This document shows, in pieces, positions 1 through 34,808 of a DNA stretch of 34,808 nucleotides; position 1 is the first letter of the stretch, and each line of letters begins with the position of its first letter. The DNA is from Candidatus Thermoplasmatota archaeon (GTDB lineage: Archaea > Thermoplasmatota > SW-10-69-26 > JACQPN01 > JAIVGT01). Position numbers and translations under genes: made by a program. Location of the stretch: positions 1 through 34,808 of the forward strand of contig DATLFM010000071.1 of NCBI GenBank assembly GCA_035541015.1. Direction: 5' to 3'. The notes beneath the pieces are model-generated. The model was not told the origin of the DNA, did not search any database, and worked only from the letters and a program-made list of their open reading frames with translations.

Positions 1-125
1 GCTGCGCGCCGGCTGCGGCGCGCGTTGCGGAGGCCCAGCCGCGCAACGTGCGGCTCGCGCGCGGCGACGAGCGCGACCGCCGCGAGCGCGGCCACCGCGG
101 CGCCCACGGTGGCTTCCCAGAGCAC
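1..125 (-). CDS. ABC transporter permease (FtsX/MacB-like), N-terminal fragment
   Basis: The frame runs off the window edge, so only about 41 codons are visible. It opens with GTG at 125-123, 4 nt after the stop codon of the ATPase gene. The fragment starts with a short hydrophobic Ala/Val-rich stretch and then LGLRNARRSRRA, which resembles the amphipathic 'A.rNl.r...R' lead-in that precedes the first long TM helix of FtsX/MacB-type permeases. Gene order (ATPase followed by permease) fits a LolD/MacB-type exporter. An alternative GTG lies a few codons further in. The substrate cannot be inferred, and the remainder of the gene lies outside the window. Confidence 0.5.
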   Translation of the reverse strand, partial: MLWEATVGAAVAALAAVALVAAREPHVARLGLRNARRSRRA

Positions 126-129
126 GCCT

Positions 130-840
130 CTAGCCTCCGGCCGGCCGCGCGTGCGAAAGGATCCGGCCGGATTCCATGGCGACCACCCGGTCGGCAAGCG
201 AGGCGACCGACGCGTCGTGCGTCACGACGACAAGCGTCACGCCGCGCGCGCGCCGCGTCTTGGCCAGAAGCTCCAGGATCGAGCGTCCCGTGGCCGAATC
301 GAGGTTGCCGGTGGGCTCGTCCGCAAAGACGATCTCCGGCCGGTGCACGATCGCCCGCGCGATGGCGACCCGCTGCTGCTCGCCGCCCGAAAGCTGCTTG
401 GGCAGGTGATGCGCGCGGTGCGAAAGTCCCAGCTCGGAAAGCGTGGCGAGCGCTTCCGCACGCGCCTGCGTCTCCGCCTGGCCGGCGATGAGGAGGGGAA
501 GCTCCACGTTCTCGACGGCCGAGAGGACCGGCAGGAGGTTGTAGGATTGGAACACGAAGCCGACCTTGCGGCCGCGAAGGCGCGTTCGCTCGTCGTCCGA
601 GAGCGCGGCAAGATCGTGGCCGGAGAGGAGCGCGCGTCCCGACGTGGGCGCGTCGAGGCCCGAGAGGCAGTTGAGAAGGGTGGTCTTGCCGCATCCCGAA
701 GGACCGGTCACGGCGACGAACTCGCCCGGCGCGACGGAGAGGCTCACGCCGCGAAGAACGGGGACCGGCGAGCCGGTCCCGTCGTAGGACTTCGAAAGGT
801 TCTCGGCGACGACGGCCGGGGCGCGCATCGGGGCGACCAT
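130..840 (-). CDS. ABC transporter ATP-binding protein, LolD/MacB family
   Basis: This 236-aa nucleotide-binding domain protein has a Walker A (GPSGCGKTT, about residues 46-54), a Q-loop (VFQSYNLLP), an ABC signature (LSGGEQQRVAIARA), a Walker B (VFADEPTGNLDS) and an H-loop (VVVTHD). 'DEPTGNLDS' and the length are typical of the LolD/MacB/FtsE class, which powers mechanotransmission-type export rather than import. It would sit on the cytoplasmic face bound to the permease starting 4 nt downstream. The frame opens at ATG 840, but a second in-frame ATG at 828 lies about 28 nt from a TATA-like stretch (RC CCCTTTAAGC, near 851-860), so a leaderless start at 828 is plausible. Substrate unknown. 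Confidence 0.9.
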   Translation of the reverse strand: MVAPMRAPAVVAENLSKSYDGTGSPVPVLRGVSLSVAPGEFVAVTGPSGCGKTTLLNCLSGLDAPTSGRALLSGHDLAALSDDERTRLRGRKVGFVFQSYNLLPVLSAVENVELPLLIAGQAETQARAEALATLSELGLSHRAHHLPKQLSGGEQQRVAIARAIVHRPEIVFADEPTGNLDSATGRSILELLAKTRRARGVTLVVVTHDASVASLADRVVAMESGRILSHARPAGG

Positions 841-865
841 CCATTCCCCCGCTTAAAGGGTTGGG

Positions 866-1576
866 CTAGGTCCGCCCGCGCGCTCCGCCGGCAGCGACGG
901 TCGGATCGTCCACGCCGGCCTCGGCGAATCCCTTGGCGCGCAGCAGGCAGGAGTCGCAACGGCCGCAGGGCCGCTCGCCGCCCTCGTAGCACGACCAGGT
1001 GATCTCGAAGGGAACGCCAAGCTCCCGGCCGCGGCGCACGATGTCGGCCTTCGAGAGCTGCAGCAGCGGCGCGAGCACGCGGATGGCGCGGCCCTCGTTG
1101 CCGGCGCGCGTGCCCAACGCGAGCGCGTCCTCGAAGGCCTTGAGGAAGCCCGGCCGGCAATCCGGATAGCCCGAATAGTCGATCGCGTTGGCGCCGATGT
1201 ACACGGCGCCGGCTCCGATGGCCTCGGCGTACCCGGCCGCCACCGCCAGGAACACGATGTTGCGCGAGGGGACGTACGTGGAAGGGATGCCGGTGCCGAT
1301 GTCGTCGGGTCCCCGGTTCTTGGGAACGGGGATGCGCGCGTCCGTGAGCGAGCTTCCCCCGATGGCGCCCAGGTCCACGCGCACGACCCGGTGGTCGAGG
1401 CAGCCAAGCGCCCGCGCGAGCGCCTGCGCGGCGGAGAGCTCGCGCGCGTGGCGCTGGCCGTAGTCGATCGTGAGCGCGGCAAGGCCAAACCCGTCCGCGC
1501 GCGCGATGGCCGCCGCGACGGCCGAGTCCATGCCGCCCGAAAGGAGGACCACGGCGCTCTTGGCGGGCGTCGTCAC
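866..1576 (-). CDS. queC: 7-cyano-7-deazaguanine (preQ0) synthase QueC
   Basis: QueC converts 7-carboxy-7-deazaguanine to preQ0 with ATP and ammonia. PreQ0 is the base that archaeal TGT inserts at tRNA position 15. The 236-aa protein has the PP-loop SGGMDS at residues 13-18 and a C-terminal zinc site with Cys at about 196, 204, 207 and 210 (CYEGGERPCGRCDSC). Length is normal for stand-alone QueC, and there is no fused glutaminase domain as in the archaeal GAT-QueC that forms archaeosine. It overlaps queD by 4 nt (ATGA), so the two are translationally coupled. QueE, the intervening step, is not in the window. Confidence 0.95.
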   Translation of the reverse strand: MTTPAKSAVVLLSGGMDSAVAAAIARADGFGLAALTIDYGQRHARELSAAQALARALGCLDHRVVRVDLGAIGGSSLTDARIPVPKNRGPDDIGTGIPSTYVPSRNIVFLAVAAGYAEAIGAGAVYIGANAIDYSGYPDCRPGFLKAFEDALALGTRAGNEGRAIRVLAPLLQLSKADIVRRGRELGVPFEITWSCYEGGERPCGRCDSCLLRAKGFAEAGVDDPTVAAGGARGRT

Positions 1577-2046
1577 AGGACCCTCTCCGCCCAGGCGCCC
1601 TTGCCGTACCCCTCGTCCACGCCCGCCTCCACCCTGCGAAGGTTGGGCCGCCCGGCGAGCGCGCGGGCGAGCTCGCCGCAGACGTGGTCGGCCAGGTTCT
1701 CGGCGCTCACGTTTGCAAGCGGCAGGAGCTCGACGTCATCGCGTGGCAGCACGTAGCGCCGGGAGCCCACGAAGAAGGCGATCTCGTCGGCGCTCTCCTT
1801 GATCTCGATGCGCTCGTTGCGCGTGGGAAGAAGAAGGCGGTGGTCGAAGCGGTCGGCCAGGCCCTTCAGGATGGCGACCACCTCGTTGAAGTCCACGATG
1901 AACCCGTGGCCGACCGGCTCGCCGCCGATGACCGCGTGCATCGCGTACGTGTGGCCGTGCATGTGGCCGCACTGCTCGTGGCCGGGGATGAGGTGGCTTG
2001 CCGAGAACCGGATGCCCTTGCGCCAGCCGTCGATGCGCAGGTTCAC
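1573..2046 (-). CDS. queD: 6-carboxy-tetrahydropterin synthase QueD (PTPS family)
   Basis: QueD converts 7,8-dihydroneopterin triphosphate to 6-carboxy-5,6,7,8-tetrahydropterin, the second step of 7-deazaguanine synthesis. The 157-aa protein carries the zinc-binding histidines (SASH at 15-18, and HGH at 30-32) and the catalytic Cys in the C-x3-H-x-H arrangement CGHMHGH (C26). 'VDF' and 'LDH'-like pterin-site elements appear as IVDFNEV and RFDHRLL. It is the promoter-proximal gene of the queD-queC pair. A TATA-like box (RC TGATAAG) lies 26 nt upstream of the ATG, predicting a leaderless transcript. Some PTPS homologues act in other pterin routes, but the queC coupling argues for QueD. Confidence 0.92.
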   Translation of the reverse strand: MNLRIDGWRKGIRFSASHLIPGHEQCGHMHGHTYAMHAVIGGEPVGHGFIVDFNEVVAILKGLADRFDHRLLLPTRNERIEIKESADEIAFFVGSRRYVLPRDDVELLPLANVSAENLADHVCGELARALAGRPNLRRVEAGVDEGYGKGAWAERVL

Positions 2047-2068
2047 GGGCGCAAAGACAGGATCGGCG

Positions 2069-2075
2069 CTTATCA
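2069..2075 (-). promoter_or_regulatory. TATA-like box of queD-queC
   Basis: On the minus strand this reads TGATAAG, AT-rich against a GC-rich background. It is centred about 26 nt upstream of the queD ATG, the spacing expected for a leaderless archaeal promoter. Confidence 0.5.
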
Positions 2076-2115
2076 GGGTTTCGGGGACCCCTCAGCGCGC
2101 GCCCCCGGGCAAACC

Positions 2116-2122
2116 CTTAAAA
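2116..2122 (+). promoter_or_regulatory. TATA-like box of mptA
   Basis: CTTAAAA is centred about 36 nt before the mptA ATG, allowing a leader of roughly 10 nt. It lies between the divergent queD and mptA genes, about 45 bp from the queD TATA-like box. Confidence 0.45.
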
Positions 2123-2154
2123 CCGAGGGGCCTTTCGCAACGTTGGGCACGACC

Positions 2155-3057
2155 ATGGCGGAACTTCCCGACGTCCAGTCGCTGCGCGCGCGCTACGAGT
2201 TCCCGCTCACGCGCGTGGGCGTCTCCGGCATCAAGAAGATCGTGCACGTCCGCCGCCCGGGCCACGCGCAGCCCTACACGCTCATCCCCGAGATCGCCGC
2301 GGCCGTGGACCTGCCCGCCCGCCAGCGGGGAAGCCACATGAGCCGCAACGTCGAGGCCATCAACGAGACGATCGAGCTCGTGGCGCGGGAGCCCGTGGGA
2401 AGCCTCGAGGAGTTCGCGCAGGTCGTGACCGAGAGCCTTCTCAAGCGCCACGAATACGCGACCATGGCCGAGATCGCCGCCGAGGCCGACTACTTCCTCG
2501 AGCGCAGGCTTCCCTCGGGCGTGAAGAGCATGGAGAACTACCGCCTGGTCGCCCGCGCGGTCGCCCGCCGCGACGGCGGCCTTCGACGCTCGATCGGCGT
2601 GGAGGTCCTTGGCGTGAACGCCTGCCCCTGCGCCATGGAGGCCACGCGCGAGATCCTGGGCGAAGGCTCGCCCGCCGTGGGGCCCTTCATCACACACAAC
2701 CAGCGCAACAAGACCTTCCTCCTCGTCGACTGCGACGACGGGCACGGCGCCGGCGTGGAGGCAAACGACCTCATCGGCATCTGCGAGGACGCGCTCTCGG
2801 CCCCCACGTTCGAGTACCTCAAGCGCGGTGACGAGGCGCGCCTTGTGATCCGAGCGCACGAGAATCCACGCTTCGTCGAGGACGTCGTGCGCGAGATGCT
2901 GGCGGCCGTCGTCCGGCGCTACGGCGACCTTCCCGACGACACGGTCGTGACGGCCCGAAGCGAGGCGGAGGAATCCATCCACAAGCACAACGCGTTTGCC
3001 GAGCGCGTGACGACGATGCGCGAGCTTCGGAGCAACGGCCCCGGGAGCGGGGCCTAG
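2155..3057 (+). CDS. mptA: GTP cyclohydrolase MptA (FolE2/GCYH-IB type)
   Basis: FolE2/MptA-type enzymes hydrolyse GTP, the entry reaction for pterins and, in archaea such as Haloferax, for archaeosine as well. The 300-aa product begins MAELPDVQSLRARYE and contains the family motifs RGSHMSR (metal/active-site His) and NACPCAME (active-site Cys). The upstream frame is open to 1684 but is antisense to queD; the ATG at 2155 follows a TATA-like box at 2116-2122 and begins where family members begin. It converges on tgtA, and the two stop codons overlap inside a CTAG tetranucleotide. Whether the product is the cyclic phosphate (MptA) or dihydroneopterin triphosphate (FolE2) cannot be told from sequence; the QueD neighbour would need the latter. 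Confidence 0.93.
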   Translation: MAELPDVQSLRARYEFPLTRVGVSGIKKIVHVRRPGHAQPYTLIPEIAAAVDLPARQRGSHMSRNVEAINETIELVAREPVGSLEEFAQVVTESLLKRHEYATMAEIAAEADYFLERRLPSGVKSMENYRLVARAVARRDGGLRRSIGVEVLGVNACPCAMEATREILGEGSPAVGPFITHNQRNKTFLLVDCDDGHGAGVEANDLIGICEDALSAPTFEYLKRGDEARLVIRAHENPRFVEDVVREMLAAVVRRYGDLPDDTVVTARSEAEESIHKHNAFAERVTTMRELRSNGPGSGA

Positions 3058-4967
3058 GCCGATCCGACGCCCTCGCGCACCTTGACGCACATCCCGCGCT
3101 CGGCGTCGAGCATCTCCTCCCGGTTGAGAAGGCAGACGCCGTGGCCCAGCAGGCGGTCCCGCGCGTCGACGATCAGGCATTCGTCGAAGGGTCGAAGCTC
3201 CGGGTCGGCATCTTGGACGAAGCGGGCAAAGACGCTCTTTCCGTCGCGCACGAAGGGGATCGCGTCGTCCGTCACGGTCACACGAAGCGCCGGAGGCGCG
3301 ACCGCGTGCAGGCGGCGCGCGCCGGGCAGTCGCAGGGTGGCAAGGCCGTCCTCCGCCCGGATCGAGAGGATGTGCTCGCCGTCGACAAGGACGTTCCGGA
3401 TGCGTCCGTTGCGCGCTTTCACGAGATCCATCTTGCCGGCAAGGAGAGGGCCTGCGGCCTCGCGGCCGAATTGGTACTCGATCGTGGCGCGCACGCGCGC
3501 GGCGTCGAAGCCCTCGGTCCCGCCCTGCGCAAGCTCGGGTGGGACGGGAACGAGCGCCAGATCGTGCGACGAGGCGAACGCGTGGTTCCACGGGGCCGAT
3601 TCCTCGCCCACGTCCTCGGGAAGCTCGACGGATTGCGAGAACGGCCAGATCTCGTCGGCTTCCAGCGGCACTGGCCCGAAGATGGACGGACACGCGAGCG
3701 CCAGGCCGCGCGAGCGCGCGGGGGCCCAATGCATTCCCCAGTGGGAGGAGAACGGCTTTCCGCGCGCGGGAAGGAGCGCCACCTCTTTCGCGCCGGGGAA
3801 GGTGAGGCGCTCCGAGAGCCGCCGCCGGGCGCGCAAGACGGAGGGGCGCCGGAGCGTCTCGCGCCCGGTGTACAGGAGCGCGGACGGGCGCGAAAGGGGC
3901 TCGAAGCGCTCCAGCCACTCCGCGTGTCCGGCGACGGCGCGCAGCGCGGAGAGGAGCGAGGGGTGCGCGCGGCTTCGCTCCTCCACGAGCTCCCACAGGC
4001 GGCCGCGCCGGATCGCCTCCCGGATGCGAGCGAGCTCCGCGGCGGCGGTGAGAAGGTTGTGCCGCGCGATGCGCGCTTCCCGCTGCGCGGCGGGCATGGC
4101 CCAAAGCTCCGCCGGGGTCGTCCCCGCGCAGGCCGCGCAGGCGCACGGAAGCTCCTCGAGATCCGCGAGGTGCACCGTGCCCCAGGACATCATGAGGCGG
4201 CCGTCGCGGGCAAACTTGCCGTAGCCGGCCGAGTCGAAGAGGTCGCAGCCAAGCAGCGCCGCCAGCGGGAACATCATCGGATGCCCCGCGCCAAAGAGGT
4301 GCACGGGGCGGCCGTGCCGCAGCCCGCGCTTGGCGGCAAGGATGGCTTCCGCAAGCTCCGCGTACCGCTGCTGCTCCATGAGGGGAACGACGCCCCCGAT
4401 GGGGTGCACGACCGCGGGCAGGTCGCGGTACGCTCGCGCGCACGCTTCCCGGAGGTCCGGATGCACGGAGCCTTGGACCGGCATGGAAAGGCCCATGCCG
4501 CCGGCAAGGGGCACGGCCTCGCGCGCGCGCTCGACGGTTCCGTCCACGTCCGCGCGGGCTTGCGCGTGCGTGCGGTCGGGCGTGGAGAAGAGATCGAGGA
4601 TCGTGCCCACGTCCACGCCGATGTCCCGTTGGAACTCGACGATTTCGCGATTGGTCACCTCGACGTCCCCGTAGACGTACATCTGGAACGTCCCGGAGTC
4701 GGTCATGACGGGACCGGGGAACCCAAGGAGCTTGTGCACGCCTTCCTGCCGCGCGCGCAAGGCAAGCTCGGGCTTCGAGCGGATCACGTAGGCGTTCGTG
4801 ATGACCATGCCAAAGCCCATGCGGTGAAGCTCGGCCGGCTCGATCGTGCGGAGGTTTGGGTTCACGACGGGAAGCAGCGTCGGGGTGGTGACGGTCCCGT
4901 GCGCGGTGGAGAGGCGTCCGATTCGGGCCAGGCCGTCGCGGTCGCGCGTCTCGAAGGTGATGCCCAC
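3054..4967 (-). CDS. tgtA: Archaeosine tRNA-guanine transglycosylase with PUA domain
   Basis: TgtA exchanges G15 in the D-loop of archaeal tRNAs for preQ0. The 637-aa protein is full length. The N-terminal TIM-barrel has the conserved Asp in MTDSGTFQ (D90), the nucleophile region HLFGAGHPMMF...GCDLFDSAGY (D245), and zinc ligands C275, C277, C280 and H303. Middle C1/C2 domains follow, and a C-terminal PUA domain spans about residues 555-635. A degenerate PARGKPF at about 400-406 recalls the ArcS motif but lacks its Cys, so this is TgtA and not ArcS. A TATA-like box lies about 24 nt upstream of the ATG. With queC, queD and mptA it forms an archaeosine locus; QueE and the final amidine-forming enzyme (ArcS, GAT-QueC or QueF-L) are not here. 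Confidence 0.95.
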   Translation of the reverse strand: MGITFETRDRDGLARIGRLSTAHGTVTTPTLLPVVNPNLRTIEPAELHRMGFGMVITNAYVIRSKPELALRARQEGVHKLLGFPGPVMTDSGTFQMYVYGDVEVTNREIVEFQRDIGVDVGTILDLFSTPDRTHAQARADVDGTVERAREAVPLAGGMGLSMPVQGSVHPDLREACARAYRDLPAVVHPIGGVVPLMEQQRYAELAEAILAAKRGLRHGRPVHLFGAGHPMMFPLAALLGCDLFDSAGYGKFARDGRLMMSWGTVHLADLEELPCACAACAGTTPAELWAMPAAQREARIARHNLLTAAAELARIREAIRRGRLWELVEERSRAHPSLLSALRAVAGHAEWLERFEPLSRPSALLYTGRETLRRPSVLRARRRLSERLTFPGAKEVALLPARGKPFSSHWGMHWAPARSRGLALACPSIFGPVPLEADEIWPFSQSVELPEDVGEESAPWNHAFASSHDLALVPVPPELAQGGTEGFDAARVRATIEYQFGREAAGPLLAGKMDLVKARNGRIRNVLVDGEHILSIRAEDGLATLRLPGARRLHAVAPPALRVTVTDDAIPFVRDGKSVFARFVQDADPELRPFDECLIVDARDRLLGHGVCLLNREEMLDAERGMCVKVREGVGSA

Positions 4968-4988
4968 GCGGGGGAATCCGCTTCCAGG

Positions 4989-4994
4989 CTAAAG
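4989..4994 (-). promoter_or_regulatory. TATA-like box of tgtA
   Basis: CTTTAG on the minus strand is centred about 24-25 nt upstream of the tgtA ATG (4967), consistent with a leaderless message. Confidence 0.4.
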
Positions 4995-5019
4995 GCCGTC
5001 GGCCGATCCGACCGGAACT

Positions 5020-5025
5020 CTTAAG
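5020..5025 (+). promoter_or_regulatory. TATA-like box of the 5051 lipoprotein gene
   Basis: CTTAAG is centred about 28 nt before ATG 5051. This supports ATG 5051 rather than GTG 5039 as the start and predicts a leaderless transcript. Confidence 0.45.
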
Positions 5026-5050
5026 CGAACCTCCGAAAGTGCCCGCTTCG

Positions 5051-5425
5051 ATGCTCGGAAGGATCGTAGTCGTCTTGGCGCTGTCCGTCGCCCTCTCGGG
5101 ATGCCTTGCGGGCGGCTCCTCTTGCAACCAGGTGGGAAACGGCGTGCAATGCAGCTTCGGCGGCGCCGGGTCGGGCGAGGTCTCGACCACCTGGAGCAAC
5201 GGCGGCACGAAGGCGAACGTGCACGTCCAGTTCGGCGGCGCGGGGTCGGCCACGATCACCGTCCGCGACGGGTCCGGCAACGTCGTCTTCAACCGCGACC
5301 TGTCGGGCACCGGCGGCCAGCAGACAAACGACGTGACGAGCACGGGCGCTCCGGGCACCTGGACGCTCAAGATCACCGCTCGCAACCTTGCCGGCGGGCT
5401 GCAAGTGCGGGCGACGAGCGCCTGA
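5051..5425 (+). CDS. Small secreted lipoprotein, unknown function
   Basis: The 124-aa product starts MLGRIVVVLALSVALSGC, a classic lipoprotein signal peptide with lipobox LSGC, so it is probably lipid-anchored outside the membrane. The mature part is Gly/Ser/Thr-rich with two more Cys near the start and alternating hydrophobic strands (ATITVRDGSGNVVFNR, GTWTLKI) suggesting one small beta-sandwich domain. The pattern 'atitVrdgsGnvvf...gapGtWtlkI' resembles beta-sandwich domains of bacterial and archaeal surface lipoproteins. No catalytic motif is visible. It stands alone between tgtA (divergent) and nadA (convergent, 12-nt gap). GTG 5039 is in frame but would interrupt the signal peptide with a poor n-region. 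Confidence 0.75.
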   Translation: MLGRIVVVLALSVALSGCLAGGSSCNQVGNGVQCSFGGAGSGEVSTTWSNGGTKANVHVQFGGAGSATITVRDGSGNVVFNRDLSGTGGQQTNDVTSTGAPGTWTLKITARNLAGGLQVRATSA

Positions 5426-5437
5426 ACGCGGGCGGCC

Positions 5438-6397
5438 TTACCCGATCGCGATCATCCGCTCGATGGCCTGCCGCGCGCGCTCGGCCACGGCCTTGTCCAC
5501 GCGCACCTCGTGCACGCCTTCCTGCAGCGCGCGCTCGACCTTCGGCAGCGTGATTCGCTTCATATACTGGCATACCGCCTGCGGATTGAGCGGGACGAGC
5601 TCCTTCCCGGGCGCCTCCTTGCGCATGCGGTGGAGGATCCCGGTCTCGGTGGCGACGACGAAGCGGCGGGCGGGGCTTTCGCGGACTCGCCGCACCATGC
5701 CTTCGGTGCTGACGATGCGGCCGGCGGGGATGGCTCCGCTTTGCATGAGGAGCATCGCGTTTGTCACGCAGCCGCACTCGGGGTGGACGAGGAACTCCGC
5801 GTCCTCGTAGCCCTGGATGCGCGCGCGAAGCTCCGCCGGCGTCATGCCTGCGTGCACGTGGCACTCGCCCTGCCACACGCGCACGTTGTCGCGGCCCGTG
5901 GCGCGCTTCACCCACGTGCCGAGGAACATGTCGGGGGCAAAGAGGATCTCCTTGTCCTTCGGGATCGACTCGACGACCTTCACCGCGTTCGTGCTCGTGC
6001 AGCAGTAGTCGCTCTCGGCCTTCACGGCGGCCGTCGTGTTCACGTAGGTGACGACGACTGCCCCCGGGTGCTCGCGCTTCCAGGCGCGAAGCTCCTCGGC
6101 CGTGATCGTGGCCGCAAGCGAGCAGCCCGCTTCGAGGTCGGGCAGGAGGACGCGCTTGTCCGGGCAGAGCACGGCGGCCGTCTCGGCCATGAAGTGCACG
6201 CCGCAGAAGACGATCTCCCGCGCGCCCGTCCGCGCGGCCTCCTTGGAAAGGCCCAGCGAGTCGCCTACGAAGTCCGCGACGTCCTGCACCTCGGGCAACT
6301 GGTAGTTGTGGGCCAGGATGACGGCGTTTCGCTCGCGGGCGAGCGCGCGGACGCGCGCCTGCGTCGCGCCGACGTCCTGGACGGCCTCCGCCGTCAG
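5438..6397 (-). CDS. nadA: Quinolinate synthase NadA
   Basis: NadA condenses iminoaspartate with dihydroxyacetone phosphate to quinolinate on a [4Fe-4S] cluster. The protein matches the family throughout: AVILAHNYQLPEVQDVADFVGDSL at the N-terminus, three cluster cysteines in IVFCGVHFMAETA, GECHVHAGM and HPECGC, and the C-terminal LNPQAVCQYMKRITL. The frame has no ATG, GTG or TTG near the expected N-terminus. The only candidate giving a normal length (319 aa) is CTG at 6397-6395, which overlaps the TGA of the upstream aspartate dehydrogenase gene as CTGA, the same geometry as other coupled pairs here. The start is therefore inferred. The upstream enzyme supplies the iminoaspartate. Confidence 0.92.
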   Translation of the reverse strand: MTAEAVQDVGATQARVRALARERNAVILAHNYQLPEVQDVADFVGDSLGLSKEAARTGAREIVFCGVHFMAETAAVLCPDKRVLLPDLEAGCSLAATITAEELRAWKREHPGAVVVTYVNTTAAVKAESDYCCTSTNAVKVVESIPKDKEILFAPDMFLGTWVKRATGRDNVRVWQGECHVHAGMTPAELRARIQGYEDAEFLVHPECGCVTNAMLLMQSGAIPAGRIVSTEGMVRRVRESPARRFVVATETGILHRMRKEAPGKELVPLNPQAVCQYMKRITLPKVERALQEGVHEVRVDKAVAERARQAIERMIAIG

Positions 6398-7164
6398 GTT
6401 CCCACCTTCAGCGGGTCGGAGAAGGACCGCAGCATCTCGATGGCGGAGAGGTACGCGAGGCGGCTTGTGGCCGGATTCTCGGGGGAGGGCTCGTTCTCGG
6501 TGCGAACGACCAGGCGGCCGAAGTCGCCTTCGACGATAAGCTCGTGCACGTTGCGGGCAAGCGCCGGGTCGGAGACGACGCGCACGAGCGTGCGCTCGGA
6601 GCCGATGCCGGCCAGCGAGACCGAGGCGGCCACGTTCACGTTGCGGGGGAACTTCGCCACGGCGTCGTTGGCGCTGCCCTCGAAGAGCACCTTGCGGGCC
6701 GATCCCTTGGGAAGGCCAAGGGCCTCCGGGGGCTTGGACGTCGTGAGCTCGACGCGCGTCGCGCGGGCGCGAACGGCCTTCAGCGCGTCCAGGCCCGCGA
6801 TTGCGCCGCTGGGGACCCAGACGTCCGCATGCCGCTGGCGCGCCAGGCGCTCGACCTCGTGCAGGAACTTGGGGTCGCTCAAGGCGCCGACCGAGAGGAT
6901 CATGAGATCGCGCCCGGCGTCGAGGATGCGCGGCCCGTAGCGGACGACCGCCTCCTGGCTTGCCGCCTCGACGACGAGGTCGACCAGGCGCAGGGCCTCG
7001 TCCACGTCGTCCACGACCCGAGCCCGGATGAGCTGCCCCGCCAGCCGCTCGGCACGCTCGCGGTGGCCGTCGAACAGGTAGATCCTTCCGATGCCTGGAA
7101 CGGCCTCGGCCGCCCGCGCGAGCTCCGCGCCAATGGCGCCGCAGCCCAGGATCAGGAGGTCCAT
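6394..7164 (-). CDS. nadX: L-aspartate dehydrogenase (NadX type)
   Basis: This NAD(P)-dependent enzyme oxidises L-aspartate to iminoaspartate and replaces the flavoenzyme NadB in many archaea and Thermotoga. The 256-aa protein begins MDLLILGCGAIGAELARA, a Rossmann dinucleotide fold, then has SVGALSD, VPSGAIAGLDALKA (substrate loop), KFPRNVNVAAS and a C-terminal ENPATSRLAYLSAIEMLRS, all matching the aspartate dehydrogenase family. No FAD-binding NadB is present nearby. It is first in the nadX-nadA unit, with a TATA-like box 28 nt upstream of its ATG. The operon partner is diagnostic, because iminoaspartate is unstable and is handed to NadA. Confidence 0.9.
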   Translation of the reverse strand: MDLLILGCGAIGAELARAAEAVPGIGRIYLFDGHRERAERLAGQLIRARVVDDVDEALRLVDLVVEAASQEAVVRYGPRILDAGRDLMILSVGALSDPKFLHEVERLARQRHADVWVPSGAIAGLDALKAVRARATRVELTTSKPPEALGLPKGSARKVLFEGSANDAVAKFPRNVNVAASVSLAGIGSERTLVRVVSDPALARNVHELIVEGDFGRLVVRTENEPSPENPATSRLAYLSAIEMLRSFSDPLKVGT

Positions 7165-7187
7165 GGTCGAAACGTACTAGGGGGGCC

Positions 7188-7196
7188 AAGATAAGG
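7188..7196 (-). promoter_or_regulatory. TATA-like box of nadX-nadA
   Basis: CCTTATCTT on the minus strand is centred about 28 nt upstream of the nadX ATG. About 55 bp away on the other strand lies the TATA-like box of the divergent membrane-HTH gene. Confidence 0.45.
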
Positions 7197-7247
7197 GTTG
7201 TGGCGGCGGTCGAATGGGTACGGGCGCTCCAAAAACCTGACAACAAC

Positions 7248-7256
7248 CCTTAAGAA
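7248..7256 (+). promoter_or_regulatory. TATA-like box of the 7288 membrane-HTH gene
   Basis: CCTTAAGAA is centred about 36 nt before ATG 7288, permitting a short leader of roughly 9 nt. Confidence 0.4.
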
Positions 7257-7287
7257 CTTGCAGGCCGAGCGGCAGAACGGGAGAGCT

Positions 7288-8763
7288 ATGGTTCCGGGGA
7301 GCACGCCTTGGCCACTTGCGGCGCTTGCCTGCGCGCTCGCGCTGATCCCGGCCGCCTCTGCCGGCACCGTGCTCGAAGCCGAATTCTTCGTGGAGGGAGG
7401 ACGTGCGGGCGGGACCGTTGTTGTCCTCGAGGACCGCGGGATCGAGCGCAAAGCTCGGTTGCCCGCGGCCAGCGTCGAGTCCACGACCGTTTCCTTCGAT
7501 CCTTCCGAGCTCTCGCTCCCGGCGATGCACGCTTCGGTCCCCGTGGGGGAGCTGCTCGCAGGTCCGCTGCGCGCTGCGGCTGCGGAGCTTGGAGAACGTC
7601 CCGCGGTGACGGCGCCCGACTGCGGATTCCTCTCCGGCGACGACGGATTGTGCCGCCCCGCGAATCCGGCCTTCTCCGGCGGACCCAACGGCGGGGGCTC
7701 ATTCGTCTACGAGCTGTGCAGCGGTGGCGGTTGCCCCGCCGTCTCCTGCAGCGCATATGGACGCAACTGCTACCTTTCCATCGACCCGTGGGGCGCCGCG
7801 GCCAACCTTCTCGTGCTGCTTGCGGGCCACGTGGAGCAGAAGGTGCCGACCGCCACTTTCCAAGCGCATGCGGACATGGCAGCAAGGCACCTGGAGCCGT
7901 TGACGGTGACGGTGGGCGTTCCCGAGTTCCCATCCCTGCTTGGAGTCCGCGCCACCACGCCGGCTCTGGCGGTTACGATTCCGGCGAGCCTCCGCATCGA
8001 GGAGTCGGTGACGCTGGCCGACTCCCCCACGGCCGCGATGCCGGTCGCGCGGGCCACGGTGCCCGGCAGCGCCAGCGCGCCAAGCAAGAGCGCCGGCCAC
8101 GGCTTGCATCCATCCGTGCTGCAATCGGGCCGCGCGCTTCCGGCCGACATGGACGCCGCGGTTCGAACGGAGTCCCTCGCGCCCGCGCAGGCGGGCGCTT
8201 CCACGGCCGCCTCCGGAGCCGTAGCGCCGGCCGCGGAGGACGAGGTTCCGCTCCTCGTCGTCGTCGGCGCCGTGGCCGCCGCCCTGCTCCTTGGTCTCTA
8301 TCATCGCATCCACGCCGCGCGCGCCCTCGACCACTCGGCGCGCGCTGCCATCCACCGCAGGCTCGCGGGACGGCACGTCGTGGTGGCCAACCAGCTCGCG
8401 CGCGAGCTCGGGGTCAACCGAACCACGGTCGTCTTCCATCTTCGCACCATGCAACGCGAGGGTCTCGTCCGGCCGATCCGGCGGGGCCGCGCCGTCGCCT
8501 GGGTCCCCGCCTATGGCGGGACGCCAACGATCGGCAACGCGGACGTTTCTCCCACAGCTCGACGCGTTCGGCAGGCCGTGGAGGCGGAGCCTGACGGATG
8601 CCTGGCCGACTACGCGCGCACGCTTGGCCTGAGCGTCTCCCATGCGCACTACCACTTGCGTCGGCTCGTTGCCTCGGGCGAGCTCGCCGAGCGCGTCGAA
8701 GCCGGGCGGCGCCGGTACGCCCCCTGCCAGGCGCACCTCCAAGGAAGCGCGCAGTCGGCTTAA
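7288..8763 (+). CDS. Membrane-anchored tandem winged-helix regulator with exported sensor domain
   Basis: The 491-aa product has a signal peptide (WPLAALACALALIPAASAG), a large exported region of about 290 residues with a Cys-rich patch (CGFLSGDDGLC ... CSGGGCPAVSC), one TM helix at about 317-342 (VPLLVVVGAVAAALLLGLYH), and two cytoplasmic winged helices. These are HTH1 at about 350-407 (ANQLARELGVNRTTVVFHLRTM) and HTH2 at about 420-478 (YARTLGLSVSHAHYHLRRL). This topology, an outside sensor with DNA-binding domains inside, occurs in euryarchaea and suggests a one-component transmembrane regulator, perhaps released by proteolysis. Targets are unknown; the adjacent secreted protein 25 bp downstream is the obvious candidate. 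ATG 7288 is preferred over upstream in-frame codons because the signal peptide begins there. Confidence 0.8.
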   Translation: MVPGSTPWPLAALACALALIPAASAGTVLEAEFFVEGGRAGGTVVVLEDRGIERKARLPAASVESTTVSFDPSELSLPAMHASVPVGELLAGPLRAAAAELGERPAVTAPDCGFLSGDDGLCRPANPAFSGGPNGGGSFVYELCSGGGCPAVSCSAYGRNCYLSIDPWGAAANLLVLLAGHVEQKVPTATFQAHADMAARHLEPLTVTVGVPEFPSLLGVRATTPALAVTIPASLRIEESVTLADSPTAAMPVARATVPGSASAPSKSAGHGLHPSVLQSGRALPADMDAAVRTESLAPAQAGASTAASGAVAPAAEDEVPLLVVVGAVAAALLLGLYHRIHAARALDHSARAAIHRRLAGRHVVVANQLARELGVNRTTVVFHLRTMQREGLVRPIRRGRAVAWVPAYGGTPTIGNADVSPTARRVRQAVEAEPDGCLADYARTLGLSVSHAHYHLRRLVASGELAERVEAGRRRYAPCQAHLQGSAQSA

Positions 8764-8787
8764 GACGCCGGGTTGCAAGTCCGCGTC

Positions 8788-9492
8788 ATGCGCCCGCTAG
8801 GCTGGACGTCCTTCGCTTGCCTGATCGCGATCATCCTGCCGCTTCCCGCCGCCGCCGTCGTGCCCTGGTGGGTGGACGAGCCCGTCGAAGACATTGCCGT
8901 CTGCACGGGCGCGCGGTTTTGCGACAACTTCCGCCAAGGGTTCCGGCCGGTCTGGTCGGAGGCCGACGGGGCCAGCATCGAGGACGACCGGCTCGTTTTG
9001 CGCGCCGGGTTCTGGTATGCGAACCTCGCGTCGCGAGCCGACCTTCCGATCGGCGACGGGATCTTCGAAATGCTTTGGAACCCGTGGACGGTGCGCGAAG
9101 AGTGGAAGCAGTTCTACGTTTCCTTCCGCTACGATCCCAACCGGCACTGGACGACCTGGCACCGCGTGGAGCTTCGGGTGGACAGCAACGATCTGTGCTA
9201 CCAGTCGGGCACCGGGGGGACCTGCGCGCCCTTCGTCTGGCTGCCCATCGACTATCACGTCCGGATCGTCCACGCGAGTGGGCGCGTGCTCGTTTTCGTG
9301 GACGGCGCCTTGCTGCTGAAGAGCACGTACCCGGCCGGCGAGCCCGCCACGCGCCTGCTGCTGACGGCCGCCGACGACGGGCAAGGCCAGCGCGTGGACT
9401 GGGTCGGCCACCGGCCCTTTTCCGGACCCGGCGGGATGGACCTCGTGGACCCGGAGGAACTGCGGCTGCCGTACCTGAAGATCCGGAAATAG
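8788..9492 (+). CDS. Secreted protein with concanavalin A/lectin-like fold (predicted)
   Basis: The 234-aa product has a signal peptide (LGWTSFACLIAIILPLPAAAV) followed by a single domain of about 205 residues. Features such as 'FCDNFRQGFRPVW', 'RLVLRAGFWYANLASRADL', 'WTTWHRVELRVDSNDLCY' and 'DYHVRIVHASGRVLVFVDGALL' are the alternating beta-strand pattern of LamG/ConA-like jelly rolls, including the terminal 'v.vfvDG..l' strand. A polysaccharide-binding or lyase role is possible, but no catalytic residues can be assigned. It follows the membrane-anchored regulator by 25 bp on the same strand and is probably co-transcribed and perhaps regulated by it. TTG 8773 is an alternative start; ATG 8788 gives the better signal peptide. 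Confidence 0.65.
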   Translation: MRPLGWTSFACLIAIILPLPAAAVVPWWVDEPVEDIAVCTGARFCDNFRQGFRPVWSEADGASIEDDRLVLRAGFWYANLASRADLPIGDGIFEMLWNPWTVREEWKQFYVSFRYDPNRHWTTWHRVELRVDSNDLCYQSGTGGTCAPFVWLPIDYHVRIVHASGRVLVFVDGALLLKSTYPAGEPATRLLLTAADDGQGQRVDWVGHRPFSGPGGMDLVDPEELRLPYLKIRK

Positions 9493-9522
9493 GGCCCGCC
9501 GCGCGTTGCGGCGGGGCACATC

Positions 9523-9530
9523 CTTTTATG
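9523..9530 (+). promoter_or_regulatory. TATA-like box of nadC
   Basis: CTTTTATG is centred 26-27 nt upstream of ATG 9553. The spacing favours ATG 9553 over TTG 9547 as the leaderless start. Confidence 0.5.
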
Positions 9531-9552
9531 CCGGGGGCAAATCGGCTTGCGG

Positions 9553-10392
9553 ATGGCCGACGCCCTCCGGCGTTTCCTGGACGAGGACCTGGGGCAGGGC
9601 GACCTCACCTCCCAGGCCGTCGTCCGCGGCGAGAGCGCGAAGGCCGTCGTCTTCCCGCGCGAGGCGTGCGTGCTGGCCGGCGGCGAAGAAGCTGCCGCGG
9701 TCTTCGCGCACCTCGGACTCAAGGTCGCGCGACCCGTCGCCGACGGCGACCGCGTGCCGCCGCGCGCCACAGTCCTTGCGATCGAGGGCGACGCGGCCGC
9801 GATCCTCTCCGGCGAGCGCGTGGCGCTGAACCTGCTGATGCGGCTCTCCGGCATCGCCACGGCCACGCGCCTTGTCGTCGAGCGCTGCCGCACCACGAAC
9901 CCGAAGATCGAGGTCGCGGCCACGCGCAAGACGACCCCCGGTCTCCGGGAGCTCGAGAAGAAGGCCGTCGTCCTGGGCGGCGGGCATCCGCACCGCATGC
10001 GCCTGGACGACGCCATCCTCGTGAAGGAGAATCACATCGAGGTCGCAGGCTCGGTGGAGGAGGCCGTCCGCCGCGTGCGGGAACGGTTCCCCGACCGGCC
10101 CTTCCAGGTGGAGGCCCGCTCCCGCGAGGAGGCGCTTGCGGCCGTTTCCGCCGGCGCGCGGGCGCTTCTTCTCGACAACTTCGACCCCACCGCGCTCGCG
10201 GCGGTGGCCAAGGAGATCCGCGCGCGCCACCCCGACGTGTTCCTGGAGGCCTCCGGCGGCGTCGACCCCGACGAGGCACAACGCTACGCGCGGCACGTCG
10301 ACCGCGTTTCGCTGGGGCGGCTCACCCACAGCGTCACGGCGATCGACTTCGCCCTCGACCTCGCCGACGTGCGAAGAGCGCCGCGCCCATGA
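9553..10392 (+). CDS. nadC: Nicotinate-nucleotide pyrophosphorylase (carboxylating) NadC
   Basis: NadC converts quinolinate and PRPP to nicotinate mononucleotide, CO2 and pyrophosphate, completing the branch begun by nadX-nadA 2.4 kb away. The 279-aa protein has the family landmarks EDLGQGDLTS, ERVALNLLMRLSGIAT, the basic active-site stretch AATRKTTPGLRELEKKAV, GGGHPHRMRL, DDAILVKENHIE, VEARS and LLLDNF, then the C-terminal EASGGV and DRVSLGRLTHS phosphate-site loop. All are intact. It has its own TATA-like box. Its last 59 nt overlap the 3' end of the convergent gene at 10334-10873. Confidence 0.95.
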   Translation: MADALRRFLDEDLGQGDLTSQAVVRGESAKAVVFPREACVLAGGEEAAAVFAHLGLKVARPVADGDRVPPRATVLAIEGDAAAILSGERVALNLLMRLSGIATATRLVVERCRTTNPKIEVAATRKTTPGLRELEKKAVVLGGGHPHRMRLDDAILVKENHIEVAGSVEEAVRRVRERFPDRPFQVEARSREEALAAVSAGARALLLDNFDPTALAAVAKEIRARHPDVFLEASGGVDPDEAQRYARHVDRVSLGRLTHSVTAIDFALDLADVRRAPRP

Positions 10393-10873
10393 CGGCGGCG
10401 GCAAGCCACGCCGCCTCCCAGGCGGGGGTCCGCGGCGGAGGCGGGGGATTCGAATCGTCCGTCTGCACGCCCGAGCCGGCGCAAAGGCCACCGGGCGACG
10501 AGCTCGCGCACTCGAAGTCGCCCACGATCGTGACGTTGATCTGCGTCGGCGCCGAGCCCGGCGGCGAGAGCCAGTACATCGAAAACAGGCCCGAAGCTCG
10601 GGCCGCGAACCAAGAGGTGAAGTTCGTGCCCGTGTGGTTCGCGTGGCGGACGACGTCGGTCTCGTTGTGCGAATGAAGGTCGAACGCGATGACGGCGGGC
10701 GTGGATCGCCACGCGTACGAAATCATGGCGTGGGCGTCCATCCGAAGGTCGATCTCGGCCCACTCGCCGGGGGCAAGCGCAACGCCGGTCTGCAGAACGT
10801 CGCCGCCGCCGTGCGCCCACGCGGGCGCGGACAAGGCCGAGAGCGCGGCGAGCAGGATCGCGAAACGAGGCAC
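10334..10873 (-). CDS. Exported GOLD/p24-like domain protein with C-terminal TM anchor
   Basis: The 179-aa product has a signal peptide (PRFAILLAALSALSAPAWA) and an exported domain of about 95 residues. The domain pattern is 'lapGewaeidlrmdAhamIsyaWrs', then 'vIAFDLHSHNETDV', then 'aaraSGLFSMYWLSPPGSAPTQINVTI', resembling the GOLD domain of emp24/p24 proteins (a beta-sandwich with the 'G.y.l.w.n.s....v...' ending). A Pro-rich linker, a short TM helix (EAAWLAAAVMGAALFA) and an Arg cluster follow. The start is uncertain: ATG 10900 is in frame, but GTG 10873 gives a compact signal peptide and lies 28 nt after a TATA-like box. The family call is tentative and needs profile search. Confidence 0.6.
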   Translation of the reverse strand: MPRFAILLAALSALSAPAWAHGGGDVLQTGVALAPGEWAEIDLRMDAHAMISYAWRSTPAVIAFDLHSHNETDVVRHANHTGTNFTSWFAARASGLFSMYWLSPPGSAPTQINVTIVGDFECASSSPGGLCAGSGVQTDDSNPPPPPRTPAWEAAWLAAAVMGAALFARRRGRGRSRSP

Positions 10874-10897
10874 GGCGGCGCGACTGCCGCAACGGCC

Positions 10898-10904
10898 CAT
10901 AAGG
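10898..10904 (-). promoter_or_regulatory. TATA-like box of the GOLD-like gene
   Basis: CCTTATG on the minus strand is centred about 28 nt upstream of GTG 10873, which is the argument for that start over ATG 10900. Confidence 0.35.
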
Positions 10905-10963
10905 CTTCGGGATTGGGCTCCGGGCTTTTCGCCGCGCGTCGGTTCGAGGCTTGCACCGTACCC

Positions 10964-10970
10964 TATTTAA
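10964..10970 (+). promoter_or_regulatory. TATA box of the 10994 surface-protein gene
   Basis: TATTTAA is one of the clearest AT islands in the window. Its centre is 27 nt before GTG 10994 and 36 nt before ATG 11003. Confidence 0.6.
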
Positions 10971-10993
10971 GGCGGGCGGGCGAAGTCCTGCCC

Positions 10994-12277
10994 GTGGTTC
11001 GCATGCGGCTGCTCTCCGTTCTCGTGATCGCCGCGTTTTTGGCCGGCGCGATGGCGCAGGCTCACCCCGGTCATCCGCCCGCCGAGCACCGCGCCGCCGG
11101 CGAGGAGCGGAGCGAGGAGCGCTCGCTTGCCGCCCGCGAGAGCGCGCAGGAGCGCCGCGAGTTCCAGGAATCCCAGCGAAGCGCGCGCGAAGCCTGCGCG
11201 GACGACCCGCAAAACCGGTCCGGATGCATGCAGGAGGTCCGCGACCGGCAGCGCGCCTACGACGAGGCCCGACGCGCGGAGCACGCGCAGGCCGTCGAAG
11301 GCGCCGGGCGCGCCGCGCGCATGGGCCACTTCGAGACCGACGGCGATCTCGTCGCCGGCCGGCACGTCTCCTTCGTCCTCGACGCGGAAAACGGCACGCT
11401 GCGCGACCTTGCCGTGTCGGGCGCGCTCGTTGCCGAGGCCGTAACGGTCGCCGACGCGGGCGCGTTCGTCGCGACGCGCCTCCACGGAGGCGCGCTTGCG
11501 CTCGAATGGCAAAACGCCACCGTCCACGCGCACGACAATCCCGCGCTTGCGCTCCGCATCCGCGCCGACGCCGGCGGGCGCATCGCGTTTGCCGAGGGCC
11601 TCAACCTCACCGAAGAGAACGGGACCGTCCTCGCGGAGGGCCCCGGCCTTCGCGCCACGCTTGCGGCCGCGAACGCGACGATCGAGGGCAACGCGGTCGC
11701 CTTCGACGCGCGCGCCCACCTCGTCGTGCACGCGCGCAACCCGCTCCTCCCGGAGGCGGCGAACCTCCACCGCGAGGAGATCGAGCGCGCCAAGGGCAAA
11801 GGAAAAGTCGGCGCCGAGATCACCGTCCTTGGCGGCGACGCGGTCGACGTCGCGGTCCTCGAGGACGTGACGCTCGCGTTCGACCGCCGCGCGGACGCGC
11901 TGCGCTTTGTCGTGGGCGCAAGCGGCATCCCGGGCCAAACCTTCGTGATCAACGTCGACCGCGCGGTCCTGCGCGCCGACGACCTGAGCCTTCGGTACTT
12001 CGACGAGGTCGGGGGCGAGTTCGTCGAGGTCCCCATCGTCCAGGCCCAAGGCGGCCTCGCCGACTGCCTGGACGCGACCGACGACAGCACGCCCGAGTAC
12101 TGCGTCGTCAGGGGACCCGACGGATGGCAGGTCCTCGTGTCGGTGAACCACTGGAGCGTCCACGCCATCGAGATCGCCGGGGTGGCCGTCCCTGCGCCCC
12201 CAAGCGCGCTCGCGGGCCTGGTCGGCGCGTTTGCGCTCTCCGGCGTCGCGGCCTACGTCCTCTTCCGCCGCCGCTGA
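10994..12277 (+). CDS. Large surface protein with coiled coil and C-terminal TM/Arg anchor
   Basis: The 427-aa product (GTG 10994; ATG 11003 also possible) has a signal peptide (MRLLSVLVIAAFLAGAMAQA), then a highly charged segment of about 80 residues rich in E/R/A/Q that should be helical or coiled coil, with two Cys (EACADDPQNRSGCM). A long beta-rich region follows with repeated 'A.A..A.i.Gn...fda.a.lvv' strands. The end is Pro-rich (VPAPPSALAG), a hydrophobic helix and FRRR, a tripartite tail like archaeal archaeosortase-type sorting signals, though no PGF-like motif is present. Asn-x-Ser/Thr sequons (ENGT, QNAT, LNLT, ANAT) suggest N-glycosylation. No enzyme motif is seen. It is divergent from the GOLD-like protein. 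Confidence 0.7.
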   Translation: MVRMRLLSVLVIAAFLAGAMAQAHPGHPPAEHRAAGEERSEERSLAARESAQERREFQESQRSAREACADDPQNRSGCMQEVRDRQRAYDEARRAEHAQAVEGAGRAARMGHFETDGDLVAGRHVSFVLDAENGTLRDLAVSGALVAEAVTVADAGAFVATRLHGGALALEWQNATVHAHDNPALALRIRADAGGRIAFAEGLNLTEENGTVLAEGPGLRATLAAANATIEGNAVAFDARAHLVVHARNPLLPEAANLHREEIERAKGKGKVGAEITVLGGDAVDVAVLEDVTLAFDRRADALRFVVGASGIPGQTFVINVDRAVLRADDLSLRYFDEVGGEFVEVPIVQAQGGLADCLDATDDSTPEYCVVRGPDGWQVLVSVNHWSVHAIEIAGVAVPAPPSALAGLVGAFALSGVAAYVLFRRR

Positions 12278-12287
12278 CGCCCTGCCT

Positions 12288-12873
12288 TCATCCGCGCTCG
12301 CCGGGGGGCGGCTCCTCCTCTCCGCCCTCCGGCGGCGCAAGCTCCAACCACGCCTCCGCGAACCGGTCCACCACGTCGTCGACGAAGCTCGCCTTGTACC
12401 GCACGAGCACGCTTGCCACAAGATCGGGCTCGACGACCAAGTAGCGGTTCTCGCGCCCGTCGCGCCGCTGCGCCACGACGCCCGCCTCAAGCAGGCGCCT
12501 CAGGTGGAACGACAGCGTGGACGCGCCCACGCCGGCGTGCGGCAGGATCTCCCCGTGGCTTGCGTCCGGATGCAGCAGGAGATGCGCCACGACGCGCCGC
12601 GGAACGGCGTGCCGCAGCACCGCCATCACGTCCTTCTCGCGGCGGCCCAGCTGGTGCGCCACGTAGTACCGCGTGAAGTGCCCGTCGTCGCGCACCGACA
12701 GGAGGCCCAGCTTCACCATGCGGTCGAGGTGGTACGACAGCGTGCCGCCGGCCAGGGCAAGCTCCCGCTGGATGGAACGCATGTGATCGCCCGGATGCGC
12801 AGCGACGTGATCGAAGATGCGGCGGCGCGTCTCGAGCTCGAGCGCCTCGGCGGGATCCTGGATCCCCGCTCAC
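12288..12873 (-). CDS. Tandem winged-helix (ArsR-like) transcriptional regulator; start region disrupted
   Basis: The coding frame encodes two winged helices. HTH1 is 'ETRRRIFDHVAAHPGDHMRSIQRELALAGGTLSYHLDRMVKLGLL' and HTH2 is 'RRVVAHLLLHPDASHGEILPHAGVGASTLSFHLRRLLEAGVV', each with a recognition helix of the T-L-S-[YF]-H-L type. The only ATG (12782) falls in the middle of HTH1. Upstream, the frame runs with no ATG, GTG or TTG back to the TGA of the small membrane protein gene. A GTG at 12873-12871 overlaps that TGA as GTGA, but it is out of frame by one base: the CCCC run at 12864-12867 would need to be three Cs. With that change the N-terminus reads MSGIQDPAEALELETRRR and HTH1 is complete. 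Confidence 0.75.
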
Positions 12874-13139
12874 CTCTTGGCGATCGAAAGATACAAAAGG
12901 CCCAGCACGGCGAAATCGAGGCCGGAGACGGCAAGATCGGGCGCGAGCTCCACGATCGCGCGGTAGCTCGACAGCGCGCCCTTGGCGGCAAGCACCACGA
13001 ACGCGGCCGTGACGAAGGCCAGGCGCTGCGAGCGCAAGCGGCGCCACGACAGCGCCCCCACGACCGCAAGAAGCACGGAGAAGGCCAGCACCGAGACCGA
13101 GAGCAACGTGGCCACGTTGAGAAGCGTCGCGTCGACCAT
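12870..13139 (-). CDS. Small membrane protein (three TM segments) paired with HTH regulator
   Basis: The 89-aa product starts MVDATLLNVATLLSVSVLAF and has three hydrophobic helices: about residues 4-27, 36-55, and 62-84, the last ending LYLSIAKR. Short TM proteins of this size next to a winged-helix gene recur in euryarchaea (the haloarchaeal DUF7521-type arrangement is comparable), suggesting a membrane partner that tethers or modulates the regulator. Its stop TGA overlaps the GTG of the next gene, so translational coupling is expected. The ORF also opens at a GTG near 13154, but ATG 13139 is natural. Family assignment is by analogy only. Confidence 0.7.
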   Translation of the reverse strand: MVDATLLNVATLLSVSVLAFSVLLAVVGALSWRRLRSQRLAFVTAAFVVLAAKGALSSYRAIVELAPDLAVSGLDFAVLGLLYLSIAKR

Positions 13140-13201
13140 GCAAACCCGTGCCACCGAGCGCCCCCGAAACCTTGAAACCGACGCCTCCCGATGGAACGGA
13201 C

Positions 13202-13552
13202 ATGCCCGCCGCCTCCGCCGACGAGGTCCTCTGGACGCCGCTGTCTTCCGCGCGCGGCGCGTTCTTCCGAGTCCTCCACCAGACGAGGCGAAGCCAGACC
13301 GCCGTCATGACGGTCGCGCCCGGCGAGGAGGCCGGCCCGCCCGAGACCCACGAGGCGGACCAGATCTTCCACGTGGTCGAGGGCGAGGCGCTCGTTCGCA
13401 TCTGGGCCGACGGGCGCGAGCGGACGCCGTTGGAACGCCGCGCGCCCCCGGGCACGCTCTTTGTCGTCCCCGCCGGCGTGCAACATTGGGTGAAAAGCGT
13501 GGGGCGGGAACCGCTCTTCTTCCTCACCGTCTACGCGCCGCCCGAATACTGA
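13202..13552 (+). CDS. Cupin-domain protein
   Basis: The 116-aa single-domain protein has the two cupin motifs: 'PGEEAGPPETHEADQIFHVVEGEALV' (motif 1, with His and Glu ligand candidates and the conserved Gly) and 'PPGTLFVVPAGVQHWVKSV' (motif 2, with His). A metal-binding beta barrel is expected. The first motif lacks the usual H-x-H pair, having a single His (ETHEAD). Substrate and activity cannot be told; small stand-alone cupins range from isomerases to sensors. GTG 13148 is an upstream alternative, but ATG 13202 lies 27 nt after a weak TATA-like stretch (CTTGAAA, 13171-13177). It is divergent from the small membrane protein gene. Confidence 0.85.
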   Translation: MPAASADEVLWTPLSSARGAFFRVLHQTRRSQTAVMTVAPGEEAGPPETHEADQIFHVVEGEALVRIWADGRERTPLERRAPPGTLFVVPAGVQHWVKSVGREPLFFLTVYAPPEY

Positions 13553-13564
13553 ACCGGCGCCGCC

Positions 13565-13596
13565 GATGTATACACACGTATACGCATGTATGCATC
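13565..13596 (+). repeat. AT-rich 32-nt palindromic element, copy 1
   Basis: The element starts GATGTATAC and ends GTATGCATC. As + strand RNA it folds into a near-continuous stem of 13 Watson-Crick pairs and one G-U pair, with two adjacent mismatches. It occupies the gap between convergent genes: it begins 13 nt after the cupin stop codon and touches the mutY stop codon. A second copy with 28 of 32 identical bases lies at 25389-25420, also between convergent genes. It is far more AT-rich than its surroundings. A bidirectional terminator, 3'-end processing signal or palindromic repeat are possible roles. Confidence 0.8.
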
Positions 13597-14644
13597 ATTC
13601 GAGGAGCGGCCGGTGGAACGCCACGAGCGGAACGCGCGCGAGCTCGCGCTTGCGGAACCATCGCCCCGCGGCCGCGCTCGCCTCGCGCGCTTCCACGTCC
13701 CACGCTTGCCAACGCCACCGGCGGTGCGTGAACTCGTGCACGCCGCGCGCCATGCACGCGCGCACTTGCCCTTCGATGCCCAGCGACGCAAGCAACGCGG
13801 CCGCCACGTCCGCGGCGCGCCGGCGGCCCGTCCGCGCGGCGCCCGGCATGGCCCATCGGCCCGCAAGGAGGCCCGGCCCGCGGCGAACGAGCAGGACGCG
13901 GTCGCCCGCGCCGATGCGCAGGAATACCATGTCCTGCGTCGGGCGCGCGGCTCTTCGCCTCCGTCGCGGGTAGCGCTCGGCGTCCCCGGTCGCTCGCACG
14001 CGGCAGGCCCGCGCGAGCGGGCAGGCGCCGCACGCGGGCGCGCGCGGCGTGCACACGGTTGCGCCAAGGTCCATGAACGCTTGCGCAAGCGCGCCGGGTT
14101 GGCCGTGCGCGAGGATCGCGCGGAGGCGCTCTTCGAGGCGGGCGCGCGCGGCGGGCACGCGCGGGTCGTCTCCCACGGCGTCGAGCCGGCAGAGCACGCG
14201 CTCGAGGTTGCCGTCGACGGGCGGCTCGGGGCGGTCGAAGGCGATGGCGGCGACGGCGGCGGCCGTGTAGCGGCCCACGCCCGGCAGCGCGCGGAGGCCC
14301 TCGACGGTGCGCGGGAAGCCGTCGCGCGCGATGCGCGCGGCGGCCGCGCGAAGCGCGCGGGCGCGCCGGTAGTAGCCGAGGCCTTCCCATTCCCGCGCGA
14401 CCTCGTCTTCGCTTGCGGCCGCCAGGCGCGCGGGGGTGGGGTAGCGCGCGAAGAACCGCGCGTAGCGGGGAAGGACGGTGGCGACGCGCGTCTGCTGGAG
14501 CATGACCTCGGAGACGAGGATGGCCCACGGGTCGCGCGTGCGGCGCCACGGGAGGTCGCGCGCGGATCGCGCGTACCATCGCAAAAGGGCGCGCGCAAGC
14601 GGTGCGGGCGCGGCCTCGGGCGGCGGCGCGGAGCGCGGGGGCAC
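13595..14644 (-). CDS. mutY: A/G-specific adenine DNA glycosylase MutY
   Basis: MutY removes adenine mispaired with 8-oxoguanine. The 349-aa protein has the HhH-GPD core with the catalytic Glu in SEVMLQQTRVATV, the hairpin LPGVGRYTAAAVAAIAF, the catalytic Asp region VDGNLERVLCR, and the [4Fe-4S] ligands C-x6-C-x2-C-x5-C (CTPRAPACGACPLARAC). The C-terminal 120 residues form the Nudix-like 8-oxoG recognition domain (QDMVFLRIGAGDRVLLVRRGPGLLAGRWAMPG). All hallmarks are intact and length is normal. It is divergent from the SRPBCC gene over one TATA-like island at 14666-14671, about 24 nt from its ATG. Confidence 0.95.
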   Translation of the reverse strand: MPPRSAPPPEAAPAPLARALLRWYARSARDLPWRRTRDPWAILVSEVMLQQTRVATVLPRYARFFARYPTPARLAAASEDEVAREWEGLGYYRRARALRAAAARIARDGFPRTVEGLRALPGVGRYTAAAVAAIAFDRPEPPVDGNLERVLCRLDAVGDDPRVPAARARLEERLRAILAHGQPGALAQAFMDLGATVCTPRAPACGACPLARACRVRATGDAERYPRRRRRAARPTQDMVFLRIGAGDRVLLVRRGPGLLAGRWAMPGAARTGRRRAADVAAALLASLGIEGQVRACMARGVHEFTHRRWRWQAWDVEAREASAAAGRWFRKRELARVPLVAFHRPLLE

Positions 14645-14665
14645 GGCCCCGGATGCCCGAAAACC

Positions 14666-14671
14666 GTATAT
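14666..14671. promoter_or_regulatory. Shared TATA island between mutY and SRPBCC gene
   Basis: CGTATATGCG contains a single AT island (GTATAT), nearly self-complementary. Its centre is about 24 nt from the mutY ATG on one side and about 26 nt from ATG 14695 on the other. No second AT-rich box exists in the 50-bp gap. Confidence 0.55.
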
Positions 14672-14694
14672 GCGCCCTTCGGGTTTGCCCGCCC

Positions 14695-15198
14695 ATGGGC
14701 ACGCTCGGGAAGCTGATGGCCAAGCAGAAGGACGATCTCACGGTGGTGGGCGTCGTTCCGGGCAAGCCCGTGGACGTTTATCCGGAGCTTCTCGACTTCG
14801 AGCGCTGGCCGGCGTGGTTCTCCGGCGTCGCGTCGGTCGAGGTGCTCGAGCGCAAATCCGAGGGGGTGGGGACGCGCCTGCGCGTGCGGTTCGACGACGG
14901 CCACCACGCCGAGTTCACGCTCTCCTACGCCGTCGAGCCCAGCGTGTTCAGCTTGAGCCTCGTCACGGGCGCGCAGAACCGCCTCGGCGGCATCGCGACG
15001 CTCCTGTTCGACGTCGCGCTCAACCACCACCCGCGGGACCACCCGGAGTCGCGCGAGACGGAGGTCCGCATCCGCGCCATGTGGTCGTTCCCCAAGGAGG
15101 TCAAGCTCTCGATGTTCCAGCGCTGGCCCGCGCGCACGCTGCGAAGGTCCTTCGCGCAGGCGCTTTCGAACCTCGCCGCCAAGCGCCGCGGCGCTTGA
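14695..15198 (+). CDS. SRPBCC (START/polyketide cyclase-like) family protein
   Basis: The 167-aa product shows the helix-grip pattern of the SRPBCC superfamily: 'GKPVDVYPELLDFERWPAWFSGVASVEVLER...GVGTRLRVRFDDGHHAEFTLSYAVEP', then a variable loop, then a long amphipathic C-terminal helix (TLRRSFAQALSNLAAKRR). The early 'v...p.lldfe.wP.wf.gv..vevle' segment is typical of the polyketide cyclase/dehydrase-like Polyketide_cyc2 group. Such proteins bind hydrophobic ligands; the ligand is unknown. ATG 14695 lies 26 nt after a TATA-like island and is taken as a leaderless start. Confidence 0.8.
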   Translation: MGTLGKLMAKQKDDLTVVGVVPGKPVDVYPELLDFERWPAWFSGVASVEVLERKSEGVGTRLRVRFDDGHHAEFTLSYAVEPSVFSLSLVTGAQNRLGGIATLLFDVALNHHPRDHPESRETEVRIRAMWSFPKEVKLSMFQRWPARTLRRSFAQALSNLAAKRRGA

Positions 15199-15201
15199 TC
15201 C

Positions 15202-15993
15202 TCACCCGTACATCGGCATCGCGTCCCGCAGCGCGGGCGCAGAGAGGCGTTCGAGCTCGCGCTGCGCGGATTCCTGAAGGCTGCGGACCCGGGATTCGAC
15301 GTCGGCCACCTCGCGCTCCAGGCGCGCGAAGTCGAGCGGCAGGCCGCCCAGGATCTCCGAGACGGCCTGCGTGAGGGCGGGGACGGAGCGCGCGTCGTCG
15401 AGCGGCTCGCGAAGCTCGGCGAAGAGGCCGACGACCTCGGCGCCCGCGAACCGGCTCTCGGTGAGCAGCACGGCCGGGATGCCGGAGAGGAGGCCTTCGC
15501 GGACCTCCTGAAGGCCGGCCGACATCGCGCGCTCGCGGGCCTCCGAGCCGCGCGCGGCAAACCACAATGGCGGAGGTCCTCCGTCGGCGCTCGGATCGGC
15601 GTGGCCGGCAAGCGCGTCGATCGCGACGATCGCGCGCATGCGTCGATCCACGGACCAGTCGAGGAGGGCGTGCGCGACCGCTCGGCAGACCGCGGCGGGG
15701 AGCGGGATCTCGCTCCGGGCGACGGCGACGCGATCGTCCACGCTCGCGTGGATGCGAAGCGGGAAGCGCGGGCGCCCGTCGTGCACGAGGGCCACAGGCG
15801 GGAACCCCTCCGAGTCGACGACGGCGATCTGGTCCATGCGCAGGCTGTCGAGCAGGAAGTCCGTGACGACCGAGTTGCCCATGCCGACGTGGGGCACGCT
15901 CACGACAAGCGTGCATCCGGTGAGGTCCGGCCGCTTGTACTCGCGCACGGCGACCGGCAACGTGGCGGGCGGGCGTGCGGAGTTCGGTGGCAT
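15202..15993 (-). CDS. PAC2 family protein (proteasome assembly chaperone-like)
   Basis: The 263-aa product belongs to the archaeal/bacterial PAC2 (COG1938/2047) group: 'LTGCTLVVSVPHVGMGNSVVTDFLLDSLRMDQIAVVDSEGFPPVALVHDGRPRFPLRIHAS' matches the family's 'g.G..g......l...l.' opening, and 'MSAGLQEVREGLLSGIPAVLLTES' fits the later 'G..g.ll......gi....ll.e'. A C-terminal helix of about 45 residues (DFARLEREVADVESRVRSLQESAQRELERL) is predicted coiled coil, as in many family members. Eukaryotic PAC2 assembles the 20S proteasome; archaeal function is not established. The frame is open upstream to 16185, but ATG 15993 starts the conserved part. It is convergent with the SRPBCC gene (3-nt gap). Confidence 0.85.
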   Translation of the reverse strand: MPPNSARPPATLPVAVREYKRPDLTGCTLVVSVPHVGMGNSVVTDFLLDSLRMDQIAVVDSEGFPPVALVHDGRPRFPLRIHASVDDRVAVARSEIPLPAAVCRAVAHALLDWSVDRRMRAIVAIDALAGHADPSADGGPPPLWFAARGSEARERAMSAGLQEVREGLLSGIPAVLLTESRFAGAEVVGLFAELREPLDDARSVPALTQAVSEILGGLPLDFARLEREVADVESRVRSLQESAQRELERLSAPALRDAMPMYG

Positions 15994-16092
15994 GCCGGAG
16001 GTTGGCGCGCGGCGTCGGTTTGTGCTTGGGGGGACGAACGTGGCGGATCGGCCCCCTGCGCGGCCCCCGATCAAACGGCCGGGCGGGGGAAC

Positions 16093-16119
16093 TGTCACCC
16101 GATACCTCGAATTGTCACC
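16093..16119 (+). repeat. Direct repeat TGTCACC x2, possible operator
   Basis: TGTCACC occurs at 16093-16099 and 16113-16119, exactly 20 nt apart (about two helical turns), in the 218-bp gap between the divergent PAC2 and secreted-protein genes. The regular spacing on one face of the helix suggests a tandem regulator site, but no regulator is identified. Confidence 0.3.
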
Positions 16120-16211
16120 GGCGTGAGTTGCATCCGAAAGTCCCCGGCGGGCGGGAGTCCAAACCCGAACTTCCGTCACATACATCCTCCCGAAGCGACG
16201 GAAGGCTTGCC

Positions 16212-16934
16212 GTGCGCCGCCTCACGATGACCCTTGCGCTTGCCCTGCTCGTCCTCGTCCCCGTCGCGCTGGCCGGAGGAAGCCCCGTCCGGACGCAGTC
16301 GGCGACGGTCGTCGAGGGCCACACGGTCCTCGCCGACATCGTCCGGCAATCGACCGTCTCCTTTGCCGCCGTCGCCGGCACGGCCGAGGTCCGCACGACC
16401 GTCCGCGGCGTTCTGTGGTTCAACGACGAGGAGCTGTTCCCCGGCGTGACGCTCTCGCGCGAGGCGCAGGGCAACTTCGTGCTTGCCACGGAGGCCGGCG
16501 ACGACGATCCGCGGCGGCATCTGCAGCGCGCGCGGTACGTCGAGAGCTACGCGTTTGTCGATCCAAACGCCCAGTCGTGGATCGTGGACCGCTACGAGTA
16601 CGACGGCTGCGGGGTCGCGGTCGCGCTCGTCTCCGCAAGCGTGGGCTGCGGGACCGAGCCCATCTTCGTCGTGGCCGTGGGCCCCGACGCCTTCGATCCC
16701 ACGCTGTCGCGCCGGTACAACTTCGTGAACCTCGTGCGCCTGGACGCGCTCGACGCGGTGCGGGCCAACGGTCAGCGGCATCCCGACCCGTTCAACGGCC
16801 CGCCCACGGGCGACAGCCACCCGCCGGACGTCGCAGCGCACAACCACGACACGGCGAAGGTCGACCTCTGGTTCTCGCGCGAACGGCCGCCGGAGCCCGC
16901 GGTGCGCCGGTTCCTGTTCGTGGATACGGCTTAG
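16212..16934 (+). CDS. Secreted protein of unknown function
   Basis: The 240-aa product (GTG 16212; ATG 16227 alternative) has an RR-containing n-region and hydrophobic core (MTLALALLVLVPVALA) ending AGG, a good signal peptide. The mature domain is about 215 residues with beta-strand segments ('TVSFAAVAGTAEVRTTVRGVLWF', 'SWIVDRYEYDGCGVAVALVSASVGC', 'EPIFVVAVGPDAFDP') and a Cys pair that could form a disulphide. It ends with a His/Asp/Pro-rich loop and VRRFLFVDTA. No TM anchor or family motif is recognised. It follows a possible operator repeat and may be co-transcribed with the PAS gene 24 nt downstream. Confidence 0.65.
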   Translation: MRRLTMTLALALLVLVPVALAGGSPVRTQSATVVEGHTVLADIVRQSTVSFAAVAGTAEVRTTVRGVLWFNDEELFPGVTLSREAQGNFVLATEAGDDDPRRHLQRARYVESYAFVDPNAQSWIVDRYEYDGCGVAVALVSASVGCGTEPIFVVAVGPDAFDPTLSRRYNFVNLVRLDALDAVRANGQRHPDPFNGPPTGDSHPPDVAAHNHDTAKVDLWFSRERPPEPAVRRFLFVDTA

Positions 16935-16958
16935 CGCGGCTCGCCGCGTGTCCGTGAT

Positions 16959-17819
16959 TTGCCCACAGACACTCGCTTTTCCCACGCGACGGGTGTCCTC
17001 GCTGGGGCGAGGTTCTTGCCGCTCGGAGCGTCCACGGAGGCAATCGAGACGGTCACCGGATTGCGTCCGCAGGCCCTGCTGCGCGAGATCCCGATCCCCT
17101 TTTGCATCCTGGGCGGCGAGGAGCTCCGCCTTGTGTACGCGAACGTGGCGTTCGAACGGACCTTCCGTGGGCCCGTCGTTGCGGGATTGGCCGTCGCCGA
17201 CGTCCTTTCGACTCCCGTGGTCGTGGCCCTGCGCGATCTCGTGCTGCGGGTCCGGACCCAGGGGTACGGCGAGGCGCTTGAGGTCTGGACGCCCACGGGG
17301 CGCTTCGATTTCCTGGCCACCGCCCTTGCCGAGCCCCCGGGCGCCGTCGCCGTCGTCGCTCGCGAGGCCGAGGCGCATGCCGCCGCGCAGGAGCGCCTGA
17401 GCGGCGAGCTTGCCGCCGAGCGCGCCAAGGTGGCGACGAGCTACGCCGAGCGCGCCCTCGTGGAGGCGGCGATCGAGGCCGTGGGGGCGCTGCTTTGCGT
17501 CGTGAACGCCGACGGGCGGATCGTCGAAGCAAACTCCGCCTGGCGAGTGCACCTCGGTCACAAGCCTTCGTCGCTTGCGGGCCGGCGGCTCCTCGACGTC
17601 GTGGTGCCGCAAAGTCAATCGGCCGCGCAGGAGATCGTCGACGGCGCGCTCACGGGCCGCTCGGGACGCTGCGCGGCCACCTTCCGTCACGCCGACCAGC
17701 GCGCCGTGGCCATCGCGTTGCATGCGGTCGCCGATCCCCGGCCGGGCCCGCCCCGCGCGTTGCTCGTTGGGCAGGCGATCGAGGCCGCCAGCCTTCACGC
17801 GGCCGATCCGACCTCGTAG
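16959..17819 (+). CDS. Double-PAS sensor protein without output domain
   Basis: The 286-aa product contains two PAS-like domains: about residues 40-130 ('LREIPIPFCILGGEELRLVYANVAFERTFRG') and about 170-275 ('AVGALLCVVNADGRIVEANSAWRVHLGHKPSSLAGRRLLDVV'). A helical Ala/Glu-rich linker (ARAEAHAAAQERLSGELAAERAKV) joins them, as in signalling coiled coils. The second is a canonical PAS with 'd..G.i..aN.a......G......l.g'. There is no histidine kinase, GGDEF or DNA-binding domain, so it is either a sensing subunit or acts through partner proteins. The first codon is TTG at 16959; no ATG or GTG precedes PAS1 in this frame, so the start is uncertain. Confidence 0.7.
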   Translation: MPTDTRFSHATGVLAGARFLPLGASTEAIETVTGLRPQALLREIPIPFCILGGEELRLVYANVAFERTFRGPVVAGLAVADVLSTPVVVALRDLVLRVRTQGYGEALEVWTPTGRFDFLATALAEPPGAVAVVAREAEAHAAAQERLSGELAAERAKVATSYAERALVEAAIEAVGALLCVVNADGRIVEANSAWRVHLGHKPSSLAGRRLLDVVVPQSQSAAQEIVDGALTGRSGRCAATFRHADQRAVAIALHAVADPRPGPPRALLVGQAIEAASLHAADPTS

Positions 17820-17850
17820 AATTGCCCCGCCTGGATCGGTCTCTTCGGCA

Positions 17851-17868
17851 TAGCCCCGCCTGGATTCG
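17851..17868 (-). repeat. 18-nt duplicate of the tRNA-Gln 3' end
   Basis: These 18 bases are identical to 18113-18130, which cover the 3' acceptor strand and T-arm 3' half of the tRNA-Gln gene plus one flanking base. A shorter, diverged copy (GCCCCGCCTGGAT) sits at 17824-17836. None of the rest of the tRNA is present. Such 3'-end copies are typical of integrase attachment sites or decayed tRNA duplications. The 262-bp interval between copies contains hairpins only. Confidence 0.8.
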
Positions 17869-18104
17869 CAGCGTCTCGCTGCGCTCGACGCTTCCTCCGG
17901 TTCGGTGCCCGCCGCCTCGCGGCGACCGAACCGTCGGACTTCGCGGAACCGCTTCGCGGTTCCGCTTCGCCGTCGGCCGCTGCGCGTCCGCCGGCTTCGC
18001 GGAATCGCCTTGCTCGGCCTTTGGCCTCGCGTCGGCGATCCCGCTCGTCGAATCCTGGCGGGGAACCCCACAATCGCCGCGGCCATCGGCTGTGGCCGAT
18101 GGCC
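17867..18104 (-). other. Cluster of five strong hairpins downstream of tRNA-Gln (possible structured RNA or repeat)
   Basis: No protein gene is supported here. In order on the + strand: CGCAGCG/CGCTGCG (17867-17883, 3-nt loop); a 9-bp stem CGGTTCGGT/ACCGAACCG (17898-17933) enclosing CGCCGC/GCGGCG; CGGAACCGC/GCGGTTCCG (17944-17964, perfect 9 bp); an 11-bp stem with one mismatch (about 17999-18043) enclosing GGCC/GGCC; and GGCCATCGGC/GCCGATGGCC (18081-18104, perfect 10 bp). The single mismatch in the fourth stem becomes G-U if transcribed from the minus strand, the tRNA strand. The region lies directly 3' of the tRNA. Confidence 0.65.
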
Positions 18105-18113
18105 GAAGGAAGT

Positions 18114-18185
18114 AGCCCCGCCTGGATTCGAACCAGGGTCAAGAGATCCAGAGTCTCCTATGATTGGCCGCTACACCACGGGGCT
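18114..18185 (-). tRNA. tRNA-Gln (anticodon CTG)
   Basis: The 72-nt minus-strand sequence folds as a complete tRNA. The acceptor stem is AGCCCCG with CGGGGCT; the D-arm contains GTAGCGGCC; the anticodon stem GGAGA/TCTCT flanks the loop CTCTGGA with anticodon CTG (decodes CAG, Gln); the T-arm is CCTGG-TTCGAAT-CCAGG. CCA is not encoded, and there is no intron. A TATA-like island (18214-18223) lies about 33 nt upstream of the 5' end. Its 3' end is copied at 17851-17868. Confidence 0.95.
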
Positions 18186-18213
18186 GGTGCGGCGCGAATA
18201 CCGCCGACCGCCC

Positions 18214-18223
18214 TTTAAATATT
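18214..18223. promoter_or_regulatory. TATA island between tRNA-Gln and DJ-1/PfpI gene
   Basis: TTTAAATATT is the only AT-rich box in the 88-bp gap between the divergent tRNA and the DJ-1 gene. It is about 33 nt from the tRNA 5' end and about 56 nt from ATG 18274, so it could serve both directions. Confidence 0.55.
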
Positions 18224-18273
18224 GCGGGCACAGGCTCAAGCCCGCGCGCCCGGATGCGGATGCGGGTGTCGGC

Positions 18274-18819
18274 ATGCCGGGCAAGCTTCTGGGCAAGCAG
18301 GTCCTGATGGTGATCGCGCCGGAGAACTTCCGCGACGAGGAGTACGCCGAGCCGCGGCGGATTCTCGAGCGCGAGGGCGCGGTCGTCAAGGTCGCTTCGA
18401 CCAAAGTCGTGCAGGCGACAGGCATGCTTGGCCTCAAGGTGAACGTTGGGAGCAGCCTGGAGGGACTGAAGGTCCAGGACTACGACGCCGTCGTCGTCGT
18501 GGGCGGAAGCGGCAGCCCGCGACACCTTTGGACCTCGCAGACGCTCCACGGGCTCGTGCGCGAGGCCGACCGCTTGGGAAAGGTCGTCGCCGCCATCTGC
18601 CTGTCGCCGGCCGTCCTCGCAAAGGCGGGACTTTTGGCGGGCAAGAAGGCCACGGTCTACGACGGCGAAGGCGCGATGGACGAGCTGCGGCGTGGCGGAG
18701 CCACCCTGGCCTCCGACGTGCTCGTGCGCGACGGGCGCATCATCACCGCCAGCGGGCCGGAAGCGGCCGCGGCCTTCGGAGATGCCCTCGTCGAAGCGCT
18801 CACGGCGACGCCGAAGTAG
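18274..18819 (+). CDS. DJ-1/PfpI family protein
   Basis: The 181-aa product fits the family in length and motifs: an N-terminal strand with the conserved Glu (VLMVIAPENFRDEEY, E about residue 17), 'DYDAVVVVGGSGSPRHLW', and the nucleophile elbow VAAICLSPAVLAKAGLL with the reactive Cys. The usual His after that Cys (CHG in PfpI/DJ-1 proteases and glyoxalases) is replaced by Leu-Ser, so a Cys-His dyad must come from elsewhere or be absent. Family activities include deglycase/glyoxalase and chaperone roles; none can be assigned. It is divergent from tRNA-Gln. Confidence 0.9.
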   Translation: MPGKLLGKQVLMVIAPENFRDEEYAEPRRILEREGAVVKVASTKVVQATGMLGLKVNVGSSLEGLKVQDYDAVVVVGGSGSPRHLWTSQTLHGLVREADRLGKVVAAICLSPAVLAKAGLLAGKKATVYDGEGAMDELRRGGATLASDVLVRDGRIITASGPEAAAAFGDALVEALTATPK

Positions 18820-18849
18820 CCGCGCGAGGGCCGATTCAAAGCGAAACCC

Positions 18850-18857
18850 GTTTTAGC
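18850..18857 (+). promoter_or_regulatory. TATA-like box of the H1-like gene
   Basis: GTTTTAGC is centred about 27 nt before GTG 18880 and 29 nt before ATG 18883, consistent with a leaderless mRNA. Confidence 0.45.
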
Positions 18858-18882
18858 GGCGAGGCTGTACCCTCGCGCGGTG

Positions 18883-19221
18883 ATGGCTCTGGCCGCCGAT
18901 CCCGTCGTTCCGAAGAAAGTGGAAGAAACGCCTGCGCCCGCGCCGACGACCGTGACTCCCGAGCCGTCGGCGCTGGACCGCATCACGGACCTGCTCACGC
19001 CGCCCGTTCCCGCGCCTCCGGCCGGCCCCGAGCCCGGATTTGTCATGGAGCCCGCCCGCGCCAAGGCCAAGAAGGCCAAGAAGAAGCTCAAGAAGAGTGC
19101 CAGCAAGAAGAGGGGTACGAAAATGGCGAAGAAAAAGACCATGCGCAAGGGCGCAGCCCGCAAGAAGACCGCGAAGAAGAAGACCGCCAAGAAGAAAGGC
19201 GGCGCGAAGAAGCGCCGATAG
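18883..19221 (+). CDS. Lysine-rich histone H1-like protein
   Basis: The 112-aa product has two halves. Residues 1-60 are Pro/Glu/Thr-rich and contain a short helix (ALDRITDLLTPPV). Residues 60-112 are almost entirely Lys, Ala, Arg, Thr and Gly with repeats such as KKTAKKKTAKKK and end AKKRR. This looks like the C-terminal tail of histone H1 and bacterial Hc1-type DNA-compacting proteins. DNA or RNA binding by charge is likely, but there is no globular domain. ATG 18883 follows GTG 18880. An internal ATG (19123) would give a 32-aa basic peptide. The gene ends 25 nt before a hairpin-plus-T terminator. Confidence 0.75.
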   Translation: MALAADPVVPKKVEETPAPAPTTVTPEPSALDRITDLLTPPVPAPPAGPEPGFVMEPARAKAKKAKKKLKKSASKKRGTKMAKKKTMRKGAARKKTAKKKTAKKKGGAKKRR

Positions 19222-19245
19222 ATTCGACAACGGGAAGGGGCCAGG

Positions 19246-19276
19246 CGGGGGCCGCGACGGCCCCCGTCCACTTTTT
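19246..19276 (+). terminator. Hairpin plus T-run terminator after the H1-like gene
   Basis: An 8-bp GC stem (CGGGGGCC/GGCCCCCG, loop GCGAC) is followed by TCCACTTTTT. This is the clearest intrinsic-type terminator in the window. It separates the H1-like gene from the membrane protein gene at 19320. Confidence 0.65.
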
Positions 19277-19319
19277 CGCCCCCGAAAGCTAGAGGTCACC
19301 CCGCGGCGCTCCCGGGCGC

Positions 19320-19853
19320 ATGCGCGCGACCCGCGGGGCCTTGGCGGCGTCTGCCATCCTGTTCACGGCCGTCTCCTCGGTGCTGGGCCTTGGCGGTCGC
19401 GTTGCCCTCTCCGGCAACCCCGGCCTTGTCCCCGAGATCGTCTTCCGCGTCTGGACGGCAAGCCTGGCCGCCGACGCGATCTTCATCCTCGGGAGCATGG
19501 GCACGTTCCTTCTGGCCCACCGCCTGGCCTCCTCCGGCCGCGCGATCGAGAGCATCGTGTTCTCCGGCGCGGCCACGTATGCGACCTACGTGGCGAGCTA
19601 CCTGGCGCTTCCATTCTACGCCCTGTTCCGCGCCTCCTTGCCGCCGGTCCCCGGAAGCCCGGGGGATCCCCTGGGCTTTGTGCTGCAGTGGGGCATCGTC
19701 GGCATCCTGGCGGCGGCGGTTCTGCCGTGGGCGTTCGCGCGCCAGCACGAGGGCGCTAGGCTCCCCTTCCCGCCAGGCGTTGCTCCACCGGAATCCGATC
19801 CACCTCGAGACCCCGCATGGGCTCCCCAAGACCCCGCGAGACCTCCGCAATGA
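19320..19853 (+). CDS. Integral membrane protein, unknown function
   Basis: The 177-aa product has about four hydrophobic helices ([88 protein letters not shown]) and short loops. No charged or catalytic residues stand out. The last 32 residues are Pro-rich and are read antisense to the 3' end of pdxS: the two genes overlap tail to tail by 98 bp, the longest convergent overlap seen here. Either the overlap is real or a frameshift near 19750 removed an earlier stop; a TAG in another frame lies at 19759-19761. Confidence 0.6.
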
Positions 19854-20763
19854 CCCTGGGCTCGTCGAAGTGCGTCACGGCCTCCACGATGGCGCGCGCC
19901 CGCGTCGCCGGATCGGACGACTTGAAGATGCCGCTGCCCACGAACACGCCGTCGTTTCCAAGCTGCATCATGAGCGCCGCGTCGGCGGGCGTCGCGATGC
20001 CGCCGGCCGCAAAGTCCACGACGGGGAGGCGGCGAAGCCTCTTCACGTCCTTGAGGATGCCGTGGAGGCCCTTGCGGACCTCCGCGAGCGTGGAGCCGCC
20101 AAAGACGATCGTCGAGGCGGTGACCTTGGCGCCGGGGTTCGCCTCGCGCGCGAGCACGGCGTAGCGGTCGGCGAAGGTCTCGGCAAGGGCGCGAAGCTGC
20201 GCGTCGCTTGCCGCGGTCGCCTGCGCGATCGCCTGGACGATGAGACGCCGGTGGCGGACGGCTTCGACGACGTTGCCGGTGCCCGCCTCGCCCTTCGTGC
20301 GGATCATGGCCGCGCCCTCGAACATGCGGCGGCTGGCCTCGCCAAGCTCGCGCGCGCCGCACACGAAGGGGACGGTGAAGGCGCGCTTGTCCACGTGGTA
20401 GTACGGGTCGGCGGGCGTGAGCACCTCGCTCTCGTCGATCATGTCCACGCCGAGCTCCTGGAGCACGCGCGCCTCGGCGAAGTGGCCGATGCGGCACTTG
20501 GCCATGACGGGGATCGTGACGGCGTCCACGATCTCGGCCACGACGCGGGTGTCGGCCATGCGTGCCACGCCTCCTTGCGCGCGAATGTCGGCCGGCACGC
20601 GCTCGAGCGCCATGACGGCCACGGCGCCTGCGTCCTCCGCGATGCCGGCCTGCTCGGGCGTGGTGACGTCCATGATGACGCCGCCCTTCTGCATCGAGGC
20701 AAAGCCGCGCTTCAAGAGGTCGCTTCCGCGGCGGAACGTGGAGAGGTCCAGGGAGACGGGCAT
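19756..20763 (-). CDS. pdxS: Pyridoxal 5'-phosphate synthase subunit PdxS
   Basis: PdxS makes PLP from ribose 5-phosphate, glyceraldehyde 3-phosphate and ammonia supplied by PdxT. The 335-aa (beta/alpha)8 protein has the family landmarks: [48 protein letters not shown] (active-site Lys), [39 protein letters not shown] and the C-terminal [16 protein letters not shown]...[10 protein letters not shown]. Its length exceeds bacterial PdxS (about 290 aa) because of an insertion around residues 185-225, as in methanogen and haloarchaeal homologues. PdxT is not in the window. An AT-rich box (20793-20799) lies about 33 nt before the ATG. Confidence 0.97.
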
Positions 20764-20918
20764 GTTTTCTCGCTTGGCAAGCCAGCGCGGCGTATTTTAG
20801 CGTTTGGCCTCCTGGGCTGGGCAATCGACCGGGACCGGCGCTTCCCGTCGTGCGATCGCGCGCGCCGATCGTACGCCCGAGCCGTAAGTTCTTGGCCGCA
20901 GGGCGCGATGCTGCGACG

Positions 20919-21392
20919 ATGGCGGACGCGGCATGGCAGCGACGGCTCCGGGAGCGCGCCATCGGCTGCCGGTTCTCCGACCACGACCTCCTCTACGACG
21001 CCGGCCTTTGGCCCGCCGTACCGCCCGAGTACAAGATCGCGGGCCTCGTGGGTCTCACCTTCCGGCTGGCCGCGCGCGCGTCGGGCGGGCACGTGTACGT
21101 GACCGCGCTCGACGTGGGCGCCGCAGCGCGCCTGGGTGCGCGGCTGGGTCTCGACCCGGCGGCCTCCGTGGCCATGGTCGACTCGCACGAACGCGTGCAC
21201 GTGGCGTTGCAACTCGAGGACGAGGGCTTGCCGGTCGACAAGGAGGAGGCGCACTCGCGCTGGGTGGACGCCGTGTGGCTCTCGCTTCGCCACCCGCGAG
21301 CCGAGGCGCTCGTGCGAGCGGGGGACTTTGGCCTCGTTGAGCACGTGGATGCCGGGTTCTGGGAGGCGCTTGTCCTTGAGACGCGAGACTGA
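20919..21392 (+). CDS. Conserved-looking protein of unknown function
   Basis: The 157-aa soluble, acidic product begins MADAAWQRRLRERAIGCRFSDHDLLYD and contains 'LWPAVPPEYKIAGLVGLTFRLAARASGGHVYVTALDVG' and a charged C-terminal half (VDSHERVHVALQLEDEGLPVDKEEAHSRWVDAVW). No signal peptide, TM helix or known motif is visible. Coding statistics (few hydrophobic clusters broken, ordinary composition) look like a real gene. The frame is open upstream to 20850, but ATG 20919 is the natural start, 30-odd nt after a weak AT-rich stretch. It is divergent from pdxS and convergent with ileS, with a 5-nt gap. Confidence 0.55.
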   Translation: MADAAWQRRLRERAIGCRFSDHDLLYDAGLWPAVPPEYKIAGLVGLTFRLAARASGGHVYVTALDVGAAARLGARLGLDPAASVAMVDSHERVHVALQLEDEGLPVDKEEAHSRWVDAVWLSLRHPRAEALVRAGDFGLVEHVDAGFWEALVLETRD

Positions 21393-21397
21393 GGGCC

Positions 21398-24300
21398 TCA
21401 GCGCTTGCGCGCGCGCGCGGGCTTGGCGGGGCGCGGACGCGCGGACGCGCGGGCGGGCCGCTTGGTCGCCCGGGGCCGGGTCGGCCGCGCGGGCGAGAGG
21501 GCGATCGTGACGGTCTCCCCCTCGACGTCCCACTCCTTCGTCCACGTGCCGCGTGGCGCTTGCCCGAACTCGATCGAGACGCTGCGCGTGGCGCCTTTCA
21601 CGTCGTCGAGGTTCGCGCGCAGGAGCGCGGTCGTCTCCGGCGAGGCGGCGATCCGCGCGGCGATCGTGGCCGTCACCTCGAGATCCGCCTCCTTCCGCAT
21701 CTCCTGGATCCGGCGGGTGATCTCGCGCGCCATCCCTTCGGCCTTGAGGTCGTCGGGGATGTTGGTGTCCACGTAGACGGAGCCGCCTTGAAATTCGGCG
21801 CCGACGTACTCGGCCGAGAGCTTCTCCTGGAAGGTCACCATGTCCGGCGTGAGGGTGAAGACCATCTCCTCGTGCGTGAGCTCCACCTTGCCCAGGACCG
21901 AGAGCTCCTTCTCGATGCTCTCGATCTCGGCGGGCGTGAGGGACCGCAGGCGCTCGATGACAAGCGGACCGTCCTGCCGGAAGGTCTTCCCGATCACGTT
22001 CTTCACGGGCAGGATCTCCTTGGCAAAGCGGCCCCACCGCGAGCCGACGTACTCGACGCTCTTTGCGTTCGTCTGCTCGGCAAGGAGCGGGCCGAACCGC
22101 GCGACGACCTCGGAGAGCGCGGGCTCGCCGGCGACCCACAGCGTCCGCACGGGCCAGCGCAGCTTGAGGTTGGCCTTCGCCCGCGCCTGGGCGGCGGCGT
22201 CGACGATGGAGCGCGCGCGGGAGAGCTGCCCTTCGAGCGCCGGGTCGCGCCGGTTGGGCCGCGCCTTGGGCCAGTCCTCCATGTGGACGCTCTCGCGCTC
22301 GCCTCCGAGGTCCGCGTGCAGGGCCTCGGCGACGTGCGGGGCGTAGGGCGCAAGGAGCCGCGCCACGCCCGAGAGGGCCTCGTGCAGCGTGGCGTAGGCG
22401 GCAAGCTTGTCCCGGCTCGCCTTCTCCTGCCACGTGCGGTCGCGCACCAGGCGCACGTAGAAGCGGGAAAGGTCCTCCAGGACGAAGTTCGCAAGCGCTC
22501 GGGCGCCCAGGTGATAATGACTGGTCTCGAACGCCGTCGTCACCTCGTCGCGCACGGACTCGAGCCGTGAGAGGAGCCACCGGTCCTCGCGACGGGCGTG
22601 CTTGAGGCCTTGCGGCGCGTCCGACGCGCGGAAGCCGTCGAGCGCCATGTACGTCGTCGCGAAGACGTGGACGTTCCAGAGCACGTTCAGCATGCGCTGG
22701 TGGTTGCGAACGGCTTCCCAGGAGAACGCGACGTCCTCCCAGGGCGCCCCGGAGAGGAAATAGAAGCGCATCGCGTCGGCGCCGTGCTTGGCGATGACGT
22801 CGTGCGGCGGAATGATGTTGCCAAGCGACTTCGACATGGGCTTGCCCTCGGGGTCGAGCGCCCAGCCGTGCATGAGCACGCGCTCGTAGGGCACCGCATC
22901 GAGCGCCGCGACGCCGGCGCCAAGCTGCGAGTAGAACCAGCCGCGCGTCTGGTCCTGCGCCTCCGTGATCCAGTCGCACGGGAACCACTTCTTGAACTCC
23001 CTGTCCGACCCGGGATACCCAAGCTGCGCCCAGCTCGCGCAAGCCGAGTCGAACCACACGTCGAAGACGTCGGGCACGCGGCGCATGAGCGCCTTGCCCC
23101 CGCACGCGTCGCAGCGCAGGAGCACGCCGTCGATGCCCGGCCGGTGGAGGTCCATTTCCTTCTTGTAACCCTTCGCCGCGTGCCTGGCGAGCTCGCGGAC
23201 GGACCCGACGATCCGCGTGTGCCCGCGCTCGCACCGCCACGCCGGGATGGGAATGCCCCAGTAGCGCTGCCGCGAGACGCACCAGTCGCGCGCGTTCTCG
23301 ACCCAGTCGCGCTGGCGTGCGGAGCCGGCCCACTCGGGCGTCCACGCCACCCGGTCGACCTCGGCGAGCATCTTGTCCTTGATCTTCGTGATCGCCACGA
23401 ACCACTGCCGCGTGGTGCGGTAGAGGATCGGGGTCTTGCACCGCCAGCAGTGGCCGTACCGGTGCGTGATGCGCCCCTCGTGCAGGAGGAGGCCCTTCCC
23501 ACGAAGGCTCTCGACGACTGCGGGGTCCGCCTGCTTCACGTCGACGCCGGCAAACGGGCCGGCTTCGTCGGTGTACCGCCCGTTCTCGCCGACAGGGCAG
23601 AAAGGCGGAATCCCGGTCTTCTCGCCGACGGCGAAGTCCTCCGCGCCGTGCCCAGTCGCCGTGTGCACGAGGCCCGTGTTCTCCGCCGTCACGTGGTCGG
23701 CCAGCACGACGGTGTTGTTGCGCGGCGTGGGCGGCGAACGATGATAGGGCAACTCCTCGGCGAACGGGTGGCGGTAGCGCACGCCCTCGAGGTCGGCGCC
23801 CACGACGTGGCCGAGCACGGTGTGGTCGTCGTACCGGCCAAGCGCCAGGACTTGCTCGACGAGCGCGTCGAGCAGGATGAGCGTCTCGTCGCGGCCGTCC
23901 TTCCTCGCGAGAACCTTCGCGTAGCTGAACGTGGGGTGCGCCGCGACGGCGACGTTGGCTGGAAGCGTCCACGGGGTCGTGGTCCAGATGACGAGGAAGG
24001 TGTTGGGCGCGTCGGCCAAGGGGAACTTCACGTACACGGCCGGGTCGTCCTCGTCCCAGTACTCGACCTCGGCCTCCGCAAGCGCCGTCTCGCAGCGGGG
24101 ACACCAGCTCATGCCACCCTTCTCGGCCTGGTAGACGAGGCCTTTCTCGTTCGCGCGCGCAAGAGCCCACCACGCGCCCTCGATGTAGGCGTTGTCGATC
24201 GTGCGGTAGGGATTCTCCCAGTCGAGCCACACGCCAAGCTCCTGGAACTCGGCGGTCATGCTCTCGAGGTAGCCAAGCGCGAAGTCGCGGCACTTCTTCA

Positions 24301-24682
24301 CGAACTTCGCCATGCCCATCGCCTCGATGTCCTTCTTGTTGGCGATGCCAAGCTCCTTCTCGACCTTCACCTCGATCGGAAGGCCGTGCATGTCGAAGCC
24401 CGCCTGGTCGCGCACGTCGCGCCCCTGCATGCGCGCAAACCGAAGCTGAGCGTCCTTGAGGATCTTGTTCCAGGCCGTGCCGAGGTGGATGTGGCCCGAG
24501 GTGTACGGCGGCCCGTCGATGAAGTAGAAGGGCTTGCCCCCCGCGCGAAGCTTGCGCGTCCGCTCGTGCACCTTCGCCTTGCGCCACCACGCCTGGATGC
24601 GCGGCTCAAGCTCCCGCGGATCGTACGACTTCGCGGCGCGCGCCACGGGCTTGCTGCGTGCGGCTCGAGAAGCTCGAACCAT
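21398..24682 (-). CDS. ileS: Isoleucyl-tRNA synthetase
   Basis: This 1094-aa class I synthetase carries the HIGH-type motif HIHLG at residues 64-68, the CP1 editing domain, WCVSRQRYWGIPIPAW, the zinc-type CxxC pairs (SWCPRCE, CDACGG), ASCWAQ-like DVWFDSACASW and the KMSKS-type KPMSKSLGNIIPPHD. The later half holds the anticodon-binding and C-terminal domains with SVYVDTNIPDDLKAEGMAREI. It matches the archaeal/eukaryotic-length group. An unusual basic tail of about 30 residues (RPTRPRATKRPARASARP..., Arg/Pro/Ala/Lys-rich) ends the protein. ATG 24682 is preferred, 26 nt from the shared TATA island; the frame is open to 24757. It is divergent from a Nudix gene. Confidence 0.97.
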   Translation of the reverse strand: MVRASRAARSKPVARAAKSYDPRELEPRIQAWWRKAKVHERTRKLRAGGKPFYFIDGPPYTSGHIHLGTAWNKILKDAQLRFARMQGRDVRDQAGFDMHGLPIEVKVEKELGIANKKDIEAMGMAKFVKKCRDFALGYLESMTAEFQELGVWLDWENPYRTIDNAYIEGAWWALARANEKGLVYQAEKGGMSWCPRCETALAEAEVEYWDEDDPAVYVKFPLADAPNTFLVIWTTTPWTLPANVAVAAHPTFSYAKVLARKDGRDETLILLDALVEQVLALGRYDDHTVLGHVVGADLEGVRYRHPFAEELPYHRSPPTPRNNTVVLADHVTAENTGLVHTATGHGAEDFAVGEKTGIPPFCPVGENGRYTDEAGPFAGVDVKQADPAVVESLRGKGLLLHEGRITHRYGHCWRCKTPILYRTTRQWFVAITKIKDKMLAEVDRVAWTPEWAGSARQRDWVENARDWCVSRQRYWGIPIPAWRCERGHTRIVGSVRELARHAAKGYKKEMDLHRPGIDGVLLRCDACGGKALMRRVPDVFDVWFDSACASWAQLGYPGSDREFKKWFPCDWITEAQDQTRGWFYSQLGAGVAALDAVPYERVLMHGWALDPEGKPMSKSLGNIIPPHDVIAKHGADAMRFYFLSGAPWEDVAFSWEAVRNHQRMLNVLWNVHVFATTYMALDGFRASDAPQGLKHARREDRWLLSRLESVRDEVTTAFETSHYHLGARALANFVLEDLSRFYVRLVRDRTWQEKASRDKLAAYATLHEALSGVARLLAPYAPHVAEALHADLGGERESVHMEDWPKARPNRRDPALEGQLSRARSIVDAAAQARAKANLKLRWPVRTLWVAGEPALSEVVARFGPLLAEQTNAKSVEYVGSRWGRFAKEILPVKNVIGKTFRQDGPLVIERLRSLTPAEIESIEKELSVLGKVELTHEEMVFTLTPDMVTFQEKLSAEYVGAEFQGGSVYVDTNIPDDLKAEGMAREITRRIQEMRKEADLEVTATIAARIAASPETTALLRANLDDVKGATRSVSIEFGQAPRGTWTKEWDVEGETVTIALSPARPTRPRATKRPARASARPRPAKPARARKR

Positions 24683-24703
24683 CGGGCCCGCTAGGGAAGC
24701 GAG

Positions 24704-24712
24704 ATATTTAAA
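24704..24712. promoter_or_regulatory. Shared TATA island between ileS and Nudix gene
   Basis: ATATTTAAA is the single AT island between the two divergent genes. Its centre is 26 nt from the ileS ATG (24682) and 27 nt from the Nudix ATG (24735), and it reads as a TATA box on both strands. Two leaderless transcripts from one core promoter are predicted. Confidence 0.65.
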
Positions 24713-24734
24713 CGGTTGTGCGGTTCCCGCGGCG

Positions 24735-25139
24735 ATGAAGCGTCGCGAGGTCGTCACGTGCTTCCTGCGGCGCCCGGACGGAAAAGTCCTTCTGCTGCGA
24801 CGCAGCGACCGCGTGCAGACCTATCCGGGCAAGTGGGCGGGCGTGAGCGGAAGCTTCGCGGGCGAGGATCCCGAGACGGGCGCGCGGCGCGAGATCCTCG
24901 AGGAGACGGGCCTTGGGCCGCCCTCCGTCCACCTCGCCCGTCGCGGCGATCCGATGCGCGTGTTCGACCCGCAGCTTGCCGCGGAGTGGATCGTGCACCC
25001 GTTCCTGTTCGACGTGGCGCCGGGCGCGGAGCCCACGCTCAACTGGGAGAACGAGGAGAGCCGTTGGGTCGATCCGGACGAGATCGAGCGTTACCCCCAC
25101 GTGCCCGCCCTCCCGGAGACCTTGCGAAAAGTACTTTGA
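24735..25139 (+). CDS. Nudix hydrolase
   Basis: The 134-aa product contains the Nudix box REILEETGL preceded by a Gly/Glu loop (GSFAGEDPETGAR); the spacing from the first Gly to the first Glu is one residue shorter than the G-x5-E consensus. The core 'VLLLRRSDRVQTYPGKWAGVSG' is typical of NUDIX/IPP-isomerase-like enzymes. Such proteins hydrolyse nucleoside diphosphate-X compounds; the substrate is unknown. ATG 24735 is 27 nt after the TATA island it shares with ileS. Frames open further upstream are antisense to ileS. Confidence 0.85.
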   Translation: MKRREVVTCFLRRPDGKVLLLRRSDRVQTYPGKWAGVSGSFAGEDPETGARREILEETGLGPPSVHLARRGDPMRVFDPQLAAEWIVHPFLFDVAPGAEPTLNWENEESRWVDPDEIERYPHVPALPETLRKVL

Positions 25140-25161
25140 CCGCGCCGCAGGATGGGATTCC

Positions 25162-25380
25162 GTGCAATCGAAGACCCTCCTGTTCGTCTTCGCGTGCGCC
25201 CACTGCACGCTCACGGGCGCCGCCGCCGTCGCGGCCCTTGGCCTGGCGGCGCTTCCTACCTTCCTTGGCGTGCCCCTGTCCTCGCTGCTCGTGCCGCTGC
25301 TGGTCGCAGGCGGCGTCGTCGCTCTCCTTGCGCTGCACATCCGAAGGCTCGAGCGCGAGGCGTGCGAAATCCCGCCGTGA
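25162..25380 (+). CDS. 72-aa membrane protein with CxHC motif
   Basis: GTG 25162 starts a 72-aa product with a Cys-x-His-Cys motif at the end of the first hydrophobic stretch (LLFVFACAHCTLTGAAAVAALGL) and a second TM segment (LSSLLVPLLVAGGVVALLALHI), ending in a charged RRLEREACEIPP with a further Cys. Thiol/imidazole-bearing small membrane proteins occur in metal-resistance loci. Its convergent neighbours are arsC and an aquaporin, so metal(loid) handling is a guess. It lies 22 nt after the Nudix stop and may be co-transcribed. It is followed by copy 2 of the 32-nt palindrome. Confidence 0.6.
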   Translation: MQSKTLLFVFACAHCTLTGAAAVAALGLAALPTFLGVPLSSLLVPLLVAGGVVALLALHIRRLEREACEIPP

Positions 25381-25388
25381 CGCCCGAC

Positions 25389-25420
25389 GATGTATACGTT
25401 CGTATACGTATGTATGCATC
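25389..25420 (+). repeat. AT-rich 32-nt palindromic element, copy 2
   Basis: Same element as 13565-13596 (28 of 32 bases identical). As + strand RNA it pairs along the full length with 13 Watson-Crick pairs, two G-U pairs and one mismatch. It fills the gap between the CxHC protein gene (stop 8 nt before) and the convergent arsC gene, whose stop codon is flush against it. One copy difference (A-U versus G-U at positions 10/23) preserves pairing, which favours a function as RNA structure. Confidence 0.8.
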
Positions 25421-25828
25421 TCACAGGAGGCGTTCACGAGACAGAAGGTCGCGCACCCTTCGCTCGATCTCGTCGCGCACCTGCCGCACGCCGTCGAGGT
25501 CCATGGTGATCGGATCCTCGAGCTTCCAGTCGATCGTGCGCTTGCCGAGAAACGCGGGGCACGCGTCCTCGCCGCAGCCCATGGTGACGACGAGGTCGGC
25601 CTCGTCGCGGATCCACGCCTCGTCGAAGCCCTTGCTTTGGTGGCCGGAGATGTCGATGCCCTTCTCGCGCATGGCCTCGATGGCCTTTCGCGAGACTGCG
25701 CCCGCGGGCCGGCTGCCGCCCGAGCGCGCGTCCACACGGTCGCCGGCCATCGCCCGCGCGAACCCCTCGGCCATCTGCGAGCGCGCGGCGTTGCCCACGC
25801 AGGCGAAGAGGATGCGGAACGCCGTCAA
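25421..25828 (-). CDS. arsC: Arsenate reductase (thioredoxin-type, LMW-PTP fold)
   Basis: The 135-aa product has the P-loop C-V-G-N-A-A-R-S in ILFACVGNAARSQMAEGFAR, the later 'GIDISGHQSKGFDE', and the redox region DLVVTMGCGEDACP with the two additional Cys used by thioredoxin-coupled ArsC. It reduces arsenate to arsenite. The start is TTG at 25828-25826, overlapping the aquaporin stop as TTGA, the same start-stop geometry seen elsewhere here. It forms an aqpS-arsC pair with the upstream aquaporin: arsenite made by ArsC could leave through the channel, as with Sinorhizobium AqpS. No ArsB or Acr3 is in the window. Confidence 0.9.
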   Translation of the reverse strand: MTAFRILFACVGNAARSQMAEGFARAMAGDRVDARSGGSRPAGAVSRKAIEAMREKGIDISGHQSKGFDEAWIRDEADLVVTMGCGEDACPAFLGKRTIDWKLEDPITMDLDGVRQVRDEIERRVRDLLSRERLL

Positions 25829-26556
25829 GACGATCTCTCCAGATCGACCGGTCCCGCGACGCCCAACGGCGACGGCGGCGCCCTGCCCGGCCGCAGATAT
25901 TCGTACGTGAACGCGGCGGCCACGCCTCCGACGACCGGCGCGACGAGGTAGAGCCAAAGGTCGGCAAACTGCCCGGACACGAGCGCGGGGCCAAGGCTGC
26001 GGGCGGGGTTCATGCTGGCGCCCGTGAAGGGGCCCGCGACGAGGGCGTCGAGCCCGATGGCAAGCCCGATGGCAAGGCCCGCCGCGCCGGGCGACGCGCG
26101 CGGATCCGTCGCGACGCCGAAGATCACGAGGACGAGAAGGAAGGTCGCGAGCGCTTCGAGCGCAAGGCCCGAAACCGCCGACACGTCGGGGGACAATGTC
26201 GTCGCGCCAAGGTCGGCGACGGGTCCGTGGATGGCAAGGAGGGTCCCGGCGGCGGCCGTCGCTCCGGCCGCCTGGGAGGCGAGGTAGCCGGGCACGAGGC
26301 GCCACGGGAAGCGGCCGGCCGCCGCAAAGGCGAGCGTGACGGCGGGGTTGATGTGCGCCCCCGACACGTGCGCGAGGGCGTACACGACGACGAGCACGAC
26401 AAAGGCGAAGGCGAGCGCGATCCCGAGGTGGCCAAGCGCGCCCGTGCGAGCCTCGGCGAGGATGGCGCCTGCGCCGAAGAAGACGAGGAGGTAGGTTCCC
26501 AGGGCCTCGGCGAGGGCGGGTCGGGCGTCCACGCCCGGAATGGGCGTCCCGTCCAC
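25825..26556 (-). CDS. Aquaporin/MIP family channel
   Basis: The 243-aa product has six TM helices plus the two half-helices with NPA boxes: HVSGAHINPAVTLAF (about residue 70) and GPFTGASMNPARSLGPAL (about residue 185), the two MIP signatures. The aromatic/arginine filter includes the Arg of the second NPAR. The upstream position in a TTGA-coupled pair with arsC suggests arsenite (or glycerol-like solute) conduction. Without ar/R comparison, water or glycerol selectivity cannot be excluded. ATG 26556 starts the conserved N-terminus. Confidence 0.92.
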   Translation of the reverse strand: MDGTPIPGVDARPALAEALGTYLLVFFGAGAILAEARTGALGHLGIALAFAFVVLVVVYALAHVSGAHINPAVTLAFAAAGRFPWRLVPGYLASQAAGATAAAGTLLAIHGPVADLGATTLSPDVSAVSGLALEALATFLLVLVIFGVATDPRASPGAAGLAIGLAIGLDALVAGPFTGASMNPARSLGPALVSGQFADLWLYLVAPVVGGVAAAFTYEYLRPGRAPPSPLGVAGPVDLERSS

Positions 26557-26571
26557 TTGAAGGCCGCGGCG

Positions 26572-27576
26572 CTACTTCGCGTACAGGTGGTTGATGGCGA
26601 TCTCGCCGATGTCGGTCCCGTAGTTCCCCGTTCGTTCGATGGATTCAAGGACGAGCGTCAACGGTAGGACGATCTCGGGACGCAGCTTCACGAGCCGGCC
26701 CAGCAGGTCCTTCTTGATCGCGGAGAGCTCCTTCGAGCGGCGGATGGCGACGTTGGCGCGCTCGAAGTCCTCCCCGTAGAGCGCCTCCACGGCTTCCTGC
26801 ACGATGGACAGCGAGACGGCGCTTGCCTCGCGCAGCTCCTCCAGGATGGCAGGCGGGATGCGCGAGCCGGCGAGCGTGGGGACCGTCTGCGCCATGCGCG
26901 CCGCGTGGTCCCCGATGCGCTCGAGGATGCGGCCCACGAGGAGGAACCCGAGCCCCGTCGTGCCCGTCACGCCCATGCCCTCGGCCGCGCGCGGATTGCG
27001 GAGGACGAGGTGGTACTGCTTGTTCACGAGCCAATACAGCCGGTCGAGCTCGTCGTCGCGGCCCTCCACGTCGCGCCCAAGCTCCGCGTCGGAGTCGGCG
27101 ATGGCCTTCATCGCGTCCTCGTGCATGGAGCGCGCGACGCGGCTCATGCGGCGCACGCCGCGCCGCATGTCGAACTCCGACGTGTCCGCGAGGTCCTGCA
27201 CGACGATGCGGTCGGAGGTCTCCTCGATGATCTCCGCGCCCATGAGGCGGCGGACGAGCTCGCGCACGAGGGCGCGCTCGGCCGGCCGGATGCGGGGCGA
27301 CTCGATCTCGACGAGGTCGAACCCGGCGAGGTACGCGGCGATCACGCGACGCTGGAGCTCGTCGCGGCTCTCCTCGGCGAGGCGGATGCGCGCCGTCGTG
27401 CCGCGGCCGTTCTCGCGGCGCCCGGGGCGGCCCGGCGTGAGCACGAGGGTCCCGTCGCCTTGGGCCTGCAGGCCGACGAGATCGCCGGCGCGCAGGCCGG
27501 CCTTGCGGGCCCAGGGCTTGGGAAGCGTGACGGCGAAGGTCGCGCCGCCGGTCTTCTGGATCTTGCGGTACTCCAT
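26572..27576 (-). CDS. AbrB-PhoU fusion, phosphate-uptake regulator
   Basis: The 334-aa product starts MEYRKIQKTGGATFAVTLPKPWARKAGLRAGDLVGL, a SpoVT/AbrB-type swapped-hairpin DNA-binding domain (residues 1-45), followed by PhoU helical repeats (MSRVARSMHEDAMKAIADSDAELGRDVEGRDDELDRLYWLVNKQY and RILERIGDHAARMAQTV). AbrB-PhoU proteins control archaeal phosphate transporters; the gene is divergent from DUF47-pit. A palindromic TATA island lies 27-28 nt upstream of its ATG. No high-affinity Pst ABC system is seen in the window. Confidence 0.9.
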   Translation of the reverse strand: MEYRKIQKTGGATFAVTLPKPWARKAGLRAGDLVGLQAQGDGTLVLTPGRPGRRENGRGTTARIRLAEESRDELQRRVIAAYLAGFDLVEIESPRIRPAERALVRELVRRLMGAEIIEETSDRIVVQDLADTSEFDMRRGVRRMSRVARSMHEDAMKAIADSDAELGRDVEGRDDELDRLYWLVNKQYHLVLRNPRAAEGMGVTGTTGLGFLLVGRILERIGDHAARMAQTVPTLAGSRIPPAILEELREASAVSLSIVQEAVEALYGEDFERANVAIRRSKELSAIKKDLLGRLVKLRPEIVLPLTLVLESIERTGNYGTDIGEIAINHLYAK

Positions 27577-27598
27577 CGCGGGCGCACGGACTATGGAG

Positions 27599-27608
27599 TC
27601 TATATAGA
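27599..27608. promoter_or_regulatory. Palindromic TATA island between phoU and DUF47-pit
   Basis: TCTATATAGA is a perfect 10-bp palindrome. It is 27-28 nt from the AbrB-PhoU ATG and about 58 nt from ATG 27662, and it is the only strong AT island between the two divergent genes. Confidence 0.6.
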
Positions 27609-27661
27609 TTCGGTAGGTAAGCCTCAAGCCGCGCCGGTGCGTACGCGGTCGCGGTGAGGTG

Positions 27662-28282
27662 ATGGCGCTTCGCGAGATTCTTTTTCCGCAGGAGCGGACG
27701 TTCTTCGATCTTCTCGAGAGGGAGTCCTCGGTGGTCCTCCGCGGCACGGAGGCTCTGCGCGACTACCTGCAAGCCGGCGCCGGCGTCGATCCCAAGCCGA
27801 TCAAGGACATCGAGCACGAGGGCGACCTCGTCGTCCACGAGATCTTCGAGCGCGTCAACGCGACGTTCATCACGCCCATCGACCGGGAGGACCTCGGACG
27901 TCTGGCCTCGGCGCTCGACGACGTCCTCGACTTCGCCTGGGCGACGGCCAACCACGTGCACCTCTACAACGTGAAGCCGACGCCCGCGCTCGTCGAGCTT
28001 GGCACCATCCTGCACGCGCAGATGGGGCACCTGAACAAGGCCGTGCTCGGCCTGCGATCGTTGCGGAACGTCGACGTCGCTCGACACCTCGTCGAGGTGC
28101 ACCGCTTGGAGAACGCGGCCGACGACATCAAGAACCGGTCCGTCGCGGAGCTCTTCCGGGGATCGTACTCGCCGCTCGACGTGATCAAGTTCAAGGACGT
28201 GTACGAGGCCATCGAGATGGCGACCGACAAGTGCGAGGACGCGGCCGACGTGATCCGGGACACCCTCGTCAAGTACGCGTGA
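27662..28282 (+). CDS. DUF47 family protein (PhoU-like, PiT partner)
   Basis: The 206-aa product belongs to the DUF47/PitA-associated family: 'FFDLLERESSVVLRGTEALRDYL', 'IEHEGDLVVHEIFERVNATFITPIDREDLGRLASALDDVLDFAWATANHVHLYN' and 'VHRLENAADDIKNRSVAELF', ending 'ATDKCEDAADVIRDTLVKYA'. The all-helical fold is PhoU-like and coordinates metal; it is thought to regulate the adjacent PiT transporter. It is coupled to pit (5-nt gap). GTG 27659 precedes the ATG. Confidence 0.93.
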   Translation: MALREILFPQERTFFDLLERESSVVLRGTEALRDYLQAGAGVDPKPIKDIEHEGDLVVHEIFERVNATFITPIDREDLGRLASALDDVLDFAWATANHVHLYNVKPTPALVELGTILHAQMGHLNKAVLGLRSLRNVDVARHLVEVHRLENAADDIKNRSVAELFRGSYSPLDVIKFKDVYEAIEMATDKCEDAADVIRDTLVKYA

Positions 28283-28286
28283 GCCC

Positions 28287-29312
28287 ATGGCCTACGAGTT
28301 CGAGATCCTCGCGGGGCTCGTCGCGCTGGCGCTGCTGTTCGACCTCTACAACGGCATGAACGACGCGGCGAACTCCATCGCGACGGTGGTGAGCACGGGC
28401 GCGCTCTCGCCGCTTGCGGCCGTCCTGTGGGCCGCCGCGTTCAACTTCGCCGGGCTGTTCGTGTACGGCACGGCGGTGGCAAAGACGATCGGCAGCGGCC
28501 TTGTCGACGTGGCGGCGCTTCCGGTGGGCATTCCCCTTGTGACCTTCGCGGCGCTCGTCGGCGCCATCGCGTGGGCGGCCTTTGCCACGCACACGGGGCT
28601 TCCCGTCAGCATCAGCCATTGCCTCATCGGTGGACTTGTGGGCTCGGGCGTGGCCGCCGGCGGCGCAAGCGTCCTCATCTGGGGCTCCCCGATCAAGGGG
28701 CTCATGAGCACGTTCCTCTTCATCGTGCTCTCGCCGCTCATCGGCTTGGTCCTCGGGCTTTCGATCCTCGCCGCCGTCGCCTGGGCCCTCCGGCGGCGAA
28801 GCCCGGGCTCCATGTCCCGCGGATTCCGCCTCGCGCAGCTCTTCTCGTCCGCCTTCTACAGCATCGGGCACGGCGGCAACGACGCCCAGAAGACGGCCGG
28901 CATCATCACCTTCCTTTTCATCGGCGTGGGCCTCCACGCCAAGGACGACCCGATCCCGTTCTGGATCCTGCTTGCAAGCTTCACGACGATTGCCATCGGC
29001 ACCATCCTTGGCGGATGGAAGGTCATCCGCACGCTGGGCCAGCGCGTGACGGCGCTGCGGCCGCACCAGGGTTTCGCCGCCGAGACGGGAGGCGCCGTCA
29101 CGCTTGCCATGACCGCCGTCGCCGGGATTCCCGTGAGCACGACCCACACGATCACGGGATCCATCATCGGCGTCGGAACGGCGCAGCGCTTCTCGGCGGT
29201 GCGTTGGGGCGTGACGCGCCGCATCTTTGGCGCTTGGATCCTCACGATCCCCGTGAGCGCCACCGTGGCGGGGCTTGTCCTGCTGGCCTCGCTGGCGCTC
29301 GGCTTGCGCTAG
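28287..29312 (+). CDS. pit: Inorganic phosphate transporter, PiT family
   Basis: The 341-aa protein has the duplicated PiT signatures NGMNDAANSIATVVSTGAL (near residue 25) and IGHGGNDAQKTAGIITF (near residue 195), with many TM helices and the loop GLPVSISHCLIGGLVGSG repeated as GIPVSTTHTITGSIIGVG. It is a cation-coupled low-affinity phosphate (or metal-phosphate) importer in the cytoplasmic membrane. It forms one unit with DUF47 and is opposed by phoU. Its TAG abuts the TGA of the convergent znuB with no intervening base. Confidence 0.96.
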   Translation: MAYEFEILAGLVALALLFDLYNGMNDAANSIATVVSTGALSPLAAVLWAAAFNFAGLFVYGTAVAKTIGSGLVDVAALPVGIPLVTFAALVGAIAWAAFATHTGLPVSISHCLIGGLVGSGVAAGGASVLIWGSPIKGLMSTFLFIVLSPLIGLVLGLSILAAVAWALRRRSPGSMSRGFRLAQLFSSAFYSIGHGGNDAQKTAGIITFLFIGVGLHAKDDPIPFWILLASFTTIAIGTILGGWKVIRTLGQRVTALRPHQGFAAETGGAVTLAMTAVAGIPVSTTHTITGSIIGVGTAQRFSAVRWGVTRRIFGAWILTIPVSATVAGLVLLASLALGLR

Positions 29313-30146
29313 TCAGGGGGCGACGACGCCTCGGGCGCCCGAAACCCGTCGGGCGACGAGCGAGAGGGCGAACACGGAGACGGACGAGAGCGCGATCGAG
29401 GCGCCCAGCGGAAGGTCGGCGGCAAACGCGAGGTACAGCCCGGCGACGACCACGAAGAGCGCGACGGCGACGCTGCCCAGGACGGCGCGGCGGAAGCTTG
29501 CGGCCACTTGAAGCGAGGCCGCGGCCGGCACGACAAGCAGGGCGGACACGAGGAGGACGCCGGCGACGCGCGCGGTCACGACGACGGCCAAGGCGGTGGC
29601 CACCGCAAAGCCGATCTCGAGCGCGCGCACGGGCAGGCCCGCCACGCGGGCGCCGTCGGCGTCGAGCGTGACGTAGAAGAGCTCCTTTTCGAACACGACC
29701 ACGAACGCGCCCACGGCAAGCGCAAGCGCCGCCAAGAGCGGAAGGTCGGAGGGACCGACGGCAACGAGGCTTCCGAACAGGAAGCTGAACAGATCGACGT
29801 TGAACCCGCCCGAGAGGCTCACGAGGACGAGGCCCGCGGCAAGGCCGGTCGTGAAGAAGATCGCGATGGCCGTGTCGGTGAGGACAAGTCCCCGCGCCCG
29901 CAGGAGCTCGATGCCCACGGCGGCAAGGACGGCGAACGCGACGGCCACGCCGAAGGGGAACACGTTGGCAAAGAGCCCAAGGGCGATTCCGCCAAAGGCG
30001 ATGTGGGCAAGGCCGTCGCCGATCATGGCCGCGCCGCGGAGGACGACGTAGACGCCAAGCGCGGACGCGATCGCCGCGGCCAAAAGGCCGGCCACGAGCG
30101 CGCGGACGACGAACTGGTACTCGAAGATCTCAAGCCCGGGAAGCAT
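29313..30146 (-). CDS. znuB: Metal ABC transporter permease (ZnuB/MntB type)
   Basis: The 277-aa ABC-3 family permease has about eight TM helices. 'VVLRGAAMIGDGLAHIAFGGIALG' is the ABC-3 signature with the conserved Gly-Asp-x-Leu-x-His, and 'SGGFNVDLFSFLFGSLVAVGPSDL' and 'VVVTARVAGVLLVSALLVVPAAAS' are typical. It is the last gene of znuA-znuC-znuB; its start overlaps znuC by 17 nt. Zn, Mn and other divalent metals use this family. Confidence 0.92.
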   Translation of the reverse strand: MLPGLEIFEYQFVVRALVAGLLAAAIASALGVYVVLRGAAMIGDGLAHIAFGGIALGLFANVFPFGVAVAFAVLAAVGIELLRARGLVLTDTAIAIFFTTGLAAGLVLVSLSGGFNVDLFSFLFGSLVAVGPSDLPLLAALALAVGAFVVVFEKELFYVTLDADGARVAGLPVRALEIGFAVATALAVVVTARVAGVLLVSALLVVPAAASLQVAASFRRAVLGSVAVALFVVVAGLYLAFAADLPLGASIALSSVSVFALSLVARRVSGARGVVAP

Positions 30147-30897
30147 CGCGCACCCCCCCGTGCGCAGGCTCCGGATGCGCGCCGAAGAGATGGTGTAGGT
30201 CCTCCTCCGAGGCGATCGAGGAGGCGGCGGCGTCGAAGGTCACGCGGCGGTTGAGCGCGACGATGCGGTGCACCGAATGGAAGAGCGAATGCGTGTCGTG
30301 CGAGACGAGCACGATCGTGAGCGCCCGATCGTGGTTGAGGTGGTCCAGAAGCTCGTAGAACGTGTGTCGCGTCGCCGGATCGATGCCCGTCGTGGGCTCG
30401 TCGAGGAGCAGGAGCTCGGGCTCGCCCGCAAGCGCCCGCGCAAGGTGCACGCGCTGCCGCTGGCCCCCCGAGAGCGTGGAAAGCCGCGCCCGCCCGAGGT
30501 CGGCAAGGCCCACGGCGGAAAGCGCCGCCCGGGCGGCCGCGCGGTCTTCCCGCGCGAACGGTCGCCCAAGCCCGCGCCGGCCCGCGCGTCCGAGGAGAAC
30601 GATCTCGTCCACGGTCGCCGGGATGTGCGGGTTGGGATGCGCAACGTGCTGCGGAACGTAGCCCACGCGATGCCACGCTCCGAAGCGCTCGCGAGGCGTG
30701 CCGAAGAGCTCGACGCGACCGTCGAAGGGGACCAAGCCCACAAGCGCCTTGAGGAACGTGCTCTTGCCGGCCCCGTTGGGACCCACGACGCCCACGTACT
30801 CGCCGGAATCCACGCGTAGCGTCACGCGATCCACGACCGTCTCGCCGTGGTAGCGTACCGTCAGATCCTGCGTCGCAAGGCAGGCGGCAGGCGGCAT
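30130..30897 (-). CDS. znuC: Metal ABC transporter ATP-binding protein (ZnuC type)
   Basis: The 255-aa ATPase has a Walker A VGPNGAGKSTFLKAL, Q-loop YVPQHVAHPN, signature LSGGQRQRVHLARALA, Walker B LLLLDEPTTGID and H-loop VLVSHDTHSLF. 'FDGRVELFGTPRERFGAWHRVGYVPQ' is characteristic of the Zn/Mn/Fe chelate importers. It lies between the lipoprotein and permease genes, 6 nt after znuA. Confidence 0.94.
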   Translation of the reverse strand: MPPAACLATQDLTVRYHGETVVDRVTLRVDSGEYVGVVGPNGAGKSTFLKALVGLVPFDGRVELFGTPRERFGAWHRVGYVPQHVAHPNPHIPATVDEIVLLGRAGRRGLGRPFAREDRAAARAALSAVGLADLGRARLSTLSGGQRQRVHLARALAGEPELLLLDEPTTGIDPATRHTFYELLDHLNHDRALTIVLVSHDTHSLFHSVHRIVALNRRVTFDAAASSIASEEDLHHLFGAHPEPAHGGVRDASRA

Positions 30898-30903
30898 CGA
30901 ACC

Positions 30904-31845
30904 TCACCCGCAGCGCATCGCAAGGCGCAGGTTGGCCAGATTCTGCCGGTGCAGATCGAAGTAGGTCTTTCCGGCGGCGCGCTCCTCGGCGGTGAGGCCC
31001 TCGATGGGATTGAGCACGAGGACCTGCGCGCCGACCTCGTCTGCGATCACCTCGGCCACGCGGGGCGAGACGAGCGTCTCGAAGAAGACGTGCGTGAGGT
31101 TGAGCGCGCGGGCGAGGTTCACCATCTCGCGGATCTTGGCCGGCGAAGGCTCCGCCTCCGGCGTCAGGCCGTGGACGCTGTGCATGAGGAAGTCGTACCG
31201 GTCCGCGAGGTAGCCGAAGGCCGCGTGCGTCGTGAGGATGTTGCGGTTGCCGCACCGGGCAAGCCCCCGCTCGAACTCGCCGTGCAGCGCGGCAAGCTCG
31301 GCCGAGAACGAGGTCGCGCGGGCGCCGTAGGCGGTCGCGTTGCCCGGATCCGCCCGGGCGAGGCCGGCCCGGATGTTCTCGACGACGCCCTGCGCGAGGA
31401 CCGGGTCGAGCCACACGTGCGGATCCTTTGTCCCTTCGTGCTCCTCGTGCGTTCCCGTCTCGTCCTGCCCGGGGTCCCCCTCGTGCGGCCGGTCGGCCTC
31501 CCGCAGCGCAAGGCCGCGGGTCGCCTCCACGACGACCGCCCCGCGCGCGGTGAGGTCCCGGACGAACTCGTCGGCCCACGGCTCGAGGCCGGCGCCGTTG
31601 TAGACGAACACGGACGCGCGCTCGACGCGGACCCGTTCGGAGGGCCGGGGCTCCCAATCGTGCGGCTCCGTGCCGGCCGGGACGAGCGTGGCGACCGCGA
31701 GGTTGTCGCCGGCGATGCGCTCGGCGAAGAAGGCGAGCGGATAGAAGGTGGCGACCACCGGCGCCTCGCGCGCGCCGTCTTGGCCTTGGAGGCAGCCGGG
31801 AAGGGCAATCGCAAGGGCAAGGGCGAGCGTACGTAGCGTCCGCAT
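30904..31845 (-). CDS. znuA: Metal ABC transporter substrate-binding lipoprotein (ZnuA-like)
   Basis: The 313-aa cluster A-I binding protein has a lipoprotein signal with lipobox ALPGC (Cys18). Likely ligands are His in AGTEPHDWEP, His in DPHVWLDP, His in TTHAAFGYLADRY and an acidic residue near the C-terminus. Between the first two lies an acidic/His-rich loop (RPHEGDPGQDETGTHEEHEG) typical of zinc rather than manganese binders. ATG 31845 is 28 nt from a TATA-like box that is flanked by an inverted repeat. The divergent neighbour is a NikR-like regulator. Confidence 0.93.
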   Translation of the reverse strand: MRTLRTLALALAIALPGCLQGQDGAREAPVVATFYPLAFFAERIAGDNLAVATLVPAGTEPHDWEPRPSERVRVERASVFVYNGAGLEPWADEFVRDLTARGAVVVEATRGLALREADRPHEGDPGQDETGTHEEHEGTKDPHVWLDPVLAQGVVENIRAGLARADPGNATAYGARATSFSAELAALHGEFERGLARCGNRNILTTHAAFGYLADRYDFLMHSVHGLTPEAEPSPAKIREMVNLARALNLTHVFFETLVSPRVAEVIADEVGAQVLVLNPIEGLTAEERAAGKTYFDLHRQNLANLRLAMRCG

Positions 31846-31869
31846 GCGTGGGGTTCACGGAGCAGGGCC

Positions 31870-31876
31870 TATTAAT
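31870..31876 (-). promoter_or_regulatory. TATA-like box of znuACB
   Basis: TATTAAT (ATTAATA on the minus strand) is centred 28 nt from the znuA ATG. It overlaps the left arm of the inverted repeat at 31874-31891. Confidence 0.5.
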
Positions 31877-31891
31877 CCGCTTTGGCGGATT
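31874..31891. promoter_or_regulatory. Inverted repeat overlapping the znuA promoter (candidate operator)
   Basis: AATCCGC-TTTG-GCGGATT is a perfect 7-bp inverted repeat with a 4-bp spacer. It overlaps the znuA TATA-like box and lies 27 bp upstream of the znuA ATG, where a bound repressor would block TBP/TFB. The nearest regulator gene is nikR-like, but binding is not shown, and known NikR sites differ. Confidence 0.45.
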
Positions 31892-32022
31892 GCGAGCCCG
31901 GTGCTGCTTTTGTTAATAAGGATTCATAACCATGGTGCCTTCTGGTTCACAGCGGGTTTCTTTTCGCCTGGGGCAGGCTGTCCAACGGCTAACAAAGTGG
32001 TATGGTTGGCACGGGGAAGGTT

Positions 32023-32031
32023 TCATAAAAT
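32023..32031 (+). promoter_or_regulatory. TATA-like box of the NikR-like gene
   Basis: TCATAAAAT is centred about 24 nt before ATG 32051, favouring that start over ATG 32030. Confidence 0.45.
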
Positions 32032-32050
32032 GGAAAGCCCTGGGGAGCGC

Positions 32051-32482
32051 ATGGGCGTCGTCAGCGTATCGCTTCCCGAATCGCTCGTCGAGGAGACGGA
32101 CCGCCTGATCGCCCGGCGCGGGTTTGCCGGCAGGTCCGAGGTCGTGCGGGCGGCGCTGCGGGAGTTCCTGGCCGCCGCGTCGCAGGAGACCGAGCGCAAG
32201 GGCCGCCGCGCCGCCACCCTCACGCTCGTCTACCCGGAGGGTCACGAGCGCCACATCGGGGAGATCCGGCACGCGTTCAACGACATCGTCAAATCCATGG
32301 TCCATTCGCACACGGGCGAGGACTGCATCGAGGTCTTCGTGCTGCAGGGGGACGCCGACCGCATCCGGGCGTTCTCGGAGCGTCTCCGCAACTACCGGGA
32401 ATCGCGCCTCGTGCAGACGGTCTACGCGGACGCCTCGCCCGCGGGCGATGAGCCGGCCCGGCGGCCGGGCCGACGCGGTTAA
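32051..32482 (+). CDS. nikR: NikR-like ribbon-helix-helix metalloregulator
   Basis: The 143-aa product has an N-terminal RHH domain (VVSVSLPESLVEETDRLIARRGFAGRSEVVRAALREFL) and a C-terminal ACT-like NikR domain (YPEGHERHIGEIRHAFNDIVKSMVHSHTGEDCIEVFVLQGDADRI). His, His and Cys in VHSHTGEDC match the E. coli NikR nickel ligands H87, H89 and C95, and an upstream His is present in EIRHAFND. The length equals the family. ATG 32051 lies 24 nt after a TATA-like stretch; ATG 32030 would add a short nonconserved leader. The gene is divergent from znuACB, suggesting that it controls that importer. Confidence 0.9.
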   Translation: MGVVSVSLPESLVEETDRLIARRGFAGRSEVVRAALREFLAAASQETERKGRRAATLTLVYPEGHERHIGEIRHAFNDIVKSMVHSHTGEDCIEVFVLQGDADRIRAFSERLRNYRESRLVQTVYADASPAGDEPARRPGRRG

Positions 32483-32507
32483 GGAAGGCGCCTGCGTTGG
32501 GCCGACG

Positions 32508-32819
32508 ATGACGGAGGTCTCCGCCGGCCCGCTCGCGCGCATCCCCGAGGGGGGCTGCGTGCTCGTCGAGCACGGGCCTTGGCTCCTTGCCGTGTGGAAG
32601 ATCGGCGGGGCGCCGCACGCCGCCGACGCCGTGTGCCCGCACCGCGGCGGGCCCTTGCACGAGGGGACGCTCGAAGGCGCCGTCGTCACGTGCCCGCTGC
32701 ACGCGTTCCGCTTCGACGTGCGCACGGGTCGCAATCCGTTCAACCCCGGCTCGCGCATCGCCGTCTTCCCGGCGCGCGTGACGCCGGACGGGGAGGTGCT
32801 CGTCGACGTCCCCGCGTGA
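32508..32819 (+). CDS. Rieske-type [2Fe-2S] ferredoxin
   Basis: The 103-aa single-domain protein has the two Rieske motifs C-x-H (CPHRGGPL, C43 and H45) and C-x2-H (CPLHAFRF, C62 and H65), with the sequence 'LHEGTLEGAVVTCPLHAFRFDVRTG' typical of NirD/ferredoxin-like soluble Rieske proteins. It would pass electrons to an unidentified partner. ATG 32508 follows a TATA-like GGTTAAGG (32478-32485) overlapping the nikR stop. Its TGA overlaps a GTG (GTGA) that may be the start of the DUF309 gene, but with a frame problem. Confidence 0.93.
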   Translation: MTEVSAGPLARIPEGGCVLVEHGPWLLAVWKIGGAPHAADAVCPHRGGPLHEGTLEGAVVTCPLHAFRFDVRTGRNPFNPGSRIAVFPARVTPDGEVLVDVPA

Positions 32820-33180
32820 GCCCGGTCCGGGCTTCCCGCCGCTTTGCGACCCGCGCTTCCTCCTGGCCGTCGAGCACTTCGACGCCGGGCGCTACTTCGA
32901 GGCCCACGAGGCGTGGGAAGCGGTCTGGACGTCGAACTTCGAGAAGGCTCTCATCCAGGCCGCCGTGGCGCTCCACCAAGCCTCGCGCGGCAACCGCCAC
33001 GGCGCGCGGCGCATGCGCGAAGGCTTCCTGCGCTACGCCGAACCGTACCGTCCGTCGTGGTGGGGCGTGGACGTCGAGCGGCTCGTCGCGGACGTGGAAG
33101 CCCGCCTCGCCGAATCCCTCGATCCGGCGCCCCCCTCGGGGCGCCACGAGGCGCCCCTCAGGTTTCCGTGGCTTGCGTGA
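32816..33180 (+). CDS. DUF309 family protein, start region disrupted
   Basis: The coding frame (conserved part 32845-33180) encodes the DUF309 motif 'FLLAVEHFDAGRYFEAHEAWEAVWTS' and 'ALIQAAVALHQASRGN', then a helical tail. The family motif is 'F..G.yfeaHe.wE..W'. In this frame there is no ATG, GTG or TTG between a TGA at 32779 and GTG 32965, which lies after the motif. GTG 32816 overlaps the Rieske TGA but is one base out of frame; one extra C in the CCC run near 32821-32823 would restore it. Function is unknown; the fold is all-helical with His/Glu residues suggestive of a metal site. Confidence 0.7.
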
Positions 33181-33541
33181 AGTGCGTGGCCAGGCAGCGC
33201 CAGCCCTCGGGCGTGGGCTTCCAGATCTCAAAGAGGGTGCCCTCGGACTCGCGCGTCTGGCCGGCTTTCTCGTCCACACAGCGATACTTTGCCAGCACGA
33301 AGACGACCTCGCCAGCCTCGCGCGCCACGGTCGGCTGGACGGAGAGCTCGAGCACCGTAGCGCCCTCGCGCCAGTCTCGCACCGTGCGCTCGCGGTCCTT
33401 GGGCGTGCCGTCGGGCCCCACGCTCAGGTAGTCCTTGGCGAGGCGAGCCGCGTAGGCGTCCCACCGGCCGGCCGCCACGGCCGCGTAGGTCTCCTGCATG
33501 GCCGCGAGCGCTTCTTCGGCGGCGCGGGGGCTTTGGCTCAC
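33158..33541 (-). CDS. NTF2-like/SnoaL-type (DUF4440-like) protein
   Basis: The 127-aa product starts at GTG 33541 (MSQSPRAAEEALAAMQETYAAVAAGRWDAYAARLAKDYLSVGPDGTPKDRER) and has the cone-fold pattern: an N-terminal helix pair, 'dyLsvgPdGtpk', a strand-rich C-terminal half 'TVLELSVQPTVAREAGEVVFVLAKYRC...TLFEIWKPTPEGWRCLATHFTQ'. This matches SnoaL/DUF4440 proteins, which are diverse in function. Its 3' end overlaps the DUF309 3' end by 23 nt. ATG 33499 is an alternative that would cut the first helix. Confidence 0.8.
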   Translation of the reverse strand: MSQSPRAAEEALAAMQETYAAVAAGRWDAYAARLAKDYLSVGPDGTPKDRERTVRDWREGATVLELSVQPTVAREAGEVVFVLAKYRCVDEKAGQTRESEGTLFEIWKPTPEGWRCLATHFTQATET

Positions 33542-33739
33542 GCGCCGCCAAACGGCCGGGAGCGGAAAAAGGCTTGGGAAAAAAGACGACGGGCGATCGC
33601 GACGGTCGCCCTTCTTTGACGAACGAAGCTTCCGTCGCGAACGCTCGCGAAGGAGACTTGGCCCGTGTCGGCAATGACGCTTGCGGGACGATCCCGTGAG
33701 CCCAAGCCTTATGCCCCGGCCGCCCGTTGCCGGCAGCCG

Positions 33740-34711
33740 ATGGACGAGATCTGGGTCGAGAAGTACCGGCCCCGCCGGCTCGCCGACGTCGCGGGCCAGG
33801 ACGCGATCACGTCCCGACTCCGCTCGTACGTGAAGGCCCGCAATTTCCCCCACCTTCTCTTCGCCGGCCCGCCGGGCACCGGGAAGACCACCTGCGCCAT
33901 CGCGCTTGCCCACGAGCTCTACGGCGAGCACTGGCGCCAGAACTTCCACGAGCTCAACGCCTCGGACGAGCGCGGCATCGACGTCATCCGCGGCAAGATC
34001 AAGGAGTTCGCCCGCACGGCGCCCATCGGCGGCTCCTCGTTCAAGATCATTTTCCTCGACGAGGCCGACAACCTCACGTCCGACGCGCAGGCGGCGCTGC
34101 GCCGCACGATGGAGCGGTACGCCGGAACCTGCCGCTTCATCCTGTCGTGCAACTACTCGTCGCGCATCATCGAACCCATCCAGAGCCGCTGCGCGGTCTT
34201 CCGCTTCCGGCCGCTTACGCTCGAGGACGTGAAGAAGGTCGTGCGCGACATCGCCAAGGCCGAGGATCTCGAGGTGACAAAGGACGCGCTCGAGTCGCTC
34301 GTGTACGTCGCGCAGGGGGACATGCGCCGGGCGGTCAACACGCTGCAGGTCGCCGCGAGCCTGGGCAAGAGCGTGGAGGAGGACGCGATCTACAAGGTCA
34401 CCGCGACGGCGCGGCCGGAGGACGTCCGCGCCATGCTGGAGACCGCGCTTGCGGGCAACTTCCTTAAAGCGCGCGAGTCGCTCGACAACCTCCTCGTCGA
34501 GTACGGGCTCTCGGGCGAGGACGTCGTGAAGCAGGTGCACCGCACCGTCTTCGACCTCTCGCTTCCCGACGACGTGAAGGTGAAGCTCGTGGACAAGATC
34601 GGCGAAGTCTCCTTCCGCATCGTCGAGGGCGCCAACGAGCGCATCCAGATCGAGGCCCTGCTCGCGCAGGTCGTCCTCGTCGGCAAGGGGCTCCCGCCGG
34701 TCAAGAAATAG
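33740..34711 (+). CDS. rfcS: Replication factor C small subunit
   Basis: The 323-aa AAA+ clamp loader subunit has the RFC box (WVEKYRPRRLADVAGQD), Walker A GPPGTGKTT (about residues 43-51), Walker B IIFLDEADN, sensor 1 ILSCNYSSRIIEPIQSRC (with the SRC arginine finger) and sensor 2 GDMRRAVNTLQ, followed by the collar domain. With RfcL it loads PCNA. ATG 33740 begins at the RFC box and lies about 30 nt after a TATA-like AAGCCTTATG. The upstream extension to 33665 has no matching homology. Confidence 0.97.
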   Translation: MDEIWVEKYRPRRLADVAGQDAITSRLRSYVKARNFPHLLFAGPPGTGKTTCAIALAHELYGEHWRQNFHELNASDERGIDVIRGKIKEFARTAPIGGSSFKIIFLDEADNLTSDAQAALRRTMERYAGTCRFILSCNYSSRIIEPIQSRCAVFRFRPLTLEDVKKVVRDIAKAEDLEVTKDALESLVYVAQGDMRRAVNTLQVAASLGKSVEEDAIYKVTATARPEDVRAMLETALAGNFLKARESLDNLLVEYGLSGEDVVKQVHRTVFDLSLPDDVKVKLVDKIGEVSFRIVEGANERIQIEALLAQVVLVGKGLPPVKK

Positions 34712-34774
34712 GCAAGGCGCCGTTTGAGGCCCGGTCCGAAAGGTTCTTCAAGTCCGCTTCGACCTCGCACGTGC

Positions 34775-34808
34775 ATGCGTCCGACCGTGTGGCTCGCGCT
34801 GGCGCTGC
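34775..34808 (+). CDS. Start of a probable secreted protein (truncated by window)
   Basis: ATG 34775 opens MRPTVWLALAL and runs off the end of the window. The Arg followed by a hydrophobic run is what a signal peptide looks like, but eleven residues are too few to be sure. Confidence 0.35.
   Translation, partial: MRPTVWLALAL

Follow-up and report, generated by a model that had tools for sequence, protein, structure and literature searches.

Gene-less hairpin arrays with copies of the gene end at tRNA genes of Thermoplasmatota

Beside the tRNA-Gln(CTG) gene of a Thermoplasmatota archaeon lies a gene-less array of hairpins that ends in an exact copy of the tRNA 3' end, and the same layout recurs at other tRNA genes of this genome and of its phylum. 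On balance, we regard it as probable that such arrays form a family of tiny (~60–270 bp), hairpin-rich, non-autonomous elements that insert at the ends of genes and copy the end in doing so. The array was studied within a window of 34,808 nucleotides, the whole stretch of DNA that was analysed (contig DATLFM010000071.1 of assembly GCA_035541015.1). The genome to which it belongs (hereafter G000; 114 contigs) encodes, among others, PAC2, GCHY-1/FolE2-like, PHO4, and RfcS proteins, and the analysed archaeal genomes, G000 included, are metagenome-assembled genomes (MAGs). The RfcS of G000 has its best matches (60–70%) in MAGs of Methanomassiliicoccales and other Thermoplasmata. An RfcS 67% identical to it is encoded by a contig titled 'Proteobacteria bacterium' (L204), a record that is probably mislabelled or a mixed bin.

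An earlier note, made from the letters of the window alone, had described a tRNA-Gln(CUG) gene on the minus strand, a neighbouring segment with hairpins and no plausible gene or integrase, and an exact 18-nt as well as a shorter, diverged copy of the tRNA 3' end further out, all of which were recovered here (Table 1). The open frames that run across the element (e.g., 16176–18086 on the minus and 17495–18115 on the plus strand) resemble the usual spurious frames of high-GC DNA, and no integrase was found in the window segment. The strong folding was also confirmed, but six hairpins rather than five strong stems sit between the tRNA and the exact copy (segment 17822–18110), and of the two stems given as perfect, one has the reported 10 bp while the other has 11 bp instead of 9. 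An inverted 16-nt copy of the tRNA 3' end had been overlooked; it pairs with the distal exact direct copy (D1) in a 15-bp stem that closes an array of five inner hairpins. Compared with shuffled sequences, the fold of the element reached z = −7.9 as RNA and z = −6.7 as DNA, and none of 200 shuffles equalled it. D1 has a score of 18, whereas foreign tRNA ends compared with the same type of flank gave 13 in 0.4% and 16 in 0.2% of the cases. Besides the tRNA, an Rfam search of the window segment returned just weak, non-significant matches, and no phage match to it was obtained. The decayed and the exact direct copy probably represent two rounds of insertion.

Table 1. Features of the window at tRNA-Gln(CTG), listed in the direction of tRNA transcription
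Feature	Position	Strand	Evidence and remarks
TATTTAAAG, putative archaeal box-A-like promoter	18213..18221	-	~30 nt upstream of tRNA-Gln; read from the sequence
tRNA-Gln(CTG), target gene	18112..18185	-	ARAGORN; Rfam RF00005, 56.7 bits
Own 3' end of tRNA-Gln (D0)	18113–18130		
First hairpin (Pa), few nt past tRNA-Gln	18080..18105	-	Perfect 11-bp stem 18080–18090/18095–18105, loop 4 nt; repeat search, fold
Inverted copy (I) of the tRNA-Gln 3' end	18048..18063	-	15–16 nt, one mismatch, 94%; inverted repeats and fold
Hairpin with internal loops, apical loop AAA	17999..18044	-	Fold, sequence
Imperfect hairpin, apical loop GCA	17969..17995	-	Fold
Perfect 10-bp hairpin GCGGAACCGC-GAA-GCGGTTCCGC	17943..17965	-	Stem 17943–17952/17956–17965; GNA triloop on the tRNA strand; repeat search, fold
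Pc-type hairpin GGTTCGGT-CGCCGC-GAG-GCGGCG-GGC-ACCGAACC	17893..17938	-	3-nt GGC bulge common to other modules; covariance model R1
Hairpin GCGTC-GA-GCGCAGC-GA-GACGC (tandem GA and GCA triloop)	17871..17891	-	Sequence, fold; motif as in the GA-hairpin polarity counts
Direct copy (D1) of the tRNA-Gln 3' end	17851..17868	-	18 nt, 100%; score 18
Older, diverged direct copy (D2)	17822..17839	-	83%, score 13; 2 nt after a PAS-domain gene (ends 17819)

Among the 43 tRNA genes found in G000, eight (Gly-GCC, Ala-CGC, Gln-CTG, Leu-GAG, Glu-TTC, Leu-CAA, Gly-TCC, and Leu-CAG) carry a 14–19 nt copy of their own 3' end 58–350 nt downstream, with similar hairpins between tRNA and copy and, in Gln, Glu, and Leu-CAA, a clear inverted copy at +33 to +48. 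Eight aligned G000 modules were used for a covariance model with a two-hairpin fold (R1), in which 22 of the 33 pairs show compensatory changes (covariation of 0.539 vs. 0.160 when shuffled), and the alignment keeps GA-rich internal loops and a 3-nt GGC bulge. The model matches the window element, which was not part of its training, at 17895–17965 on the minus strand (37 bits, E = 3.3e−5). Covarying stems had been proposed as a check for a structured RNA; they are present, but do not by themselves separate an RNA from a single-stranded DNA, and they can also come from quasi-palindrome correction. A search of G000 (2.2 Mb) with R1 returned 13 copies. Twelve of them are at tRNA genes, ten on the 3' side and two in antisense on the 5' side (at Val-CAC and at an intron-containing tRNA-Trp that was recognised by eye), and one has no tRNA in sight. 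The latter (G000:C40:1545–1659, L192) is the sole module without a recognisable tRNA, and adjoins an apparent small zinc-ribbon gene. The tRNA-Trp gene (G000:C101, ~18400–18980; L193/L195) was missed by ARAGORN, appears to contain a long intron and to be split once more in the T-loop, and is bordered by outward-facing hairpin modules on either side.

Copies in related genomes, another check proposed at the outset, were found for the layout and not for the module. R1 was positive in G000 alone among the 243 genomes of the phylum that were searched, so that 242 others, including G001 of the same family, gave no match, while end copies recur across the phylum. In a sample of 216 tRNA genes from 33 genomes (partly tRNA-Gln genes picked by similarity), a copy of the own 3' end with a score of at least 13 was located within 300 nt downstream of 35 tRNAs, a few of which may be neighbouring tRNA genes of similar sequence, against ~0.9 expected (0.42% with foreign ends) and three upstream. 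Inverted copies (at least 12) were present downstream of 17 of the sampled tRNAs and upstream of none, and in 18 of the 21 cases with both kinds the inverted copy lay between the tRNA and the direct copy. Within the same 300-nt limit, end copies were found at 12 of 38 tRNAs in G002, 5 of 34 in G003, 7 of 41 in G000, and none of 33 in G001. The compared flanks of G001 and G002 have no neighbouring genes in common, and no precise filled/empty pair of syntenic flanks was obtained from them. The duplication extends into the trailer in 9 of 41 cases (1.1% by chance). Tandem units of ~167 nt also occur, as at tRNA-Glu of G054, where copies lie at +148, +316, and +482, and two different tRNAs of this genome have one common fold with differing stem sequences. 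The layout is thus frequent in the phylum while the hairpin sequences differ, and the elements turn over between relatives.

The same structures are found in mirror image at tRNA 5' ends. A copy (at least 14) of the own 5' end lies further out, with hairpins in between, at 12 of 218 tRNAs, compared with a null of 0.09%; the search used the tRNA 5' end in antisense orientation, and its match at Glu of G054 is a neighbouring tRNA. Counted on the tRNA strand of G000, the ratio of GNA to TNC triloops is 20:2 downstream and 2:11 upstream, and for the tandem-GA-mismatch hairpins of G002 the two orientations stand at 14:2 downstream and 0:10 upstream. Within 300 nt of tRNAs, the density of GA-hairpins is 0.44/kb in G000 and 1.10/kb in G002, i.e., ~70 and ~400 times higher than the respective backgrounds (0.006/kb over 329 kb and 0.003/kb over 399 kb). 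The structured strand therefore runs outward on both sides of the tRNA. This argues against co-transcription of an RNA with the tRNA and favours a process at the DNA level that recognises the acceptor-stem end on either strand. GNA mini-hairpins of the d(GCGAAGC) type are extraordinarily stable as DNA; such stability suggests, without proving it, that the element folds as single-stranded DNA. Terms for these mini-hairpins and for extraordinarily stable DNA hairpins occur in two publications (PMC10527192, PMC6582339).

The polarity bears on the possibility of a functional RNA, which had been one of the original readings of the segment and which we now consider unlikely. The tRNA transcript would run through the element, the inverted and direct copies would mimic the acceptor/T-arm helix, and a small RNA would be freed during tRNA processing, as has reportedly been proposed for the RtT RNA of E. 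coli. The strong conserved fold, the compensatory changes and the G-U pairs on the tRNA strand would fit such an RNA, and an E. coli unit with the same layout is annotated as the small RNA RttR. However, the structures do not keep to the downstream side and the transcribed strand: the mirror elements at the 5' ends are antisense and lie beyond the tRNA transcript. In AT-rich relatives, moreover, the tRNA is followed first by a T-rich, terminator-like trailer and only then by the element. The hairpin loops in G000 are mostly triloops, and conservation at orthologous genes of relatives was not observed, with R1 confined to one genome, end copies missing even from G001, and elements being replaced from one relative to the next. 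RNA k-turns and H/ACA structures were considered as well and rejected, as in our judgement the loops do not fit. A covarying intergenic structure does not prove an RNA, and this caution may be useful elsewhere.

A protein gene of G000 is flanked by a comparable structure, which surfaced as one of the background GA-hairpin matches. On contig C93 (L355, 405–715), a second copy of the final ~32 codons of uS10 lies 212 bp further downstream, with a 116-bp hairpin body in between. The two copies are identical over ~62 nt, while their final 11 codons show differences at seven sense codons and at the stop, every one of them synonymous. As neutral decay of a copied end would not confine the changes to synonymous ones, one end probably has a history of its own as a functional coding end, and the re-coding suggests a case comparable to an integrating element that supplies a gene end of its own. 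A functional gene end borne by the element is pointed to at the uS10 copy only, since the tRNA copies are identical and therefore uninformative in this respect. Relatives are slightly more similar to the distal than to the proximal copy (a weak difference), and a second uS10 end was not found in the 30 relatives in which it was looked for.

Ordinary attachment-site scars, i.e., remnants of tyrosine-integrase elements that entered tRNA 3' ends and lost their genes, could account for part of these observations. The direct copy covers the stretch from T-loop to 3' end, as a classic attB does, direct repeats of a gene 3' end resembling attL/attR are found in the window, in G000, and in the phylum sample, most integrase genes of these genomes adjoin tRNA genes, and the re-coded uS10 end would be cargo of such elements. 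Unrelated remnants would not have one covarying module at a dozen tRNAs, though, nor would they give constant-length tandem units or tRNA 5'-end copies. Tyrosine integrases (PF00589) are present in G000, but none reached the cut-off in G003, which has elements, so the distribution of these enzymes does not follow that of the elements. In G000, G002, and G005, most of the genes for tyrosine integrases are situated within ~5–300 nt of a tRNA 3' end (L309, L311, L314–L316, G002:C18, and G002:C25; at tRNA-Asn of G002 the integrase open frame ends a few nt from the tRNA). The association of integrases and tRNAs is real, but as a source of the elements it was rejected because the junctions are mostly without the structure seen here: only one of eight, at tRNA-Gly of G005, has the inverted-copy/hairpin arrangement. 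We therefore hold such scars to be an improbable explanation. The initial idea of an integration scar retains its attachment at the tRNA 3' end and loses the lone old remnant of a larger element, which is too narrow; a palindromic repeat family targeting tRNA genes and a non-autonomous integration that uses the tRNA 3' end for attachment, also put forward in the earlier note, are supported by the many same-genome inserts with own-end copies, the tandem units, and the re-coded uS10 end. Repeats at tRNA ends thus deserve a closer look before they are read as scars of lost viruses or islands. A viral source was rejected, as 27 pattern matches in IMG/VR look like chance: the best model match had E = 0.18, and a complete hairpin next to a tRNA was present in none of them.

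Purely local mutation, with replication forks stalling at tRNA genes and template switches that produce the copies and perfect the hairpins while nothing moves, seems quite improbable to us. Two snap-back switches would be expected to place an inverted beside a direct copy, the stems are nearly perfect, and the tandem units grow, yet this process leaves unexplained both a module with conserved GA loops and GGC bulge shared by different tRNAs and the exclusively synonymous differences in uS10. Elements driven by REP/RAYT, casposon/CRISPR, or reverse-transcriptase systems, of which the palindromes, the single-strand polarity, and the target duplications at tRNA ends are reminiscent, are very improbable, as G000 and G002, the genomes in which most elements were found, have no Y1_Tnp, Cas1, or RVT_1. 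In the corresponding searches, the Y1 HUH transposase (PF01797) was missing from all six genomes G000–G005 (the control gave matches in five named genomes), Cas1 (PF01867) was positive in G003 alone, and reverse transcriptase (RVT_1) in G014 alone; RAYT/IS200, Cas1, and reverse transcriptase were accordingly rejected as drivers.

In the favoured reading of a family of tiny inserting elements, the element body would be a strand-specific array of hairpins, often closed by an inverted copy of the gene end at which it sits. A trans-acting recombinase would join this body, probably folded as single-stranded DNA, to the acceptor-stem end of the gene, and copying or repair would afterwards duplicate the gene end. 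Each insertion would leave on its far side a copy that reaches from the T-loop to just past the discriminator, sometimes with 8–35 bp of the trailer, so that the tRNA stays intact and the old end is displaced outward. Repeated rounds or unequal crossing-over would generate tandem units. As one module occurs at tRNAs with different ends, the copy of the end apparently derives from the respective target, unlike in the case of an ordinary att-site integrase. From these patterns we infer mobility, a single-stranded DNA intermediate and the trans-acting enzyme. If the elements do move, they would be among the smallest site-specific mobile DNAs and would point to a recombination activity at tRNA gene ends.

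The closest known counterpart is the tyrT/tyrV repeats of E. coli (RttR/RtT RNA, Rfam RF00391). According to our computations, tRNA-Tyr is followed there by three 178-nt units that all terminate in 19 nt copied from the tRNA 3' end (direct copies at +159, +337, and +515 and inverted copies at +59, +237, and +415 for tyrV), just as the window unit ends in a copy of 18 nt. The inverted copy in each unit pairs with the direct one, and between them lie hairpins with GNA triloops and CGAG..CGAG loops. The RF00391 covariance model, with E up to 10, matched the E. coli locus (L319) only, and neither the archaeal loci nor the window; no sequence match between RF00391 and the archaeal elements was obtained. 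With no homology detectable by covariance model, the likeness is one of working or of origin rather than demonstrated membership in one family. The two also differ in that the archaeal layout extends to many tRNA genes per genome, to tRNA 5' ends, and to a protein gene. To our knowledge, the 178-bp repeats have been described at tyrT only, and we know of no mention of their inverted-copy layout. The tyrT repeats are said to be the subject of papers by Egan and Landy (1978) and Boesl and Kersten (1991). In the literature that was searched, the present pattern was not described, and the E. coli tyrT papers did not surface there either. An isolated curiosity of E. coli thereby turns out to exemplify an arrangement common in an archaeal phylum, and the origin of the repeats becomes testable. 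A still wider interpretation, possible but in our view rather doubtful, would have the E. coli tyrT repeats as a fossil member of a minimal class of selfish DNA in Archaea and Bacteria, whose hairpin arrays would move as folded single-stranded DNA, recognise the tRNA acceptor-stem end on either strand, and duplicate this end at each insertion by means of an enzyme new to science.

Other known systems share single traits with the archaeal elements. Integrative elements with attB in tRNA 3' ends (tyrosine recombinases) likewise have a direct repeat from T-loop to 3' end that keeps the tRNA whole, and their replacement of gene ends resembles the synonymous uS10 end, but the archaeal elements have no integrase, measure 60–270 bp, consist of hairpins only, include an inner inverted copy, occur at tRNA 5' ends too, and present one module at different tRNAs. 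Integron attC sites have inverted core sequences paired around a variable hairpin region, with one active strand. By analogy, these and other single-stranded hairpin attachment sites may be compared with the paired inverted cores around hairpins seen here, except that the archaeal core is the tRNA's own end and that no integron integrase or cassette genes were seen. With casposons, the common traits are insertion at tRNA 3' ends and duplication of the target, but the archaeal elements are devoid of terminal inverted repeats of their own, and G000 and G002 of Cas1. REP/REPIN palindromes, mobilised by RAYT, are similar in being short, species-specific and of a defined active strand, and differ from the archaeal elements, which are tied to tRNA ends, copy the target end, and have no RAYT gene.

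Two other palindromes were noted in G000. Five occurrences of the first, TACTGCGCA-n-TGCGCAGTA, lie no more than 600 nt from tRNA genes (Gly-TCC at +227, Leu-TAG at +194, Ser-TGA at +88, and 5' of Lys-TTT and Met), against none in 367 kb of other G000 sequence. Alternating GTATAC..GTATAC palindromes are enriched near tRNA genes, where they flank tRNA-Asn, Leu-GAG, Lys-CTT, Leu-CAA, His, and Ser-GGA, and are found elsewhere too, including twice in the window (13567 and 25391).

Follow-up and report, generated by a model that had tools for sequence, protein, structure and literature searches.

Two divergent genes around one AT island

The window, i.e., the whole stretch of 34,808 nt that was analysed, corresponds to contig C71 in the draft genome G000 (2.2 Mb in 114 contigs). 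Two of its genes are transcribed away from each other, and their identities were checked against NCBIfam and Pfam:

21398..24682, minus strand: ileS, isoleucyl-tRNA synthetase, 1094 aa (TIGR00392, 934.3 bits; cut-off 621)
24735..25139, plus strand: Nudix hydrolase, 134 aa (PF00293 NUDIX, E 2.2e-20)

The A residues of the two start codons (ileS ATG at 24682, minus; Nudix ATG at 24735, plus) are 53 nt apart and enclose a gap of 52 nt, in which the sole A/T run of at least six nucleotides is ATATTTAAA at 24704-24712, centred on 24708 at a distance of 26 and 27 nt from the two ATGs. Its palindromic core TTTAAA (24707-24712) occupies positions −28 to −23 of the Nudix gene and −30 to −25 of ileS. 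A first-pass annotation had described just this single AT island between the ATGs; its coordinates are exact and its spacing of 26/27 nt was reproduced.

The start of the Nudix gene has counterparts in homologues, with an ATG at the same residue in L003 and L004 and a TTG in L005. For ileS, the start was set by hand to ATG 24682 for the promoter analysis, and it is placed there because an ATG is found in about the same position in a relative of the same class (G006, locus L087; MGEREPVQPARSEYDP next to MVRASRAARSKPVARAAKSYDP). The ileS frame furthermore stays open across the promoter up to GTG 24757 within the Nudix gene (24683-24757), so that automatic annotators could wrongly lengthen ileS. 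At its other end, IleS carries a tail of ~30 amino acids with many Ala, Arg, Lys, and Pro residues (21398-21500), and a tRNA-Gln gene (ctg) lies at 18112-18185 on the minus strand.

Predicted leaderless promoters across the genome

Genes were called first on 849 kb of G000 (834 genes) and then on 1.40 Mb (1386 genes) by means of a self-trained coding score that is blind to upstream sequence; upstream regions with N or near a contig end as well as genes open at a contig end were left out. In the 1.40 Mb, combined BRE and TATA sites cluster 26-30 nt ahead of start codons, and AT hexamers peak at −31 to −28 of first genes. Shine-Dalgarno motifs precede 77 of 176 operon-internal genes versus 46 of 531 first genes. 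From 431 co-directional first genes of this genome, ileS and the Nudix gene not among them, a promoter matrix was derived; it displays AA at −34/−33 and a T-rich TATA at −30 to −26 in its commonest register (−36), and roughly 53 % of the genes carry such a promoter, with the consensus GCAAGCTTTATG. The matrices of G006 and G004, both relatives from this class, have the same promoter layout. Leaderless initiation, the premise of the first-pass annotation, is thus well supported as the predicted mode in this genome by the positional enrichment of TATA and BRE and by the rarity of Shine-Dalgarno motifs at first genes. The machinery is archaeal: a genome search found one gene for TBP and one for TFB.

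In Haloferax volcanii, 72 % of the protein-coding transcripts are reported to be leaderless (PMC4983044). The genome described here would share this genome-wide leaderless design, which in the present case, however, is read from DNA sequence and belongs to a separate lineage.

Reading the island in both directions

Scored with this matrix, the gap contains the following elements:

24704..24712, no strand: AT island ATATTTAAA with the TATA core TTTAAA at 24707-24712 (matrix score of the TATA part 7.93 bits both ways)
24714..24719, minus strand: BRE-like sequence for ileS, ACAACC, with AA at 24717-24716 (BRE part of the matrix)
24692..24693, minus strand: A/T at −11/−10 of ileS (TA), the initially melted position (from the sequence)
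24724..24725, plus strand: A/T at −11/−10 of the Nudix gene (TT; from the sequence)
24699..24704, plus strand: GCGAGA, the expected place of a BRE in the Nudix direction, without a match (BRE part of the matrix)

Toward ileS, the island reaches 10.38 bits in register −36 (90th percentile of first genes), a score attained by none of 2319 coding windows, and this direction has two features of an archaeal leaderless core promoter, namely a TATA about 26-30 nt before the start codon and a BRE just upstream of it. Toward the Nudix gene, the score is 6.89 bits in register −34 (74th percentile of first genes), which is equalled or exceeded by a fraction of 0.0034 (0.34 %) of the coding windows; this register is rare among the trained sites (0.029 versus 0.208 at −36). 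While the TATA part is identical both ways, the BRE part is not: on the ileS side it amounts to 5.43 bits in register −37 and 1.76 bits in the best-scoring register −36 (strong co-directional promoters: 1.09 at the 10 % and 4.41 at the 50 % quantile), whereas on the Nudix side the two best registers yield −0.43 and −0.92 bits. Both values are lower than the 5 % quantile of 0.07 in a set of 90 strong co-directional promoters, whose selection by total score raises the BRE quantiles. A/T at both −11 and −10 occurs in 24 of these 90 strong promoters compared to 15 of 223 weak ones. A scan for sigma-70 promoters and terminators gave no match, as expected in an archaeon.

The first-pass annotation had regarded the TATA as nearly symmetric and symmetrically placed, with direction set by TFB recognition elements alone. 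The near-palindromic TATA and the near-equal spacing agree with the former, yet the site as a whole is not symmetric: AA is present around the BRE position toward ileS, and a BRE is missing toward Nudix. A role of the BRE in direction is supported by the equal TATA parts and by the single genes for TBP and TFB in the genome search; the word "alone", however, passes over the A/T melting region at −11/−10.

Reportedly, Warman and colleagues argued in 2021 for bacterial and archaeal bidirectional promoters from sequence symmetry. Divergent transcription from a shared TATA is already published for archaea: in Pyrococcus furiosus, it is described for a BRE-TATA-BRE motif, with in vitro transcripts that start 49 bp apart from one TATA, and the authors assume that the reverse RNAs are non-functional antisense (PMC6640164). 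The ileS/Nudix gap resembles this case in its near-symmetric TTTAAA midway between divergent starts and in its dimensions (start codons 53 nt apart as compared to starts ~50 nt apart in P. furiosus), the offset between the two TATA cores being 0 across the 52-nt gap when start codons stand in for RNA starts. It differs in that a BRE is present on the ileS side only, while P. furiosus has one on both sides, the weaker on the antisense side; in that the reverse direction meets a gene rather than giving antisense RNA; and in that its starts are deduced from the DNA and those of P. furiosus were measured.

Among 225 divergent pairs in the sample from G000 (ileS/Nudix counted, with its hand-set ileS start, but excluded from matrix training and group tables), both best sites fall on one core (within 3 nt) in 11, and four have a shared core with at least 5 bits both ways:

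24682/24735: ileS/Nudix
6299/6356: pair in L202
15425/15484: pair in L216
14644/14695: a second pair in the window

The last of these has a central TATAT in a 50-nt gap (5.2 and 9.1 bits); judged by eye from the translations, it encodes a MutY-like glycosylase on the minus strand and a small protein on the plus strand.

We favour, with a probability of roughly 0.6, the reading that the gap holds a strong leaderless promoter of ileS and that, owing to its near-palindromic TATA, the same site also initiates transcription of the Nudix gene in reverse, at a lower level. The gap would then be a compact archaeal core promoter with TBP on the one TATA, where TFB, aided by the ileS-side BRE with its AA, would orient the complex mostly toward ileS, and the leaderless ileS mRNA would begin at or near the ileS ATG. 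A reverse complex would form less often and give rise to a leaderless or near-leaderless Nudix mRNA; we infer its formation from the near-palindromic TATA, the leaderless distance of the Nudix ATG, and the A/T at the melting position. The start sites and relative strengths are likewise predicted, and since the Nudix side is devoid of a BRE, the output is expected to favour ileS. The claim that one TATA fires both genes may accordingly be kept as far as the TATA at leaderless distance from both ATGs is concerned, but not in the sense of equal firing, given the missing BRE toward Nudix.

A less probable, though serious, alternative is that the island is the promoter of ileS only and that the Nudix gene is transcribed from elsewhere (a promoter inside ileS or read-through), the reverse match being a by-product of the palindromic TATA. 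Apart from the lack of a BRE toward Nudix, this is suggested by strong co-directional promoters with no divergent gene adjoining, of which 9 in 99 score at least 5 bits in reverse on the same TATA (control offsets of 12-16, 17-21, and 22-26: none of the 99 in each case) and 3 in 86 with a forward score of at least 8 bits reach 6.89 bits or more. Symmetry alone therefore yields some reverse scores, and the Nudix match could be one of them. The same 3 in 86, on the other hand, make a reverse score this good uncommon; the Nudix ATG has the spacing of a leaderless start and TT at −11/−10, and within 300 nt upstream of either gene no site is stronger than the island (next best upstream of Nudix: 5.65 bits at −276 and 5.20 bits at −67). 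That the island is read toward the Nudix gene as well as toward ileS thus appears likely from its sequence.

A nearly self-complementary promoter core and possible competition between genes

The BRE-TATA core of G000 is nearly self-complementary in yet another way. At offsets of 5-9, at which one direction's BRE coincides with the opposite direction's TATA (a swap palindrome, AASSTT), 26 of the 99 strong co-directional promoters have a reverse match of at least 5 bits, compared to weaker figures of 4 in 40 and 5 in 52 in the relatives G006 and G004. The swap palindrome is enriched in divergent pairs of this genome with gaps of 58-63 nt, for example in L191 (12126/12189; 13.4 and 12.9 bits). 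Good sites both ways are present in 8 of 15 pairs with such gaps versus 21 of 183 with gaps of at least 64 nt (Fisher 2.6e-4), where it should be considered that in the 58-63-nt gaps the two scores overlap in sequence and that the bins were set after viewing the data. Compact divergent pairs are also in excess in G000, with 21 at gaps of 55-64 nt against 12.5 expected (Poisson 0.017); as the gap bins were picked post hoc, the p-values are merely indicative. In the small samples from the relatives, this excess was not reproduced (gaps of 50-63 nt: G006, 1 of 68 counted pairs; G004, 5 of 62). The swap-register enrichment in divergent pairs is hence a lead and not a result. Tentatively, and with the odds rather against it, the near self-complementarity of the consensus GCAAGCTTTATG in two registers, shared TATA (start codons ~51-58 nt apart) or BRE as TATA (~59-64 nt apart), may define a promoter-locked class in which divergent leaderless genes are rivals for a single TBP-TFB site.

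That the ileS/Nudix promoter is balanced and couples the two genes for a functional reason, as the first-pass annotation had suggested in tying a tRNA synthetase to a Nudix hydrolase, is improbable. A single common TATA, equal TATA scores, and near-equal spacing speak for such coupling; the one-sided BRE, the restriction to one complex at a time per TATA, and gene order in relatives speak against it. Of 30 ileS loci (those fetched from 138 genomes matched in a search of the phylum), only that of the window has a Nudix-box pattern upstream of ileS; none of the 29 from relatives has one, 5 of these with less than 700 nt of flank, and such a crude pattern may overlook divergent Nudix boxes. The Nudix protein was matched in 2 of 5 genomes of the order, and in the second of these (G002), the matching gene is on contig C2 and ileS on C15. 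No ileS was seen by eye in the translated frames of the flanks read around the Nudix relatives in G002, L004, and L005, and in G006 the divergent neighbour of ileS is an unrelated gene (also by eye). One other genome of the family is in the collection, in which the class is represented by seven genomes, and it matched neither query. A conserved ileS-Nudix pair was consequently rejected, the order being kept in no relative examined, and the proposed tie is not supported, on this ground and on that of the mutual exclusion of complexes on one TATA. TTTAAA and CTCGCTTCCC are common to the ileS leaders of G000 and G006, but their spacing to the ATG differs and there are two sequences only, so that this sharing was not accepted as conservation. 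The closest Nudix relative found in the contig scan (L004, 6001-6399, 49 % identity) comes from a draft assembly that bears a bacterial label, Chromatiales, which points either to transfer or to mis-binning.

The bidirectional promoters of E. coli offer a comparison: divergent initiation likewise proceeds there from a pseudo-symmetric element, one binding event excluding the other, even though its sigma-70 elements represent a machinery different from that of the ileS/Nudix promoter; steric competition is reported only when transcription is high (Warman and colleagues 2026, PMC12825309), which argues against simple coupling of ileS and Nudix. If at all, a shared TATA would couple the two genes by competition. 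Least probable is that ileS starts from GTG 24646 with a ~36-nt leader and that the symmetry of the ATGs is a coincidence: the coding-score caller chose this GTG over ATG 24682 and the shorter ileS N-termini of G002, G003, and G004 would fit it too, but the distance between ATG 24682 and a 10.38-bit promoter is the modal one for leaderless genes, ileS of G006 has an ATG and residues like the extension, and no Shine-Dalgarno-like motif is seen by eye before GTG 24646.

For the biology of ileS or of the Nudix hydrolase, the shared TATA holds nothing new. Its interest lies in the promoter: if both RNAs start at the ATGs, the TATA of one gene would be shown to drive a second gene in the reverse direction without a BRE, and if this is true, the contribution of the BRE to direction would be measurable at this gap, which with two predicted leaderless genes, one TATA, single TBP and TFB genes detected in the genome, and a one-sided BRE represents a small and clean test case.
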